From contig JAADHN010000049.1 of the NCBI GenBank assembly GCA_013151865.1, positions 302-64,301 of the forward strand: DNA of 64,000 bases, read 5' to 3'. Shown piece by piece: positions 1 through 64,000 of this stretch; position 1 is the first letter of the stretch; each line of letters opens with the position of its first letter. The DNA is from Kiritimatiellota bacterium (GTDB lineage: Bacteria; Verrucomicrobiota; Lentisphaeria; Oligosphaerales; JAADHN01). Under the pieces are notes generated by a model. The model was not told the origin of the DNA, ran no database searches, and saw only the letters and a list, made by a program, of their open reading frames with translations. A program made the position numbers and the translations under genes.

Positions 1-284
1 GGCAGCGGGGGGCAAGCCGATCCTGCACCTGCACAGGGACGGACGCGTATTCTCAAAGTCTGGAGGCCGCGGCGGATTTCGAATCCGCCCCGGGTCAAAA
101 CCGACAGGGTCGGGGCCGGCCCCTCGCTCTGGGGCACGGTCGGTCCGGGCCCGGACCCATCGTTCCGGTTCGACCGGCGTTTGAGACAGACAGAAAACTG
201 ATCGTTTCGAGGTCCTCTCGGGCGCGGACGAGTTTTTTACAGTCCCGGCGGGAACATTCAGATCATTCCGCGACAGGCGGCGGG
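1..284. other. Left-edge region, no gene assigned
   Basis: No gene can be called here. On the plus strand one frame is open from base 2 to a TGA at 182-184 and could be the tail of a gene that begins outside the window, but the short translation matches no family I recognise. A perfect small hairpin lies at 71-89. The stretch before the MFS start at 285 has no clear promoter, though a run of six T follows position 232. Confidence 0.3.
71..89. terminator. GC-rich hairpin near left edge
   Basis: GGCGGATT at 71-78 pairs perfectly with AATCCGCC at 82-89 across the three-base loop TCG. It is stable but has no following T tract, so it is only a terminator-like structure, perhaps ending a gene that enters from the left. 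Confidence 0.25.
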
Positions 285-1526
285 ATGCCCTCTCGGCCGG
301 TCGGGTCATGGAGGTCGGTGATCGATACACACCAGCCATTGTCGCGGGGATTGCGCGCCTGGCGCCTGGGTATTCTCACGGCGGGCCACTTGGTGGTGGA
401 CTTATACGGCGGCCTGTTCGCCCCGCTGTTGCCCGCCATTGCCGCACACACGCACATCGGGCTGGGACGCCTGGCCATTCTGGCCGGAATCAGCGGGGCG
501 GTGGCCAATGGCGTCCAGCCGCCGGCCGGCCTGCTCATGCATCGCTTGCGCAAGCCGGTTTTTCTCTTCCTCGGTCCCGCCCTGGCCGTGTTGATCACCG
601 GGATCGGTTCGACCGGTTCATACTGGGTGATCGCCCTGCTGGTCGTATCGAGCTATGCGGGGATCGGCTTGTTTCATCCGGACGGATTGCTGGCCGCCCA
701 CGGCGTTTCCGGCGATCACGAACACATCGGTGTTCCGGTGTTTCTTTCCGGCGGTTTTTTCGGGTACTCGCTCGGGGCCCTGCTCGGCACGGCCTGGGTG
801 GCCCGTTTCGGGTTCGACAGGTTCGCCCTGCTGGCGGCGCCGGGCGTGATCGTGTTGGCGCTTTTCGCCGTGTCCGGCCTGTTCCGCCTCGATCACGCCG
901 CGGACAGCAACCGCAGCGGAGAAACGGACAATCCGGATGGACGCAGCTTCTGGTTGCTGTTCAGCCTGGGCAGTCTGATCACCATGAGCATCGCGTTGCT
1001 GTATACATTTCTGACCACCCATCTGGTGGCGGTCCTCGGAACCAAGGGATTGGTGGTGGGCGGACGGGCGCTGTTCGTTATCGGCTCGATGAGTGCGCTT
1101 GCCTCGTTCGTGTGGGGATACCTGAGCCGACGTCTTCATCCGTTCGTCCTCATCGGGCTCGGACAGGCGGCCTGCATCCCCGTATTCGTGTTGCTGGTGC
1201 GAGCGCGTTCCCCGGGGGCGGTCCTGCTCCTGTCCACGGCACTCGGACCGCTACTCGGGTTTTACCCGATCGTCGCGACCCTGGCGCGCACGGCGCGGGG
1301 CCTGACCCGCGGGGCGCGCTCCGGCATGATCGTAGGCGGCTGCTGGCTCATCGCGTCACTGCCGGTTTCCCTGTGCGGCTGGCTCATCGACCGCGGCGTC
1401 CCCGTTCAAACACTGCTGCTCGGCTCGATGGTCCCGACGGCCGCGGCCGCCGTTCTGGCCGGCCTGGCCTATGTTCGCGAGAACTCGAACACACGACGGA
1501 ATCCCGTTGCCGGCGAGTCACGGTAG
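285..1526 (+). CDS. MFS exporter, fosmidomycin-resistance (Fsr) type
   Basis: The 413-residue protein is almost entirely hydrophobic, with about twelve membrane segments, the usual size for a major facilitator. The N-terminal segment TAGHLVVDLYGGLFAPLLPAI resembles the H-x3-D-x-Y-x6-LP pattern of the Fsr branch of MFS drug exporters, as does the following IGLGRLAIL stretch. It should sit in the inner membrane and expel a small molecule by proton antiport. The substrate cannot be read from sequence, and antibiotic resistance is only the family's namesake activity. The ATG at 285 follows a weak purine-rich stretch. The gene stands alone, with 217 bases to the next promoter. Confidence 0.8.
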   Translation: MPSRPVGSWRSVIDTHQPLSRGLRAWRLGILTAGHLVVDLYGGLFAPLLPAIAAHTHIGLGRLAILAGISGAVANGVQPPAGLLMHRLRKPVFLFLGPALAVLITGIGSTGSYWVIALLVVSSYAGIGLFHPDGLLAAHGVSGDHEHIGVPVFLSGGFFGYSLGALLGTAWVARFGFDRFALLAAPGVIVLALFAVSGLFRLDHAADSNRSGETDNPDGRSFWLLFSLGSLITMSIALLYTFLTTHLVAVLGTKGLVVGGRALFVIGSMSALASFVWGYLSRRLHPFVLIGLGQAACIPVFVLLVRARSPGAVLLLSTALGPLLGFYPIVATLARTARGLTRGARSGMIVGGCWLIASLPVSLCGWLIDRGVPVQTLLLGSMVPTAAAAVLAGLAYVRENSNTRRNPVAGESR

Positions 1527-1743
1527 TCCCCGGACACGATCCGGTCGATCGCCGGCGGACGGACGAGCCAGGGCCAGGGCGGGGCGCCCAGCTTTCAATG
1601 CGTCCGAGCCGGTCCCGAGGCGCTTGGGGGGATAGGGAAGAGGGAAGGGCGCACGCCGTTTCCACCTTGACGTCCCCCGGCGGCGGTCTTCCCCGTCCGA
1701 CCGCACGGGGCGCGGGAGGTCCGCCAATCCTACCCGGACTCGT

Positions 1744-1771
1744 TTGACATCATCGGAATCTAGTGTAGTAT
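1744..1771 (+). promoter_or_regulatory. Sigma-70 type promoter of the wHTH/tubulin-like operon
   Basis: A perfect -35 box TTGACA (1744-1749) is followed after 16 bases by TAGTAT (1766-1771), a four-of-six -10 box. Transcription would start near 1778. That is downstream of the first possible ATG at 1770, which favours the second ATG at 1827 as the true start of the first gene. Confidence 0.5.
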
Positions 1772-1794
1772 GCTCCGAATCGGAGTTGGAGCAT
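1770..1794 (+). promoter_or_regulatory. Nested inverted repeats, likely autoregulatory operator
   Basis: CTCCGAATCGGAG at 1773-1785 is a palindrome with six-base arms around a central A. It is nested in a wider repeat, ATGCTCC (1770-1776) facing GGAGCAT (1788-1794). A further CTCC follows at 1796-1799. The repeats cover the end of the -10 box and the predicted transcription start, where a bound dimeric winged-helix protein would block RNA polymerase. The first gene product is the obvious candidate ligand, but this is inferred from position only. In TubRZ systems the centromere also lies next to tubR. Confidence 0.45.
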
Positions 1795-1826
1795 TCTCCC
1801 GGATACGGCAACACACGGCGGCGGAC

Positions 1827-2156
1827 ATGGACGGGCTCTTCCAGGAACAGATCGACCACTTGGCCGAACGACATTTCCTCGTGCTCTACTGGGTGGCCCA
1901 CGCCGAGGACCGCCGTATTCGTTACAATCTGACCAACTGTTTCGACGACCTCAAACTCGCCGGCATCACACGAACGAAACAGACCGCCCTGGCAACGGTC
2001 GAGGCCCTGACGGCGCTCCGCTTTATCGAGATCCGCGAGCAGGGGAACCGTAAGAACTTGTATATTACGCAGCATGGCGCCGAGGCGCTCAAGTTACTGG
2101 TCCTTCGCGGCGCGTTTTCGCCGCGCAAGTCCGCATTTCTGGAGGCCCAATTATGA
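1827..2156 (+). CDS. Small winged-helix DNA-binding protein (TubR/MarR-like)
   Basis: The product is 109 residues from the ATG at 1827; an in-frame ATG at 1770 would add 19 residues but lies inside the -10 box. The order is helices, a likely recognition helix in the TRTKQTALATVEALTALRF segment, then a wing with NRKNLYITQHGAEAL, which resembles the wing and final helix of MarR- and PadR-type proteins. The stop overlaps the start of the tubulin-like gene as ATGA, so the two are translationally coupled. Small winged-helix proteins directly upstream of a tubulin-like GTPase are the hallmark of TubR in type III plasmid and phage partition. A MarR-like local repressor unrelated to partition is the alternative. 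It probably binds the palindrome at 1773-1785. Confidence 0.7.
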   Translation: MDGLFQEQIDHLAERHFLVLYWVAHAEDRRIRYNLTNCFDDLKLAGITRTKQTALATVEALTALRFIEIREQGNRKNLYITQHGAEALKLLVLRGAFSPRKSAFLEAQL

Positions 2157-3250
2157 CACTCGGCATCGGCGGAGCCGGCAGTCGTCTGGCGGTCAAACTC
2201 GACCCCGGCGCAACCATCGTCAACGTTTCCCAAATCGAGCTTGAGAAGACCCCTGCCGAGCATCGGATCCTCGCCATGGTCCATGCCGCCCGGGGACAGC
2301 TCCAGGGCTCCCGCAAAGATCCGGCTATCGGTCGGGCCGCGTTTGCCTCGGTCAAAGACGAGCTTCTTGCTCTGTGTCGCAATTCTCTCCTGTTCGCGTC
2401 CACCGGCGGCGGCACCGGAAGCGGCATGACCGCCGCTCTGCTTGAAGAATTGGCCACGCGGGACGACATCCCCCCCACCGAAAAAGCCGTCTTTGCCTTG
2501 TTGCTGCCGCACGCCGAACGGGAATCCGCCGAGTATGTGAACAACACGCTCGACTTCCTGCGCGGCCCCCTGTCCCTGGCCATCGATACCGGAAACACCG
2601 GAAACATCTTCTTGTTTTCCAATCGGCTCAAGTTCGAATCGAGACTGCCCGAGGACGAATACAACACCATGCTGGTGGACTCGCTCCAAGTCTTTCTGGC
2701 CATTCCGGAAAAGTGTGCTCAACTCGATCTGCTCGACGGGCATATCGACCCCGAAGACTTCTCGCTGTTCATGTCTCGCCCGTACTTCAACCATTTCACG
2801 TACTTCGAGTTCGATCCGGCCAAGCCGTTCGGGGAACAGTTGCGGAGTAATCTGAACCCGCTCCTCCTCCTGCCCGACAACCCCATCGAGGCCCTTTTCC
2901 TGCTCGAAGTCCCGGCCGATGCGGACCCCGCGCCGTTTTACGACCTGATCGACTTTTTCGTCGATCAGGAGGTGACTCCCTCTTATACCGTTGTCCGCAA
3001 TTCGCAGCGCGGGAAATACTTCGTCACAGTCTCGCTGCTGTATTCCAGAAAACCCGCCGAATTGGTGGAGGACTTCAGTCGCATCTCCGAAAAGCGCGCC
3101 AGGGCCAAGGTTCGAAAGTCCCTCGAACAACACGTGACTCTGCCCCGGCTCGAGGTGAACCTCGAACGCGAAACGAAACGTGTCGGGAAGGAGAAGGGCG
3201 CCACCGAAGAAGACGTCCTGGCCGTGCTCCAGCGGATCGGGAAGCTCTGA
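2153..3250 (+). CDS. Short tubulin/FtsZ-superfamily GTPase (TubZ-like)
   Basis: The 365-residue protein opens with the nucleotide-binding strand-loop LGIGGAGSRLAVKL (residues 3-16) and carries the tubulin signature GGGTGSG at 85-91. The segment HIDPEDFSLFM at 197-207 aligns with the FtsZ T7 loop NVDFADVRTVM. It keeps both acidic residues (Asp199, Asp202) that complete the GTPase site of the neighbouring subunit, but has His for the usual Asn. The spacing of about 112 residues between the two motifs is close to that in FtsZ. It should bind GTP and form filaments. It has no long linker or FtsZ-type C-terminal tail, ending in a charged helical segment. The upstream partner suggests a TubZ-like role. 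A noncanonical FtsZ-like membrane-remodelling protein is the alternative. It is not the division ftsZ, since no mur or fts genes are near. Confidence 0.8.
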   Translation: MTLGIGGAGSRLAVKLDPGATIVNVSQIELEKTPAEHRILAMVHAARGQLQGSRKDPAIGRAAFASVKDELLALCRNSLLFASTGGGTGSGMTAALLEELATRDDIPPTEKAVFALLLPHAERESAEYVNNTLDFLRGPLSLAIDTGNTGNIFLFSNRLKFESRLPEDEYNTMLVDSLQVFLAIPEKCAQLDLLDGHIDPEDFSLFMSRPYFNHFTYFEFDPAKPFGEQLRSNLNPLLLLPDNPIEALFLLEVPADADPAPFYDLIDFFVDQEVTPSYTVVRNSQRGKYFVTVSLLYSRKPAELVEDFSRISEKRARAKVRKSLEQHVTLPRLEVNLERETKRVGKEKGATEEDVLAVLQRIGKL

Positions 3251-3509
3251 GCGGCATCTGCCTGCCGGCGCGGAGAGGGGTTGGGGCGGTGGTGATTCCC
3301 GGAGGCCCCACCCTGTCCTTCGGCGGAAGCTGCCGTCCTTCCGCCGGGCACACATTGACCCCGAAAGCGGCCCCTATTCACCTCGGAACGGCGCCCGGGG
3401 GGCGGCGGGACCGCCTCGGGCAACACCAGGCCTTTGACAGGGCCGTTTGATCCAACCCGGGTACGCTCCCGGCGAAACCCGACTGCGTCCAACGGATATC
3501 ACCCGAAAA

Positions 3510-4577
3510 ATGGCCAAGCAGCAAATCTCAACCGGCGATGCATACCGCGATGCCGGCGTCGACATCGACCTGGCCCACACGCTCCTCGACCAAGTCAAGG
3601 CGAAGATCGCCGCGACCCGGCGTCCGGAAGTACTGGCCCCCATTGGCGGTTTTGGGGGGCTTTTCCAGCTCGACCTCGGCCGTTATACCCACCCCGTCCT
3701 GGTCAGCAGCATCGACAGTGTCGGAACCAAGGTCATGGTCGCACGCATGCTCGACCGGCACGATACGGTCGGGCACGACATCGTCAATCACTGCATCAAC
3801 GACATTGCCGTTCAAGGCGCCGAGCCGCTCTATTTCATGGACTATCTGGGGACCGCCAGGCTGCGGAGTCCGCAGTATGAAGATCTGCTCTCGGGGCTCG
3901 CGGAAGCTTGCGCGGCGCAAAACGTCACTCTGCTCGGGGGCGAAACCGCGGAACTGCCCGGCATGTACGACCTCGACTACGATCTGGTGGGTTGCATCAC
4001 GGGGGTGGTGGAACGGGACAGGCTGATCACCGGTGAGCGGGTTCGCCCCGGTCACGCGATTGTGGGCTTCGCCTCGAACGGACTGCATACAAACGGATTC
4101 AGCCTGGCCAGAAAGGTGCTTTTCGAAGACGCGGGATATACGGTGAACGACGCGCCCGACGCCCTGGGAGAAAGTGTGGGCGACGCTCTGCTCCACCCCC
4201 ACACCTGCTACTGGCCCGTCATCCGAACGGCGCTTGAAACCGACCTGCCCCTGGACGGCTTGGCTCACATCACCGGCGGGGGATGGTTCGACAACATCCC
4301 CCGTGTCCTGCCCCCCGGCGCCGTTGCGGTCTGCCGCCGGGGCGTCCTGCCCGTGCCCCCCATCTTTGGCCTGATTCGTCAAGCAGGCGGGATTGGCGAG
4401 GCCGAGATGTTCCGCGTCTTCAACATGGGAGTCGGCATGGTGTGGTTCGTGCCGCCCGAGGCTGTCGACACGGCGCTTTCACTGGCCGCGGCCGCCGGGT
4501 TCAGGGCCGCATTCATGGGGGAGGTTCGCAAAGGTGACGGTCCCGCGCGCGTGTCCATTCCCGGACTGACCGAATAA
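3510..4577 (+). CDS. purM: Phosphoribosylformylglycinamidine cyclo-ligase
   Basis: AIR synthetase closes the imidazole ring of formylglycinamidine ribonucleotide with ATP, the fifth step of purine synthesis in the cytoplasm. The 355-residue product matches the family length and starts with the typical YRDAGVDID segment. It then has the glycine-rich GGFGGLF, the SIDSVGTK motif, the GHDIVNHCINDIAVQGAEPL nucleotide and phosphate-binding segment, LLGGETAELPGMY, and SNGLHTNGFSLAR. An in-frame ATG 63 bases upstream exists, but homology begins at 3510. No other purine gene is adjacent. One copy of the perfect-palindrome variant of the 13-bp repeat lies inside at 3862. Confidence 0.95.
   Translation: MAKQQISTGDAYRDAGVDIDLAHTLLDQVKAKIAATRRPEVLAPIGGFGGLFQLDLGRYTHPVLVSSIDSVGTKVMVARMLDRHDTVGHDIVNHCINDIAVQGAEPLYFMDYLGTARLRSPQYEDLLSGLAEACAAQNVTLLGGETAELPGMYDLDYDLVGCITGVVERDRLITGERVRPGHAIVGFASNGLHTNGFSLARKVLFEDAGYTVNDAPDALGESVGDALLHPHTCYWPVIRTALETDLPLDGLAHITGGGWFDNIPRVLPPGAVAVCRRGVLPVPPIFGLIRQAGGIGEAEMFRVFNMGVGMVWFVPPEAVDTALSLAAAAGFRAAFMGEVRKGDGPARVSIPGLTE
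3862..3874. repeat. Iterated 13-bp palindrome, TGCGGAGTCCGCA variant
   Basis: A perfect palindrome with arms TGCGGA/TCCGCA around G, inside purM, where it is read as the residues L-R-S-P-Q. Confidence 0.6.
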
Positions 4578-4760
4578 TCCCCTTCACCTTCAGCACGGGG
4601 GGCAAGACGGGTACTGGGTGCTTCAGGACGGCGGGCGGGACGGGCATTTGGGCCTGGAATCAGCGGAAAGAAGAATCGACGCCGACCGGCGCCGCGCTCC
4701 GTGAAACAGCCGACCCGAAGCGGCGGTCCGTGGGAGGGAGAGAGAAAAGCGGTCGCTCGA

Positions 4761-4994
4761 TCAGCCCACGGCTTTTTCGATCCGATTCGACCGAATACAT
4801 GCGGCGCAGACGTACATGCGGCGACTGCCCTGGGGCGTTTTCACTCGAACACGCTGCACGTTGGGACTGAAGGTACGTTTGACATTCTTCACCACGTGCA
4901 TTCCGATCCCGCCCTTCTTCTTGGCGAGTCCGCGCCGAGTGATGGAACCGCCGGCGTGCTTGCTCTTACCGCAGACTTGGCAAACTCTGCTCAT
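4761..4994 (-). CDS. rpmB: Large ribosomal subunit protein bL28
   Basis: The 77-residue basic protein begins MSRVCQVCGK and ends with CAACIRS, giving the two CxxC pairs of the zinc-binding form of L28. The middle has the typical SITRRGLAKKKGGIGMHV and VKTPQGSRRMYVC stretches. It is a structural component of the 50S subunit. An ATG three codons earlier exists, but the start at 4994 is better placed behind the AGGGA element. It is co-oriented with the tRNA-Lys gene about 100 bases upstream and may share its transcript. Retention of all four cysteines means this is not the zinc-independent paralogue. Confidence 0.95.
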   Translation of the reverse strand: MSRVCQVCGKSKHAGGSITRRGLAKKKGGIGMHVVKNVKRTFSPNVQRVRVKTPQGSRRMYVCAACIRSNRIEKAVG

Positions 4995-5090
4995 GCGTAT
5001 CATCCCTGTCGTACCGTCCCGCCGCCGGGCGGATCGTGCGGTGCGCGTGGCCGGAATCGCCCGAGCGGGCCCGGCGCCGCCGGAGAAAAT

Positions 5091-5166
5091 TGGTGGGTTG
5101 GCCGGGACTCGAACCCGGGACCCTCTGCTTAAAAGGCAGATGCTCTGCCGCCTGAGCTACCAACCC
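5091..5166 (-). tRNA. tRNA-Lys (anticodon UUU)
   Basis: On the minus strand a 76-nt cloverleaf can be folded: acceptor GGGTTGG paired with CCAACCC, discriminator A and an encoded CCA end. The D-arm is GCTCAGGCGGCAGAGC, the anticodon loop is CTTTTAA with anticodon TTT, and the T-arm carries GTTCGAGTCC. Nothing is irregular. It lies directly upstream of rpmB on the same strand. Confidence 0.97.
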
Positions 5167-5262
5167 GCGGCGCGAGACGTGACTCCCGCGAAAGAGCCGG
5201 TTACTTTAGTGCCTCCGGCCCGGAAAGCAAGAGCGTAAACCGCGTTTCCGGTCGCGCCCGGA

Positions 5263-6282
5263 TCAGCCCAGCTCGACTGCACCGCCTGTCCGCGCACTCT
5301 CGATTTCACCCCGCACCACACGGACCGTTTCCCGGGCGCTCTCCGGTGTGACGATTTCCGGCTTGCGTCCCGACTGGATGCAGTCGATGAAGTATACGTC
5401 CTCGAGGTAATAAGCCCCGGCCGACGAAATGTTCAGCCCCACCTGGACCTCCCCGAGAGGCTCGGGCAGGTCCGGGCTCTCCGGCCCGTCCCCCTCGGAG
5501 TAGACCATCAGGGTCGGCTTGTTGCGGTTCGAATACTCGATGGCGCCGCGGTCGAAGACGGCCAGAAACCCCATGGTGAACGGAAAGTTTCCCACCAGGT
5601 CGGCGCTGCCTTCCGCGGCAACCGACACGGGTCCCGGATAGATGTACCGTGTGAACGAGTGGCGGAAGCCGCCCACCCCCACGTCCGTACCGTACGCACT
5701 CACGGCCCCCGGTACACCGAACAGCCAGACACACACATCGGTGTCGTGAATATGGCGGTCGAACATCTGAGAGCCGCCGAGCTTCTCGTCCAGGTACCAA
5801 TCGCGCCAGCCGTGACTTACCCCCCCGACCCGCAGCATCGACAGTGTCTGCAGCGCGCCGAACCGGCCCTCGTCCAGGGCGTTCTTCAAGTACACGTACT
5901 CCGGCCAGAAGCGCAGCACCTGCCCGACGGTCAGAAGCTTGCCATTCCGCTCGGCCGCGGCGATCATGGCGTCGCAGATGTCCACGTCCAGCCCCATGGG
6001 TTTTTCGGTGAACACGTGCATACCCTGTTCGAGGGCCCGAATCGCCAGCGGGCCGTGCAGGTAGGTCGGAGTCACCACGTAGACCGCATCCGCGATCCGC
6101 GCGTCGATCAGTTCTTCACCGGAAGCCCATGTCGGGACACCCAGTTCTTCGGCCGCTTGGTTGCGGAGATCTTCCTGCACGTCCGCAATCCCGACCAACT
6201 CCACCTGTTCGATGCGATTCAGAAGTTGCGCGTGCATCCGCCCCATCGGACCGTACCCGCAAAGCCCCACCTTGGTTTTCAT
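5263..6282 (-). CDS. Gfo/Idh/MocA family NAD(P)-dependent oxidoreductase
   Basis: The 339-residue product has an N-terminal Rossmann fold with the dinucleotide loop GYGPMGRMHA near residue 9, and the family motif EKPMG at about 93-97 that holds the catalytic lysine. The C-terminal alpha/beta domain carries the conserved histidine region FDRHIHDTDVCVWLFG. Members oxidise or reduce cyclic sugars, inositols and related polyols in the cytoplasm, and the exact substrate cannot be assigned. A strong GAGGAG ribosome site precedes the ATG. It is divergent from the large secreted glycosidase next door, so a role in using sugars released by that enzyme is plausible but unproven. Confidence 0.9.
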   Translation of the reverse strand: MKTKVGLCGYGPMGRMHAQLLNRIEQVELVGIADVQEDLRNQAAEELGVPTWASGEELIDARIADAVYVVTPTYLHGPLAIRALEQGMHVFTEKPMGLDVDICDAMIAAAERNGKLLTVGQVLRFWPEYVYLKNALDEGRFGALQTLSMLRVGGVSHGWRDWYLDEKLGGSQMFDRHIHDTDVCVWLFGVPGAVSAYGTDVGVGGFRHSFTRYIYPGPVSVAAEGSADLVGNFPFTMGFLAVFDRGAIEYSNRNKPTLMVYSEGDGPESPDLPEPLGEVQVGLNISSAGAYYLEDVYFIDCIQSGRKPEIVTPESARETVRVVRGEIESARTGGAVELG

Positions 6283-6693
6283 CGTCCGTTCTCCTCGACC
6301 TTCTCATTACCACGAAATAAAACGAAACTCGACGGTTACAGCACATCGTAGGATCGTCCGGACCCGGTTGCAGGGGGCAGCCTCGACCATCCGCCGAACC
6401 GGCGGACCATTCCGAGGGCTGCTCGCCGAATATACCTTTTCGCTGCCCTTTTTCAGCCCGGGCAATGCCGATCGCGCCGGGTGCGGCGGGCAGTGTGCTG
6501 TTTCACGCCGCCGCACTGGACGCAGCGCTCTGTGGAGTGTAACGTCCGCGCAGCAGTACCAGCATCCCAACAGCATCCGCGGCCCAGTCCGGCGAGGCTT
6601 TCCGCCCAAGAAACTTCACTCCAGGTTGCGCGATGTTTGAGCAAGATGCTGATCGTACGGCCGGAGATCGGTCGCCAGAACAGAGGGATTGCC

Positions 6694-9600
6694 ATGCAAC
6701 TGTCATCCCGGCCCCAAACGGAACTCAATCCTGTGCGCCGGTTGTTGCCGGCACTCGTCGTCGTACTCCTGGCGCCCGGGCTTTACGCCCAGACCGGCGT
6801 CATCGGCGACAACGGGGGGTTTATGCTCCGGTACGGCGGCGCCACGGTCTTCACGGGAGATTCGCTCCTGGTCATGGATGAACACTGGAAGGGCCTCGAC
6901 CGCATGCACGCGACCCGACCCCGGATCCGGAGACGCGGAAACCGTTCCGAGGTCCGGTTCGAATCGCGGCTCATCACCCTCACCAAATCCGTGATCAACA
7001 CCGACGGCCAGACGGAAGCCCGTTGGGAGTTCGAGGTCAAACCCGACGCGCGTGCCCGCAATATCGAACTCTGCGTTCGGATTCCGGCACCGGTCCTTGC
7101 GGAGTTCGCACCGGTCGGCAAGGGCAACGACGCACTTCGCAGCGAGAAAGGGTTCACGCTCGACAGCTTCCTCGGACGGTTCGTGCTCGATTTCACGGGA
7201 TCCACGGCGCCGTGGAGTTTGGATGACCTGCGCAAGACGGCATGGTCGCACGAATTTCGCCTGCGCTTCGCACCGCCCTACGATCCGAAAAAAGGCTGTC
7301 GTGCCGTGGCCGTTTTGCGGGTAGAGGCCGAACCGTCTCGGCACTCGGCCTTCGTCCCGCTGAATATCGGCGCGGCGGCCAACCGCGGCCTGACGGACGA
7401 CATCGCGGACGACGGCAAAGGCGGCTGGACCGATCAGGGCCCCAACGACCTGCGCGTGTTCCGGCCCGGCAAGCACACGTTCATCGGGGTCCCGTTCACC
7501 GTGACCGACCGTGCCGTGGTGCTGCGCGGCAAAGAACGACCGGGTTTCCCGCTCACGTCCGGCCCGGTCGCCGTCGGCCGGAAACTCGACCGGATTTACT
7601 TCCTGCTCACGGCCGCCTGGCAGGCGGAGTTCCGCCAGCCCGTCGCCGAGGTTGTCGTCACCTACGCCGATGGACGCACCGCGGTGGTCCCGGTGCGGTA
7701 CGGGATCGAAGTCAACGATTGGTGGGGGGGCGTCGAACCGTTGGCGGCTCGGGTGGCTTGGCGCGGGAACAACGGACAGGCGGACGTCGGTCTGTACTTC
7801 ATGCGCTGGAAAACCCCGCGTCCCGAGACCGTCATACGGAGCATCGAGTTTCGTTCCACGGACTCCGGAAGCGTACCCATCCTCCTGGCGGCCACCGGAG
7901 TGGCCGCCGGCGGGCTCGCTCCCGATCAATTGACACTCCTGGATCAGGTTTTTGCCGAACGCGAAAACCCCGTGGTCGACACCCGTTCCTGGTTCCCATG
8001 CCGGATCGCCTGGAACGATGGCATCCAACCCGGCACTGCCCTCGACCGGAGCGACCTGAATCACAAGCCGGCGGGAAAGTTCGGGTTCCTCGAAGTCCGC
8101 AACGGCCACTTCGTCTTTGCTGACGCCGATGGCCGCCCCGTGCGCTTTTGGGGGACGAACGCCGCCCTGCACGGCCCTTTCCCGCCAAAGGAGGATGCGC
8201 CCGGCATCGCCCGCTGCCTGGCCCGACAGGGCGCGAATCTAGTCCGCCTTCACCTCTATGCCATTTACGACAAGACCATGATTGCACCCGACGGAAACCT
8301 CGACCCGGAAGCCCTGGACCGGTTCGAGTACTTCATCGCGGAGTTGAAGAAGAACGGCGTCTATGTGTATATGGACCTGAACGACGGGATGCTCTTCGGC
8401 CGGTTGCTTCAGAAGAAACTTCCGGGTGGGAGCAAGGGGCTCAAGTTGGCGTCTATCTTCGATCGCGATCTGATCGATGCCCAGAAGAAACTGGCGCGGA
8501 TGCTGTTCACGCATCGCAACCCGTACACGAAATTGCGGACCTGCGACGACCCTGCCGTCTGCATGTACGAAATCACCAACGAAAACTCCATGACGTTGAC
8601 TTGGGGGTCGCTCCGGCAGCGCCTGCCGGGGCCGTACCTCGAGGAGCTGGAAAAGAAGTGGAAGGCATGGCTCCGGGCCGAAAAACTACCCGAGCGGCCC
8701 TTGCCCGAGAGCCTTGGTGGCGGTGATGCCGTTTCCCGCCGTTTCGGCGCCATCCTCCAATACCGGTACCTCGAGGAAATGCGGGCGTTCCTCCGGGGGA
8801 TCGGGGTCAAGGCCCCGATTTCCGGCACGAACATCACCTTCACGCTCGGGGACCTGTGGGCCAGCCGAGGGATGGATTTTCTCGGTGACCACGCCTATTG
8901 GGACCATCCAAACGTGCGCGTCCGGCCCATAACCTACCGGAACCGTCCGGCCGTTCGCGGTCCCGCGTGGAGCTTGCCCATGGTCCCCACCTTTGCCCGG
9001 GCCAAGGTTGCAGGCCGTCCCGTGGTCGCCGGCGAATGGAACTATTGCTTCCCGAACGACTATCGCTGTGAGGGTCTGCCCACCATGGCCGCCTTCGCGG
9101 CCTACCAGGATTGGGACGCGCTCCTCTTTTACTGCGCCACAGGTTCATTCGACGGCGGGCGCTGGGAGCGCTTTCACAAGACCCCCGGCATCTTGGTTCA
9201 CTCGCAACAGACCGACCCCGCGACCTGGGGCCTGTCTCCGCTCTGCTCGCTGCTCTTTCGACGCGGCGACGTCGCTCCGGCCCGGAAAGTCGTCATGATC
9301 GGCTACGACCCCGAAAGGGTCTGGGAGAATCGTTCGGTCCTGGCGCGAATGCCGTTCCTGCCCGCCCTGGCGCGGATCGAAACGCGACTGACCCCCAGGG
9401 GCGCCGCTCGCCTCGATTGGCCCATGTCCGCCTCGAAAGATGCGTTGCCCGAAGACCTCTATGCCACGGCCCTCGAACGACTCGGCAACACGCGGAGTTC
9501 GCGGCAGACGGTCGTTTCCGACACCGGCCAAATTCGCCGGCATGCGGATGAAAGCGTGCTGTTGATCGATACCCCGCGGACCCAGATCGCCACCGGGTTC

Positions 9601-9996
9601 ATTCACCGATTGCCCGACATGGAGGACCGCCTGACCGACCTCGGCATCGAGTCCGCAACACGTTTCGCCACCGTCGGGCTCATCAGCCTGGACGGACGCC
9701 CGGTCCGTGACTCGACCCGTCTTTTGCTGGTCGCCGTGGCCAACGCGCGCAACGCGGACACGAAATGCGGCGGGGGCCGCCTGGAAGTCATGGGGAAAGG
9801 GCCGGTCTTGGCCGAGCCGGTGGCCGCGAAACTGACTTTGCGGAGTTCGCACGCCGCACGTATGGAGATTCACGCCCTCGACCCGCTGACCGGGAAGCGC
9901 GGACAACCGCTCGAACCCACCGCAACAGACGTCGATTTCACCTTCTCCATCGGGGCCCGCTACCGGACGATCTACTACGAACTTCGGGCGCCGTGA
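6694..9996 (+). CDS. Large secreted clan A-type glycoside hydrolase
   Basis: The ATG at 6694 sits behind AGAGGGA and starts a 1100-residue protein with a signal peptide (PALVVVLLAPGLYA about residues 12-26). Residues up to about 480 look like beta-rich carbohydrate-binding or sandwich domains. A TIM barrel begins at VRFWGTNAALHG (about 482). TNEN places the probable acid/base at Glu630, and AGEWNY the probable nucleophile at Glu781, the Asn-Glu and Glu pair typical of GH5/GH39-like clan A enzymes. A C-terminal beta domain follows. It probably cleaves plant or algal polysaccharide in the periplasm or outside. The open frame extends upstream of 6694, but that part has no signal peptide. The linkage attacked cannot be read from sequence. 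Confidence 0.75.
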   Translation: MQLSSRPQTELNPVRRLLPALVVVLLAPGLYAQTGVIGDNGGFMLRYGGATVFTGDSLLVMDEHWKGLDRMHATRPRIRRRGNRSEVRFESRLITLTKSVINTDGQTEARWEFEVKPDARARNIELCVRIPAPVLAEFAPVGKGNDALRSEKGFTLDSFLGRFVLDFTGSTAPWSLDDLRKTAWSHEFRLRFAPPYDPKKGCRAVAVLRVEAEPSRHSAFVPLNIGAAANRGLTDDIADDGKGGWTDQGPNDLRVFRPGKHTFIGVPFTVTDRAVVLRGKERPGFPLTSGPVAVGRKLDRIYFLLTAAWQAEFRQPVAEVVVTYADGRTAVVPVRYGIEVNDWWGGVEPLAARVAWRGNNGQADVGLYFMRWKTPRPETVIRSIEFRSTDSGSVPILLAATGVAAGGLAPDQLTLLDQVFAERENPVVDTRSWFPCRIAWNDGIQPGTALDRSDLNHKPAGKFGFLEVRNGHFVFADADGRPVRFWGTNAALHGPFPPKEDAPGIARCLARQGANLVRLHLYAIYDKTMIAPDGNLDPEALDRFEYFIAELKKNGVYVYMDLNDGMLFGRLLQKKLPGGSKGLKLASIFDRDLIDAQKKLARMLFTHRNPYTKLRTCDDPAVCMYEITNENSMTLTWGSLRQRLPGPYLEELEKKWKAWLRAEKLPERPLPESLGGGDAVSRRFGAILQYRYLEEMRAFLRGIGVKAPISGTNITFTLGDLWASRGMDFLGDHAYWDHPNVRVRPITYRNRPAVRGPAWSLPMVPTFARAKVAGRPVVAGEWNYCFPNDYRCEGLPTMAAFAAYQDWDALLFYCATGSFDGGRWERFHKTPGILVHSQQTDPATWGLSPLCSLLFRRGDVAPARKVVMIGYDPERVWENRSVLARMPFLPALARIETRLTPRGAARLDWPMSASKDALPEDLYATALERLGNTRSSRQTVVSDTGQIRRHADESVLLIDTPRTQIATGFIHRLPDMEDRLTDLGIESATRFATVGLISLDGRPVRDSTRLLLVAVANARNADTKCGGGRLEVMGKGPVLAEPVAAKLTLRSSHAARMEIHALDPLTGKRGQPLEPTATDVDFTFSIGARYRTIYYELRAP
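7098..7110 (+). repeat. Iterated 13-bp motif, exact copy
   Basis: TGCGGAGTTCGCA inside the glycosidase, read as L-A-E-F-A. This is the reference form of the motif described under findings. Confidence 0.65.
9839..9851 (+). repeat. Iterated 13-bp motif, exact copy
   Basis: TGCGGAGTTCGCA near the end of the same glycosidase but in another frame, read as L-R-S-S-H. An eleven-base core copy also occurs at 9492-9502. Confidence 0.65.
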
Positions 9997-10076
9997 GGAG
10001 AATCGCACCCCACCCGGGGCGTTATGGGGCCGGCGGAGGGGGCGGCGCGCGAGTTCCGGTTGAAAGGCCAACAACC

Positions 10077-12437
10077 ATGGCGATGCAATGCGACAGGAGC
10101 GAAGCCGTCACTGGGCCGACCCCGGGAAGAGGACACTTGCTTTCGCCTCGGGTGACCCGTTTGCGCGAGCTGGCCCTTTCCTGGGCCAACGAACCCGACC
10201 CCACCGAACGGGGCCGGGCCATCATGCGGGCCTACGACCGGTTTGCCCGGGAGCCGCCGGCCATTCGCCTGGCCGAGGCCGTGGCCGACTATCTCCGTAC
10301 GCGCAAACTGATCCTGGATCCCGGGGACCTGCTGGCGGGACGCGTTCGCCGCACTCTCGCGCTTCATCCCGGCATACACGAAGGCTACGAGTGGGTGAAT
10401 GCCGCCATGCATCCCGAGGCGTGGCGCAGAATCGAGGCGTTGGCGGGGAGCCCGGTCCCCCGCGAGTTTGTCGAAGCGCTGCGGGCATGGCAGAAGCGCC
10501 ATCCACCTCGGACGGCCGGGCTTGAATCGCCGGTAGAGACACGGGAGGCGATGACGACAGGAGCGTTCAGCGCCTGGGGCATCGAGGGCGGGCACCGATT
10601 GCCCCGCTGTCAGATGCTGCTGCAACACGGGGCGACCGCCCTGCGCGACCGGGCTCAGGGGCGACTGGACAGCCTCCGGGGCACGGACGAGCAGACCCGG
10701 CCCCGCCGCATCGTGTATCGCTCCCTGGTGATCGCCTACGAGGCGATGATCGATTACGCTCGCCGCTGGGCCGATTGGCTGGAGGATCGGGCGGCCGCGT
10801 GTTCGGACGCTGGGCGGCAGCAGGAACTGCGGGACCTCGCCGCCGTCTGCCGGTGGGTGCCGGCAGAGCCGGCCCGCAGCTTTTGGGAAGCGCTTCAGTG
10901 CACTTGGTTCTGCATTCTCGTCAACGACGCCGAATGCGTGGGGACCGCCACCAGTTTCGGTCGTTTGGACCAATACCTGTGGCCCTATCTCGAAAACGAC
11001 CTCGATGCCGGCGTCATCACCGAAGATCAAGCCCTGGAACTGATCGAGTGTCTTTTTCTGAAGTGCTATCGGACGTTCGACTTCCACCATACGACCATCG
11101 GAGGCCTGACCCCGGCAGGAACGGACGGCACGAACCCTTTGTCGTGGCTTTGCCTGAAGGCAATGGAACGGCTTCGGACCCCCCGGGACCTGGCGGTCCG
11201 CCTTCACCGGGATACGCCCCCCGATTTTTTCCGGAAGGCCCTCGAGGTGGCCGCCCTGGGGTTGGGCCGTCCCGATTTCTGGAATGACGAGGTGACCGTG
11301 CAGGCCTTGGTCAAAAGCGGCTTCCCCTTGGCGGACGCACGCGACTATGCGGCCGTCGGGTGCGTTGAACTCACGATCCCCGGGAAATGCAACAGCCGCA
11401 CCATGTGCCACGCCGTGAACCTGGCGAAGGTCCTCGAAATCACGCTTCACGGCGGGCGTTGTCCCCGGACCGGAAAGCGGGTGGGGAGACCACACGCTGC
11501 GGAGTTCGCAACCTATGAGGAACTGCACGCCGCCTACCGCGAACGCGCCGCTTACTGCATTCGGCTGGCGCTCGAGCAGGATCTGCGGGCGTATCGTTTT
11601 CAGGCCCGGAATCTGCCGTTCCCCTTCCTCAGCGCCTGCACGGAGGGATGCTTGGATTCGGGCCGGGACGTGACCGACGGCGGGGCCCTCTACAATCCTG
11701 CCGGGGTGAACCTGTTCGGCATTGCCAACGTGGCCGACGCGCTTGCCGCCATTCGGTCCCTGGTATTCGAGCGGGGTCTGATTCCGCTGGCGGACCTGCG
11801 GGCCGCCTTGGAGAGTGATTTCGACGGTCGAGAGGACCTGCGGCAGATGCTGTTGACCCGGTCCCCCAAATTCGGGAACGACGACCCGGCGGTGGACGGC
11901 ATCGCCGCGGCGGAAGCGGCGTTCTACTGCAACGAGGTGGCCCGGGTGCCGACTTTGGAAGGCGGGCCGCACTTGCCCCTCATCTTCGGGACCTCGCCCC
12001 AGGCTGTCTTCCATTTTGGAAAGGTCACCGGAGCATTGCCGGACGGCCGGCACGCCGCAGAACCGCTGTCCACAAGCTGCAACCCCGCACATGGCCGCAA
12101 TCTGTCGGGCCTGACGGCCGAACTCCGCTCCGTTTCGCGTTTGGATTTCAGCAAGACTTCCGGCGGTGTGTCCTACATCGTGGACATCCACCCCTGCCTG
12201 GCGGCGCCCGATCGGGGTTTGGAAGGGCTTGACGCGGCCCTGCGGACGTTTTTCGACGAGGGAGGCATGGAGATCGGCATCAATGTCTTGAGCGAAGATC
12301 AGTTGCGGGCGGCCCAGTGCGATCCGGAGAACCACGGTCACATCATGGTTCGTGTGTTCGGGTTCTCGTCCCAATTCGTGTCCCTCAGCCCGGCGCTGCA
12401 GGAGTACGTCATCGGCAAGTGCAGGCACGAAAGCTGA
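10077..12437 (+). CDS. Glycyl radical enzyme (pyruvate formate-lyase superfamily)
   Basis: The 786-residue product has both landmarks of the family. The thiyl-radical motif GCVE has Cys429 and Glu431, as in diol, glycerol and choline-lyase branches rather than the CC of true pyruvate formate-lyase. The C-terminal glycyl loop is RVFGFSSQF with the radical-bearing Gly762. Substrate is unknown; a dehydratase or lyase acting on a sugar-derived diol is a guess from context. The enzyme is oxygen-sensitive and needs a radical-SAM activase, yet none lies in this window. The ATG at 10077 follows GAAAGG; the open frame extends back into the glycosidase but homology does not. The last 100 bases overlap the convergent GT9 gene. 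Confidence 0.9.
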   Translation: MAMQCDRSEAVTGPTPGRGHLLSPRVTRLRELALSWANEPDPTERGRAIMRAYDRFAREPPAIRLAEAVADYLRTRKLILDPGDLLAGRVRRTLALHPGIHEGYEWVNAAMHPEAWRRIEALAGSPVPREFVEALRAWQKRHPPRTAGLESPVETREAMTTGAFSAWGIEGGHRLPRCQMLLQHGATALRDRAQGRLDSLRGTDEQTRPRRIVYRSLVIAYEAMIDYARRWADWLEDRAAACSDAGRQQELRDLAAVCRWVPAEPARSFWEALQCTWFCILVNDAECVGTATSFGRLDQYLWPYLENDLDAGVITEDQALELIECLFLKCYRTFDFHHTTIGGLTPAGTDGTNPLSWLCLKAMERLRTPRDLAVRLHRDTPPDFFRKALEVAALGLGRPDFWNDEVTVQALVKSGFPLADARDYAAVGCVELTIPGKCNSRTMCHAVNLAKVLEITLHGGRCPRTGKRVGRPHAAEFATYEELHAAYRERAAYCIRLALEQDLRAYRFQARNLPFPFLSACTEGCLDSGRDVTDGGALYNPAGVNLFGIANVADALAAIRSLVFERGLIPLADLRAALESDFDGREDLRQMLLTRSPKFGNDDPAVDGIAAAEAAFYCNEVARVPTLEGGPHLPLIFGTSPQAVFHFGKVTGALPDGRHAAEPLSTSCNPAHGRNLSGLTAELRSVSRLDFSKTSGGVSYIVDIHPCLAAPDRGLEGLDAALRTFFDEGGMEIGINVLSEDQLRAAQCDPENHGHIMVRVFGFSSQFVSLSPALQEYVIGKCRHES
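11498..11510 (+). repeat. Iterated 13-bp motif, exact copy
   Basis: TGCGGAGTTCGCA inside the glycyl radical enzyme gene, read as A-A-E-F-A. Confidence 0.65.
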
Positions 12438-13339
12438 GAACGCAGGGGGGATGAGAACCACTCATGGGGGAGGACAATCGTGTTGCCCAGCGGCCGCCAG
12501 ACCCGGGGGTCCGTGCACCGAAACAGGGCCACGGTCGGCACGCCGAGAGCGGCAGCCAGGTGTGTGACGCCGCTGTCATTGCCGATGTACAGATCGGCCT
12601 CGGCCGCCAGTCGGTCGCGGAGTTCGCCAAGGGCGGGTCTGTCCAGGAATTCGGCCGCGGCGCCGAACTCGCGCAGGGCCGCACGACACGGGCCGGCGAG
12701 TTCGCGGTCCGCCGGACCGGATGAGACCATGACGGCGCCGCGCCGGTCGTATTGCCAAGCGGCTGCGAACTTCGCAAAGACGGTGATCGGCCAGTTCTTG
12801 GCCCGACTGCCGCTCCCCGGGTGCAACCATAGTATGGCCGGACCGGGTCTCCGCCGCCGACTCCGGCCATCGAGTATCGGCCGGGTGAGCAGGGCGGGGG
12901 GTGCGGGGAACCCGGCGGCGGCGAGAAAACGGCACGCCGCGTGGGGCGGCCCCGAAGGGCGGGGGTCGTGCCATACTACTTCGGCGGCGCCGAATCGCCG
13001 GAGTCGGGCTTCGAGCGCGGCATCCTTGCGTACGAAGAAGTGCAGACGGGCGCCGGGCAACCGCTCCCGAAAAGCGGCGGGCGCGGTTTCGGCGGGCGCG
13101 TAGAGGGCCGCCGTGTCGGGCCCTTCGGCGTCCACGAATGCTTCGAGGTTCACGTCTGCCGGGAGCAGGCAACCGTATGCGGGCCGACTCACCAGCAGGA
13201 GCGGCCGACCGGTCCCGGCAAGGGCCTGGAGAAGGGGGAGGGTGAGCAGGAAATCGCCGAGCGCCCCGGCCCGAAAGACGATTTCCCGTGCCGGTGCTGC
13301 GGTTTCCGGAACAGGGAGTTGATGTAATTTGATTGACAT
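12338..13339 (-). CDS. Glycosyltransferase family 9 (heptosyltransferase-like)
   Basis: GT9 enzymes add heptose or other sugars from a nucleotide donor to lipopolysaccharide cores at the inner membrane. The 333-residue protein opens with IVFRAGALGDFLLTLPLL, the acceptor-side glycine loop. The C-terminal half has LHPGSGSRAKNWP and the donor-site signature GNDSGVTHLAAALGVPTVALF. The final 33 residues run antisense to the end of the glycyl radical gene and have no recognisable fold, so the stop may simply be late. It is divergent from the PQQ-type gene. A lipid-glycan role suggests a Gram-negative envelope. Confidence 0.88.
   Translation of the reverse strand: MSIKLHQLPVPETAAPAREIVFRAGALGDFLLTLPLLQALAGTGRPLLLVSRPAYGCLLPADVNLEAFVDAEGPDTAALYAPAETAPAAFRERLPGARLHFFVRKDAALEARLRRFGAAEVVWHDPRPSGPPHAACRFLAAAGFPAPPALLTRPILDGRSRRRRPGPAILWLHPGSGSRAKNWPITVFAKFAAAWQYDRRGAVMVSSGPADRELAGPCRAALREFGAAAEFLDRPALGELRDRLAAEADLYIGNDSGVTHLAAALGVPTVALFRCTDPRVWRPLGNTIVLPHEWFSSPLRSQLSCLHLPMTYSCSAGLRDTNWDENPNTRTMM
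12764..12776. repeat. Iterated 13-bp palindrome, TGCGAACTTCGCA variant
   Basis: A perfect palindrome with arms TGCGAA/TTCGCA, inside the GT9 gene. A core copy of the standard motif is at 12617-12627 in the same gene. Confidence 0.5.
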
Positions 13340-13471
13340 AGTACTGTTTCATGCGCGCTGACGCCGGGAGAGTTGCCGGACCGGCCATACCATAGATCCC
13401 GCAGCCGAGCGGGCCAACCGCGTCGGTTTTTCGGGGCGCCGCCAACAAGAGGACAAGAAAAGGGATTTGCT

Positions 13472-14701
13472 ATGAACCGATGGTTGGTCGCGATGTGCTT
13501 TGTTGTGGGAAGTGCGGGACGCGTGTCGGACGGGGCCGATTGGCCTTGCTGGCGCGGGCCGAACCGGGATGGGATTTCCCGGGAAAAGGGTTTGATGCAG
13601 GAATGGCCCGCAGCCGGGCCCCGCAAGGTCTGGTCCGTCTCCGGCCTCGGCGAAGGGTATGGTACGGTGGCGGTTGCCCGAGGCGTGATCTACGTTGCGG
13701 GGCAAGTGGGCGGTCGCGGGAAAGTCACTGCCATTTCGGTCGGTGGAAAGAAACTGCGCGAATACCCGTACGGCCGGGAATCTGCCAAGGGCGGCCTGCG
13801 CGGCAGCCGCACCACCCCGACCTGGGACGACGGCCGGGTGTACGTGATGAGCAGTTACGGCGTGGTGAGTTGCTGGGACGCCGAGTCGGGCCGAAAGCTG
13901 TGGGATGTGGACACGTTTGCGAAGTTCGGCGGGCGCAATATCACCTGGCAGATCGCCGAGTCCGTGCTCACGGACGCGTCCCGGCTTTATTGCACGCCCG
14001 GGGGGCCGGACGCCCTGGTCGTGGCCCTGGACAAGAAGACCGGCAAGACAGTTTGGGTCTGCGATCCGCCCATCGACGCCAAGAGTGCCTATTGTTCGCC
14101 GATCATTGTCCCGTTCGGTCGCGGCCGGATGCTGTTGACAATGGTGGAGACCGGCGCGATCGGCGTCAATGCCGACACCGGCGGGTTCCTTTGGCACCGG
14201 CCGCACAAGAACCGCTACGCCGTCCATCCCAACACCCCGATTTTCGAGAACAGGATGGTTTTCATTTCGAGCGACTATCGGCAGGGCAGCGAACTTCTCC
14301 AGATCGCCCCGAACGGCCGGGGCGTCAAACAAGTTTGGCGGTCGCCTGTCCCGGACACGCACCACGGCGGATTGGTGAAAATCGGTCGGTGCGTCTATGG
14401 GACGAACAATCGCGGGCTGGTCTGCATCGATTTCCAGACGGGCAAGGTTTACTGGCAGAACCAGGGGGTAGGCAAAGGGGCCGTCGTGTATGCCGACAAT
14501 CGCTTGTACTGCTATAGTGAGCGCGGCGTGGTCGGCCTGCTCGAAGTCGGTCCCAGGGGATGCAAGGTCCGGGGCAAACTCCGCATCACGGAAGGCACGC
14601 GTCAGCATTGGGCGCATCCGGTGGTTTCCGGCGGACGACTCTATATCCGGCACGACGATGTACTCATGGCTTTTGATATCCGTGCGAACTCCGCACGGTA
14701 A
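13472..14701 (+). CDS. Exported PQQ-type beta-propeller protein
   Basis: The 409-residue product starts with a signal peptide (MNRWLVAMCFVVGSAGRVSDG) and then the segment DWPCWRGPNRDGIS, common at the start of outer-membrane or periplasmic PQQ-like propellers in Planctomycetes and relatives. Blade repeats follow, for example YVAGQVGGRGKVTAIS, YVMSSYGVVSCWDAESGRKLW and VVALDKKTGKTVWVCDPP. The blade shape is that of quinoprotein dehydrogenases, but catalytic PQQ and metal ligands cannot be identified, so a scaffold or binding role is as likely as catalysis. The ATG at 13472 has AAGGG about eight bases ahead. It is probably monocistronic. Confidence 0.85.
   Translation: MNRWLVAMCFVVGSAGRVSDGADWPCWRGPNRDGISREKGLMQEWPAAGPRKVWSVSGLGEGYGTVAVARGVIYVAGQVGGRGKVTAISVGGKKLREYPYGRESAKGGLRGSRTTPTWDDGRVYVMSSYGVVSCWDAESGRKLWDVDTFAKFGGRNITWQIAESVLTDASRLYCTPGGPDALVVALDKKTGKTVWVCDPPIDAKSAYCSPIIVPFGRGRMLLTMVETGAIGVNADTGGFLWHRPHKNRYAVHPNTPIFENRMVFISSDYRQGSELLQIAPNGRGVKQVWRSPVPDTHHGGLVKIGRCVYGTNNRGLVCIDFQTGKVYWQNQGVGKGAVVYADNRLYCYSERGVVGLLEVGPRGCKVRGKLRITEGTRQHWAHPVVSGGRLYIRHDDVLMAFDIRANSAR
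14683..14695 (-). repeat. Iterated 13-bp motif, exact copy at a gene end
   Basis: The motif lies on the minus strand over the last codons of the propeller gene. Flanking bases extend the symmetry, CCGTGCG facing CGCACGG, so this copy could also fold as a hairpin just before the stop codon. Confidence 0.65.
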
Positions 14702-14786
14702 TTCGACCGCTTCCGGATGACCCGGGCGGCCCACCGGTCGGTTTTTCGCGCGTATCTCGTTCGCGGTCGCGGGGAAGGCACACTCC

Positions 14787-15200
14787 ATGAATCGACACAT
14801 CACGCGCCTCAGCCACGTGGGGATTCAGACCACGGACCTCGGGCGTTCCCTGGCTTGGTATACCCACGTGCTCGGCCTCGACGAGGCGTTCCGGCTCGTC
14901 CGGGACGGAAAAACGTGGATCGTTTACCTGCATGCTGCGGGCCAGAGCTTCATCGAGCTGTTCGCGCCTCGTCCGGGCATGGACGCACCGCCGCACGCAC
15001 ATTTTTCCCTGCAAGTCGCGGACATCGAGGCCGCCGTAACCGACCTGCGGAAACGTCTGCCGCCGGAATCGAGCCGGCACGATGAAATCATGACCGGGAC
15101 CGACGGCTCGCGCCTCTACAATTTCTTCGATCCGGACGGCCACCGCATCGAGTTTCAGGAGCTTCGCCCCGAGTCGCGGCAAGCCCGCGCGCTGGCCTGA
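14787..15200 (+). CDS. VOC (glyoxalase/bleomycin-resistance) metalloprotein
   Basis: The 137-residue protein has the paired beta-alpha-beta-beta-beta modules of the vicinal oxygen chelate fold. The four expected metal ligands are present: His10 (SHVGI), Glu57 (FIELF), His72 (HFSLQV) and Glu122 (IEFQE). The segment NFFDPDGHRIEF is the usual closing signature. Members include methylmalonyl-CoA epimerase, glyoxalase I and dioxygenases, and I cannot choose between them; a lyase or isomerase acting on a small metabolite in the cytoplasm is all that can be said. A GGAAGG ribosome site precedes the ATG. Confidence 0.85.
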   Translation: MNRHITRLSHVGIQTTDLGRSLAWYTHVLGLDEAFRLVRDGKTWIVYLHAAGQSFIELFAPRPGMDAPPHAHFSLQVADIEAAVTDLRKRLPPESSRHDEIMTGTDGSRLYNFFDPDGHRIEFQELRPESRQARALA

Positions 15201-15510
15201 CGACCGATTGCCTCAGAACGATCTGGAGCGCCGGCGGACTCGCAGCCTCTGAAGGACCGTCCGGACAATTCTGCGACACTCTGCTATTCACAACCTTCGC
15301 TGCGAGCGCACCGTCCCACAACCCCGGTGGAACCCGACCGACGGTCTGCGGTCGCGGTGGCAGGTGAAGGCGCATGAGTATACCTTGAGGTCGACGCCCA
15401 ACGCAAGTCGACCGGATGGCGTGCGATTCGCGTTCACAGCCGACGGCTCATCGGTCGGGCAGGATGCGCGACCGACTCGAAAGAGCCCGACAAGCAAGGA
15501 GGAGTATCTC
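15201..15510. other. Intergenic region before the sugar isomerase
   Basis: I see no gene, RNA or convincing promoter in these 310 bases. The only signal is the strong AAGGAGG ribosome site just before 15511. Confidence 0.4.
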
Positions 15511-16317
15511 GTGAAGTATTCGTTCATGACGTTTTCGTGTCCGGAACTCAGCTTTGAAGAGGTCGTGGCGGCCGCGGAACGCTTCGGGTACGACGGGGTC
15601 GAGCCGCGTATCGGCAGCGGTCATGCGCACGGGGTCGAGCCCGAGGCCGACGCGGGCGCGCGGCGCGAACTCCGCGGGCTTGCCGAATCCCGCGGCATTG
15701 CCGTGGCCTGCATCGCCACATCGTGTCGTTTTGCGGACCCCGCAGACGCCGACTCCCACGTTGAGCGCGCGCACGCCGCGATCGACCTGGCCGCGGACCT
15801 GGGCGCGGCGGCGATCCGGGTGTTCGGCGGTCAATTCCCCGCGGACATGGCTCGGGAAGCGGCGGTCGCGCAGGTAGCCGATTCGCTCTCGGCCCTGGCC
15901 GAGCACGCCGCCGGAAGAGGGGTGACCGTGTGTATGGAAACCCATGACGCGTGGTGCGACCCGAACCACGTGGCGGCCGTGATGCGTCGGGTGGACCATC
16001 CGGCCATTGCCGTGAACTGGGACATCATGCACCCGATCCGGCGCGGCAACGCCACCATGGATTCGGCGTTCGAGGCGTTGAGGGCATGGGTCCGTCACCT
16101 GCATGTTCACGACGGGGTGGAAGCGGACGGAAAGCTCGACCTGGTCCCGATCGGGCAAGGGGCGATCGACCACCGCCGCGCCATTGAGTTGCTGACCGCG
16201 GCCGGTTTCGAGGGTTTTCTCAGCGGAGAGTGGATCAACTGGAGCGATCCATGGGAAGTGCATCTTCCCCGGGAGCTGGAGATGATGCGCCGGTACGAAG
16301 CGGCATGCGTCGATTGA
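15511..16317 (+). CDS. Sugar phosphate isomerase/epimerase (xylose isomerase-like TIM barrel)
   Basis: The start is a GTG behind a near-perfect AAGGAGG at 15496-15502, giving 268 residues. The sequence follows the AP-endonuclease family 2 barrel: YDGVEPRIGSGH after strand 2, CMETHDAWCDPN with a metal-ligand glutamate and histidine, VNWDIMHP, VRHLHVHD, and the closing glutamate in FLSGEWIN. These enzymes interconvert ketoses and aldoses or act on inosose and hydroxypyruvate in the cytoplasm. The longer open frame to 15364 has no ribosome site. Substrate unknown. Confidence 0.88.
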   Translation: MKYSFMTFSCPELSFEEVVAAAERFGYDGVEPRIGSGHAHGVEPEADAGARRELRGLAESRGIAVACIATSCRFADPADADSHVERAHAAIDLAADLGAAAIRVFGGQFPADMAREAAVAQVADSLSALAEHAAGRGVTVCMETHDAWCDPNHVAAVMRRVDHPAIAVNWDIMHPIRRGNATMDSAFEALRAWVRHLHVHDGVEADGKLDLVPIGQGAIDHRRAIELLTAAGFEGFLSGEWINWSDPWEVHLPRELEMMRRYEAACVD

Positions 16318-16341
16318 GCGAGTCGCCGCGCCTGTTCGGTT

Positions 16342-17070
16342 TCATTCCCGAGGGGAAGAAAAGGCGGGCGCGTTGCCGGCTTCTTTCAGTCGGCGGATTG
16401 CGGCCCCCGGCCCGTCCGGCGCGCGGAACACACTCGTCCCGGCCACCAGCAGGTTGGCGCCGGCGTCGAGCACGGTCCGGGCCGTGTCCGGCTTGATGCC
16501 GCCGTCGACTTCAAGGTGTACCGGACGCTTGCCGCGGTCGATCATCTGGCGGAGTTCGCGGATTTTGGGCGCCACATCTTCGCGGAAAGACTGCCCGCCG
16601 AACCCCGGCTCGACGGTCATTACCAAGACCAGGTCCAATTGATCGAGATACGGCGCCAGGACCGCCGCCGGGGTCGCCGGCTTCAACGAGAGCCCGACAG
16701 AACAGCCTGTTTCCCGGACGGTCGCGAGGAGTTCGCGGACGTTCCCCTCGATCTCGACATGGAAGGTGATGTGGTCCGCGCCGGCTTCGACAAAGGGCCG
16801 GACGTACGCGCCGGGATGGGCGAGCATCAGGTGCACGTCGAACGGCAGCGATGTGACCGGACGGACGGCGCGGACCACGGGCGGACCGAAGGAGAGATTG
16901 GGCACGAAATGCCCATCCATGATGTCCAGGTGCAACACGTCGGCGCCGCCGTCGGCCGCGGCGCGGATTTCCCGGTCCAACCTTGCGAAGTCTGCCGCCA
17001 AAAGCGACGGTGCGACCAGTACGCTGTCGGCAGCCGGCAACTCTGTCAGCGGTTGAATTCGGTGTGGCAT
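16342..17070 (-). CDS. rpe: Ribulose-phosphate 3-epimerase
   Basis: This enzyme interconverts ribulose 5-phosphate and xylulose 5-phosphate in the pentose phosphate pathway. The 242-residue product has the complete family set: VAPSLLAADFARL, HLDIMDGHFVPNLSFGP with the metal-binding His and catalytic Asp, FDVHLMLAHP, VMTVEPGFGGQSF, and the second catalytic Asp in LEVDGGI, then GANLLVAGTSVF for phosphate binding. The start at 17070 has GGGAG thirteen bases upstream; an ATG seven codons earlier is possible. It reads in the same direction as ilvB but with 398 bases between, so is probably separately expressed. Confidence 0.95.
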   Translation of the reverse strand: MPHRIQPLTELPAADSVLVAPSLLAADFARLDREIRAAADGGADVLHLDIMDGHFVPNLSFGPPVVRAVRPVTSLPFDVHLMLAHPGAYVRPFVEAGADHITFHVEIEGNVRELLATVRETGCSVGLSLKPATPAAVLAPYLDQLDLVLVMTVEPGFGGQSFREDVAPKIRELRQMIDRGKRPVHLEVDGGIKPDTARTVLDAGANLLVAGTSVFRAPDGPGAAIRRLKEAGNAPAFSSPRE

Positions 17071-17468
17071 GGCAACGGCTTCTCCCGACATGACAGACCT
17101 GAGAGTGCCAAATGGCCCGAGTTCGCGAACCGGGCAAGTTGAACGCCTGTTCCCGACCGTTCGCTCCGGAGCGTGGGCTGCGGAGTGCAACCGTGGCCCG
17201 GGACCGTCCGCCCAAGTCAACACATCCGAGCAAACAGGCCGGAGCCGCAAAGTCATCCCGACGTCCGCGTCCGAGGTTCAGAGTTTCGACTCCAGGGGCT
17301 GTCGCTTCATCGCGAGATCTCCGGGCGAAACGTGTTGGAGTCCGCGGTCTCCGCGGCGGGACAACCAAGCACAAACCGCCGCTGCGGCTTCCGCCGTTAC
17401 CGCGCCACGGCGCGACGGGCCGTCGTCCGGGGCGCGAGCGGTCCCGACGACCGTCGCCCGGGCTCGAC
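17071..17468. other. Gap between ilvB and rpe
   Basis: No gene is supported. A 14-base palindrome, CGCGCCACGGCGCG at 17401-17414, could form a short hairpin in the ilvB trailer, but no T tract follows it on either strand. Confidence 0.35.
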
Positions 17469-19217
17469 CTATTCGAGAATGCTTTCCCGGTAGGAGCCGC
17501 CCGCCGGAATCATCGGCAGGACGTGTTCCTGGTAGCCGGTGTGGACATCGAGAACGAATGCGCCTTCGGCGGCCAGCATTTCTTCGAGGGCCGGTTGCAG
17601 TTCGTCCCGGGAATTCACTTCCCGGCCCGGAACGAAGAACCCTTTGGCGATCTGCACGAAGTCCGGGTACGGCCGGTCCACCCGGGTGTTGCTCAGCACG
17701 GTGTCTCCGCGCCGACTGCCGTAGAAGCGGTCTTCCCACTGGGCGACCATGCCCAGGTGCTGGTTGTTCAGGATCACGACCTTGACCCCGACCTCTTCGG
17801 CGAAGACGGTGCCCAGTTCCTGGATGTTCATCTGAAAACTGCCGTCGCCGTCGATGCAGACCACCAGCGCGTCCGGGCAGCCCAGCTTCGCGCCGATAGC
17901 CGCCGGCAGTCCGAACCCCATGGCGCCGAGACCGCCGGATGTCAGGAACTGGCGCGGTCGTTCGAATTTATAGAACTGCCCGGCCCACATCTGGTGCTGG
18001 CCGACGCCCGTGACGATCAGCGCCTTGCCGCCGGTCAATTCGTACAGTGTCTCGATGACGTGCTGGGGCTGAATCGATTCTTCATCCGGATTGTAGGAGA
18101 AGGGGTAATCGCGCTTCCAGGCTTCGATCCGGGCATGCCAGGCGGCGTACTCTTTACGGACGGGGTGCTCGAGCAGTTTCTGCAGGAACTGCCGCGCGTC
18201 GCAGACGATGCCGATGTCGGCTTTCTTGTTCTTGTTGATTTCCGACGGGTCGATGTCCACGTGAACGACCGTGGCGTGCTCCGCGAAAGAGGCCACGTTG
18301 CCGGTGACGCGGTCGTCGAAGCGGGCGCCGATGCACAGCAGCAGGTCGCACTCGTTCGCGGCGCAGTTGGCGTAGTAGGCGCCGTGCATTCCGAGCCACT
18401 TGAGCGACAGCGGATGGCTTTCGGGGAAGGCGCCGAGTCCGAGCAACGTGGTGGTCACCGGCAGGTTGTAGGCCTCGGCCACCTTCCGGAGTTCCTGGTG
18501 GGCGCCGGCGGCGATGATCCCGCCGCCTGCATAGACGCACGGACGCTCGCAGGCGCGGATGGCCTCGCGGACGGCCTCGACCTCCGCATCGGACGGTTCG
18601 GTGCGCAGGCGGTAGGTGGGCAGTTTGATCCGGGCGGGGAAGTCGGGCGCGCACCGGGCCTGTTGCACGTCTTTGGGCAAGTCGATGACCACCGGGCCGG
18701 GTCGGCCGGAAGCGGCCAGATAGAACGCCTCGGCCATGACTTTCGGAATATCGGCCGCATTCAGCACCAGATAACTGTGTTTGACGATGGGCCGCGTCAC
18801 TCCGATGATGTCCGTTTCCTGGAAAGCGTTTTTGCCGATGAAACGTTGCGGGACTTGGCCGGTGATGGCGATCAGAGGCACGGAGTCCATGTAGGCGTCC
18901 GCAATGCCGGTGATCAGGTTGGTGGCGCCGGGGCCGCTGGTGGCCATACACACGCCGACCCGCCCCGTGGCCCGCGCATAGCCGTTGGCGGCGAACGCCC
19001 CGCCCTGCTCGTGGCGCGGCAGCACGACGCGAATAGGTGAATTCAGCAACGCCTGATGCAGCTCCATGGAGGCGCCGCCGGGATAGGCGAAGATCATGTC
19101 CACGCCCTCCCGTTCGAGGGCGCGGATGACGATTTCGGCGCCTTTCATCTCCGGGCCGGCCGCCCCCGCGGCCGCAGGATGCACGGCAGTGGTTGCGGTT
19201 TTGCGCTGGTGTGTCAT
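17469..19217 (-). CDS. ilvB: Acetolactate synthase large (catalytic) subunit
   Basis: It condenses pyruvate with pyruvate or 2-oxobutyrate, the first common step to valine, leucine and isoleucine. The 582-residue protein has the N-terminal thiamine-diphosphate domain (FAYPGGASMELHQAL, the activating Glu in LPRHEQGGAFAANGYAR, TSGPGATNLITGIADAYMDS), a central FAD-binding domain, and the C-terminal cofactor motif GDGSF followed by NNQHLGMVAQWEDRFY. The start at 19217 is behind GGAGAACG. No small subunit ilvN or ilvC adjoins it, which is unusual. A possible attenuator lies about 160 bases upstream. Confidence 0.95.
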   Translation of the reverse strand: MTHQRKTATTAVHPAAAGAAGPEMKGAEIVIRALEREGVDMIFAYPGGASMELHQALLNSPIRVVLPRHEQGGAFAANGYARATGRVGVCMATSGPGATNLITGIADAYMDSVPLIAITGQVPQRFIGKNAFQETDIIGVTRPIVKHSYLVLNAADIPKVMAEAFYLAASGRPGPVVIDLPKDVQQARCAPDFPARIKLPTYRLRTEPSDAEVEAVREAIRACERPCVYAGGGIIAAGAHQELRKVAEAYNLPVTTTLLGLGAFPESHPLSLKWLGMHGAYYANCAANECDLLLCIGARFDDRVTGNVASFAEHATVVHVDIDPSEINKNKKADIGIVCDARQFLQKLLEHPVRKEYAAWHARIEAWKRDYPFSYNPDEESIQPQHVIETLYELTGGKALIVTGVGQHQMWAGQFYKFERPRQFLTSGGLGAMGFGLPAAIGAKLGCPDALVVCIDGDGSFQMNIQELGTVFAEEVGVKVVILNNQHLGMVAQWEDRFYGSRRGDTVLSNTRVDRPYPDFVQIAKGFFVPGREVNSRDELQPALEEMLAAEGAFVLDVHTGYQEHVLPMIPAGGSYRESILE

Positions 19218-19376
19218 TGCTCGTTCTCCCATATCTCCACGATGCTTTTTGTCTGAAGACCACTCGTCCACGCCCATGGGGCCTCGTGCGGCGGGACGAC
19301 CGACCCGGATTCCGGAACGCTTCTTTGCGACGGAATTGGATTCACCTGCGCCCCCGCCTCCCGGACAATCCAGGCC

Positions 19377-19403
19377 AAAAAAAACGCCACCCTGCGGGCG
19401 TTT
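19377..19403 (-). terminator. Rho-independent terminator or ilvB attenuator
   Basis: On the minus strand AAACGCC (19403-19397) and GGCGTTT (19388-19382) form a seven-base stem with an eight-base loop, followed by a run of eight T (19384-19377). Upstream, GGGC-AAAC-GCCC overlaps the first arm and offers a competing small hairpin. It could end the efflux operon, whose last stop is 228 bases before, or act as an attenuator for ilvB. Confidence 0.65.
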
Positions 19404-19454
19404 GCCCGACGGTAGCGCTGCTGGGTTCGTTTCGGAAGTGAGATGACGATCAGA

Positions 19455-19547
19455 TCAACTGCACTCGAGCGCCCCGGCAGCGTTCACCGCCGGGCCGAGT
19501 ACAGCAACCGCTGCAAAGGTCCGATAATGTATCGAGAAGGGACCCAT
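19455..19547 (-). CDS. Possible leader peptide upstream of ilvB
   Basis: A 30-codon frame starts with ATG at 19547 and ends with TGA at 19455, 52 bases before the terminator stem. It contains the run AAVAVLGPAVNAAGAL, moderately rich in valine and leucine, the residues whose tRNA charging controls ilv attenuators elsewhere. An AAGG lies about thirteen bases before the ATG. The valine content is well below that of the enteric ilvB leader, so chance is a real possibility in this alanine-rich genome. Confidence 0.25.
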   Translation of the reverse strand: MGPFSIHYRTFAAVAVLGPAVNAAGALECS

Positions 19548-19631
19548 TGTGCCCCGGCCTTTCCGGCACGGCCCCGTGCCGCGCCGCGCTTTCGTCACTC
19601 GGCAGCTACTCTACACCACTGCGGGCGCATG

Positions 19632-22600
19632 TCAAATCCTCCTGTCGGCGGCGATTTCCGGACCGGTCCCGGGGGCGGAGCGAGGCCGACCTCGAAGCCA
19701 ATCATGGGCCCGGTGGAGGTCTTCCAGAATCAAGTATAACGCCGGCACAAGCAAGAGGGTTATGCCCGTAGCAAAAAGGATGCCGTATCCCAGGGAGATG
19801 GCCATGGGAACCAGGAAGCGTGCCTGGACCGAGGTTTCGAAGATCATGGGCATGAGTCCGAAGAAAGTGGTCACCGATGTCAGCAGAATGGGGCGGAAGC
19901 GGCGTATGCCGGCGGCCATCAGGGCCTCCTTGGCCGCCAGGCCCTGCCTCCGACATTGGTTCGTGTAATCGATCAAGACCAGGGAGTCGTTGACCACCAC
20001 ACCGGAGAGGGCCACGATCCCCATCATGCTGATGATGGAGATGTTGTACCCCATCATGACATGTCCGAGCACGGCTCCCACGATCCCGAAGGGGATGGAT
20101 GTCATGACGATCAGGGGTTGGGAGTAGCTGTCGAAGGGTATGGCGAGCATGGCGAAAATGGCGATCATGGCCAGGCAGAATCCCTGCACCAGGCTTTGCA
20201 TGCTGTCTCGCAGTTCCCGGCGCTCGCCTTCGAGGGAATAGGTCAATCCGGGATACCGTTGCAGCACTTCGGGCAGGGGGCCGTCGAGGAGACTGCTGAG
20301 GACCGGAGAAGTCATGGAACGCGGGAACACATCGGCGGTCACATTGACGGTACGGCGTCCGTCCACGCGGTTGATGACCGTGTAGGCGCGGCCGGGTCGG
20401 ACTGTTGCGGCTTCCCTGAGTGGTATTTCGCCGCCGAGCGGGCTCCGCAGGATGAAGTTTTCGACGCTGTGCAGCCGGTCGCGGTCGGCTTTCGGGAAGC
20501 GGACCATCACTTTGACCTCGTTCCGGCCGCGTTGCTGTCGGAGGGCTTCGGCGCCGTAATAGGCGTTCCGGACCTGCCGTCCGATCTCGAGGGCGGTCAG
20601 ACCGAGGCTTCGGCCTTCAGGCAGGACTCGGAAATTCCACTGAATTTTGCCGGGCGAGAAACCGTCGTCCACGTCCCGGACGGCGCCGATCCGGCGAATG
20701 CGTCCGGCCAGATCGGCGGCGGCGGCCTCGAGCGTGTCGATGTTCCAGTGGGCCAACTGGATGTTGACCGCGTCGCCGGCGGACGGTCCGCCGATGTCGG
20801 ATTTGAAGACCAGGGACTCGACGCCCGCCACGGGGCCTGTCATTTTTCGCCAACGCGCCACGAATTCCTGGGTCGAGAACGGTCGTCGGTCCGCTCCGAC
20901 AAAGAGGACCAGCACGGTGCCCAGGTGGCCGACGCCCGCCCCCCCGCCCCGGGCCATCGGGCCGCGGCCGCTGGCAAGTCCGCCGACGTGAGCAAAGACG
21001 CCCCGACAAATCTTGGCCCGGCCCCCGTATTCCTCCATGAGTCGATTTGCCGCGGCCTCGAGCCGGGCGAGAATGGCCCGGGTCCGGGAGGCGGGACTGC
21101 CGAACGGCAGCACCAGGTTCACCGCGGCCATGTCCGACTCGACCCGTGGGATGGCGATCAAGCTGATCCGCCCGCTCTTTACGTATCCGACGGTCAGCAG
21201 CAACAAGGCGATACCCGCGCAAAAGGCAATGTACCGGTGCGCCAAGGTCTGTTCGGCCGCAGGTCGGTACAGGCGCTCGATGACCCAGCCGAGTCCCCGG
21301 TTCGTCCAGCCCTGGAGCCGCTGGAGCAGGCCGAAGACGCCCCGAGATTCCGACCGCCGCGAGTGTCCGAGGTGGGCCGGGAGAATGAGCAGGGCCTCGA
21401 CCAGGGAGATCGAAAACACAATGATGACCACCGCCGGAATCACTTTGAAGATTTTGCCCATCACCCCCGGCACGTAAAACATGGGAAGAAAGGCCACGAT
21501 GTTCGTCAGGACCGAAAACACCACCGGCATGGCGATCTGGCGCGTGCCCTCGATGGCTGCCTCGAGAAACGGGCGGCCCTCCTGCCGGAGTCTGTACACG
21601 TTCTCGCCCACAATGATGGCGTCGTCGACCACGATCCCCAGGGTAATGATGAAGGCAAACAGGGAAATCATATTGATGGAAACGCCCATGATCGGCAGGA
21701 ACAGGAGCGATCCGATGACCGAGGTGGGAATGCCCATGGCGACCCAGAACGCCAGCTTCGTCTCGAGAAACGCGCCGAGCAGGAGGAGCACGAGCACCAG
21801 CCCCATGGTTCCATTCTTCAGAAGCAGCCGCATCCGGTCGGCGTAGATTTCCGACGCGTCGTCCCAGGGAGCGACACGCACACCGGGCGGCAGGCGCTTC
21901 TCGAGATCGGCGGCGTATTCTTTGACCGTACGGGCCACGTCGATCGGGGTCTGTTTCCCGATGCGGTAGACGTTGAGCATCACGGCGGGCTTGCCGTCGA
22001 ACCAAGCCGAATCGTCGGTTTCGGCGAACCCGTCCTTGATGGTGGCGATATCGCCCAGGAGCACACGACTGCCGTCGGGCCGGCTGATTACCGGGATATT
22101 CCGAAATTGGCTGCCCCAATCCCGGCGTTCGTAGACCCGCAAGAGGATTTCTCCGGATCGGGTCCGGACGCCGCCGCCCGGCAGTTCGAGGGCCGAGGCC
22201 CGAATCGTCCGGGCCACTTGTTCCAGCGTCAGCCCATACCTGCGGAGCGTGTCCCGCGGGACCTCGACACCGATTTCCATGGGCCGCACACCGGACAGGT
22301 CCACCAGCGTGATGTTCTTCTTGGCGAGCAATTCGTCCCTGACTCGTTCGGCCAGGTCGCGCATGGCGTGACGGGGTACGTCGCCGAACAGCACGAGGGA
22401 AATCACTTGGTGGCGTGTGGTGGCCAATCGGATCAGGGGGCGCTCGGCGTCTTCCGGAAAGGTCGTGATGCTGTCCACGGCGTTCTTGACGTCCTGGAGC
22501 GCCTTGTTGGCGTCCGTTCCCTCCATCAGTTCCACGACCACCGTGCCGACGCCTTCGGCTGCGGTCGAACTCACTTTCTTGACGCCGTCCAGACCGCGGA

Positions 22601-22841
22601 CCTCTTCCTCGACGGCCTCGACGATTCCTTTTTCCACTTCTTCCGGACCGGCGCCGGGGTAAGGTACCGTGACCGTCACCAAGTCCAACTGGAATTCCGG
22701 GAACACCTCCTGCTTGATCCGGAAGCTCATTATCAAGCCGCCGACGAGCAGGAAGACCATGAGCAGGTTTGCCGCCACGGGCCGGCGCGTCATCAGGCCG
22801 GTCAAGCCTTCTTTGTCTTCTGTCTTTTCCGGCATCGTCAT
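19632..22841 (-). CDS. RND efflux pump permease (AcrB/HAE1 type)
   Basis: The 1069-residue inner-membrane pump drives export by proton antiport as a trimer. It has the classic layout of one N-terminal membrane helix, a large periplasmic porter and docking domain, five helices, and a repeat of the whole. Key features are RPVAANLLMVFLLVGG in the first helix, the Asp-Asp proton-relay pair in LGIVVDDAIIVGENVYR of helix 4, and GVVVNDSLVLIDYTN in the second half. The ATG overlaps the stop of the adaptor gene as ATGA. Substrate specificity cannot be read. It is the last gene of the tetR-led operon. Confidence 0.93.
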   Translation of the reverse strand: MTMPEKTEDKEGLTGLMTRRPVAANLLMVFLLVGGLIMSFRIKQEVFPEFQLDLVTVTVPYPGAGPEEVEKGIVEAVEEEVRGLDGVKKVSSTAAEGVGTVVVELMEGTDANKALQDVKNAVDSITTFPEDAERPLIRLATTRHQVISLVLFGDVPRHAMRDLAERVRDELLAKKNITLVDLSGVRPMEIGVEVPRDTLRRYGLTLEQVARTIRASALELPGGGVRTRSGEILLRVYERRDWGSQFRNIPVISRPDGSRVLLGDIATIKDGFAETDDSAWFDGKPAVMLNVYRIGKQTPIDVARTVKEYAADLEKRLPPGVRVAPWDDASEIYADRMRLLLKNGTMGLVLVLLLLGAFLETKLAFWVAMGIPTSVIGSLLFLPIMGVSINMISLFAFIITLGIVVDDAIIVGENVYRLRQEGRPFLEAAIEGTRQIAMPVVFSVLTNIVAFLPMFYVPGVMGKIFKVIPAVVIIVFSISLVEALLILPAHLGHSRRSESRGVFGLLQRLQGWTNRGLGWVIERLYRPAAEQTLAHRYIAFCAGIALLLLTVGYVKSGRISLIAIPRVESDMAAVNLVLPFGSPASRTRAILARLEAAANRLMEEYGGRAKICRGVFAHVGGLASGRGPMARGGGAGVGHLGTVLVLFVGADRRPFSTQEFVARWRKMTGPVAGVESLVFKSDIGGPSAGDAVNIQLAHWNIDTLEAAAADLAGRIRRIGAVRDVDDGFSPGKIQWNFRVLPEGRSLGLTALEIGRQVRNAYYGAEALRQQRGRNEVKVMVRFPKADRDRLHSVENFILRSPLGGEIPLREAATVRPGRAYTVINRVDGRRTVNVTADVFPRSMTSPVLSSLLDGPLPEVLQRYPGLTYSLEGERRELRDSMQSLVQGFCLAMIAIFAMLAIPFDSYSQPLIVMTSIPFGIVGAVLGHVMMGYNISIISMMGIVALSGVVVNDSLVLIDYTNQCRRQGLAAKEALMAAGIRRFRPILLTSVTTFFGLMPMIFETSVQARFLVPMAISLGYGILFATGITLLLVPALYLILEDLHRAHDWLRGRPRSAPGTGPEIAADRRI

Positions 22842-24169
22842 TTCTCCGGGGTCCGAGCAGGCCGTTGCGGCGCGGGAGCCGCTCCGCCGGTCTCCGTCCG
22901 TCCCGTGCCGAGGACGCGCAGGGCCAAGCCCGGCAGCGCGGCCGGGACTCCCGAGGAAACGATTCTCTCACCCGGCGCCACGCCTCGACCGGCCCGCGCC
23001 TCCTCCGGCGGGGCGGCTCGAACCCAGATCTGGGTGCGCGTGCGCCAGATCGGCTCGACCGCGCGAATTTCGAGTGTACTGTCGGGGCCCATGATCCAAA
23101 CCTTGTTCCCCTCTCGCACCGTCGGGCGCGGCAAGGCGATGATGTTGCGCATGACGCGCCCGGTGATGGCCACCTCGACATAGTCGTTCAGGAGCAGCGG
23201 CAGGGGCGTCGCGGCCGCCGGTCCCTTGGAAGTGTCGGTCCCGGAAGCTGCTGCGGCCCGGCCGGCGCCCTCGAGCCGCAGTGGGTCCGAGATCTCGACC
23301 AGCAGCCGGGCCAGTCGGCCGGCCGGCGACAGGTCCCGGCTCAGGCGCACCACCCGGCCCCGTCGATTGATCAACGACCGCCCTTGACTGCGCCGTGTTA
23401 TCCGGGCGGCCGCGCCGCCGTTGCCGTCGGCGTCGGGCAGTTCAACCTGCGTAAGGTCGTCGAGCGGCACGGCCGCCTCGACCCACCAGCGGGCCGTTCC
23501 GGCCAGGGAAACCAGGCGGGTCTGCGGTGAGACCTGTTGCCCGATTTCGACGAACTTATCGAGCACGGTCACATCGAATGGCGCGCGAATAACCGTACGT
23601 TCGAGGTTGCGCCGCGCCTGGGCCAAGACGCTTTCGGCCGCCTTGACCGCGGCCTCACTGCGTCGCAGTTGCGGTCGGCGCAACATGAGGTCTTCGTCCA
23701 CGCCGCCTTGCCGGTCGTCGGGCGGCAGTTCCTCCCACTCGCGACGCGACACCCTCTGTCGGCCTTGTTCCAGGCGCAAGGCGGCCTGGGCGTCGGCCAG
23801 CCGGGCTTCCGCCTGGGTCACGACTGCGGCGAAGTCGTCCGGCTCGAGCCGGACCAGAACGTCCCCCTTCCGGAACAGTCCGCCCGGCTCGAGGTTTGGC
23901 GCGACCTCGATCACCCGGCCGGCGACCTGCGGCGTCAGCTCGAGACGTCGGGACGGGACCACTTGGCCGGTGGCCCTCACCACCACCGTGCGGTCGGTGG
24001 CTCGGGCGGTGAATACGGCCACCGGCACCACCTCTTTGGCGGGCTGCGCCCGACCGGCGCGCTTTGCTGTACGCAGTTGCCAATAAAACCCGCCGCCGCC
24101 CACGCCCAAGAGCGTTAGCCCCAAGGCGAATCGAGCCATCCACCTGCCGAAATTGCCCCATCGACTCAT
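22838..24169 (-). CDS. RND periplasmic adaptor (HlyD/AcrA family)
   Basis: The 443-residue product has one N-terminal membrane anchor (MARFALGLTLLGVGGGGFYW) and then the barrel-sandwich/hairpin order of membrane-fusion proteins. VVVRATGQVVPSRRLELTPQVAGRVIEV begins the lipoyl-like half, a coiled-coil hairpin follows (AEARLADAQAALRLEQ to AVKAAESVLAQARRNL), and TVIRAPFDVTVLDKFVEIGQQV is the returning half. It joins the permease to the outer-membrane factor across the periplasm. Start and stop both overlap neighbours by four bases. The C-terminal 50 residues are proline- and alanine-rich. Confidence 0.92.
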   Translation of the reverse strand: MSRWGNFGRWMARFALGLTLLGVGGGGFYWQLRTAKRAGRAQPAKEVVPVAVFTARATDRTVVVRATGQVVPSRRLELTPQVAGRVIEVAPNLEPGGLFRKGDVLVRLEPDDFAAVVTQAEARLADAQAALRLEQGRQRVSRREWEELPPDDRQGGVDEDLMLRRPQLRRSEAAVKAAESVLAQARRNLERTVIRAPFDVTVLDKFVEIGQQVSPQTRLVSLAGTARWWVEAAVPLDDLTQVELPDADGNGGAAARITRRSQGRSLINRRGRVVRLSRDLSPAGRLARLLVEISDPLRLEGAGRAAAASGTDTSKGPAAATPLPLLLNDYVEVAITGRVMRNIIALPRPTVREGNKVWIMGPDSTLEIRAVEPIWRTRTQIWVRAAPPEEARAGRGVAPGERIVSSGVPAALPGLALRVLGTGRTETGGAAPAPQRPARTPEK

Positions 24170-25638
24170 TTTGGGTCCACTCCGTTTGCGGTCGCCTTCC
24201 CGAGTCCGCCTGCCAGCGCGCGGTACAGGGCCACCCGGTCTGCGAAGAGTTCGCCGCGAGCCCGGGTGCAGGCCCGTTGCAGAGAGTGATAGGCCCGCAG
24301 TGCATCCAGCACCCGCAGGTACTCGACCTGACCATAGACGTAATTGTCCCGCACGCGGTCGAGTACCCGTTTTGCCAGCGCGAATTGTTTCTCGAGACTC
24401 GACAGGATCTGGCGTTGACGTCGCTCCTGCTCGAGGGCGTCTTCGACTTCCCGTAAGGCGCGGAGACAGGCGTCTCCGTACCGGTGCAGGAGTTCCGCCG
24501 CCGCGGCTCGGCTCCGCTCCACCTCGGCCCTGCGTCGACCGCCGTCAAGGACCGGGGCCGTCAAACCTGCGGCCAAGCTCGCCAGCCATGTACTGAACAG
24601 CTCCGGAACGGCGGTGGCCGAAGTTTGGCCCTGCAGTGAAAGCCTCAATCGCGGAAAACGGTCGGCTATGGCCGCGGCGGTACGGCGGTCGGCTGCCGCA
24701 ACCCGGAGCTTGGCGGCGCGCACGTCCGGCCGGCGCCGGATGAGGTCTACCGGCAGGCCGGCGTCCGGCAGGGGCGGCAGCTCGCGAAGTTGCGCGGGTG
24801 TCGGGAGCGTGAATTGCTGCGGCGATGTCCCGGCGAGGTAGGCCAGTGCGTGCACCAAAAGGGTACGTCGGGCTTCGAGACGGGCCAAGTCGCCCCGCGC
24901 CGCCTCCGTGTGCTGTTGCTGCTGCAACACATCGCCGGCGCCGGCTTGCCCCTGCCGCCGCCGCAAGCGGACCAGCGACTCGTACCGCAGGTCGGTCCGG
25001 AGCTGCTCGCGGACAATCGCCGTTTCTTCCGCCACCGCGGCCAGAGCGAACCAGGTCCGGGCCGTCTCGGCGGAGAGCGTGATGCGCGCCGCGTCCACGT
25101 CTTCGCGTCCGGCGCGCAGCTCGAACCGCGCCGCATCCACGGTGGCCCTGACGCGTCCCCACAGGTCCACCTCATACCCCGCCATCGCCCCCAGTGCGAC
25201 TTGCGAACTCCGCACCGTTTCGGTGTTTTTTCCGAAGCCGGCATCGTACCGGGTCCGACCCCGACTGCGGGCTGCGTCCGCCGACGAATCCACGGACGGC
25301 AGGCGCGTCGCGGCCGCCTCTTGTGCCAGGGCGCGGGCCTGGGCGAGGCGTTCCCATGCGGCGCGCAACGAGAGATTGTTCTCCATGACCCGAACCTCGA
25401 TCCGGTTCAAGCCGCTGTCGCCGAAGGCCGTCCACCACGCATCCGGCACGGTGCTCCGTCCCGAAGTCGAGAATCGGGGCGGAGGGGGGGTGGGCATGGG
25501 AACGACTTCAACGGCCGATGGCCGCAGGCAGCCCCCGACAAAGAGTGGAAGCAACACCGCCGGCACGGCGACCGCCGCATACCGTCGGCGGCACGCGCGG
25601 CGACGTGGAACAAAAAAGAGATGTTTGATGCGTTTCAC
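24166..25638 (-). CDS. Outer-membrane factor lipoprotein (NodT/OprM family)
   Basis: The start is a GTG at 25638 whose last bases overlap the tetR stop as GTGA. The 490-residue product has a basic N-terminus and a lipobox-like LFVGGC, so it should be lipid-anchored. It then carries the repeated TolC-type halves with PDAWWTAFGDSGLNRI, the NNLSLRAAWERLAQARALA helix, YEVDLWGRVRATV, and ADRFPRLRLSLQGQT. It forms the trimeric outer-membrane duct of the pump. An exact copy of the 13-bp motif is inside at 25202. Confidence 0.92.
   Translation of the reverse strand: MKRIKHLFFVPRRRACRRRYAAVAVPAVLLPLFVGGCLRPSAVEVVPMPTPPPPRFSTSGRSTVPDAWWTAFGDSGLNRIEVRVMENNLSLRAAWERLAQARALAQEAAATRLPSVDSSADAARSRGRTRYDAGFGKNTETVRSSQVALGAMAGYEVDLWGRVRATVDAARFELRAGREDVDAARITLSAETARTWFALAAVAEETAIVREQLRTDLRYESLVRLRRRQGQAGAGDVLQQQQHTEAARGDLARLEARRTLLVHALAYLAGTSPQQFTLPTPAQLRELPPLPDAGLPVDLIRRRPDVRAAKLRVAAADRRTAAAIADRFPRLRLSLQGQTSATAVPELFSTWLASLAAGLTAPVLDGGRRRAEVERSRAAAAELLHRYGDACLRALREVEDALEQERRQRQILSSLEKQFALAKRVLDRVRDNYVYGQVEYLRVLDALRAYHSLQRACTRARGELFADRVALYRALAGGLGKATANGVDPK
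25202..25214 (-). repeat. Iterated 13-bp motif, exact copy
   Basis: On the strand that encodes the outer-membrane factor, it is read as V-R-S-S-Q. Confidence 0.65.
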
Positions 25639-26300
25639 GATTCTCGATCCACGGGACTTTCTGGAAACAGGCCGCGCAGAGCGCCCAATGAGAACGCCGT
25701 GATATGCTCGGCGATCCGCCCGGCCGTCTCCGGCTCCAGGCGCCAGCCCGGGCGCAACAACGGCATGACGAACTGCCCGCGAAAGTAGAATATGCACTGA
25801 CTGAGAACGCTGATGGTGCAGTAATCCAAGCGCGGATCGTCCGGGGCGGCCCGGCCGATCCGCCGGACGATCTCCCGTAACCGGGAAAAACGTTTCCGGA
25901 TGATCTCTTGGGCGATGCGCCGCAGTGCAGGGCTCGGTTCGAGCATCTCTCGGCCATGCAGCGCCCGGTGCCAGGCCGGCCGAGCCGGATCCAGGCCGAT
26001 CTCGAGAAAAGCGCTCACATAGCGACGCAGACATTCTTCCGGCGGCAGCTCCGAATCCGGTTCCGCGGGTGCATCCAGTAGATCGCCGCGATGGAGAAAA
26101 ACCTGGCGTAAGGCCGCCTCGTAAAGCTGCTCCTTGCTGCCGAAGTGGTAATTGACGGCCGCGATGTTCACCCGGGCCCGCTTCGAGATCTCGCGGACGC
26201 CGGCGGCGTGGAACCCTTTTTCCGCGAACAACTGCCCGGCCGCCTGCAGGATCCGGTCCCGGGTCCCGTGGGTGGTGTCGTGTACTTCCGACTCATTCAT
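25635..26300 (-). CDS. TetR-family repressor of the efflux operon
   Basis: The 221-residue protein has the N-terminal TetR helix-turn-helix: RDRILQAAGQLFAEKGF, then REISKRARVNIAAVNYHFGSKEQLY, followed by a helical ligand-binding domain of the CerR-like kind. It heads the operon tetR, outer-membrane factor, adaptor, permease, all coupled by four-base overlaps, so it most likely represses its own operon until a toxic ligand binds. The ATG at 26300 has GGGAG eight bases before it. The inducer is unknown. Confidence 0.93.
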   Translation of the reverse strand: MNESEVHDTTHGTRDRILQAAGQLFAEKGFHAAGVREISKRARVNIAAVNYHFGSKEQLYEAALRQVFLHRGDLLDAPAEPDSELPPEECLRRYVSAFLEIGLDPARPAWHRALHGREMLEPSPALRRIAQEIIRKRFSRLREIVRRIGRAAPDDPRLDYCTISVLSQCIFYFRGQFVMPLLRPGWRLEPETAGRIAEHITAFSLGALRGLFPESPVDRES

Positions 26301-26328
26301 CCGGCGCACTCCCAACAGTCGTTTTAAT

Positions 26329-26377
26329 CAAACGTTTGCTACAGGTACTTTACCACAAACGAAACCAAACGCAAACG
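26329..26377 (-). promoter_or_regulatory. Efflux-operon promoter with CAAACG operator array
   Basis: A perfect palindrome, CAAACGTTTG, lies at 26329-26338. Three more CAAACG half-sites follow at 26356-26361, 26366-26371 and 26372-26377. On the minus strand TTGCGT (26374-26369) and TAAAGT (26352-26347), 16 bases apart, form a modest promoter that the half-sites cover, with the palindrome near the start of transcription. This is the expected place for TetR operators. Confidence 0.5.
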
Positions 26378-26667
26378 GGACGTTCCAAGAAAAAACAGCT
26401 TGCGCGACATCCCGCCTACTGCCGGTCTTGGGATCGATTCCCCCGGCGCCTTCTCTTCGCGGACCGAGCCAAGCGCGAACAGAGTGGATTCCGATCTCTG
26501 GAGGGAGGGCAACGTGCCCTGTGGGCCGAGTGGTCGCGCTTGGCCGCCGTTCCTGCCACAAGGCCGAGACGCCGTTTCCGCTTTCGCACCCCCGGATGGG
26601 GTTCGGTTGCCGGTGCGAACGATCACCGCCGCGATGTCGAGACGGGGACGAAGTGTCGACGGCCCTC
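26378..26667. other. Non-coding stretch between tetR and the PsbP-like gene
   Basis: Several frames are open only because of base composition. I find no family match, RNA gene or repeat in it. Confidence 0.4.
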
Positions 26668-26708
26668 TTGATTCCCGGTCCGGAACCAGTTACAGTTGAG
26701 AGAACTGT
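26668..26708 (+). promoter_or_regulatory. Possible promoter and small hairpin
   Basis: TTGATT (26668-26673) and TACAGT (26691-26696) are 17 bases apart, each four of six to consensus. ACAGTT-GAGAG-AACTGT at 26692-26708 is an inverted repeat over the -10 box, so it might also be an operator for the exported protein gene at 26813. Confidence 0.3.
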
Positions 26709-26812
26709 GAGGGGATGGCAGAACGGATGACGTGGGGTGCGTCCCGCGCCTCGCGTCGCGGCTTGCTTTGAAAGATGTGGCACGGCGGCCGGCAACTTGG
26801 GAGAGTGGACGT

Positions 26813-28252
26813 ATGACGGCAAGAGAATTGAGTGGAGGTGCAGGGCCGCGGGTGATGCCGGCGCTTGTGCTGGCCGCACTAATGATTCCTGCAGCGAGTT
26901 GGGGCGGCGGCGCGGCGGTGGACGCCGAAGCCGGGGTCGAGTTGTTTCTCCATTCGGCCGCCGAGGCCTTCATGGGTCGAGACGCGGCCAAGGTGCGCAG
27001 CTTCTTTTCCGAGAATTTTGCCGGTCCGTTCCGGATTCCGAAGATGGCGAACCTGGCGCTGAACCAGGCCATGCAGAGCGCCGAGAGCATTGATGCCGGG
27101 TTCGAGACCACGGCGGTCAAACTGGCCTCTGACCGGGCGTTCTGCCGGGTTGACCTGAACCTCGAGTTTCATTTCAGAGGCAACAACGACAAGAAGATTT
27201 CCGGCCCGTACATCATTTGGCTGGACCGGAACGGCGCCGACTGGACGATCACCGACGTCATTGCGGAAACCCGGGATTGGTCGTTGCCCGCCGGGGCCAA
27301 GACCGTGGCCTGGCCCGACGAGGCGCTGACTTTTCCGGCGCCGGAGGGCTGGGACGCCTATCCCGTGAAGTATCCCGAGGCGCGTCGAGGGGTCCATTTC
27401 GTCTCGCCTGACCTCAAGGCGATTATCGGCGTGGGTGTGATCGGCTTGCCACTGCCGGTCACGTTGACCGAGGTGGTGAACAACCAGAAGATGGTGGACA
27501 AAGTATTCAAGGGTTCGAAGTTCGTCAACCAGGCTTCGGCCCGGCTCGCCGGTTCCCCGGCGGCCGTGATTGGGATCGAGCACAATCTCGGGCCGCGCAT
27601 GGCGCGTATCCTCACCGTGATGATGATCCGCGGCCGGACGTTGTATGCGCTAACGTTGGCGGTGACCCCGCCGGAGGAATTGGACCGCTTCAAACCGGTG
27701 TTCGACCGCGTGTGCGCCGGGTTCTCCTTGACCGGTATTCCGAAAGCGGAACAGGCGCAGACCACCAGTGGGGTTGTGATCGGCGGCAAATACACAAATC
27801 CGGTCTATGGCTTCTCAGTCACCGCGCCCGCCGATTGGAAAGTGGCGCCGATGTCCGACCAGGCGGCGCGCAAGAGCGGCATGTTGTTCGGTGTGCAGTT
27901 CCGGGCGCCCAAGGGCGGAAGCTATGTGCTGGCCGCCGCCAAGAAGCTGCCGGGCCCCGTCCCGCTCGAGATGCTCCAGGACGGTCAGATGCGGGGACTT
28001 CGGGTCATAGACCCTCAAGTCACTTCTTCCGATGAGAAAACGTACAAGATCAACGGGCTTCCCGCCCGGGCCTGGACCTATACGTTCACCATGGGCAAGA
28101 AGCGCAAGCGCCGGCAACTCTTCGTCATGCAGGGAAAGCGGTTGTTTTTCTTGATTGCCGAGGCCGCCCCGCCGTCGGAGTTCGACCAGCTTTCTCCGGC
28201 CTTCACGCGTATCTTCGACAGTGTACGTTTTTCCCGAAGCGAAGCCAAATAG
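26813..28252 (+). CDS. Exported protein with NTF2-like and two PsbP-like domains
   Basis: The 479-residue product has a signal peptide (RVMPALVLAALMIPAASWGGG). Residues about 30-150 resemble an NTF2/SnoaL-type alpha-beta cone (AEAFMGRDAAKVRSFFSENF). Two units follow that each begin with a proline-rich strand and an APxxW motif, LTFPAPEGWDAYPV (about 180) and GFSVTAPADWKVAPM (about 340). These look like a duplicated PsbP/MOG1-type fold common in secreted proteins of unknown function. GGGAG precedes the ATG. No catalytic residues are apparent. I infer a periplasmic or surface location and nothing more about function. Confidence 0.6.
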   Translation: MTARELSGGAGPRVMPALVLAALMIPAASWGGGAAVDAEAGVELFLHSAAEAFMGRDAAKVRSFFSENFAGPFRIPKMANLALNQAMQSAESIDAGFETTAVKLASDRAFCRVDLNLEFHFRGNNDKKISGPYIIWLDRNGADWTITDVIAETRDWSLPAGAKTVAWPDEALTFPAPEGWDAYPVKYPEARRGVHFVSPDLKAIIGVGVIGLPLPVTLTEVVNNQKMVDKVFKGSKFVNQASARLAGSPAAVIGIEHNLGPRMARILTVMMIRGRTLYALTLAVTPPEELDRFKPVFDRVCAGFSLTGIPKAEQAQTTSGVVIGGKYTNPVYGFSVTAPADWKVAPMSDQAARKSGMLFGVQFRAPKGGSYVLAAAKKLPGPVPLEMLQDGQMRGLRVIDPQVTSSDEKTYKINGLPARAWTYTFTMGKKRKRRQLFVMQGKRLFFLIAEAAPPSEFDQLSPAFTRIFDSVRFSRSEAK

Positions 28253-28592
28253 GCGAGGTCCGCGGAGGCGCGGAGGTGTCACGAGGCGCCGGCGTTTTTT
28301 TCCGCCGGGTCGCTTCGGGGGGTGGATGAGATACCTCGGGCGCCTGTGTCGCGCGTTTTCACGGCAACCGCAGGGCGATCCGGGTCGAAATCCGAGGGTG
28401 GCGAGACGGCCGCCCGCAAGACAAGACGGGCGTGCAACATCAATTTCCATGAGAATGTGCGGTGTGGGCATGGAATGCGGCTCCCCGCGCCGAAAGCCTC
28501 CTGGAATCTTTTGCGACAGGACGTTCACACGGACCGACACATCGGAAGGCCGGTCCCACCCGGTTGGGACGGAACAGGAGACGAAGCAGGAG
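28253..28592. other. Intergenic region between two exported proteins
   Basis: It holds a hairpin of six base pairs, CCGGCG (28289-28294) and CGCCGG (28303-28308), whose loop is a T7 run. It may serve as an imperfect terminator of the upstream gene. No other feature is visible before the AGGAG at 28577. Confidence 0.35.
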
Positions 28593-31412
28593 ATGAGAAC
28601 AATCGCAGCAGTCGGCGCGGCAACAGCTTTTTTCTGTCTCACGGCGGGTGCGGCAGCTCCGGAGAAGACCCTGATCGAATGGCGGTTCGACCGAGACGGA
28701 GATCTCCGGGGGTGGGGCGTGCCGAACCACATCTCCGAGCTGCGCGCTGCCGGCGGCGCCATGAAGGGTCGGATCATGAATTGGGATCCGTTCGTGCGAG
28801 GTCCGCGGTTCCAGATTCCGGCATCGCCGTGGCAGCGGATCGACATCCGTCTCAAGACCGATTGCGGCGGCGACGCCGAGTTTTTCTGGACCAACACCAC
28901 GGAGGGCAAATACGGCGGATTTTCGCCGGGCAAGGAGAGCCACTTCACCGTGCTCGGGGACAACCAATGGCATGTGTACCGGGTGTACCCGTTTTGGCAG
29001 ACCGAAAAAAAGATCGTCCTGCTGCGTCTCGACCTGCCGCGTCCCCCGGAACAGGACTATGGCAAGAAGACGTTCGAGGTGAGCTGGATTCGTGTAGTGG
29101 ACATGGGGGAGCCCGCGGCAAGCGCCCGGACGGCCTGGCGTTTTCCCCGGGACGCAAGTGAATTCTCGCCGCTCGAGGGGGCGCGGGCACGGGCGGTTGC
29201 CGAGGGTCTGGAAATCGTCACCAGTCCCAAACCGGTCCATGGGGTTCGCAGCAGGATGTTGCGGCTTCCGGCGGCCGCGGGGTATTGGGTGTCGGTGGAG
29301 ATGTCCGTGGACCGGGGCCAGCGCGCCGTGCTGCGCTGGGCTTCTTCGGGCGCCCGGGGCGTGACGGAACGGGCTTTCCCCATCCGAGCGGACGGAAAGT
29401 TCCACACGTACAACGTGGACATGGCCGCGAGCGCAAACTGGCGGGACGACATTTACTTCATCGAATTCACTCCGTCGACGATGCCTGGCGCGCGCGCCGT
29501 GGTACGGTCGCTGATGACGGCCTCCGAGCCGCAGGGCCCCCCGGACGTGGAAATCACCTATGCCGGACTCGCGGACGCGATTAACCGTGCCGGGAAGCGG
29601 CTCAAGGTCACGGTGTACATGCTCAACCACGGCGGGGCCAACGCCGACGCGTTACGGATTTCGCAGTTGCGGCTTCCGCCGGGCGTGCGGGTGGACGAGC
29701 CGGGCGAGGCTTGGCGGAAGCTATCTGTCGCCGAACCGTTCGAACCGTTGATTCATCGGTTTCACGTGCGAGCGGATCGCCCGGTGAGCGGCGAAATGAG
29801 CGTCGCCCTGCGCGGCCCCGGTGCTCCGGCCGCGCCGTATCGGGGCCGCATCGAAGTTCTCCCCGCTGTGCACGTCCCGCGCGCGCGATACGTACCGGAA
29901 CCGCGCCCGGTCGTCTCGGACTACGAGATCGGCGCTTACTACTTTCCCGGGTGGTCGTCCGCGGTCCGCTGGGATCCGATCCTGCGCCGGGCGCCCGAGC
30001 GCAAACCCGTCCTGGGCTGGTACGACGAGGCGAACCCCGAGTGCGTGGACTGGCAGATCAAGTGGGCGGTCGAGAACGGGATCGGTTTTTTCATGGTCGA
30101 CTGGTACTGGAACGCCGGCAGCCGGCACCTCGAGCATTGGGTCAAGGCGTTCGAGAAGGCCCGTTATCGGCGTTTTCTGAAGTGGTGCGTGATGTGGGCC
30201 AATCACAACCGGCGCGGTTCCCACTCGGAAGAAGATCAGCGTGCCGTGACCCGTTATTGGCTCGCCCATTGCTTCAATATGCCCGAGTATTATCGCATCG
30301 ACGGCAAGCCCGTTGTGATCATCTGGAGCGTGGCCAACATGGACCGCGACATGGCCGGGAAGGGGGGGGCCGCGCGCCTGCTCGAAATCTCACAGGAAGA
30401 GGCCCGCAAAGCGGGTCTGGACGGCATCTACTTTATTGCGATGAAGTGGCCTGAAGCCACGGTCGATGCCGGGCTGCTGCAACGGCTCAAGGACGACGGG
30501 TTTTCGATGACGACGATCTACCACTACATGGGTCACGGGGGCAAGGCCCAGGATCCGGGCGCCTACCCGTTCGACCTGGTGGCCCGGGCCAGTTATCCTT
30601 TCTGGCGGGAGCGGCTCGAGGCCGACATTCTGCCGTTCATGCCGGCCATCTCGACGGGTTGGGACTCGCGCCCGTGGCACGGCGATCGGGCTCGGGTCGT
30701 TTACGGCCGCACCGTACCGCTCTTCCGCAGGATCTGCGAAGACGCCAAACGCTTCGCGGACGAAACGGGCATCAAGCGTCTGGCCCTCGGCCCTCTCAAC
30801 GAATGGGGTGAAGGCTCTTATATCGAGCCGTGCAAGGAATTCGGGTTCGGCATGTACGAAGCGATCCGGGACGTGTTCGGCAAGAAACCGAAAGGGGGCT
30901 GGCCCGTAAACCTGGCCCCGGCGGACGTGGGCCTGGGCCCTTACGACTTGGAGGTCGAGTCCCTCAAGAAGCGGACCGTGTGGGACTTCTCCGACGGACC
31001 CCAAGGTTGGGGACCGCTCATGGGCGTAACCGATTTCAAGGCCGGCAAAGGCGAAATCACCTGTACGACCGTGAGCCGCGATCCCGCGATCGGGACTTCG
31101 GTTGCCCGAGTGCGCGCCCGGCGCTACCCCTATGCGTTGATCCGTCTTCGTCTGGACAAGCATGCGGGCGAACCGGATGGCGCCCAGCTTTTTTGGCGTG
31201 CCTCGAGCGCGGCCATTACCGAGGGCACAAGCTATCGCTTCGAGGTCGTCAACGACGGACGCTATCACGACTACCTGTTGCCGTTGGCGGAGACCGGCCG
31301 CTGGCATGGGCGCATCACGCAATTCCGGTTCGACCCGTGCTCGAGGGCCGGCGCCAAAGTGGCGGTGGCCGAATTCAGATTGCTGGAGAAGAAACCTGCA
31401 CAGGCCCGATAG
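28593..31412 (+). CDS. Secreted GH99-like (WbsX-type) multidomain protein
   Basis: The 939-residue protein begins with a signal peptide (MRTIAAVGAATAFFCLTAGAAA). Residues about 25-190 and 200-320 look like beta-sandwich glycan-binding domains (VEWRFDRDGDLRGWG-like start). A GH99/WbsX barrel spans about 440-740: EIGAYYFPGW, WAVENGIGFFMVDWYW, VVIIWSV, AISTGWDSRPWHG, and LALGPLNEWGEGSYIEP. A further sandwich domain closes the protein, with FSDGPQGWGPLMG echoing the N-terminal domain. GH99-like proteins include endo-mannanases and polysaccharide-processing enzymes. The exported form with flanking binding domains points to degradation rather than to the O-antigen role of WbsX. Substrate unknown. 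Confidence 0.78.
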   Translation: MRTIAAVGAATAFFCLTAGAAAPEKTLIEWRFDRDGDLRGWGVPNHISELRAAGGAMKGRIMNWDPFVRGPRFQIPASPWQRIDIRLKTDCGGDAEFFWTNTTEGKYGGFSPGKESHFTVLGDNQWHVYRVYPFWQTEKKIVLLRLDLPRPPEQDYGKKTFEVSWIRVVDMGEPAASARTAWRFPRDASEFSPLEGARARAVAEGLEIVTSPKPVHGVRSRMLRLPAAAGYWVSVEMSVDRGQRAVLRWASSGARGVTERAFPIRADGKFHTYNVDMAASANWRDDIYFIEFTPSTMPGARAVVRSLMTASEPQGPPDVEITYAGLADAINRAGKRLKVTVYMLNHGGANADALRISQLRLPPGVRVDEPGEAWRKLSVAEPFEPLIHRFHVRADRPVSGEMSVALRGPGAPAAPYRGRIEVLPAVHVPRARYVPEPRPVVSDYEIGAYYFPGWSSAVRWDPILRRAPERKPVLGWYDEANPECVDWQIKWAVENGIGFFMVDWYWNAGSRHLEHWVKAFEKARYRRFLKWCVMWANHNRRGSHSEEDQRAVTRYWLAHCFNMPEYYRIDGKPVVIIWSVANMDRDMAGKGGAARLLEISQEEARKAGLDGIYFIAMKWPEATVDAGLLQRLKDDGFSMTTIYHYMGHGGKAQDPGAYPFDLVARASYPFWRERLEADILPFMPAISTGWDSRPWHGDRARVVYGRTVPLFRRICEDAKRFADETGIKRLALGPLNEWGEGSYIEPCKEFGFGMYEAIRDVFGKKPKGGWPVNLAPADVGLGPYDLEVESLKKRTVWDFSDGPQGWGPLMGVTDFKAGKGEITCTTVSRDPAIGTSVARVRARRYPYALIRLRLDKHAGEPDGAQLFWRASSAAITEGTSYRFEVVNDGRYHDYLLPLAETGRWHGRITQFRFDPCSRAGAKVAVAEFRLLEKKPAQAR

Positions 31413-31863
31413 CCGGGCCATTCGCACCCCGCCGCTCGTCCCGTCGAAGCCGGTTCGCGATGGGTCTTTGCCGCGTATTGCCGCCGAGGCCGGCCCGCAG
31501 AACCTGCCTTCAGGCGCCGGCGGCGGGCAACGGACTTCAGGCTCCCCGTCTTGATCTCGGCGGTCTCTACCGTGCACTCACTGGTTCGAGTTCGAAATTC
31601 TGGCAAGCTGGAATGCCTGTCCGGCTTCGGATCGGTCGTTTTCGGCCGGACGAGTGCGGTGAGTGCAACGTTTCAATGTTGCGCTCGTTCCGATTCGCCG
31701 GGCGTCGCAAGGGTTCGTACGACCACGCCATGCTCGAGAGATCGGCGAGACGGCGTGTCGTGGGATAAAGTTCGCGGGACCCGTCCCGGCCGATTGGGAG
31801 CGAGGCGATCGGCCGGCTCAATGGGGTTTGATTCTCCATCTCGATCCGATCCAAGCTACCACG
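31413..31863. other. Intergenic region before mnmE
   Basis: These 451 bases hold no supported gene. The mnmE frame is open through part of it, but the family sequence begins only at the ATG at 31864. Confidence 0.4.
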
Positions 31864-33246
31864 ATGCATGAATCCGTCCCACAACCCACCGCTTCGGCCG
31901 GTCCGGACACCATTGCGGCTGTTGCCACGGCCCTCGGCGGCGCCGTGGCCGTGATCCGTGTCTCGGGACCGGAAGCCGTTGTCGCCGTCCAACGTGTCTG
32001 GCGCAGTCGGACCTCGCTCGACAGGCCGCCGTTCCGGCAATTGCGCCTGGGCCGGGTACTGGACGCATCCGGGCGTCCCCTCGATCAGGCCTTGGCGGCG
32101 GCCTTCCCCGGCCCCTCCAGTTACACGGGCGAACTCATGGCCGAGGTCCATTGTCACGGTGGACCGCTTACCGCGCGCCTGGTGCTTCTCGAACTGTTCC
32201 GACATGGCGTGCGTCCCGCCGAGCCCGGCGAATTCACGCGGCGCGCCTTCCTGAACGGCAAGATGGACCTGACCCAGGCCGAGGCCGTGGCCGACCTCAT
32301 CGAGGCCCAAACCGAAATGGCCCTGCGCCTCGCCAATCGTCAGCTCGAAGGTCGACTCGGCCGGGCCGTGGACGCCCTTTACGACGACCTGCTTTTCCTG
32401 GCCGGCGAGGTCGAGGCGCGCTTGGACTTTCCCGACGAAGATTTGGACTTCCTGCCACCGGCCGAACTGGACGACCGGTTCGCCCGCACCGGGGCGGCAG
32501 TCGAGCGGCTCCTGGCCGACCGTCGGGAAGGCGAAGTGCTGCGCCGCGGCATCCGCCTCGTGCTGGCCGGACCGACCAACGTGGGCAAGTCCAGCCTTCT
32601 CAACGCGATCCTGGGCTGGGACCGGGCGATTGTCACGCAAGTTCCGGGCACGACCCGGGACACGCTTGAGGAATTGGCCCATATCCGGGGGGTCCCGGTG
32701 CGCCTGATCGATACCGCCGGGGTTCGCGAAACTCTGGACCTCGTGGAGAAAACGGGGGTCGAACGCAGTGTGGAGACCATTCGCCGGGCCGAGATTCTCC
32801 TGTGGGTCATTGACGCCACCCGACCGTACGCGGACCAAGCTTACCCGGGATTCACGCGGCGGACACCCGTGGTTCTGGTCGCCAACAAAAGCGATCTCGC
32901 CCCGGCGGCCCCCGCGGATACGCCGCCCGAATTCGGGAAACCGGTGCTCACCTGCGCCCTCACCGGGGACGGGTTCGAAGAATTGTTCGACCGGATCGAG
33001 CAGGTCGTTTGGGAACGACCCCACGCCGGGGTGCCGGAGACGGCCGTGAGCGTGCGCCACGCGGCTCTGCTCGATCATACCGTTGAATTGTTGGCCGACG
33101 CGCGTCGGCAGTGTGCCGAGGGCGCCTGGGAAAACGCCGCGGTCACCCTCCGGGCCGCAGTAAACGAGACGGGCCGAATCACCGGACGATGCTACAGTGA
33201 CGACCTGCTCGACTCGGTCTTTGCCCGGTTTTGCATCGGCAAGTGA
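31864..33246 (+). CDS. mnmE: tRNA uridine-5-carboxymethylaminomethyl(34) GTPase
   Basis: With MnmG it modifies the wobble uridine of several tRNAs. The 460-residue product has the N-terminal folate-binding domain ([39 protein letters not shown]), then a helical domain containing the G domain with GPTNVGKSS (from residue 236), GTTRDT, DTAG and NKSD. It ends with the obligatory FCIGK tail whose cysteine acts in the reaction. The helical [18 protein letters not shown] signature is intact. The start shows no strong ribosome site. Confidence 0.97.
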
Positions 33247-33482
33247 CCCCGAGAGGGCAAAACGCGACGCCGATCCGGACCTCGACGCTGGGTGGCTTTG
33301 CGTGATGGAGGGGGCCACCGGAAGCGCGACTTGTACAGTCGTGTCCGACGGCGTGCCAGGTTCCCATCGACCGTCCCGACAAACTTTGCAGCCCAGGCCC
33401 ACAGACCGTTTCTGCGAGAGTGGCCAAGCGGTTCTGTGAGTAATTGTATATCGGAACCCGTCAGACAAGGAGCAAGTGTCAC

Positions 33483-35135
33483 GTGGAAAAACTGAAGAGA
33501 ATCGAATCGTTCACCCCCCGGCGCGGTCCACTCGTGCTGGCCATCATGGACGGCGTGGGGTACGGAGTATACGCTGAGGGCGATGCGGTGCGCAGCGCTT
33601 TGACTCCGACGCTGGACTGGCTGCATGCCCACTGTCCTCATACCCGGCTCAAAGCCCACGGCACCGCCGTGGGTTTGCCCAGTGACGCCGATATGGGCAA
33701 CAGCGAGGTGGGGCATAACGCCATCGGTGCGGGGCGCGTTTTCGATCAGGGCGCACGCCTGGTGAACCGGTCCATCGCAACTGGGGCGATGTTCGAGGGT
33801 GCGGTATGGAAAGAGCTGGTCGAGAACTGCCGCCGACACCATTCCGCCTTGCATTTCATCGGCCTGTTTTCGGATGGGAACGTGCACAGCCACATCGACC
33901 ACCTGAAAGCCATGCTCCGGCAGGCGGCGCAGGAAGGGGTGCGGACGGCGCGAATTCACGCCCTGCTGGACGGGCGCGACGTGGGTGAGACCTCGGCCCT
34001 CGAGTACGTGGACCCGTTCGAGGCGTTTCTGAAAGAACTCAATGCCGAAACCGGCGTCGATTACCGAATCGCCTCCGGCGGCGGTCGGATGTTCATTACA
34101 ATGGACCGGTACCAGGCGGATTGGGAGATGGTCCGCAGAGGTTGGGAAACGCACGTGCACGGCAAGGGGCGCCAGTTTGAGAGCGCTCGCGAAGCCATCG
34201 TGACTCTGCGCAAAGAAACGGGCGCCATCGACCAAGACCTGCCCGCCTTCGTGATCGCCGAAGACGGAGAACCCGTCGGTCCCATCCGTGACGGCGACAG
34301 TGTAATCTACTTCAACTTCCGCGGCGACCGCGCGATCGAGATCACCGCCGCGTTCGAGGAAGACGATTTTTCCCATTTCGACCGAAGTCCACGCCCGAAG
34401 GTCAAGTACGCGGGCATGATGGAATACGACGGGGACTTGCACGTGCCGAAAAAGTTTCTGGTGACGCCCCCGGCCATCGACCGTACGGTGAGCGAGTATC
34501 TCTGCGCGATGAGGACGCGAATCCTGGCCATCAGCGAAACCCAGAAATACGGACATGTAACCTATTTCTTCAACGGCAACCGCTCCGGCAAGATCGACGA
34601 CGCCCTCGAGGATTACGTGGAGGTGCCATCGGACCGCGTGCCCTTCGAGGAACGGCCCTGGATGAAGGGCGCCGAAATTACCGACAAGGTGGTCGAAGCC
34701 ATCGGTTCCGGACGCTACGACTTTATCCGTCTGAATTTCCCCAATGGCGATATGGTGGGACACACGGGCGTCTACCAGGCTGCGCAGGTCGCGGTGGAGA
34801 CGGTCGATCTCTGTCTCGGGCGCCTCCGTGCAGCGATCGAAGCGGCCGGCGGCGTACTGGTCGTGTCCGCCGACCACGGCAACGCGGACGACATGTTCGA
34901 GCACGACAAGAAGACCGGCGCAGTCAGGATCGAGAACGGCATCCCCAAAGTCAAGACCTCCCACTCACTCAACCCGGTGCCGTGCCTCGTGTTCGACCCG
35001 GAGAACGGCGGCGAATATGGGCCGGAACTACGCGATGGGTTGGGCATCAGCAGCTTGGCCGCCACTTGCATGAACCTGCTCGGCTTCGAGGCGCCCGAGG
35101 ACTACGACCCCGGCGTGTTGATCTTTACGAGGTAA
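33483..35135 (+). CDS. gpmI: 2,3-bisphosphoglycerate-independent phosphoglycerate mutase
   Basis: A two-manganese glycolytic enzyme that swaps 3- and 2-phosphoglycerate through a phosphoserine. The 550-residue product starts at a GTG behind AAGGAG. LAIMDGVGYG holds the first metal aspartate (Asp23) and MGNSEVGHNAIGAG the catalytic Ser74. HALLDGRD, YFNFRGDRA and the C-terminal VVSADHGNADDM metal site are all present. The length is in the plant/bacterial iPGM range. It follows mnmE by 236 bases in the same direction but has its own ribosome site. Confidence 0.96.
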   Translation: MEKLKRIESFTPRRGPLVLAIMDGVGYGVYAEGDAVRSALTPTLDWLHAHCPHTRLKAHGTAVGLPSDADMGNSEVGHNAIGAGRVFDQGARLVNRSIATGAMFEGAVWKELVENCRRHHSALHFIGLFSDGNVHSHIDHLKAMLRQAAQEGVRTARIHALLDGRDVGETSALEYVDPFEAFLKELNAETGVDYRIASGGGRMFITMDRYQADWEMVRRGWETHVHGKGRQFESAREAIVTLRKETGAIDQDLPAFVIAEDGEPVGPIRDGDSVIYFNFRGDRAIEITAAFEEDDFSHFDRSPRPKVKYAGMMEYDGDLHVPKKFLVTPPAIDRTVSEYLCAMRTRILAISETQKYGHVTYFFNGNRSGKIDDALEDYVEVPSDRVPFEERPWMKGAEITDKVVEAIGSGRYDFIRLNFPNGDMVGHTGVYQAAQVAVETVDLCLGRLRAAIEAAGGVLVVSADHGNADDMFEHDKKTGAVRIENGIPKVKTSHSLNPVPCLVFDPENGGEYGPELRDGLGISSLAATCMNLLGFEAPEDYDPGVLIFTR

Positions 35136-35140
35136 ATGCC

Positions 35141-35161
35141 GCGGCGGACGCGGTCCGCCGC
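35141..35161. terminator. Bidirectional GC hairpin between convergent genes
   Basis: GCGGCGGAC (35141-35149) pairs perfectly with GTCCGCCGC (35153-35161) over a three-base loop, exactly between the gpmI stop and the fucosidase stop. No T tract follows on either side, so it may halt transcripts by structure or protect 3' ends. Confidence 0.5.
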
Positions 35162-35187
35162 CGGGGAGAAAGGGGGTCAACGGCCCA

Positions 35188-37251
35188 CTATGGGAGCATG
35201 GGCGCCTTGAAAAGGCCAATGCGGCGGAGCAGGGGGGCCCCCCGGGATTTGCGAATTTCGATACGGACCTTGGCCGCTGTCACGTCGGGTTTCACCGGCA
35301 TCAGGCGTTTGTGACCGATGGTCGTGCCGGCAGCGAGTTCGCGCCAACCGTCTGCGGTTGCAACCAGTACGGAGAAGGCTTCGACCCGCTGTCCTTTCGG
35401 AATGTATTCCTGAAGCAGGATACAGTTGAACGTGCGCGGCTCGCCCAAGTCCAGGTCGAGGGTCGCCGGGAGGTCGTCTCCGGCCGGTTCCCACCAAGTT
35501 GCGTTGCGGCCGTCCACGGCTGCATCGGCGGGGTGGGCGTTCGCCGCGGAGTTCGCCGACGCCCGCACTCCGGCGGCCAAGTCCGTACGGAAGGTCCGGT
35601 CCAGTACATTGCGGAGTTCGCGCAGCCGCCCCACGTCGTTCTCGTGAAAGAGACCGCGACGGTCCGGGGGAATATTGAGGAGAAGGACGGAATTGCGCCC
35701 CACCGACTTGTAATAGATGTCCAGTAGCTGTTTCAGCGATTTGACGTTGTCGTCCTGGGCTGCGTGATAGAACCAGCCGGGGCGGATGCTGACATCGCAC
35801 TCGGCGGGCCACCAGACGAGGTCTTTGTCCTTGCCGTGAAAAGTCCGGTTGGCCGGTTGGACGCTCCACTCGGTTTCGCGAGCGACGCCGGATTCGTTGC
35901 CGACCCAGCGCACGTCGGGTCCGCAGATGGCGATCACGGCCTTGGGCTGCAGTTTCCGCACCACGCGATAGTACGCGGCCCAGTCGTACACTTGGCGTTT
36001 TCCGTTCGGGCCTTCGCCGCACGCCCCATCGAACCAGACTTCACTGATTTCCCCGTAATTGCCGAGTAATTCGCGCAACTGGTTCACGAAGTATTGGTTG
36101 TAAACCGGCGAGTTGCCGTAGTTCGGGTTGTTCCGATCCCAGGGCGACAAGTACACGCCGAACTTGATGCCGTGTCGACGGCAGGCGTCGGACACTTCTC
36201 GGACCACATCGCCTCTGCCATTCCGCCACGGGCTGTTCTTGACGCAGTGCTCGGTGTATCGGCTGGGCCACAGGCAAAAGCCGTCGTGGTGCTTGGCCGT
36301 GAGAATGAGCAGGCGGATGCCGGCGTCTTCGAGCACGCGAGCCCATTGATCCGCGTCGAATTCGGTCGGGTTGAAAATGCTCGGGGCCTCGGTGCCCTTT
36401 CCCCATTCACGGTCGGTGAAGGTGTTTATGCCGAAATGGGCGAAGGCGATGAATTCGAGTTCCTGCCAGGTGATCTGTCGGGGGGTTGGGACGATGTTCA
36501 TGGCGACCGTTTTCCTGAGCTTGCGTTCGCGGCGCAACGAGGCCGGGAGCGGTCCGGGCGGCGTGTCTTTCCAGAGCAGAATGGTCTTGCGGGCCTCCGG
36601 GACGTGTGCGACAAAGTCGTAGAGAATCCGGCTGCCGTCCACTATACGCGGTTCGCCCCAGTTCGCATAATGCTCGCCGAGCGTATCGACGGCCAGTTCA
36701 ATCGCGACCGTTCGTCCTGCGAACTCCGCAAGCGAGATGCGGACCGGTTTCCAGACCCCCTTTGCATAGAAATCCTGCCAAACCTCCCGGCCGTTGACAA
36801 ATACACGGTAGATCACGCCCTTGGTCGAGCCGTGTCCGTCCTGCATCCCCATGAAGAAAGTGAATACCGGGGTTTTGACGGCAGCCATGTCGATGTTGGA
36901 GAAGGTTCCGATCACTCGGCCTTTGACCCCTCCTTTCCATGGAGGATGTGCAAAAATGCCTTTCTTGCGAATTCCTCCGCAGGAACACGCCGGTCGGCCC
37001 TCGAAACGTGCCCCACGGCCAATGGACTCCCGGCGAGACCCGGCCGGGGCGGGGCCTGCGGAGACCGCGAGTGCGAGACCCGCCGTCACGGTCGCGCGGC
37101 GCAGTCGCCTACCACGGCGCGACGGCGGGAGCGCCGGTCCGGGAAACGTTTCGCGCTGCAAACAGTCGGAAAGCCGAATCCGGGTCGTCCTCGACGGCGA
37201 TGGCGTTTGCCGACGGCACGAATGCCGGCCGCAAAAGAAAGGATGGTTCAT
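35188..37251 (-). CDS. Exported alpha-L-fucosidase (GH29)
   Basis: GH29 enzymes release alpha-linked L-fucose by retention. The 687-residue product, starting at 37251 behind GAGGA, has an arginine-rich signal (RRLRRATVTAGLALAVSAG) that might use Tat. It then has an NPCBM-like domain (HPPWKGGVKGRVIGTFS), the catalytic barrel from HFGINTFTDREWGKG through KHHDGFCLWPSRYTEHC, and the nucleophile Asp408 in EVWFDGACG. A C-terminal discoidin-like domain (DAAVDGRNATWWEP to FNCILLQEYIPKGQRVEAF) follows. It is likely to trim fucosylated glycans outside the cytoplasm. An NPCBM before the barrel is less common than the C-terminal binding domain. Confidence 0.9.
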   Translation of the reverse strand: MNHPFFCGRHSCRRQTPSPSRTTRIRLSDCLQRETFPGPALPPSRRGRRLRRATVTAGLALAVSAGPAPAGSRRESIGRGARFEGRPACSCGGIRKKGIFAHPPWKGGVKGRVIGTFSNIDMAAVKTPVFTFFMGMQDGHGSTKGVIYRVFVNGREVWQDFYAKGVWKPVRISLAEFAGRTVAIELAVDTLGEHYANWGEPRIVDGSRILYDFVAHVPEARKTILLWKDTPPGPLPASLRRERKLRKTVAMNIVPTPRQITWQELEFIAFAHFGINTFTDREWGKGTEAPSIFNPTEFDADQWARVLEDAGIRLLILTAKHHDGFCLWPSRYTEHCVKNSPWRNGRGDVVREVSDACRRHGIKFGVYLSPWDRNNPNYGNSPVYNQYFVNQLRELLGNYGEISEVWFDGACGEGPNGKRQVYDWAAYYRVVRKLQPKAVIAICGPDVRWVGNESGVARETEWSVQPANRTFHGKDKDLVWWPAECDVSIRPGWFYHAAQDDNVKSLKQLLDIYYKSVGRNSVLLLNIPPDRRGLFHENDVGRLRELRNVLDRTFRTDLAAGVRASANSAANAHPADAAVDGRNATWWEPAGDDLPATLDLDLGEPRTFNCILLQEYIPKGQRVEAFSVLVATADGWRELAAGTTIGHKRLMPVKPDVTAAKVRIEIRKSRGAPLLRRIGLFKAPMLP
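36718..36730 (-). repeat. Iterated 13-bp motif, exact copy
   Basis: Inside the fucosidase gene, sense strand, read as L-A-E-F-A. Two core copies lie at 35546-35556 and 35611-35621 in the same gene on the other strand. Confidence 0.65.
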
Positions 37252-37717
37252 GGCATTCCTCGGCAAAAGGGGAACGCGGTCCGGTTGTGGAGTTTTTTGT
37301 AGGCCGGTCTGCTTGCAGCCGATACGCAAGACAGTAAGGTGAGCGCGAGCGGTTTTCAAGGTCAGCGGCCCGGCGGTCGGGGCTGTTTGGGGCTCGTCCG
37401 GACCGAACACGCAACGTCGATGATTCGGCACCTACCCGGGGGGGACCTCAAGCGGTGCTCGCCTGATGCACGAGTCGTTTTCGGGTTCGGCGCCCCCGCG
37501 ACAAACCGGATGCGAACGACCTCGGTTGTTCGGGCGCCGCCGGCCTTTGCCGCTGTCTCCGCCGAGTCTGAAACAGTTTCATCCGGCGGTTGCGGTTCGC
37601 AGAACTTTGTTCATTGTTGCGAAACAACCTGGAGCGCAAGCGTACTCGCTGCCTCTGTTGAACCGGCCAAGCCATTCTGAGACGGTCCGTTGGAAGACAT
37701 TATCCGGAGGCGACGTC
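37252..37717. other. Divergent intergenic region, fucosidase / PIG-L
   Basis: No gene is supported. On the minus strand TTGAAA (37359-37354) and TACTGT (37336-37331), 17 bases apart, are a weak promoter candidate for the fucosidase. I see nothing equally good for the plus-strand gene. Confidence 0.3.
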
Positions 37718-38524
37718 ATGTCCGAACCACCTGTTGCATTTGCCGTTGCGGCTCACCCGGACGACATCGAATTCATGATGGCCGGCACTCTCCTGCTTTT
37801 GCGGGAGGCGGGCTGGGAAATCCACTACATGAATATCGCCAACGGTTCGTGTGGAACGGCCGTCGATCCGCCCGAGGCGATCATCCCCAAGCGTCGCGTC
37901 GAGGCCCGTGACGCCTGCGCCAAATTGGGGGCGGTATGGCACGAAAGCTTGTGCAACGATCTCGAAATCTTCTACACGTACGAAATGGTGTGCCGACTGG
38001 TGACGGTGGTCCGCGCGGTGAAACCGCGGATCGTGCTTCTACAGTCGCCCCAAGACTACATGGAGGACCACATCAACTCCGTGCGGTTGGGGGTCAGCGC
38101 GGTATTCTGCCGGGGCATGCGGAACTGTCCGGGAATTCCGCCGACCCCCCCGTGGGGCGGGGAGGTCACGGTCTATCACGCTATGCCTCATGGGCTGCGA
38201 GGGCCGCTGCGGCAGCGGATCCGTCCCGGTCTGTACGTGGATATATCGAGCGTGTTGCCGCGAAAAAGGGAAGCGTTGGCCTGCCATCGTTCCCAGAAAG
38301 AGTGGCTGGATGAGAGTCAGGGCCTGGACGCCTACTTGGACACCATGACCGGGTTTGCCGGGGAAGTGGGGGAGATGTCCGGGTGTTTCGACTACGCGGA
38401 AGGGTGGAGACGGCGCCTGCACTTGGGCTTCAGCGACAACGACCGGGATGTCCTCGGGGACGTCCTCGGAGACAAGTGTCGCGTCGATTCGGAATACGAG
38501 GCCGGGCTGGAGCGGCCGGCCTGA
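37718..38524 (+). CDS. PIG-L/LmbE family zinc deacetylase
   Basis: The 268-residue protein has the family's metal and catalytic motif AAHPDDIEF (His13, Asp15, Asp16) and the second region around MEDHINSVR that supplies the third zinc ligand. It should hydrolyse an N-acetyl group from a sugar or small conjugate in the cytoplasm. A CGGAGG ribosome site precedes the ATG. Its divergent placement beside a fucosidase suggests a role in amino-sugar or glycoconjugate use. The mycothiol/bacillithiol branch is an alternative, and substrate is not readable. Confidence 0.85.
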   Translation: MSEPPVAFAVAAHPDDIEFMMAGTLLLLREAGWEIHYMNIANGSCGTAVDPPEAIIPKRRVEARDACAKLGAVWHESLCNDLEIFYTYEMVCRLVTVVRAVKPRIVLLQSPQDYMEDHINSVRLGVSAVFCRGMRNCPGIPPTPPWGGEVTVYHAMPHGLRGPLRQRIRPGLYVDISSVLPRKREALACHRSQKEWLDESQGLDAYLDTMTGFAGEVGEMSGCFDYAEGWRRRLHLGFSDNDRDVLGDVLGDKCRVDSEYEAGLERPA

Positions 38525-38560
38525 AGCCTGACGCCGTCGTTCCCCAGGAAGCCGGGGGGG

Positions 38561-40009
38561 TCACGGCAATTTGACTTTGGCGTCGGTTTTTGCCTTGTCG
38601 ACCCCGGTCTTGAGGTCGTTCAGTTTCTTGACGGCGTTTCCGGCGGCCTTGGCTGCAGCTTGCTGGACTTTCTTTTTCAGGTCATCAGCCGCGGCCTTCG
38701 CTTTGGGCTTCGCAGGGGGCTTGGGCGGTTTAAGGGCGGTCCCGGCCGTCTTTTTCTTTGGGGCCGGGGGGTTTTTCACCGCCGGCTTGGCGGCGGGTGC
38801 GACCTTTTTGCCCTTGGCGGCAATCTTCTTGCTCTTGCTTTTTGCCGCGGGTTTCGCGGCCGTTTCTTTTTCTTTTTTCTCGGGCTTCTTCAGCAGATCT
38901 TTGCGTTCTTTAAGAATGTCGTCCACGGTATACTTGCTGACGACGAACACCCAACCACTCAAGCGCTTATGGAGATCGGCGGCTTTCTTCCGGTTTTTTT
39001 CGAGGGTTTTCTTGAATTCGGCGTCTTTCTTCTTTTTGTCGTCATCCGACTCGTTCTTGCCGGGTGTTCTTTTCGTGGGGCCTTTGTAGGCGACATCCAC
39101 GGCTAAATAGTACTTGTCGTCTTTGGTTTTTTTGCCGATCTTGACGGTATATTCGAATCCGTCGAAGTCACTTGCCACAAACGTCTTGGGCTTGTCCATT
39201 CCCGTTTTTTCGGGCGGCAGGGCGGGGTCGGCCACATCTTCGAAGCTGGCCCAACTGAATGCCGTCGAGATGCTCCTGACCTTGGAATCGTCCTGTTTCT
39301 CGTCTTTCTTGAGCCCGACCAGTTTCATGTCGTCGGTCTTCTTTTCACGCTGAACTTCCCACACGGTCTTGCCCGCCTCGATCAGTTTCCCGGTTTTCAT
39401 ATCGGGGACCTTGAAGAACTCTTTATCGAGCCAACTCTTGGGCTTGGGTTCGACGGAGGAGAAGGTTTTGCCCACGAGAAGGACGCGCTGGGCCTGGGGC
39501 AGGAGGATGTAGCGGCCGTCGGGCCAGCTTCCGCCCGGTCCGCCTTCCGAGGAAGGTTTTCGGTGCTCTTTGCCCAATCGGAGTTCAGCCACGAGTTTGC
39601 CGCTTTTGTCGAAGAGCTTGATGTCCGTGCCGGTCTCGTCCTTCTTGTCGGCGTCCGGTGCGAGTAGGTTCAAGCGTCCGTACTGGCTCGGTCCGACCTC
39701 GATTTCCTGGGCGCCTTTCAGGGCGACCAAGTCTCGCAGGAATTCGCTGAGCGTACTGAAGTTGGCCGGGTAATCGTACCGTTGGGCCACGCGCCACGTG
39801 CCTTCCTTGCGGCGGAGTTCGACCATACCGTCTTTGTCCGTGACGGTCACCTTATCGATTCTGGCGAGGTCGTCTTCGGTCAACAGTTTCGAGCGTGCCG
39901 AGCCGTCGTCCGACTGCCAATCCCGGCTACTGCGGCGCTGGAGGAAAACGCCGACTGCCACAACGATCACGACGCCGATGAAAAGATACAGCAGTTGCCT
40001 GGTTTTCAT
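38561..40009 (-). CDS. DUF4340 protein of a Gld-type ABC operon, Lys/Ala/Pro-rich tail
   Basis: The 482-residue product has one N-terminal membrane helix (LLYLFIGVVIVVAVGVFL) and then a beta-rich extracytoplasmic domain: IDKVTVTDKDGMVELRRKEGTWRV, FLRDLVALKGAQEIEVGPSQYGRLNL, and a repeat of this unit. This is the DUF4340 arrangement found behind gldG in PVC bacteria. From about residue 375 to the end the chain is nearly all lysine, alanine and proline, like a histone H1 tail. Start overlaps the gldG stop as ATGA. The role is unknown; the operon suggests an envelope ABC complex. The tail is much longer than a DUF4340 protein needs. Confidence 0.75.
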   Translation of the reverse strand: MKTRQLLYLFIGVVIVVAVGVFLQRRSSRDWQSDDGSARSKLLTEDDLARIDKVTVTDKDGMVELRRKEGTWRVAQRYDYPANFSTLSEFLRDLVALKGAQEIEVGPSQYGRLNLLAPDADKKDETGTDIKLFDKSGKLVAELRLGKEHRKPSSEGGPGGSWPDGRYILLPQAQRVLLVGKTFSSVEPKPKSWLDKEFFKVPDMKTGKLIEAGKTVWEVQREKKTDDMKLVGLKKDEKQDDSKVRSISTAFSWASFEDVADPALPPEKTGMDKPKTFVASDFDGFEYTVKIGKKTKDDKYYLAVDVAYKGPTKRTPGKNESDDDKKKKDAEFKKTLEKNRKKAADLHKRLSGWVFVVSKYTVDDILKERKDLLKKPEKKEKETAAKPAAKSKSKKIAAKGKKVAPAAKPAVKNPPAPKKKTAGTALKPPKPPAKPKAKAAADDLKKKVQQAAAKAAGNAVKKLNDLKTGVDKAKTDAKVKLP

Positions 40010-41940
40010 TTGTGGGCCGTTCTCCTGCGTTTGACAAGGGCAAGGACAATGCCTCCCAGGGCCACGAGGGCGGGCATCAAGGCGATGTTCGCCCACTCGA
40101 CCTTGGTCTCGAGGGCGTCGATTCGCCGCCGCAGTTTCTTGCGGACCAATTTGAGCTGTCGGTTGGTTTCGGCTTCTTTTTGCCGAAACTTCTTGATGGC
40201 GCTGCGCTGTTCCGGGGTGAGTTCGAGCCGCTGGCTGGTCTTGCCTTTTCGGCGCTCGAGTTCACTGATCTTGCGGCGGGTTTCGGCGAGATCGTCTTCG
40301 AGTTTGCGGATCTGGTCCTGATATTGCTGTTCGGCCTCGGCTTTCATGCGGCGCACGACCAGGAAAGGTCGGGCCGTGATGGTGCGGCCGCGGATGCTGA
40401 TCAGGTTGTTGTCGCCGCTGAGTTGTTCGACCAGGTTTTGGGCGAAACTCAGGTTATCGTTCAGCGGCGTGATGAATTCCTGGCCGAAAAGGTTGTTGCG
40501 GCGGACGCAGAAGTTGTCGAAAAGCATATCCGAGTCGCCCACCAGCACGACCGTTCCGGGTTTGGCGGATTTTTTCAGGGCGCCCGAGGCGGCCTTGTCC
40601 TTTTCCTTCTTGTTATCAGTGTCTTTCTTCTTGTCGTTTGCCTCGGCGGCGCCTGGCTTGCCGTCGGGGAATGCGGTTTTGAACGTTCCGGTCAAGCGCA
40701 GGGCCAAGTCCATCGCTCGGCCTTCCGGTTTGAAGTCTCTCAGCACGGCGTTGCCGGGCATTTGGGCCATGAATTTTTCGACGAGCTGGCACTGGTCCGA
40801 GGTATGGAAGAGGACTTCTTTCTCGAGCCCGTCTGCGCCGTCGCCTTCGAAGGCGCCGCCGAATGCCACGAGCAGACTGGACAATTGGCTGGTGACCGGG
40901 TCGTCACGCTGGACGGCGTCGCGGGTGAGGGATAGGACTGTGGGCATGGACTGGGGCTGTCCGTCGCGGCCTTGGACCCGGGTCATGTAGACCATATCGG
41001 CAACGACCTTTTCGGTGTTGAACTTGATTCCCCAGGCATCGAGGAGTTTGCCGAGTGTGGACGCACTGGGCGGCATTCGCCGCATTTGGCTCATGGGGTT
41101 GGTTCGGCTGTCCACAATACTCATGGGATCCAGGAACGCGATGAGTTTTCCGCCGCGCAGGACGAATTGGTCGAGCGCGAACAGGGTCTTGTCCGACAGG
41201 TCCTTCGGGTGAATAAGGAGCAATACGGAAATGTCGTCGTCGATGGATTCCGCCGTCGTCTCTACTTTTCTCACATCAAAATCTCGTTTGAGTTCGGAGA
41301 CCAACAGCCAAGGCTTCCGGTTGTTTTGGGGGGGCATTCCGGGCATCATCATGGGCTGCGGATTTCCCATGACGGGCAGCGAACTCATCAGGCCCAGAAC
41401 GGGCTTGTCGGGGTGCAGCACCCGATAGATGGCCCGGGTCAAATCATATTCGAGCAGGTTTTCGCGCTGCGGCGAAAGGAACGGGATGGTTGCGGTCTGG
41501 TCGAGGCAGGTGATGGCGAGGCCGAAGAAGATCTTGTCCCCGGTGAGGCCGATGCTCTGGCCGTAAATGCCGGCCAGGTGCGCGGCGTCTTCGGCGTCGG
41601 AATCGGGCGTCGGATTGAGTCTGCGGACCTTGATCTTGCCGCCGGACTCGACGGCGTATTCCTTGAGCATGTCCTCGACGCGATTGGCGTAGTTCTTGAG
41701 GTAGACGGGCATTTGGGCCACGTCCTTGCTGTAAAAGAACTGCACTGTAATGGGGGTATCGATGGCTTTGAGGATGGCGCGAGTCCCGTCCGAGAGGGTG
41801 TAGATTCGGTCCGCCGTGAGGTCGATCCGATCATGTACCGCCCGCGATATGATGTTGACGGCGATCAAGAGGACCGCCATGCAGACGATGCCGACCGTGG
41901 AAAAGACGTAGGTCTCGATGAAACGCTTCTTGCTCTTCAT
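40006..41940 (-). CDS. GldG-family ABC transporter accessory protein
   Basis: The 644-residue product has an N-terminal membrane helix, then the large ABC_transp_aux domain (RIDLTADRIYTLSDGTRAILKAI, ITVQFFYSKD, LLLIHPKDLSDKTLFALDQFVLRGGKLIAFLDP). A charged linker of lysine and aspartate lies at about 445-475, a coiled coil of about 80 residues follows near 525-615 (RKLEDDLAETRRKISELERR), and a final helix ends in a basic tail. In Bacteroidetes GldG belongs to the gliding ABC complex with GldA and GldF, but non-gliding bacteria carry it too. No gliding genes are nearby, so motility should not be inferred. Confidence 0.85.
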   Translation of the reverse strand: MKSKKRFIETYVFSTVGIVCMAVLLIAVNIISRAVHDRIDLTADRIYTLSDGTRAILKAIDTPITVQFFYSKDVAQMPVYLKNYANRVEDMLKEYAVESGGKIKVRRLNPTPDSDAEDAAHLAGIYGQSIGLTGDKIFFGLAITCLDQTATIPFLSPQRENLLEYDLTRAIYRVLHPDKPVLGLMSSLPVMGNPQPMMMPGMPPQNNRKPWLLVSELKRDFDVRKVETTAESIDDDISVLLLIHPKDLSDKTLFALDQFVLRGGKLIAFLDPMSIVDSRTNPMSQMRRMPPSASTLGKLLDAWGIKFNTEKVVADMVYMTRVQGRDGQPQSMPTVLSLTRDAVQRDDPVTSQLSSLLVAFGGAFEGDGADGLEKEVLFHTSDQCQLVEKFMAQMPGNAVLRDFKPEGRAMDLALRLTGTFKTAFPDGKPGAAEANDKKKDTDNKKEKDKAASGALKKSAKPGTVVLVGDSDMLFDNFCVRRNNLFGQEFITPLNDNLSFAQNLVEQLSGDNNLISIRGRTITARPFLVVRRMKAEAEQQYQDQIRKLEDDLAETRRKISELERRKGKTSQRLELTPEQRSAIKKFRQKEAETNRQLKLVRKKLRRRIDALETKVEWANIALMPALVALGGIVLALVKRRRTAHK

Positions 41941-42000
41941 CAGAGGTCCATCTCCTTGTGCAACAAAAAAAACCGGGGCGAAGCGGCGACGGCCGTCCGG

Positions 42001-42744
42001 TCAGGAGGCGCGCCGGCTCCGTAGGATTACGCCGGTGGTGAACAGGGCAAACACGATGACGGAGAAATAATAGGTCAGGTCGCGACTGTCGATCACTCCG
42101 CGTTGCAGGCTGTCGAAATGCGGAATAATGCTGAAAGCTGCGACGGCGGCAACCAGTTGGGCCGGGGCCCAATTCACAAGCATGTCCGTGACCGGTCGCC
42201 ACCCGGCCAGCACCAGGAAGAGGCAGAGAACCAGGGCGGTGATGAAACTGACGACCTGGTTCCGGGTCATGGCGGAGGTCATGTTGCTGATGGCGAGGTA
42301 GACGCCGGCAACCAGGAAGCTGCCCAGGTAACCGGTGAAGATGGCGCCGCCGTCCGGGTCGCCCAGGTAGATTACCGTGATGACCATGGGGAAAGTCAAC
42401 GCCAGGGCCAAACCGAGGAACACCCATGCGGCCAGGAATTTCCCGACGATGGTTTGCCAAACCGTGATGGGCATGGTGAAGAGCAACTCAATGGTGCCCG
42501 CCCGGCGTTCTTCGGCCCACAATCGCATTCCGGCGGCCGGAACCAGGAACAGGTAGAGCCACGGGTGCCAAAGGAAAAACGACGCCAGCGACGCTTCGTT
42601 TCGAGCGAAGAAGTTTCCGACCATGAAGGTAAAGAAGCCGGAAAGCATCAAGAAGATAATGATGAATACATAAGCGACGGGCGAGGAGAAATAGCTGCCC
42701 AGTTCGCGTTTGGTTACGGCCCAGATGTTCCGGACGGCTCTCAT
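42001..42744 (-). CDS. GldF-type ABC-2 permease
   Basis: The 247-residue protein has six predicted membrane helices, starting with KRELGSYFSSPVAYVFIIIFLMLSGFF, which is the characteristic opening of GldF and NosY-like permeases. The segment LWAEERRAGTIELLFTMPIT is the cytoplasmic coupling region that contacts the ATPase. It overlaps gldA by four bases and is followed by gldG after 60 bases. It should form the membrane part of the complex, of unknown substrate. Confidence 0.9.
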   Translation of the reverse strand: MRAVRNIWAVTKRELGSYFSSPVAYVFIIIFLMLSGFFTFMVGNFFARNEASLASFFLWHPWLYLFLVPAAGMRLWAEERRAGTIELLFTMPITVWQTIVGKFLAAWVFLGLALALTFPMVITVIYLGDPDGGAIFTGYLGSFLVAGVYLAISNMTSAMTRNQVVSFITALVLCLFLVLAGWRPVTDMLVNWAPAQLVAAVAAFSIIPHFDSLQRGVIDSRDLTYYFSVIVFALFTTGVILRSRRAS

Positions 42745-43721
42745 TCGGCGCCCTCCTTTTGTGGGGTCTCGCTGATCGTAATGGCCCGGAAGACCTCATC
42801 GAGACGGCCCTTCTCCGTGTGGAGTTCCTCGAATTCCCAGTTCTTTTCCCGCAAGAGTGCGGCCACGGCCCGTGCGGTCCCCAGGTCGGGCTTCCCGTCT
42901 TTCCGGGCCGGAAACGCCCGGGCCTGAATTCGGCCGTCGTTCTTGGCGAGGATGGCCACGCTGTCGACATTCGGGAGCGCGGTCAGAGACTCTTTCAGGT
43001 CGCTTTCGCTCACGCCACGGACGGCGATTGTCACGGCGCCGCTCGAGCGGGAGCGGGTGCGGAGTTCGTCGGGTCCGCCGCTGAAGACGATGCGTCCCTG
43101 GTTGATGATGACCACGCGAGAGCAGACGGCGTCGACTTCTTCGAGAATGTGGGTCGAGATAATGATGGCCTTGTTTTCTTGCTGCCCCATGCGTTTGATA
43201 AGGTTTCGGACTTCATGTTTCTGGTTCGGATCCAGTCCGTCGGTGGGTTCGTCCATGATCAACACCGGCGGGTCGTGCAGGATGGCTTGGGCGAAGCACG
43301 TCCGATGGAGGTAGCCTTTCGAGAGCGTTTCGATCGTCTGGTAATAGACGGGTTCGAGACAGCAGATCTCGACCGCATGGGTCACCGCTTCTTTTTTCTG
43401 GCGTCCGCGGAGTCCGCGGATTTCCGCGGAAAAACCGAGGAAACCCGCCACGGTCATTTCGGGATAGGCGGGGGCGTTTTCCGGCAGGTAACCGATGAGA
43501 GAGCGCGCCGCGATGCCGTCGTTCTCCATGTCGTGCCCGCCGATGGCGATCTTCCCCTCGCTGGGCGGCAGAAAACCGGTGATCAGGCGCATGGTCGTGG
43601 ATTTCCCCGCTCCGTTCGGACCGAGGAAACCGAGGACTTCGCCGGGTTTGACGTTCAGCGACACATGGTCCACGGCAAGTTTGGGACCAAACCATTTGAC
43701 GAGGTCTTCTGCCTGGATCAT
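42741..43721 (-). CDS. GldA-type ABC transporter ATPase
   Basis: The 326-residue subunit has Walker A GPNGAGKST, the Q-loop region, a divergent signature LSKGYLHR in place of LSGGQ, Walker B VLIMDEPTDGLDP and the H-loop STHILEE. About 90 C-terminal residues beyond the nucleotide domain (RSSGAVTIAVRGVSE) are usual in this branch. It powers the permease encoded next. It starts the four-gene operon gldA-gldF-gldG-DUF4340, with ATGA overlaps at the first and last junctions. The altered signature is a family trait and need not mean loss of activity. Confidence 0.93.
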   Translation of the reverse strand: MIQAEDLVKWFGPKLAVDHVSLNVKPGEVLGFLGPNGAGKSTTMRLITGFLPPSEGKIAIGGHDMENDGIAARSLIGYLPENAPAYPEMTVAGFLGFSAEIRGLRGRQKKEAVTHAVEICCLEPVYYQTIETLSKGYLHRTCFAQAILHDPPVLIMDEPTDGLDPNQKHEVRNLIKRMGQQENKAIIISTHILEEVDAVCSRVVIINQGRIVFSGGPDELRTRSRSSGAVTIAVRGVSESDLKESLTALPNVDSVAILAKNDGRIQARAFPARKDGKPDLGTARAVAALLREKNWEFEELHTEKGRLDEVFRAITISETPQKEGAE

Positions 43722-44224
43722 AACCGGTGACCTCTCCTGTTTTGCCGGGGCCGCTTCACGGGCATACGGCGCGGATGAAGCATGGCGACCCGCAAACGGT
43801 CATCGCTACGGGTCGAATCGTACCCGCAGCCGTCGGACTTTGCTTTCGAAAACGCGGAAAAACGTGAGACGCGCCATCCCAATTCCCTCCGCGACGAGCG
43901 CCGCGAACCTCTTGCCCCGAGGGCAGGCACGGGAGGCACGAAAATTACTTGCTTTGACACCCACGGATCTGCCGGGTTCCGCGGCAATCCCACAAAAGTC
44001 GGGATGTCGATTGCACGATTGTTCCCGCCGAGCCCGAAAGCGAAGAGGGCGGCGCGTGTCGGTCCGGGGCGTCAGTCTTGCCGGAGGATCGGCCGGAAAC
44101 GCCGGCGCGCCCGAGACAGACGGTTTCCGTCAGGCTATGTTCCCGCGTTGCAGCGCGAAACATGGTCCCGTCCCGGGGCCGCTCAAGGGCCGTCTGGGGA
44201 CCGGAAAAGAAGAGAGAATGCCCA
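43722..44224. other. Divergent intergenic region, gldA / HAD gene
   Basis: These 503 bases separate two divergent genes and must hold promoters for both, but I find no pair of boxes good enough to call. No RNA or repeat is visible. Confidence 0.35.
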
Positions 44225-44902
44225 ATGTCGCGAATCGAAGGCGTCATATTCGACATGGACGGCGTTCTGACCGATTCCGAGCCGGTCATCAACGCGGCGG
44301 CCCTTGCGGGACTGCGCGAGTACGGGGTCCGGGCCGAGCCCGAGGATTTCAAGCCGTTCGTGGGCATGGGCGAGGACCGGTACATCGGCGGTGTGGCCGA
44401 GAAGTACGGGGTCCCGTACTCGGTCGAAATGAAGCGCCGGGTTTACGAAATCTACCTCGAAATCCTCCCCTCGATGCATATTGTCTACCCCGGCGTCCTG
44501 GAGTTGCTATGCAAACTCCGTACCGCCCGATACCGGCTCGCCGTGGCCTCCAGTGCGGACCGGGTGAAAGTGGTGGCCAATCTGGAGACCGCCGGCGTGC
44601 CGCTGACTTGGTTCGGTGCGGTGGTGACGGGCGAGGACGTGGCCCGGAAGAAGCCCGACCCGGCCATTTTCCTGGCCGCCGCAGCCAGGCTCGACGTGCA
44701 CGTCGAGCGCGCATGCGTGGTCGAAGATTCGCCGAGCGGCGTCGAGGCCGCGAAGCGGGCCGGGATGCGTTGCGTCGGCGTGGCCCAGACATTCGACCCG
44801 CCCGTTCTCCTGGCCGCAGGCGCCGATTGCGTGCGACCGACAGTGGCCGATATCCGCATCGAAGATCTGGACCACACGGCGCCGCGGAGGGGAGCCGAAT
44901 GA
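44225..44902 (+). CDS. HAD-superfamily sugar-phosphate phosphatase/mutase
   Basis: The 225-residue cytoplasmic protein opens with the nucleophile motif FDMDGVLTDSEP, followed by a helical cap (residues about 15-90). It then has the second motif ASSADR, the lysine in EDVARKKPDPAIF and the acidic fourth motif VVEDSPSGVEAAKRAGM. This is the beta-phosphoglucomutase / 2-deoxyglucose-6-phosphatase subfamily. With glycan-degrading neighbours a hexose phosphate is a fair guess. The ATG at 44225 follows a GAGAG stretch. It lies 84 bases before the UroD-like gene and may be co-transcribed. Confidence 0.9.
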   Translation: MSRIEGVIFDMDGVLTDSEPVINAAALAGLREYGVRAEPEDFKPFVGMGEDRYIGGVAEKYGVPYSVEMKRRVYEIYLEILPSMHIVYPGVLELLCKLRTARYRLAVASSADRVKVVANLETAGVPLTWFGAVVTGEDVARKKPDPAIFLAAAARLDVHVERACVVEDSPSGVEAAKRAGMRCVGVAQTFDPPVLLAAGADCVRPTVADIRIEDLDHTAPRRGAE

Positions 44903-44986
44903 CGGGGGAGGAGGGCCGTTTTAGGGATCGTGCCGGACCGGGGTCGGCGCCTTTGTTCCTTTCGGATTTGCATGGAGAGTGAGCGA

Positions 44987-46078
44987 ATGGATTCGAGAGA
45001 GCGCACATTCCTGACCCTGAACCACGAGGTGCCGGACCGAATCCCCATCGATTTCTGGGCTTCGGCAGGAACGAAGGAGAAGATCCGCTCAGGCTTGCAC
45101 TTGTCTTACGACGGATTCCTCGATGAGTATGGTGTCGATCTGCGTTACATTGCCGGGCCCGGGTATATCGGTCCGCCGCTCGATACCGCCGAACGGGGGA
45201 CAAGCGTGGACATCTGGGGCGTGCCGAGAAAGAGGGTCGCTTTACCCGTTGATAACGCTGTCGAGTACTACGAAGAAGTGAGCGCTGCTCCCCTGTCCGG
45301 TGTCGTCAGTGTCGATGATGTCGAGCGCTACGAGCATTGGCCCTCTCCGGACTGGTTTGATTACAGTGTCATTGCCTCCCAGTGCGACGAGGTGCTGCGT
45401 CGAGATAAGGTCGTGGTGTTCATGGGGGACCGACTGAACCGGATCGCACAGCTCAAGCCCGCCATGTACCTGTGCGGGGGCGAGGCTCTGATGATTCACA
45501 TGGCGACAGCGCCCGCGGTTGCCCATGCGGTGTTCGCCAAGATTCGGAGGTTCTATCTCGAGTACACAACCCGTATTTTGGAAGCTGCCGACGGTCGCAT
45601 TGACATTGTGGTTACGGGAGATGATTTCGGAGCCCAGACCAACCTGCTTGTTTCTCCGAACATGTGGCGCGAGTTCCTGGAGGACGGCTTCAGGCGGTAC
45701 ATCGACCTGATCAAGTCGGCAGGGGCTCGGGTGATGCACCACACCTGCGGGGCCGTTGCGCCGCTCATACCACGTCTGATCGAGAACGGGTTGGATATCC
45801 TTCAATCCCTTCAGCCCGAGGCGGCCGGAATGAGTGGGGAAGCCCTTAAACGCCACTACGGAGACAGGCTCTGTTTCCAGGGCGGGGTTTCCATCCAGCA
45901 AACCATGCCGTATGGGGATGCGGAAGCCATCCGGGGTGAGGTCAGAACGTTGGCGCAAACCCTCGGGCGAGGTGGCGGCTACATCTTTTGCACGGCCCAC
46001 AACATTCAGGCCGATACGTCCCTCGAGAACATTCTCACGCTTCTCAGGGCCTACCATGAATTCGGGGCCTGCCCCTGA
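44987..46078 (+). CDS. UroD-superfamily protein with corrinoid-methyltransferase zinc motif
   Basis: The 363-residue product has the uroporphyrinogen-decarboxylase barrel fold but not its porphyrin-binding arginines. Instead it has HHTCG (His252, Cys254) and a later Cys335 in IFCTAHN, matching the His-x-Cys and distant Cys zinc ligands of MtaA/MtbA-type methyltransferases. VTGDDFGAQTNLLVSP marks the barrel core. It may therefore transfer methyl groups from a cobamide or to a thiol, or act as an O-demethylase component. No corrinoid protein or activator is adjacent. GGAGAG precedes the ATG at 44987. Confidence 0.8.
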   Translation: MDSRERTFLTLNHEVPDRIPIDFWASAGTKEKIRSGLHLSYDGFLDEYGVDLRYIAGPGYIGPPLDTAERGTSVDIWGVPRKRVALPVDNAVEYYEEVSAAPLSGVVSVDDVERYEHWPSPDWFDYSVIASQCDEVLRRDKVVVFMGDRLNRIAQLKPAMYLCGGEALMIHMATAPAVAHAVFAKIRRFYLEYTTRILEAADGRIDIVVTGDDFGAQTNLLVSPNMWREFLEDGFRRYIDLIKSAGARVMHHTCGAVAPLIPRLIENGLDILQSLQPEAAGMSGEALKRHYGDRLCFQGGVSIQQTMPYGDAEAIRGEVRTLAQTLGRGGGYIFCTAHNIQADTSLENILTLLRAYHEFGACP

Positions 46079-46084
46079 GCCCAG

Positions 46085-46103
46085 CCGCCGATCCCGACGG
46101 CGG
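46085..46103. terminator. Hairpin between convergent genes
   Basis: CCGCCG (46085-46090) and CGGCGG (46098-46103) pair over a seven-base loop in the 33-base gap between two convergent stops. There is no T tract. Confidence 0.4.
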
Positions 46104-46111
46104 GAGACGGG

Positions 46112-48064
46112 TCAGTGTCGGGCGGCGCCCCATGGAAGTCGGGAGCGGTCCCTGAAGGGCCCCTCGCGAAGCGTGAGAAGCAGTCGATCATCCGGCGCCC
46201 ATGGCGCTTCCCAGAGCTGGAGGTACGAAAAGAGCACGACGCCTTGCACGCCGTGTTTGCGTACGGCCGCGATCTGGTCCAGCAACTCGTATGGTGAGAT
46301 CAGGCCGCCTCGGGCCGTTTCCGGGTAGAGAATAAGGCCCGGACAATGGCGGACCTTTATTCGCGCCTGGATCTGTCGGACGGTCCTATCGACAAACTCT
46401 GTTTGTTGAGCATAGACCATCGGGCAGATCATGTCCAGGAGACCATCGTCGACCCACGAATACCACTGATGCGAGGCGCCCGGATCCATCTCCGGCGCGG
46501 GGTCGAGGTTGAAGCACTGCAGCGCGGCCGAAATCGTGATTTCTGGCCTCGCCCTCCGGGCCGCCTCAACGATTTCCCGTACGAGCGCCTTGATCAACTC
46601 GGTGCGCCACTTGTAGAGGGCTTGAGCCGCCTTTGGACCCGATTTCTTGCGGGGGTCGTATCCGTGCTTCTGCCGGAACTGCGCCATGCTGCGCTCGCTG
46701 TAGCCGCCTTTCGTTCCTTCCCAATCGAGCTGAAGCCCGTCGACCGGGAACCGTGTGATGATCCTGACGGCTTCCGCCGCCAGTGCCGCCCTGGCCTGAG
46801 GGTGCGCCGGGTCCAACTGAGGCAGAGGCTTCCCATTGCGACCGCAGTCCGCCCAATCCGGATGCGACTTCAGCAGAACGTTGTCACGCTTCCGGGGGAC
46901 TGCGTGCGCCGGCAGCCAAGTCCAAAGGTGGACTTCGATGCCCGCGCCGTGCGCCAGCTTCAAGAACGTGCGAAATGCGGCTTCCGCATCTCTGTTGCCG
47001 TCATCTCCCAGAAAGCCTGCCGCCTGTGGGAAGAGGGCATTGATGTTCGCCGACGTGAGATTGGCGAAGAACCGTGCAAGGGCCTGTTTCCCTCGCAGAC
47101 GTCCGTTGCTTCCGATCCAGACCCCCCGAAGTTCCACATCCTTGGTCGGCGCGACCGCCGCGGCCGCACGCCAGCCGAGCCGTTCCGCTTCCGACAGGAG
47201 ACGGACGGCCTTCTCCGGTTCTGCATCGGCAAGGGCTTTGGCCCGCCCCAACCGTGTCTCGGCGGCAGCCAGCAGCGATGCAGCCCGCAGCCGCCCCGGA
47301 GTGTCTCCCGGACAATCGGCGATGTGCTTCCGACTGATCTGCAAGGCACTGGCGACTCGCGCGAAGGCACTCTCCCGATCACGGATAATGGTCAGAGAGG
47401 CGCCGTTGAGTTCCACCCGGTCTCCCACGGCGCATTCAGATGCGATCCAAGCACTTCCTCTCCCATGCCCGGAGAGCACGAAGCCGTTGTCGGGGATGGT
47501 GCTGTTCCCCCCGGTGATGGCCGTGATACGTCCGCCGGCGACGACGGCTTCGCGGCCGAAGATGTTGGTGCCTGTTGTGGCGCCGCGTTTTGGGGTGAAC
47601 ACAACGAGTTGGTTCGTCTGTCGCCCTCCCGCAGGGAGACTCCGCGGAGGGTCGATGGCATCGACCTCGCGTTCCGTGCGCCGCTCGTCGAAGGCAGGCG
47701 CAGGTTCGAGCCGCACCCGAGCCCCTTGTGGGAGGTGCCGTTTGATCCATGTCGCGGCGCGACCGTGCCCCGTCAGAGCGTACCCGTCCGCAGGTATGGC
47801 GGCGGCGCCCGACCGAACGACCTGTTCCACACGACCAGAGCGCACGATCGCCGTCCAGCACCAGCGATTTGCGGGAGTGGCCTCGCCCCAAGCTGAGGTG
47901 AACCGGACCATGGCGTCGGTGGTGATGGGGACATTTTCCCACTGTACCGGACGTCGAGCCCCATCCTCGGCAACAACGATCTGACGGGATTGCTGCGCCT
48001 GCGCTTCCCCTGGGATCGCGAGCATAAAGGCCATGACGCCGGCAAAACGGAGTTGGGGTCCCAT
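46112..48064 (-). CDS. Secreted GHL10-type glycoside hydrolase-like protein
   Basis: The 650-residue product has a signal peptide (LRFAGVMAFMLAIPGEAQA). Residues about 30-215 contain two copies of a unit, IPADGYALTGHGRAATWI and IPDNGFVLSGHGRGSAWI, each followed by VRLEP or VELNG. After a helical linker comes the GHL10 barrel (PF02638-like) from ELRGVWIGSNGRL (about 315) through HLWTWLPAHAVP, FPVDGLQLDWEG, ISAALQCF and MICPMVYAQ. Members are thought to act on glycans, but few are characterised. AAAGGA precedes the ATG. It is divergent from a gene with a similar barrel. Confidence 0.8.
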   Translation of the reverse strand: MGPQLRFAGVMAFMLAIPGEAQAQQSRQIVVAEDGARRPVQWENVPITTDAMVRFTSAWGEATPANRWCWTAIVRSGRVEQVVRSGAAAIPADGYALTGHGRAATWIKRHLPQGARVRLEPAPAFDERRTEREVDAIDPPRSLPAGGRQTNQLVVFTPKRGATTGTNIFGREAVVAGGRITAITGGNSTIPDNGFVLSGHGRGSAWIASECAVGDRVELNGASLTIIRDRESAFARVASALQISRKHIADCPGDTPGRLRAASLLAAAETRLGRAKALADAEPEKAVRLLSEAERLGWRAAAAVAPTKDVELRGVWIGSNGRLRGKQALARFFANLTSANINALFPQAAGFLGDDGNRDAEAAFRTFLKLAHGAGIEVHLWTWLPAHAVPRKRDNVLLKSHPDWADCGRNGKPLPQLDPAHPQARAALAAEAVRIITRFPVDGLQLDWEGTKGGYSERSMAQFRQKHGYDPRKKSGPKAAQALYKWRTELIKALVREIVEAARRARPEITISAALQCFNLDPAPEMDPGASHQWYSWVDDGLLDMICPMVYAQQTEFVDRTVRQIQARIKVRHCPGLILYPETARGGLISPYELLDQIAAVRKHGVQGVVLFSYLQLWEAPWAPDDRLLLTLREGPFRDRSRLPWGAARH

Positions 48065-48413
48065 CGTTCATGTCCTTTTTGAGGCGCCAGGATTTCCGCT
48101 CGCAATGTGCCACGGGGAAAGATGCGCAACAATCCGACAATTCCAAGCTCTGACGAAAAAGCCCCCGGGGGATGGTGGTATGGTTAAGGCGGTTCCACAA
48201 ACCAGCCAAGCCACCCCAAAAAGAGGCCCATCTGTGAAGTATTTCGCCAGTCCGTTTTGGCGAGTCATCGGGACGCGAGCGCTTTGATCCCTGTGTGTCG
48301 GAACTTGCGCCGCGAGCCGACGAGACGCAAAGCCAAGCCTGTCCTGCCGCGGCCCAAGGCGCGAAGACGGAAGCCTCGCGAACGATACGGGGCAGAAGCG
48401 TGGAGCAGGGTCC
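48065..48413. other. Divergent intergenic region, left part
   Basis: Upstream DNA of the GHL10 gene. It contains CCCCCGGGGG near 48165, a loop-less palindrome that I do not take for a terminator. No gene is visible. Confidence 0.35.
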
Positions 48414-48442
48414 TTGTCCGAGCGTCTGCCACCCTTTATTAT
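48414..48442 (+). promoter_or_regulatory. Sigma-70 type promoter
   Basis: TTGTCC (48414-48419, four of six) and TATTAT (48437-48442, five of six) are separated by exactly 17 bases. A transcript would begin near 48449 and reach the start codon at 48559 after about 110 bases. Confidence 0.5.
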
Positions 48443-48558
48443 GATGGGATTCGTCACGACGGCGCCCGGCGGAAGCCGCTTCCCGACGTGGAGTTCCTGA
48501 AAAGTTCTCCGGACAGACGTGATCTCACGTGTTCGTTCGCTAAGGAGTCCGAGCCGCC

Positions 48559-50184
48559 ATGTCAGTTTTTCGTGATCCCGATTTGCGGTCCGTGCCTATC
48601 ACGCTTTCGCCGGCGCATCTGAAGGCGCTCGACCGTCGCCGCCGGCTGGTTCTGCAGGAAGATGCCAACATGCCCTTCGAGGCCTTCCGACTGCCATTCG
48701 ACCGATGGCTGGATTTCCGCTTCCGGCATTGCGATCATTCGAAGTCCCAGATCGACGGCATCTGGTGGGATATCGGCCTCGCCGAGGACACCTATGCAGT
48801 CTACGAAAGCCGACTTCTGCCACGGTTGCGCCTGGACGGCTTCGACGACTGGTGTGAGCAGGGCGTCGACTGGCCGGCCGAACTCGTTCGTGCCTGTCAT
48901 GCCCGCGGCCTCGAGGCGTTCTGGAACAATCGTGTGTGTCCGGTGGATTTTCCGCAGCCATTCCGGTCCGGGCGGCGCCTGCCCCACGACCACCCTGACC
49001 GCCTCAACCCCATCAAGCAGGCGCACCCGGATTGGGTCAATCCCTGCTGGTGGCCGCAGGGCCTGTGGAACTTGGCCGTGCATGACGTCAGGGAACGCAA
49101 GACGGCCATCCTGCGCGAGTTGCTGGAACGGTACGCGTTCGATGGTATTCAACTGGACTTCGCGCGCCACACCCCTTGCCTGCCGCCTGGACGCGAGTGG
49201 GAGTTGCGCGATCACGCCACCGCATTCGTGCGCATGGTGCGCCTGATGATGCTCGAGGTGGAACGCGTCACGGGACATCCCCGGTTGCTGGCCGTACGCA
49301 TCGGCGAAACCGTTCCAGGAAACCACCTGGACGGCTTTGAGGTGGAACGCTGGACCGAAGAGGATCTGGTCGATATTCTCACCCTCGGGGGGCGCACCAC
49401 AACCCTCGATGTGGCCGCATTCTCGGAACTGGTCCGAGATCACCCGGCCAGACTTTGCGCCTGCTTCGACGGGCACCATGCCACCGACGGATATTACTTC
49501 CCGGGCGCAGACTATTTCCGTGCCGTGTTCCGCAACTTCCGCCTGCAAGGCGTCGATACCATCAGCCTTTTCAACTGGGCCTGTGCACCCCCCGACGCCT
49601 ACGACGAGTTCGGGCTGCCCGGGGTAATGAAGTGCGCCGGCCACACCGAGATGACCCGTGCCGCGGGAACGCTGGACACCCTCTGCGGAGACCGTCTGTA
49701 TGCCGTGGAGCGCAGAGGTGGCTATCCCTGGGCCGGCAACTATCTCTACCGCAACGACGACCGCCCTTTGCCCGCCCCCATTCCGGAAAACGGTCGGCGC
49801 CTTGAGCTGCCCTGTTTCGTCTACGACGATCTCGCAACGGCCGCCGCCGTCCGCGAGATCGTTTTGCAACTGATCGTGAGGGGGGCCGATGACCGAGCAG
49901 CTCTCACCCTCCTCCTCGACAAAACCCCACTGTGCGAACTCCGCAGAGATCCCACCTGGACGGACTCGCAGATCTACGGGGACAAGCCGCAGCCCACCGC
50001 CGGTTCCTGGTCTGCTTATGCCCGGACCGATCCCGATCAGGATCTGCTGCGGGTCGAGTTCCGGGCGCCCCGGGCGGCATTTCGACCGGGGGAGAACACG
50101 GTTTCCGTTTCCCTGTCGGACAGGGGCGCCACAGGTGGGCTCGTCCCGGTCGTCGAGAAGCTCGAAATCCGAGTGCGCTACTGA
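48559..50184 (+). CDS. Cytosolic GHL10-like TIM-barrel protein, unknown substrate
   Basis: The 541-residue protein has no signal peptide. Residues about 60-350 look like a barrel related to the GHL10/hypothetical glycosidase group: DGIWWDIGLAEDTYAVYES, LVRACHARGLEAFWNNR, FDGIQLDFARHTPCLPP, and FRLQGVDTISLFNW. A C-terminal beta-sandwich follows from about 440. TAAGGAG precedes the ATG. The barrel mirrors that of the divergent secreted protein, which suggests a periplasmic/cytosolic pair acting on one substrate. I do not recognise the family precisely. The last gene part carries an exact 13-bp motif. Confidence 0.6.
   Translation: MSVFRDPDLRSVPITLSPAHLKALDRRRRLVLQEDANMPFEAFRLPFDRWLDFRFRHCDHSKSQIDGIWWDIGLAEDTYAVYESRLLPRLRLDGFDDWCEQGVDWPAELVRACHARGLEAFWNNRVCPVDFPQPFRSGRRLPHDHPDRLNPIKQAHPDWVNPCWWPQGLWNLAVHDVRERKTAILRELLERYAFDGIQLDFARHTPCLPPGREWELRDHATAFVRMVRLMMLEVERVTGHPRLLAVRIGETVPGNHLDGFEVERWTEEDLVDILTLGGRTTTLDVAAFSELVRDHPARLCACFDGHHATDGYYFPGADYFRAVFRNFRLQGVDTISLFNWACAPPDAYDEFGLPGVMKCAGHTEMTRAAGTLDTLCGDRLYAVERRGGYPWAGNYLYRNDDRPLPAPIPENGRRLELPCFVYDDLATAAAVREIVLQLIVRGADDRAALTLLLDKTPLCELRRDPTWTDSQIYGDKPQPTAGSWSAYARTDPDQDLLRVEFRAPRAAFRPGENTVSVSLSDRGATGGLVPVVEKLEIRVRY
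49933..49945 (-). repeat. Iterated 13-bp motif, exact copy
   Basis: Near the 3' end of the preceding gene, antisense to it; the coding strand reads C-E-L-R-R. Confidence 0.65.
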
Positions 50185-50770
50185 CCTGACCGGGACAGCC
50201 TTCAAGTCCCGTCTCCGCACACCGCGCCCAACCGGAACCGCCGCCCCAGGGAACTGCAGGCGCCGGCCGGCAATATCGCGGCTGCCTTTGCGGCATTCGA
50301 GCCGAGTGCGTGCACTCTGTCCGGGCGGGCGACGGCCCATGCCGAGGCTCTCCCGGGGGTCGGCAGGGCGCCGCGCACGGCCAGCGGGTGGTCCTGCGGG
50401 ACGGCCGTACGATTCCGGCGTCTCCGTATCCGGGCGCGAGCATCCTCCGTCATGCGCTCCCGGACTTGCCGTGGTGTCCGGTTCTCCGCACACTCAATTC
50501 CGCAGTATCCGACTATCCCGACAAGGAAGGCGTGGTACAGTTCGCCCCGCGGACCAGGATCGTTTTTGCCATTGGGCCGGGGAAGACCGTTCCGATCCAT
50601 CGGGGGAGCGGTACCGGTTTTTCACAATCCCACAGGAGGGTGCAGCCATCGTCCGCGCGCCACAGCAATCGTCTTCCGTCACCGTCGGCCCCGAGCCGGT
50701 CCGACCGGAAAACGGGAGCAAACCAAGTGCAGGCGGAGACGCCGCGGCGTTTCTGACCCGAGATCTGCGG

Positions 50771-51898
50771 ATGTGGGCTCTGCGCGGGGCCATGTTCCTG
50801 ATTCTGCTCGGCGCCGCCGTGATCTGGATTTACGCGGGCGTGTGGATGAAGGAACAGGGAATGGGGGAGACCTTCATCGGCATGTTGGCTGGATTCGGCA
50901 GCGCGCTGGCTGCCGGACTGGGGTTGCTGTGGGGGTGGCTTTCGGACCGCACCGGCAAGAGCACTGCCATTGTGGTTGCGGGCTGTTTGCTGACCGGTGC
51001 GTCTCTGGCAGTGCTGGCTCAGAGTCGGGCGGCCCCGGGGTTCGTGTTGTATCAGGCGTTGGCGGCCGGCGGCTTGGCCGCGACCATGTCGATCATGCCT
51101 CTGCTCGCCCTCACGCTGATCGGCGAGCGACATTCCGGCGCGGGGTACGGCCGCTTCCGCATCTTCGGCTCATTCGGGTACATGTTTGCGCTGTACATCC
51201 TGGCCGCATTGGTGCCGGGGATATCCCGGTTGTGCTTGACCGCGTCGCTCCTCATCATGCTCGGCACGGTCCCGCTGGTCCTGGCCAACATTCAGCCCCG
51301 CCGCCACGTCCGGCGCCTCGGGTTCTCCGCTCTGACCCGGCATCCGGCCATGGCGGGTTTTCTTGTCGCCGTGTTTTTTACATCGATGGGTGGTCCGGCG
51401 GTCTTCACGTTTCTCAGTCTGTACGGCAAGCGGCTCGGGATGGATCAAGTCGCCATTGGCCGCCTGATGGGCATGTGCGGCGTTGTGGCGCTGGTAGGAT
51501 TGCCGGCCATGGGGTCGCTGGCCGACCGATTCGGGCCGCGACGCGTTATGCTGATCGGCTTCACGGCCATGCCGATCCGCATTCTGCTCCAGGCCGTGGC
51601 CCGGGGACCCGGGGGACTGTATCTGGCCCAACTCCTGCACCTTTTCACCTGGGCGGGTCCGGAAGTCACGGCCTATCTCTATGTGACGAAGCTTGCGGGC
51701 AAACGGGATCGGGGCGTGGCAATCTCCGCGCTGGTGACGACTCGGACCCTGGGGCAATTTGCCGGGAATCCTCTCTGCGGCTGGCTCGCCGAGCACGCCG
51801 GATACCGCACCATGTTTCTGACTATGGCGGCCGTATCGGCTTTCGGGCTTCTCCTGTTCGTCCTGTTCAGCCGAACGCCGCCGGCGTCGGAATTGTGA
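50771..51898 (+). CDS. MFS transporter of the LacY/nucleoside-permease-like branch
   Basis: From the ATG at 50771 the product is 375 residues with eleven or twelve membrane helices. GLLWGWLSDRTGKSTAIVV is the loop 2-3 signature and GLPAMGSLADRFGPRRVMLIG its repeat in the second half. The helix pattern resembles MFS_1-like sugar or nucleoside permeases, so sugar uptake from the surrounding glycosidases is plausible. The open frame extends back, and a consensus AGGAGG (50634-50639) stands eight bases before an in-frame ATC at 50648, not before 50771. A noncanonical start would add 41 residues. Confidence 0.8.
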   Translation: MWALRGAMFLILLGAAVIWIYAGVWMKEQGMGETFIGMLAGFGSALAAGLGLLWGWLSDRTGKSTAIVVAGCLLTGASLAVLAQSRAAPGFVLYQALAAGGLAATMSIMPLLALTLIGERHSGAGYGRFRIFGSFGYMFALYILAALVPGISRLCLTASLLIMLGTVPLVLANIQPRRHVRRLGFSALTRHPAMAGFLVAVFFTSMGGPAVFTFLSLYGKRLGMDQVAIGRLMGMCGVVALVGLPAMGSLADRFGPRRVMLIGFTAMPIRILLQAVARGPGGLYLAQLLHLFTWAGPEVTAYLYVTKLAGKRDRGVAISALVTTRTLGQFAGNPLCGWLAEHAGYRTMFLTMAAVSAFGLLLFVLFSRTPPASEL

Positions 51899-51936
51899 GC
51901 CTCGGGCCGTACCGAGTGCTTGCTGCGGCTCGGGGC

Positions 51937-54798
51937 TCAGGTTTCGACGGCAACGCGGGGCCAAGGCATGACGGGAAGGGCCCGGGCCCTGGGGAGTTGC
52001 CGGCCGGCGAGCAAGTCTGCGGTCACGTTCGCCCATGCCGGCGCCTTCGCTTTGGGGGGCGCGGTCTTCAGGGCTTCCCCGGTGCGCCACCATACTTGCC
52101 GACGCTTGCCGCCGCACGTCCATTCGAACGAAAACAGACCGCGGCGATGTTCGACCGGGCCGACCCGGGCGGCGTCCCTGGCGAGTTCGTTCCAGAGCGC
52201 TCCGGCGCGGAGGCGCGGTGTGGGATCCAGGTGGCGGTCGAGCAGTCCGCCGGCATCGTCGGTCCCGAGCCACCAGAACAGCGGAACACGGGCACTGAAA
52301 GCCAGGGCCAACAGGCGGAGGAAACGTGCGGTCCGGAGCGGCTCGGGCACCCGTTGGAAGCAGGCCGCCTCCACCCACAGATCAAGGTCGCGGGCCGCGC
52401 AATACCCCTGGGCGCGCTGCAGTGCAGGCCACAATCGCTCTTCCGGCGGGGTTTGAACGGAGGTCCATACCGTCACTGCCGCCGCACCTGCGGCGCGGGC
52501 GGCATCGAGGTACTGCTCGAATTCCCGAGCCCGGTCCGAGACAGCGGCCAGCGGCCAACGGCCGACGGTGAGTTCGGCGTGTGGCAGGGCGTCTTTTGCA
52601 AGGATGCACCGGCGCCGGACGACGTCCGGGCCGGCCGGGACCCAGGAGGTGAGCGGCGCGGCGGGACTGGCGGCATGGCCGTTTTCCACCAGGAGGCGTC
52701 GGACGTCCTTTCGGCGGCGCACCAGCTGGAGCATTCGGTCGCCCGTCGCCTCGGCCAGCGGGAGGGTCCAGATCGTCTCGGTATTCCGCAGGGGCCGGTG
52801 GTCGAGCGTGTCCCGAATGGCGTCTCCGTCGACGGCCGAGTCGTCGATCCGCACCAGGCTCCAACGACTGCCGAGCACCTCCGGCAGTCGCCACTCGATG
52901 TCGTAGGCGGTGGATGAGGTGCGGGGTCGCCCATGTCGGTTGCGCGTCTGGCGGAACACCGTCCGCGGCAACCCCGTGACCGTATTGAGCGCCGTGGCGG
53001 TCGAACCGGCCGGTGTGCCGGCCAGGAGTCGGGGGCCCATGTCCCGGGTCTTGCGGGCAGAGGGCAAGGGGCGTTCACGCTCGTACGTATTGACCCAGAT
53101 GCCATGCCAGCGTCGGTCCCGAAGACGGACGACCAGCCAGCCGATTTTGTACGGGTCGTAAATCTCGGCCGCACCGGGCAGGCGGGTGCCGTCTTCCGGA
53201 AAGTTCCGGTTGAATGTACTTGAATTGAGGGTCACAATCTCAAGATTGCGCCAGCGGTTGCTGAACGGGAAATGCGTATGGCCGCAGAACAGGACGGCCA
53301 CGCCGTTCTTGTGCAGCAGATCCAGGAGGCGGTCCCGAGCGGGCGGGTAGATGGGTTCGTAATTGCCCTCGACCGGTTCGTCGGGCGTGCGCCAGAACGG
53401 CGGGTTGTGGATAAAAGCGAAACGTGCGCGCGCATCCCGGGCCGCGGCGAGTTCGCGTTCGAGAAAGGTCCATTGGGCGGCTTCGTCCGGTAGGCCCGAA
53501 TTCATGAGGCTGCCGTTTATTACCGTGAAGTGGTACGGCCCGTGTCGGAAGGCGTAGTAATCCCGCCCAAAGGCTTTGCGGTAGGCCCGAATGAAGGCCG
53601 GCTTGACCGCCCGGCGCGCGTCCTCGCCGGGACCGAAGACCTGCATGGGGAGCTGGTCGCCGACATCATGGTTGCCGGGGGTCAAGTACACCGGCACGGT
53701 AAGACGCTTGTGCATCTTCACGGCATTGGTGCATTGGTCGCGGAAGATTTCACGGTCCGGGAATGTGGTGATGATGTCGCCGCAATTGACGACAAAAGCC
53801 GGTTTCAAGGCGTTGATCTGGTCGATCATCGCTTCCACGCGCCAGTTGTGGCAGTACTGCCCTTCCTCGCCCGGAGCGCCGATGTGCGTGTCGGTGAACA
53901 GGGCGAAAGTCAGGTCCGCGGCAGGCAGCAGGACGTCCGACGCCGGCGGGGCCGGGCGGTGACGGGTGCGGCCGAATCGGCTTTCGAAAGGCTCCATGGT
54001 AGTGCCGGGGAGCACGCCGGCGCGAAGCCGCTGCCGGTCGTACTGGAATAGGCGTTGGATTTCGGCTTCGGAGAGGGCCCGGTCGTAGACGCGGACCTCG
54101 TCCAGGTCGCCGTCGAGCGAATTCACTTGTCGGCCCAAGGTCAGTTCCCCTTTGGCGCGCTGGATGGCGCCGGCACGGGGACGCGCCGCGGCAAGTCGGC
54201 CGTTCAAGTAAATGGCCATGCGCCGGCCGTCGTACACCCCGGCCACGTGGTACCATTGCTTTACTCGAATCGCATCGGGGGTTATGACGGGGCCCCAGCC
54301 CTCGGTGAATATGTGGAAGCTCGGCCGCATCCCACTCGAGATGCGCAGCAGGTAGGAATTCCCCGCCGAAACGATTCCAGCGCCCTCTACGCCGCTCATG
54401 TCCTCCGTCGGTCGGACCCAGCAGGCGACCGTCACCGCCCTCTCGGGGGACAGGTCCGCTGTAATGGGCGTGGCGGCTTTCCACCCGGGCGCCCCCGGAA
54501 AACGCAGTGCGCTTCCCACGGCGCCCGGGACGGCTGTCAGCCCGGCAAGGTCAAGCTCGTGTCCATTGCCGGTCGCGTCCCCGCCCGGATCGCCGGGGGC
54601 TTGGCTGTCGAAGTTCCACCACGCAACCAGACCGCGTTCCGGCGGCGCGCCGGCCGCAGATGCGACCGTGGTCAGGCCGGGCACGACGGCGGCGAGCCAA
54701 GCCATACGCTGAATGGCCTGGCGCCGATCCATTCCGGCCTCAAAGCAGGCCGCCCCCCGGGACTCGCGGGGCGGTGGGGTAGGGGATGAATGTTTCAT
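51937..54798 (-). CDS. Exported LamG plus metallophosphoesterase protein
   Basis: The 953-residue product has a Tat-like N-terminus (MDRRQAIQRMAWLAAVVPG at residue 23). Residues about 55-270 form a LamG/concanavalin-type domain (LVAWWNFDSQ to LDEVRVYDRALSEAEIQRLF). A calcineurin-like phosphoesterase follows, with FTDTHIG, NCGDI, TPGNHD, FAFIHNPPFW and CGHTHFPFS covering the metal ligands. The C-terminal third is not recognised. It likely removes phosphate from a glycan or phosphodiester outside the cytoplasm, guided by the sugar-binding domain. AGGAG stands 12 bases before the ATG. A short frame upstream ends on this start as ATGA. Confidence 0.82.
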   Translation of the reverse strand: MKHSSPTPPPRESRGAACFEAGMDRRQAIQRMAWLAAVVPGLTTVASAAGAPPERGLVAWWNFDSQAPGDPGGDATGNGHELDLAGLTAVPGAVGSALRFPGAPGWKAATPITADLSPERAVTVACWVRPTEDMSGVEGAGIVSAGNSYLLRISSGMRPSFHIFTEGWGPVITPDAIRVKQWYHVAGVYDGRRMAIYLNGRLAAARPRAGAIQRAKGELTLGRQVNSLDGDLDEVRVYDRALSEAEIQRLFQYDRQRLRAGVLPGTTMEPFESRFGRTRHRPAPPASDVLLPAADLTFALFTDTHIGAPGEEGQYCHNWRVEAMIDQINALKPAFVVNCGDIITTFPDREIFRDQCTNAVKMHKRLTVPVYLTPGNHDVGDQLPMQVFGPGEDARRAVKPAFIRAYRKAFGRDYYAFRHGPYHFTVINGSLMNSGLPDEAAQWTFLERELAAARDARARFAFIHNPPFWRTPDEPVEGNYEPIYPPARDRLLDLLHKNGVAVLFCGHTHFPFSNRWRNLEIVTLNSSTFNRNFPEDGTRLPGAAEIYDPYKIGWLVVRLRDRRWHGIWVNTYERERPLPSARKTRDMGPRLLAGTPAGSTATALNTVTGLPRTVFRQTRNRHGRPRTSSTAYDIEWRLPEVLGSRWSLVRIDDSAVDGDAIRDTLDHRPLRNTETIWTLPLAEATGDRMLQLVRRRKDVRRLLVENGHAASPAAPLTSWVPAGPDVVRRRCILAKDALPHAELTVGRWPLAAVSDRAREFEQYLDAARAAGAAAVTVWTSVQTPPEERLWPALQRAQGYCAARDLDLWVEAACFQRVPEPLRTARFLRLLALAFSARVPLFWWLGTDDAGGLLDRHLDPTPRLRAGALWNELARDAARVGPVEHRRGLFSFEWTCGGKRRQVWWRTGEALKTAPPKAKAPAWANVTADLLAGRQLPRARALPVMPWPRVAVET

Positions 54799-54892
54799 GA
54801 CAAGAGTGTCTCCTGCTTACACGGCAACCGGCGATGCGCCCCCGAGTGCCGCGGTCCGGGGGATGATCGTTTCACGACAAAAGTGTCTCCTG
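54782..54892 (-). repeat. Duplicated translation-initiation region
   Basis: Two imperfect direct repeats of 34 bases lie at 54782-54815 and 54859-54892, 77 bases apart. Each holds CAGGAGACACT, a start codon (ATG in one, GTG in the other) and the codons for K-x-S-S-P. The pair looks like a local duplication of the ribosome site and first codons. Confidence 0.6.
54795..54875 (-). CDS. Short coupled leader frame before the phosphoesterase
   Basis: A GTG at 54875 behind AGGAG starts a 26-codon frame whose TGA overlaps the phosphoesterase ATG as ATGA. The peptide is basic and has no family match. The frame may only be a relic of the duplicated start region, yet the overlap would couple translation. 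Confidence 0.35.
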   Translation of the reverse strand: MKRSSPGPRHSGAHRRLPCKQETLLS

Positions 54893-55118
54893 TCTGAGCC
54901 CGTCCGATAAAAGATCGTGATTCATCGTCGGGCGTGTTGAGGCTCTGTGAGTCACACAGTAACACTCGACAAGTCTTGAGCACGGAAGCGCCCACGCACC
55001 CTTTTTCGGAGGGGGGCTGCCTGTCGGACCGAAACCGTCGAATTCAGGGCTCCGGGACCGTCCGCCTGAAATCCCGATCCCGGGCCACGCATCGCGGCCT
55101 GCACGGCATTGCAATCGA
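54876..55118. other. Gap between phosphoesterase and anion permease
   Basis: I find no gene or promoter pair here. The composition falls from GC-rich to AT-rich across it, at about 55,120. Confidence 0.35.
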
Positions 55119-56201
55119 TCATGGGATCCCACGCAGAGAAAGATACAATCCGATGCCAATTAAGAAAGCAGCATACCCAAAGACAAGGAATTTAGTTGTG
55201 AATGATAGCGTCTTATCCGTGCTATCGTGCGTGACATAAATCCTGTAAGCAATTAGATTGGCAAGAGAGCCGATTGGACTCCCGAAACCACCTACATTTG
55301 TGCCCCAAAGAAGCGAGTCCCATTGTGTTGTAAATTTGGCAAAAAGTAACGTTGCCGGAACGTTACTCATAATCTGACTGGAAACCGCTGAGAGCAGAAA
55401 AACATGACGAGAATGCTCCAGTCTTGATGTCAACAGTAATCTCATATTGTCGGCGAGACCGAAAAAACAAAAGAAACTGAGTAATAGTGCGAAATCTATA
55501 CGAAGGCTCTTGCGGTCCACGAGAAGGGCACAAACGAGTACAAGAAACCCCACTGAAACGGGCAATACACGAAATACAGTCAAGAGTACAAGGGCCAGTA
55601 GTACAGCATACGCGTAGGCGGAGTTCTGCACATGTATCGTTTCCGAAGAAGGTTCCTGTGCGATCCCTGTCTTAATCGTAAAAGAGAATGCGACAAGAAG
55701 AGCGAGGAACACGAGCGGAAGCGGCGCGATTGAACGAATGAAGGTTGTGGGAGAAAGATCGTAGAACCAGTAGATAAAGAGATTCTGCGGATTCCCGATC
55801 GGAGTCAGTGCTGAGCCGGCGTTGGCAGCCAGTGTCTCCAAGATAACCAGAACATCTTTGTGGTCGGTATTGATTGCCAGGGTCAGCGGTACAATCACGA
55901 CAAGAGCAACATCGTTTGTTACAAACATTGATAAACAGAATGTGACAGATACTAACTTTAGAGGTATATATACTCCTTCTTCAATGGATTTTGATAATTT
56001 CAGTATTAATCCACTATTCTCGAGACCTTTAACAACTACAAAAAGGATAAATAGAATGAATAATACTTGGATTTCTTGAATTGAGTAGGTCGGCAGGTGT
56101 TTGCGGTAAATCGACGTCAGAACAAGGCCTGCGGCAGATGCAAGCAGCAGCCAGTCTTTCAGGATAAAATGAGACCCGATGTTGTTTTGGCGTTCCGGCA
56201 T
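55119..56201 (-). CDS. SLC13/ArsB-like anion permease (YbiR type), probably acquired
   Basis: The 360-residue protein has about ten membrane helices and the motif LTPIGNPQNLFIYWFYDL, the signature loop of YbiR-, ArsB- and NhaD-type permeases (CitMHS fold). A matching second-half loop reads NVGGFGSPIGSLANLIAYRIY. It should carry an inorganic or organic anion across the inner membrane, substrate unknown. The gene is plainly AT-rich, with many A- and T-ending codons and runs of TATA, unlike every neighbour, which suggests horizontal transfer. Start at 56201 is inferred from where the protein becomes family-like; no strong ribosome site precedes it. Confidence 0.8.
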   Translation of the reverse strand: MPERQNNIGSHFILKDWLLLASAAGLVLTSIYRKHLPTYSIQEIQVLFILFILFVVVKGLENSGLILKLSKSIEEGVYIPLKLVSVTFCLSMFVTNDVALVVIVPLTLAINTDHKDVLVILETLAANAGSALTPIGNPQNLFIYWFYDLSPTTFIRSIAPLPLVFLALLVAFSFTIKTGIAQEPSSETIHVQNSAYAYAVLLALVLLTVFRVLPVSVGFLVLVCALLVDRKSLRIDFALLLSFFCFFGLADNMRLLLTSRLEHSRHVFLLSAVSSQIMSNVPATLLFAKFTTQWDSLLWGTNVGGFGSPIGSLANLIAYRIYVTHDSTDKTLSFTTKFLVFGYAAFLIGIGLYLSLRGIP

Positions 56202-56769
56202 GTTTTCGCGGTGTTCGTTTTTCTCCGGAGTGGAACCGGAACGATCCGGTCCACGGCAATTTCTGGCGCACCATCCGGCTCTCGGATCCGCGTCTCTCGG
56301 GACCCCGCCCCCCCTCGCCCTTCTCCGCCCTGGTCCCGTGGCTGCGGAACGAAGGTGGGAGGGTGCGGACGCGTTCGGGCAATCCTTCGCCGTTTCCGCC
56401 TCCCGTCGAGCGGGATTGCCGCAGAAGGGTGCATCGCCTGCCTGTGGAGGGTGCGCAGAGAGGCCGAGGCTCGTTTTGCGCTGAACGACAATCAACCCAA
56501 ATCGTATTGGTGCGCGACCCCGTATACCTTTCGGACGGGCCCTACCCTACCCGCCGTGGGCGGCTTCGGCAAGCCGGTTCGGGGCGCCATTGACCGAGGC
56601 TCTTCGAGGCGTACAAGGGGAACATGGGTATCGGTCGACTTGCGATCGAGGTTTCGGTCGGCCTGCCGAGCGGTACGGCTCTCTCGCCCGACGGGATCAC
56701 AATCGCCCGAAGCGTGGGTCCGTACGATTTGTGCGCCGCTCGGCTTGTGGAGGCGACCGCTGATTGACA
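56202..56769. other. Long non-coding stretch after the permease start
   Basis: Open frames here show no family features. I see no RNA gene, repeat or IS remnant, despite the transfer-like gene beside it. Confidence 0.4.
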
Positions 56770-56798
56770 TTGACAATTCCTCGAAGTCCCCGTACACT
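56770..56798 (+). promoter_or_regulatory. Sigma-70 type promoter, possible long leader
   Basis: A perfect TTGACA (56770-56775) is followed after 17 bases by TACACT (56793-56798). The transcript would carry a leader of about 265 bases before the flavoprotein start at 57070. The leader includes a tandem ATGCAT pair near 56933-56945. No riboswitch was recognised. Confidence 0.45.
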
Positions 56799-57069
56799 GT
56801 GGTCCGCCGGACTCGAACGGGCTGCCGTTCCTTGTCGGGCGGATCGCCGGTTCGGGGCGCCTCGTGCCGGTCCGGAACGCGGCGGGTTCGCCAAGGCTAT
56901 TTGAGTCCGTCTCGCGAGCCGTCCTTTCTTTATGCATTATGCATTGCTTTGCCGCGGCCTCGACGCGAACCGGCCCTGCCGAATTCAGGCGCACATCTCA
57001 CTAGCAAGGCAGGCGGCATTGACTGAAACGAACTTGGCAGGGGCGCCGAATGGAGGAAAGGGGTCGGAC

Positions 57070-57732
57070 ATGAAGGTGCTGGGTGTCTCCGGGTCGCCGA
57101 TCGAGAACAGCAACACGGACCGGGCGCTGGAAATGGTCCTGAGCGCCACGGGCTTGCCCGTTGAGTTCGTCAAGTTGCGGGATTGTACGGTTGCTCCGTG
57201 CCGGGCCTGCCTGGGGTGCGTGGAGACCAACCGCTGCGTTATCGAGGACGACGGGGTCGTGCTGGCCGAGAAGGCCAAGGAAGCGGACGCTCTGGTCATT
57301 GCCGGGTTCACGCCGTATTCCTCTCTCGATGCCCGGACGAAAGCGTTTGTCGAGCGGCTCTACCCCCTTCGACACCGATACGGTTTCATGGCCGGAAAAC
57401 CCGGAGGGGCCGTGATTACCTGCGCGGTGCCCGGCGACAAGAAGAGACTTCCGCCCGCCGGCGATTTCGGTGTGAATGCGATCCGGTTCTACATGCTGGA
57501 AGAGGGGATGAAGTTCTGCGGCGCGGTCAAGGTGCTGGGCAACGTTCCATGCGTCCGGTGCACCCGGGAGAACGAATGCGCCATGTCGGCCGTGAAGATG
57601 ATTTACGGCCGCGACGCCGCGGCTGCGGACGCCGGCGACAATGTGTTCGAGGACCAACCGGCGGCGGTGGAAGCGGCTGTCGCTTTGGGACGCGCCATTG
57701 CCGCCTCGCTCCGGAAACGCCGACCGTCGTGA
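57070..57732 (+). CDS. Flavodoxin-fold NAD(P)H-dependent reductase with cysteine cluster
   Basis: The 220-residue product has the flavodoxin-like FMN loop VSGSPIENSNTDRAL near the start. A cysteine-rich insert follows, CTVAPCRACLGCVETNRC (residues about 38-55), as in iron-sulfur flavoproteins, though not in their exact spacing. YSSLDARTKAFVERLYP is the flavin-binding loop. A second cysteine pair occurs in VPCVRCTRENEC. A cytoplasmic electron-transfer or reductase role is likely, with a 4Fe-4S cluster possible. AAAGGGG precedes the ATG. Confidence 0.82.
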   Translation: MKVLGVSGSPIENSNTDRALEMVLSATGLPVEFVKLRDCTVAPCRACLGCVETNRCVIEDDGVVLAEKAKEADALVIAGFTPYSSLDARTKAFVERLYPLRHRYGFMAGKPGGAVITCAVPGDKKRLPPAGDFGVNAIRFYMLEEGMKFCGAVKVLGNVPCVRCTRENECAMSAVKMIYGRDAAAADAGDNVFEDQPAAVEAAVALGRAIAASLRKRRPS

Positions 57733-57861
57733 AACAAACTCGAGTGGCGGCGGCTTCGTCGGACCCGATCGATCGCCCGGGCAGCGCCAGTCCCGCGGGT
57801 CGCGTCGGAGGAGGCCGCCGCCCCGTATTTGCCGTGATTGGGGCGCAAGAGAGGAAAAGAC

Positions 57862-59025
57862 ATGATTCGTAGAGGTACGGGTTCGTTGGCGGTTTCCGTT
57901 GCAGCTTTGGGTGTGGCGGCGAGTGCGGAGTCCGCACACGCGGCCGATTTCCGCGAATACGTCATGCGCGGAGACTTGATGCGCAGCTATCGCAAGTTCA
58001 GTTCGAGCGCTCCGGTGCGCGTGGCGTTCATGGGCGGGTCGGTCACTACTCGACAGTGGCGTGGACCGGTCATGTCTTACTTGAAGAAACGGTTTCCGGC
58101 GGCCCGATTCGACTTCATCATGGCCGGGATCGGCGGCACGGACGCGAACCTGGGCGCGTTCCGGTTGCCCGCACAGGTATTCGGTCGCGGGCGGGTGGAC
58201 TTGTTCTTCCTGGAATTTGCCGTCAACGGCGGCGGGGTACGCGCCATGGAAGGCATCGTGCGCCAAGCCTTGCGCCGAAACCCGGACATCGACATCGTGC
58301 TGATGTATTTCGCCAACACGTCGCATACCAAAGACGTCAACGAATCGCGCGTGCCGCGCATCGTACAGGAGCATGAGAAGGTCGCTGAGCGGTACCGGCT
58401 CCCCGCCTTGTTCCTTTATCGCGAGATCGCCCGGCGCATTGCCGCGGGCAGTCTGACGTGGAAAGAGTTCAGCACCGACAGCGTGCACCCCACGCAAAGA
58501 GGCTGCGACATCTATGCAGAGTGCATCATCCAGTTCCTGAATCAGGCTTGGAAAGATCCGAATCGGACGCCGACCCCGCGCGGGGAGTTGCCGCCCAAAC
58601 TCGATCCGCTCTGCTACGAGAACGGACGGTTCGTACCCTTGGAGACCGCCGTTGTGAAGAAAGGTTTTCGCCGGATTCGGCAGTGGACGGTCAAACCGAC
58701 GTGCAATTTTCGTCCCCCGGTCGACGTTTTGGCGGCCGATCAGCCCGGTGCGGAGCTTTCTCTGGCGTTCGCCGGTCGCGCCATCGGTCTGTACACGATC
58801 ATCGGAATGGATGCGGGCGTCATTGAATACTCGGTCGACGGCGGACCGTTCCGGAAGCGCGACCAGTTCGACCATTATTGCCCGCGTTTCCATCGGCCGC
58901 AGTACGTCGTCTTTGTCGACGATTTGGCGCCGGGCGAGCACACCATCGTCCTGCGGACGTCTCCGGACAAGAACTCGAAAAGCACGGGGCACGCCCTCCG
59001 CATCCTCCAATTCATGGCGAATTGA
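57862..59025 (+). CDS. Exported SGNH-family hydrolase
   Basis: The 387-residue protein has a signal peptide (SLAVSVAALGVAASAESAHA). The block I motif is FMGGSVT, then the glycine block AGIGGTDAN, an FLEFAVNGGG segment in place of a plain GxND, and the Asp-x-x-His pair in STDSVHPTQRG. It is therefore an SGNH/GDSL-type esterase, probably deacetylating or otherwise unloading polysaccharide. A C-terminal beta domain (about 260-387) resembles an accessory glycan-binding module. AGAGGA precedes the ATG. A copy of the 13-bp palindrome falls in the signal peptide codons. Confidence 0.82.
   Translation: MIRRGTGSLAVSVAALGVAASAESAHAADFREYVMRGDLMRSYRKFSSSAPVRVAFMGGSVTTRQWRGPVMSYLKKRFPAARFDFIMAGIGGTDANLGAFRLPAQVFGRGRVDLFFLEFAVNGGGVRAMEGIVRQALRRNPDIDIVLMYFANTSHTKDVNESRVPRIVQEHEKVAERYRLPALFLYREIARRIAAGSLTWKEFSTDSVHPTQRGCDIYAECIIQFLNQAWKDPNRTPTPRGELPPKLDPLCYENGRFVPLETAVVKKGFRRIRQWTVKPTCNFRPPVDVLAADQPGAELSLAFAGRAIGLYTIIGMDAGVIEYSVDGGPFRKRDQFDHYCPRFHRPQYVVFVDDLAPGEHTIVLRTSPDKNSKSTGHALRILQFMAN
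57924..57936. repeat. Iterated 13-bp palindrome, TGCGGAGTCCGCA variant
   Basis: Lies in the signal peptide codons of the SGNH gene, where symmetry extends one further base on each side (GTGCGGA/TCCGCAC). Confidence 0.6.
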
Positions 59026-59095
59026 CCCGCTCCGCCCGCATGTTTTCGGGGCGTGTTCGCCCGTCGTGGTTCTCGGCGCCACCGGCCATCCTGTC

Positions 59096-59108
59096 TGCGG
59101 AGTCCGCA
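59096..59108. repeat. Iterated 13-bp palindrome, intergenic copy
   Basis: TGCGGAGTCCGCA in the gap between the SGNH and epimerase genes. It is the only exact copy outside a coding sequence. Confidence 0.6.
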
Positions 59109-59252
59109 ATCCGACTTGACAAGAGCACCTCCGGGGGTAATCCGTTTGTTCCTCCACGGCCCGAGAGGCAGTGTCCGGACCGGCCGGCATTTTCCGACGG
59201 GTATGTGCGAGCGACCGCAAGTTTCGAGTCGAGAACCGGAGGACGGGTTTCC

Positions 59253-60251
59253 ATGCGCATCCTTTTCATCGGCGGAACAGGCAACATCTCCGCAGTGTGC
59301 GCGCAGCTGTTGCACCGACAGGGGCATCGGATCATTGTGGTCACCCGGGGACGGAGCCCGGTCCCGGCGGAGTACACCGCGGTGCGGGCCGACCGGTACG
59401 ACCGGCGGTCCCTGGCAGCGGCCGTTGGCGAGAGACCGATCGACGTGGTCGTAAACTTCCTGGGTTTCAGGCCGGCCGAAATCGAGATCGACTACCAACT
59501 GTTCCGACATCGGGTTCGGCAGTATGTTTTCATCAGTTCCACCACGGTTTACGGCAAGCCGCATTGCAACCTGCCGCTGACCGAGGAGACCCCCCTCGGG
59601 AATCAGTATTCCGAGTACGCCCGGAACAAGCAGGCCTGCGAGGAATGGCTGCTGTCTCGTTTCCGGGAAAACGGTTTCCCGGTCACGATCGTACGGCCGT
59701 CTCACACGTACGGCAAGACGTGGCTGCCCAATACCGTGTCGAGCGCCAGCCCGATTATTCTCCGGCGTTTTCTCGAGGGCCGTCCCGTGTTCCTGCACAA
59801 CGGTGGCCGGAACTTGTGGACCGTGACGGCGGCCGAGGATTTCGCGGTGGGTCTGGCCGGGCTGCTCGGTCGGGCCGACACGCTGGGGGAGGTGTTCCAC
59901 ATCACCAGCGACGAGGTGCTCACCTGGCGGCAGATCTACCTCGAGATCGCCCGGGCCGCCGGGGTGCGCGAGCCCCGGATCGTCCCCATTCCGCTGGACT
60001 CAATTCTCGAGGCGGACCCGGCATTCGAGGCGGGACTGCGGGGGGACAAGGCGGAACACGGGGTGTTCGACAACGAAAAGATCAAGCGGTTCGTGCCCGC
60101 GTTCGACTGGCGCATCAAAGCGCGGCAGGGACTGGCCGAGTCCGTGGCGTGGTTCATGGCGGACCCCGCCCGGCTCGAGGTCAAGCCGGAACTCGAGGCG
60201 CGCGTGGATCGCATCCTGGCGGCTTGGGAACGCGAAAACGGCGGCCTGTGA
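59253..60251 (+). CDS. NAD-dependent epimerase/dehydratase (extended SDR)
   Basis: The 332-residue protein starts with the Rossmann loop FIGGTGNIS, followed by the SSTTVYG strand and the catalytic YxxxK pattern of SDRs in YSEYARNKQ. Extended SDRs of this kind act on nucleotide sugars as 4-epimerases, dehydratases or reductases. It resembles the RNA-binding-protein CSP41/epimerase subgroup with FDNEKIKRFVPAFDW near the end. GGAGGA precedes the ATG. Substrate not readable. Confidence 0.87.
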   Translation: MRILFIGGTGNISAVCAQLLHRQGHRIIVVTRGRSPVPAEYTAVRADRYDRRSLAAAVGERPIDVVVNFLGFRPAEIEIDYQLFRHRVRQYVFISSTTVYGKPHCNLPLTEETPLGNQYSEYARNKQACEEWLLSRFRENGFPVTIVRPSHTYGKTWLPNTVSSASPIILRRFLEGRPVFLHNGGRNLWTVTAAEDFAVGLAGLLGRADTLGEVFHITSDEVLTWRQIYLEIARAAGVREPRIVPIPLDSILEADPAFEAGLRGDKAEHGVFDNEKIKRFVPAFDWRIKARQGLAESVAWFMADPARLEVKPELEARVDRILAAWERENGGL

Positions 60252-60389
60252 GCGTCATTGCTTGCGCGGCCGTGGTCCGCGTTGCCGAGGGCCCGCCGAC
60301 CCACACGACGTCGGACATGGATTTGCCTGAGAGCCGAGAGCGCGGCAGGCGTTCCGGCAGTTCGGGGGGCCCGCCGTCCGCGGCGGCCG

Positions 60390-61112
60390 TCAAGCGCGTC
60401 CCGTGGGGTCGTCCGCAGGGCGTTCCCTGCGAAACACGTTGTACTTGATAATGTACCACACGGCGGCCAGCGCGTCTTTCCAGCCGATCTTCTTCCCTTC
60501 ATCGAACCGGCGGGCGTGATACGAAATGGGCACTTCGTAGATTCGACAGCGTCGGTGGGCGAGCCGGGCCGTGAGTTCGGGTTCGATACCGAATCGATTG
60601 CATTCCAGTTGCATACTCTTGAAGATATCCGCCCGGATCATTTTGTAGCAGGTTTCCATGTCGGTCAGGTGCAGATTCGAGAAAACATTCGACAGCGCCG
60701 TCAGCAGTTTGTTGCCCATGTAATGCCAAAAGCTGTCCACAAGGATTTCGTTGCCGGAGTACCGGCTGCCGAACACAGCGTCCGCAATGCCTTCCCGAAT
60801 GGGCCGGAGCAGGCGGGGGAATTCCCGCGGCGAGTATTCGAGGTCGGCGTCTTGGATCACCACCACGTCGCCAGTCACCAACTTCTGGGCCGTCCGGATG
60901 GCGGCGCCTTTGCCGCGGTTGATTTCATGGTGCACAATCTTGAGGTCCGGCGCCGGCGGCAGCGATTCGAGTTGCGTCCGCGTGCCGTCGGTCGAACAGT
61001 CGTTGACCACGATGATTTCGAGGTCAGATAGGCCGCAGTCGCGTACTTGGCGGATGACGTCCGCGACCGTCCTTTCCTCGTTGTAGACCGGGATGATGAC
61101 CGACAGTTTCAC
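60390..61112 (-). CDS. Family 2 glycosyltransferase (polyprenyl-phosphate sugar synthase type)
   Basis: The 240-residue protein starts with a GTG behind AGGAG. It has the GT2 fold: LSVIIPVYNEERTVADVI, VNDCSTDGTR, NRGKGAAIR and the metal motif QDADLEYSP, then GSRYSGNEI and the acceptor-side segment ELTARLAHRRCRIYEVPISYHARRF. There is no clear membrane helix, so it is closest to dolichyl- or undecaprenyl-phosphate mannose/glucose synthases. It supplies lipid-linked sugar for envelope glycans. Confidence 0.9.
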   Translation of the reverse strand: MKLSVIIPVYNEERTVADVIRQVRDCGLSDLEIIVVNDCSTDGTRTQLESLPPAPDLKIVHHEINRGKGAAIRTAQKLVTGDVVVIQDADLEYSPREFPRLLRPIREGIADAVFGSRYSGNEILVDSFWHYMGNKLLTALSNVFSNLHLTDMETCYKMIRADIFKSMQLECNRFGIEPELTARLAHRRCRIYEVPISYHARRFDEGKKIGWKDALAAVWYIIKYNVFRRERPADDPTGRA

Positions 61113-61559
61113 GGTAGACGACTCCTGCTCTTGCGGGTTCGACCGCGGCGTTTTTCTCGAACGCCGAGACAGTTCGGGCGGCGTTTGCGCCGATCGGCCC
61201 GGGGCGATCCTGTACGCGCACGGAACGAACCGTCTTGCCAGAGGCGAGCAGACGCGCCCGCAGAGGTCGCGACAGGCCCCGGGCAATTCTGCGCCCGTGG
61301 TAAGATGCCTCGAGATTCGGCATCCGCCAAGCGCCGGGGATCTACCGGGTTGCCTTTTGTCCTGTCCCGCCGTACATTTTGCGGCTTCGGGAACAGACTT
61401 CGGCGGCTTGCGGTATCAAGCCCACCTCGTGTCTCGGAGTGCAACCACCTGTCGCCGTCGGGGGTCAAAGGCGGGGGAGTCCCCTCGGGCCGCCGCGTTT
61501 TCGGCTGCGGGCGCCGTGCGCCGGCAGGATCGCCGCATCACGGATTTTTTGGAGAGACC
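61113..61559. other. Divergent intergenic region, GT2 / rseP
   Basis: No gene, RNA or promoter pair is clear in these 447 bases. The frame of rseP is open upstream, but HELGH-type homology begins only after 61560. Confidence 0.4.
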
Positions 61560-62972
61560 ATGCCTTTTTTGTTTGCTTCGCTGAAACTATGGCTGGCGTA
61601 TGCCGGTCTCGGCTTGTTTGTGGTCTTTTTTTTCGGACTTTGCATCATTGTGCATGAATTGGGGCATTTGGCTGCAGCCCTTTGGCGCGGGCTTTTTGTC
61701 GAGCGTTTTTCCATTGGGTTCGGCAAAAAGATCGTGGGATTTGTGCGCAACGATGTGGAGTATGTGATCAGCGTGCTGCCGTTCGGCGGGTACGTCGCTC
61801 TGCCCCAGCTCGAGCCCACGGACACACCGACCGCTTCGGACGGTCGTGCGTTGCCGCATGCCAAGCCGCTCGACCGTATGCTGACGGCCGCGGCCGGTCC
61901 GGCGGGGAACATTGTCTTCGGGTTCCTGCTCGCGACGGTTGTCTGGGCTGTGGGCGTTTATCGCCCCCCCCCGACCGCTTCGTGCGATGTCATCGAGGTC
62001 CCCAAGTCGTCTCCCGAGTATCGCGCCGGGCTTCGAGTGGGAGATAAGATCGTTGCGGTGAACGGGCGGACCGTCTCCCGGGGTTGGGACGAACTGGCCG
62101 AGCGTATCGTGTTGAGTTCGGGGCCCGTTTCCCTGGCCGTTGTCCGCGACGGCCGGAGCCTCGAGATCCGCTATCGCCCCGCCCCCAACCCGGAAACGGA
62201 CGGGATCGGGTATCCGTTTTTCAAGGTTCGTTCTCCGACCGTGGTCCGGAGATTGCTGCCGAACTCCCCCGCGGCCAAGGTCGGGCTTGAACCGGGGGAC
62301 GTCATTCTGGAACTGGACGGCAAGCCTGTTGCGGACTTTGTGGAGTTCGTGAAGGGTGTCAATGCCTCGAAAGGGGCCCCGATCACCCTGTTGGTCGCAC
62401 GCGGAGGCGTCCGACGAACGATTTCGGGTTTGCGGGCCGAGCCTGTGGTCGTGGGAGACCGGACCGTGTATCGGATCGGGGTGGAGATCAAGCCGTTGCT
62501 GGTCCTGACGCATCTGAGTCCTTGGTCGCAGTTCACACGTGTTTTCCTTCAGACCCGCCGGGTCCTTCGTCTTCTGTTCGTGCGCGGGTCGCTGGTGAAG
62601 CCGAAGCACCTCAGCGGTCCGGTCGGGATTGCCGAGACCATTGCGGCCAAGGTGTTCCTCGGCGGTTTCCGTGAGGGCCTCGCTTTCATCGTGTTCGTCA
62701 GCTTCGGTCTGGCCATCGTGAACTTGTTTCCCGTCCCGGTACTCGATGGCGGGCACATCGTGTTCGGGTTGATCGAACTCGTGTTCCGCCGGCGCATCCC
62801 GGCGCGCCTGACTTCGGCGCTGCAGATGACGTTTGCCATATTGCTGATTACATTCATGCTGTATGTGACCTACTACGACGTCCGTCGGATCCCCAAGTTT
62901 TGGCGTGTGTTTCGCGGAGAAACGGCGGAACAGGCTGCGGCCCCCGAATCCGGGGTGGCGGCCACACGGTAG
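61560..62972 (+). CDS. rseP: Site-2 intramembrane metalloprotease
   Basis: The 470-residue inner-membrane protease has HELGH in its first membrane segment (zinc and catalytic glutamate) and NLFPVPVLDGGH with the third metal-ligand aspartate in the third. Two PDZ domains lie between: SSPEYRAGLRVGDKIVAVNGR (about 145) and NSPAAKVGLEPGDVILELDGK (about 235). In other bacteria RseP cuts anti-sigma factors and signal-peptide remnants. GGAGAG precedes the ATG. The neighbourhood, with cmk following, is not the usual dxr-rseP-bamA order. Confidence 0.95.
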   Translation: MPFLFASLKLWLAYAGLGLFVVFFFGLCIIVHELGHLAAALWRGLFVERFSIGFGKKIVGFVRNDVEYVISVLPFGGYVALPQLEPTDTPTASDGRALPHAKPLDRMLTAAAGPAGNIVFGFLLATVVWAVGVYRPPPTASCDVIEVPKSSPEYRAGLRVGDKIVAVNGRTVSRGWDELAERIVLSSGPVSLAVVRDGRSLEIRYRPAPNPETDGIGYPFFKVRSPTVVRRLLPNSPAAKVGLEPGDVILELDGKPVADFVEFVKGVNASKGAPITLLVARGGVRRTISGLRAEPVVVGDRTVYRIGVEIKPLLVLTHLSPWSQFTRVFLQTRRVLRLLFVRGSLVKPKHLSGPVGIAETIAAKVFLGGFREGLAFIVFVSFGLAIVNLFPVPVLDGGHIVFGLIELVFRRRIPARLTSALQMTFAILLITFMLYVTYYDVRRIPKFWRVFRGETAEQAAAPESGVAATR

Positions 62973-63104
62973 GACGGGTCGGGCACGTCCCTGCCGGCTT
63001 TTCTTGACGCGGGGAGCGGTTTCCGGACCGTCTCGGCACAGCGCCGCGGGCGGACGGACGCACCGTCTTTGCAACGTCCCCCGAGCCAACATGAGACGTA
63101 CAAT

Positions 63105-63797
63105 ATGGAGGATACGGGTTTCCAGATCGCGATCGACGGCCCTGCCGCGTCGGGTAAGAGCAGCGTAGCGCGGCGGCTTGCCGAGGCTTTGGACGCCGCC
63201 TACCTCAACACCGGCGACATGTACCGAATTGTGGGCCGACTGGCCTTGGATCGCCGGATCGATCCGGAGCGTGCCCCGGAGGCGGTGGTGCGTCTGCTGG
63301 ACGGCGCGACGCTGGATTTCCGGCGCGGCGCCGACGGCACTGTGGAGATTCTGGTCGACGGTTTCCCGGTTTCCCGGGAAGCCATCCGCGCCCCGGGGGT
63401 GGCTCGGGCGGCCAGTCTGGCGGCTCGCATTCCCGAAGTCCGCAGCCGACTCGTGGCCCTGCAGCGGCGTGCGGCGAACTTGGGGCGTCTGGTGGCCGAG
63501 GGGCGGGACATCGGCACGGTGGTGTTTCCCAAGGCACGGTACAAGTTTTTTCTCACGGCGACTCCGGAAGTCCGTGCCCGGCGCCGTTTGGCCCAGGATG
63601 GGGAGGTGCCGCCGGACGCCACCGTGGAGCGGGTGGCCGCCGAAATCGCGGAGCGGGATCGCCTGGATCGCACCCGGAGCATTTCTCCGCTGCGCGAGGC
63701 GCCGGACGCCGTTCGCCTGGACACCAGCAACCTAACCGTCGACCAAGTGGTGGAAACGATCCTGGGGATCATTCGAAGCGGAAGGACGAACGCATGA
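63105..63797 (+). CDS. cmk: Cytidylate kinase
   Basis: It phosphorylates CMP and dCMP with ATP. The 230-residue product begins with IAIDGPAASGKSS (P-loop from residue 12), continues with YLNTGDMYRIV and the GRDIGTVVFP segment, and ends with LDTSNLTVDQVVETIL. The family sequence begins soon after the ATG at 63105, which lacks a good ribosome site. An earlier TTG at 63069 is in frame. The stop overlaps the next gene's start as ATGA. Confidence 0.95.
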   Translation: MEDTGFQIAIDGPAASGKSSVARRLAEALDAAYLNTGDMYRIVGRLALDRRIDPERAPEAVVRLLDGATLDFRRGADGTVEILVDGFPVSREAIRAPGVARAASLAARIPEVRSRLVALQRRAANLGRLVAEGRDIGTVVFPKARYKFFLTATPEVRARRRLAQDGEVPPDATVERVAAEIAERDRLDRTRSISPLREAPDAVRLDTSNLTVDQVVETILGIIRSGRTNA

Positions 63798-64000
63798 CCC
63801 AGCGGGGATCCAAGATTTCATATCGCGTGCCCTATGCCGATACGGACCAAATGGGAGTGGTCTACTACGCCAATTATCTGGTCTACTTCGAGCGGCTGCG
63901 CAATCAGTTGCTCCGCGATCTTGGTTTGCCTTACCGGCAACTCGAGGACATGGGGTTCGCCCTGCCGGTGATCGAGGCCCATGTCGAATATCGGGAGGGC
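63794..64000 (+). CDS. YbgC-type acyl-CoA thioesterase, cut by window end
   Basis: The first 69 residues are present. VPYADTDQMGVVYYANYLVYFERLRNQ is the opening of 4-hydroxybenzoyl-CoA thioesterase-like hotdog proteins with the catalytic aspartate. The gene is coupled to cmk by a four-base overlap. It likely hydrolyses a short acyl-CoA; in Gram-negative bacteria YbgC also appears in the Tol-Pal cluster, but no tol genes are visible before the edge. Confidence 0.85.
   Translation, partial: MTQRGSKISYRVPYADTDQMGVVYYANYLVYFERLRNQLLRDLGLPYRQLEDMGFALPVIEAHVEYREG

Follow-up and report, generated by a model that had tools for sequence, protein, structure and literature searches.

A chromosomal tubR-tubZ-like operon of Lentisphaeria with a putative role in segregation or anchoring of replication origins

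The closest described systems are the type III TubZRC systems of Bacillus plasmids and phages, which share the gene order tubR-tubZ (PMC5016525, PMC7762940). As yardstick we used plasmid pBM400, with tubR at 44366-44671 and tubZ at 44668-45792. TubZ has been treated as plasmidic in Firmicutes (PMC9871819). Some Clostridia possess chromosomal TubZ together with TubY and without TubR, and a segregation role of these proteins has been doubted (PMC7762940). In the literature cited, tubulin-driven bacterial DNA segregation is described only for plasmids and phages, and the chromosomal TubZ cases are without TubR (PMC7762940). Searches of the open PMC literature gave no report of a Lentisphaerae TubZ or tubulin or of a chromosomal TubR/TubZ system; subscription journals were outside the scope of this search.

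We analyzed a stretch of 64,000 nucleotides from a Kiritimatiellota bacterium (contig JAADHN010000049.1; hereafter the window), in which a two-gene operon is flanked by genes for an MFS transporter and purM (Table 1). A preliminary description of this DNA had claimed a 109-residue winged-helix protein and a 365-residue tubulin-like protein with ATGA overlap, the latter with GGGTGSG and an FtsZ-type T7 loop, located between an exporter and purM and resembling a chromosomal tubR-tubZ operon. All of these claims held: both ORFs were as placed, the T4 glycines and D199/E201/D202 were invariant in 45 relatives, both flanking genes were confirmed, and the tubR-tubZ-like assignment was supported by fold, by pairing and by TubR as the nearest solved fold. 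The two genes follow each other and overlap by ATGA just as in pBM400, and in both cases a TubR-fold winged helix accompanies a tubulin-superfamily GTPase that starts directly at strand 1. The noted region begins with the promoter region (1744-1826), whose sigma-70-like TTGACA-16-TAGTAT was the sole promoter-like site in 1500-3500 (0.2 expected). An in-frame ATG at 1770 provides an alternative start of the tubR-like ORF and would give 128 aa; the start at 1827 is favoured by the alignment with relatives. Downstream of purM, on the minus strand (4761-5003), a small ORF resembles ribosomal protein bL28 (rpmB), as assigned by eye.

Table 1 Features of the tubR-tubZ-like operon in the window
Feature	Position	Strand	Basis or remark
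Promoter, TTGACA (1744-1749), 16-bp spacer, TAGTAT (1766-1771)	1744-1771	+	Consensus scan, 10/12 matches
Putative TubR operator, phased AGTGT AGTAT GCT over the -10 hexamer	1762-1774	+	Binding inferred
tubR-like winged-helix ORF, 109 aa	1827-2156	+	ORF call; overlaps tubZ-like ORF by ATGA
Predicted recognition helix, tubR-like residues 51-63	1977-2015	+	AF2 secondary structure
ATGA overlap of tubR-like and tubZ-like ORFs	2153-2156	+	
tubZ-like tubulin-superfamily GTPase ORF, 365 aa	2153-3250	+	ATGA-coupled to tubR; GTPase activity inferred
T1 loop G-I-G-G-A-G, residues 4-9 (GGAGS = residues 6-10)	2162-2179	+	G4, G6, G7, G9 invariant in 45 homologues
T4 tubulin signature GGGTGSG, residues 85-91	2405-2425	+	GGGTGxG invariant in 45 homologues
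T7-like catalytic loop HIDPEDF, residues 197-203	2741-2761	+	D199, E201, D202, F203 invariant in 45 homologues
C-terminal tail with conserved end ...LxRxGKL, residues 337-365	3161-3247	+	pLDDT about 50-67 (low confidence)

The AF2 model of the tubR-like protein reached a pLDDT of 96.1. When it was compared with 350,542 PDB chains using Foldseek, the best match was TubR of pBM400 (4asn; E=9e-4, TM 0.69/0.83), ranking above MarR-type repressors and the centromere-binding protein AspA of pNOB8. The same structure was the top match when the sequence profile of the tubR-like family was used in hmmsearch (E=0.0022), and hhalign aligned the family with pBM400 TubR at E=4e-6. Thus, both fold and profile tie the winged-helix protein to TubR specifically. 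Adjoining the predicted recognition helix, T48-R49-T50-K51-Q52 were invariant in 44 sequences. The TubR winged-helix fold is predicted by the model; the intertwined dimer was not modelled, and DNA binding is inferred.

The model of the tubZ-like protein (pLDDT 87.1) showed the full two-domain core of tubulin and FtsZ, the presence of which had been named beforehand as a test of the assignment. All of the top 50 Foldseek matches were FtsZ and CetZ proteins, FtsZ with E=7e-17, and FtsZ was also the best match in phmmer. In the profile search FtsZ came first (3.6e-7), followed by RepX/TubZ (1e-6) over a longer stretch. Alignment of the family with pBM400 TubZ by hhalign gave E=9e-7 over 97 columns; the two have in common an N-(V/F)-S-E-x-(D/E)-L segment. 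The Pfam Tubulin match to the 365-aa protein (E=3.1e-7, 31.3 of 33 bits) was just below the cut-off, the score rose to 36 bits with neighbours in frame, and 37/45 family members matched. Since FtsZ and CetZ led the fold search and both FtsZ and RepX/TubZ the profile search, the affinity to TubZ or FtsZ remains unresolved. We regard the protein as a deep branch of the tubulins whose partner points to TubR, and the preliminary Bacillus-type reading has to be corrected in this respect, as a closer relationship of the tubulin to Bacillus TubZ than to FtsZ could not be demonstrated.

The protein shares with FtsZ the tubulin fold, the T4 GGGTGSG and the acidic residues of T7, the latter on the basis of a match of HIDPEDF to the FtsZ NxDxxD loop made by inspection; unlike FtsZ, it is partnered with a TubR-like gene. 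That it is FtsZ itself was rejected: the FtsZ equivalog model TIGR00065 gave 17.2 bits against a cut-off of 295, and the only other tubulin-superfamily gene in the window's genome (6.2 Mb, 176 contigs) encodes a genuine FtsZ, on contig C43, with a DIPTFQRRG tail. The T1, T4 and T7 loops and the tubulin GTPase core are intact; GTPase activity is inferred. In the C-terminal tail L359 and R361 were invariant and K364 nearly so. By analogy with the tails of plasmid TubZ (PMC5016525, PMC7762940), it possibly binds TubR or the membrane.

A scan of GTDB species contigs found 11 loci, all in Lentisphaerae/Verrucomicrobia MAGs, with 53-64% identity. When whole genomes were searched, the gene was present in 59/198 genomes of the window's class, and the pair was single-copy in 44 of the 48 genomes of its order. 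The tubR-like gene lay directly upstream of the tubZ-like gene in 56/56 loci with enough upstream DNA; the two genes, whose adjacency in related genomes had been proposed as a check, were thus never separated, and this arrangement is far from chance. In the TubZ tree every multi-member GTDB-like family grouped together, and in the TubR tree most did. This mostly family-wise grouping agrees with vertical descent, as judged against family labels and not a species tree. Another class of the phylum had only sporadic relatives (4 strong matches in 346 genomes, including genome G081), and since these fell inside the window's class in the trees, some horizontal transfer is likely.

The pair (tubRZ) was located on the single 5.7-Mb contig of G083 and on the single 3.9-Mb contig of G081; as each of these genomes is one contig, the operon is chromosomal there. 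No plasmid, phage or viral relative was found in 72,556 plasmids, 50,697 phages and IMG/VR, using tblastn with two queries and IMG/VR scans with both alignments; in these collections the family thus does not show carriage by plasmid or phage, a trait of type III systems. In contrast to type III TubZRC, tubRZ is chromosomal, origin-proximal and vertically conserved, its tubulin fold is nearest to FtsZ, sequence homology is remote, and a conserved TubY is not adjacent. The loci read had no conserved TubY-like third gene next door; TubY is not a strict requirement of type III systems. Neighbours varied widely, including alanyl- or leucyl-tRNA synthetase, pyruvate kinase, transposase and protein kinase genes. 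Conserved neighbours as functional partners were rejected, as the protein kinase gene was common only to close relatives and the rest varied. This Ser/Thr kinase-like gene follows tubZ in locus L007 (7219-8628), with equivalents in L008, L010, L011 and L109, and might be a mere neighbour or a regulator.

These data bear on two alternatives. According to the first, the operon is what is left of a plasmid or phage partition system that integrated and was domesticated, and it has no present host function. The closest characterized relatives are indeed plasmid and phage systems, and the sporadic presence in the class of G081 (4/346) suggests some horizontal transfer. However, tubRZ is kept as a single copy across an order, its catalytic and recognition residues do not vary, the tree groups follow families, and no plasmid, phage or viral-contig relative was found in the collections searched, so that we consider a remnant unlikely. 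The second alternative, a phage-defence filament system, had been listed as an option in the preliminary description and is favoured only by the general notion that filament-forming systems of bacteria may serve defence. PADLOC gave no match for the tubulin and only two weak CARF-wing matches for the winged helix (E=0.02-0.04), the distribution is core, single-copy and vertical rather than island-like, and no effector gene is conserved next to the pair. This option found no support and is very unlikely.

Upstream of tubR, the relatives showed a pronounced repeat structure. Across 44 upstream regions, pairs of ACT/AGT triplets were spaced by 5 bp 281 times, against 23.4 expected (z=60); an excess was likewise seen at 10, 15 and up to 40 bp, and at none of the spacings off multiples of 5 bp. 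A phased run score of at least 4 was reached by 36/44 of the regions and by 0.1% of shuffles. The array upstream of tubR in genome G206, ACTACACTATACTTAACTTAACTATACTCCACTAAACTGCACTATACTACACTAC, is an example; in L007 the array has two arms, (ACTNN)7 followed by four in-phase AGT units. In the family the array is distinct from the promoter, lies upstream of it and comprises up to 11 units. Scanning whole genomes for five exact phased units placed them at tubR in 12 carriers, with few elsewhere, and five-unit runs were absent from all 19 tubRZ-less genomes of the class. This array, centromere-like and essentially confined to the tubRZ locus, is new here. Dispersed chromosomal sites of the parS kind were rejected, as strict scans placed arrays essentially only at tubR. 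Two genomes, G189 and G282, were exceptions in having dispersed ACTAAAGTCC/AGTGGACTTT repeats on many contigs (e.g. G189:C20:25172, G282:C55:21579). These share the 5-bp phasing of the array and are either additional binding sites or repeats of a family unrelated to it. In G264, a second pentad-like run (C189:4741-4773) was located on a contig other than that of tubRZ.

At the window's own locus the long array was absent and only a pentad cluster, the putative operator, was kept; the whole 6.2-Mb genome likewise contained no long array, allowing up to one mismatch in six units. Since this genome shows the operator only, the array claim rests on relatives, and a repeat-array centromere (tubC) can be assigned to the family, not to the window's locus. 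In L007, L008, L011, L016 and L017 the homologous gene likewise had the AGTGTAGTATGCT string of the operator upstream of it, and in several relatives, as in the window, a copy overlapped the -10 box. Type III TubZRC and the tubRZ family are alike in that an array of repeats precedes tubR and the promoter carries an operator. That pBM400 tubC is the same type of site was rejected, as no 5-bp ACT phasing was present upstream of pBM400 tubR. Compared with clostridial TubZ/TubY, both have a TubZ-type tubulin on the chromosome, whereas in the tubRZ family TubR is always present and is accompanied by an adjacent array.

The origin was taken from GC skew, using samples of 20 kb, in five near-complete carriers (G081, G046, G192, G209 and G083), in which tubRZ lay 18-57 kb from the interpolated skew minimum. 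With dense sampling the distance was 1-6% of the half-replicon in G081, G046, G192 and G209; with coarse sampling, in which the dense samples near tubRZ were left out, it was 0.1-2%. The skew of G046 was weak, and G083 was ambiguous (2% dense, 20% coarse), with mixed skew over 2.05-2.7 Mb and dnaA elsewhere. G192 and G209 belong to one genus; with coarse sampling, Fisher's test gave p=3e-5 over 4 genera. Sampled skew thus places the operon at the GC-skew minimum (oriC) in four of the five genomes. In G081, tubRZ (1.430 Mb) clusters with dnaA (1.386 Mb) and with three parS-like TGTTCCACGTGGAACA sites (1.365 Mb); here the origin is marked independently by dnaA and the TGTTCCACGTGGAACA sites. The cumulative skew of the window had its minimum near 10 kb, which is compatible with a nearby origin but suggests it only weakly. 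In G192, contigs C1 (with tubRZ) and C2 (with dnaA and rpoB) each had their own + to - skew pattern, which may reflect two chromosomes or an assembly effect.

An iteron-like array near oriC could also belong to a replication-control module, in which winged helix and array serve initiation or handcuffing, either at the origin or close to it, and the tubulin is accessory. The profile match to RepX (E=1e-6) speaks for this, since the PDB lists RepX of pXO1, which is a TubZ, under the name of plasmid replication protein. Against it, no DnaA-box cluster was found within 20 kb around tubRZ, dnaA was present in 8/8 genomes checked, and related families manage without the module. We regard this explanation as unlikely.

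Of 29 carriers tested, only three (G081, G248 and G123) had a ParB that scored above the TIGR00180 cut-off. The genomes of the window's order had no ParB above cut-off, and scans of four of them (G000, G083, G189 and G206) revealed no parS-like site. The tubRZ system resembles ParABS in its inferred role and in origin proximity with an adjacent DNA site, and differs in lacking ParA/ParB homology. A simple replacement of ParABS by tubRZ was rejected: three carriers keep ParB, and because tubRZ-less sister families of the class are without ParB as well, there is no one-for-one replacement. In G081 the ParB gene (C1, 2711983-2712513) lies about 1.3 Mb from the likely parS cluster at the origin (1364998-1365141).

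Our main reading is that the operon encodes an origin-proximal chromosomal TubRZC (type III-like) system for segregation or anchoring, to which we assign a probability of about 0.62. The analysis shows the genes with their folds and motifs, the fixed pairing, conservation in single copy, the array with its 5-bp phasing and, in near-complete genomes, the nearness to the origin. By contrast, DNA binding, filaments, GTPase activity and function are inferences. The mechanism is drawn by analogy with plasmid TubZRC (PMC5016525, PMC7762940, PMC9178275). The winged-helix protein would bind phased A(C/G)T-NN pentads, those near the promoter covering the -10 box, so that TubR may repress its own operon. 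It would also coat the longer array, which lies about 100-600 bp ahead of tubR, as a nucleoprotein filament or ring that would repress the operon as well. The TubR-array complex is proposed to engage the end or the C-terminal tail of GTP-driven tubulin-like filaments, and because the operon adjoins oriC, these might act on sister origins, pulling, separating or anchoring them, in a lineage mostly without ParB and parS.

Several points weigh against the main reading: the window locus has no long array, tubRZ is not an obligatory substitute of ParB, biochemical and cell data do not exist, the tubulin fold is nearest to FtsZ, the origin derives from sampled skew with G083 uncertain, and a TubY-like gene is missing. 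A bolder version, in which a TubR-like protein on a pentad centromere near oriC and tubulin filaments do the job of ParABS in Lentisphaeria, seems to us as likely to fail as to hold. Of the options given in the preliminary description, chromosomal positioning gained strong new support from the centromere-like array and origin proximity, and the partition-like role, given there as an inference from the family, is still inferred. With the array and origin proximity, a resemblance in gene order becomes a specific hypothesis of chromosome segregation by a tubulin that can be put to the test, and the 5-bp-phased site offers a precise DNA target for direct testing. If true, this would amount to a naturally occurring tubulin 'spindle' acting on a bacterial chromosome, and it could explain DNA segregation in those Verrucomicrobiota that have no ParB.

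The third option of the preliminary description, modulation of division, remains as a minor rival. Here the tubulin would be cytoskeletal, with a dedicated autorepressor; the array would serve only as a cooperative operator controlling the amount of tubulin, and the filaments would act not on DNA but in division, shape or membrane organization. This is possible, as the predicted fold is closest to FtsZ and CetZ, a promoter-overlapping operator exists, and FtsZ was divergent, truncated or without T4 loop in many carriers, where another tubulin might aid division. However, carriers whose FtsZ is full-length conserve tubRZ just as well, the array of up to 11 units lies upstream and apart from the promoter, the nearest fold of the first protein is TubR, and the operon stays origin-proximal despite changing neighbours. 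We prefer the segregation or anchoring system. The tubRZ operon may also be relevant to the question of how FtsZ came to be reworked in the PVC group. Degenerate-looking FtsZ proteins were seen in one carrier family (L216-L225; genomes G083, G177, G245, G250, G206, G225, G264, G189, G230 and G282), with 251-304 aa and/or no recognizable GGGTGxG T4 loop; TIGR00065 gave no match at all in G189, G230 and G282. Most of them retain a C-terminal peptide of the NLDIPTFQRRG type, and it is possible that they act as pseudo-GTPase adaptors.
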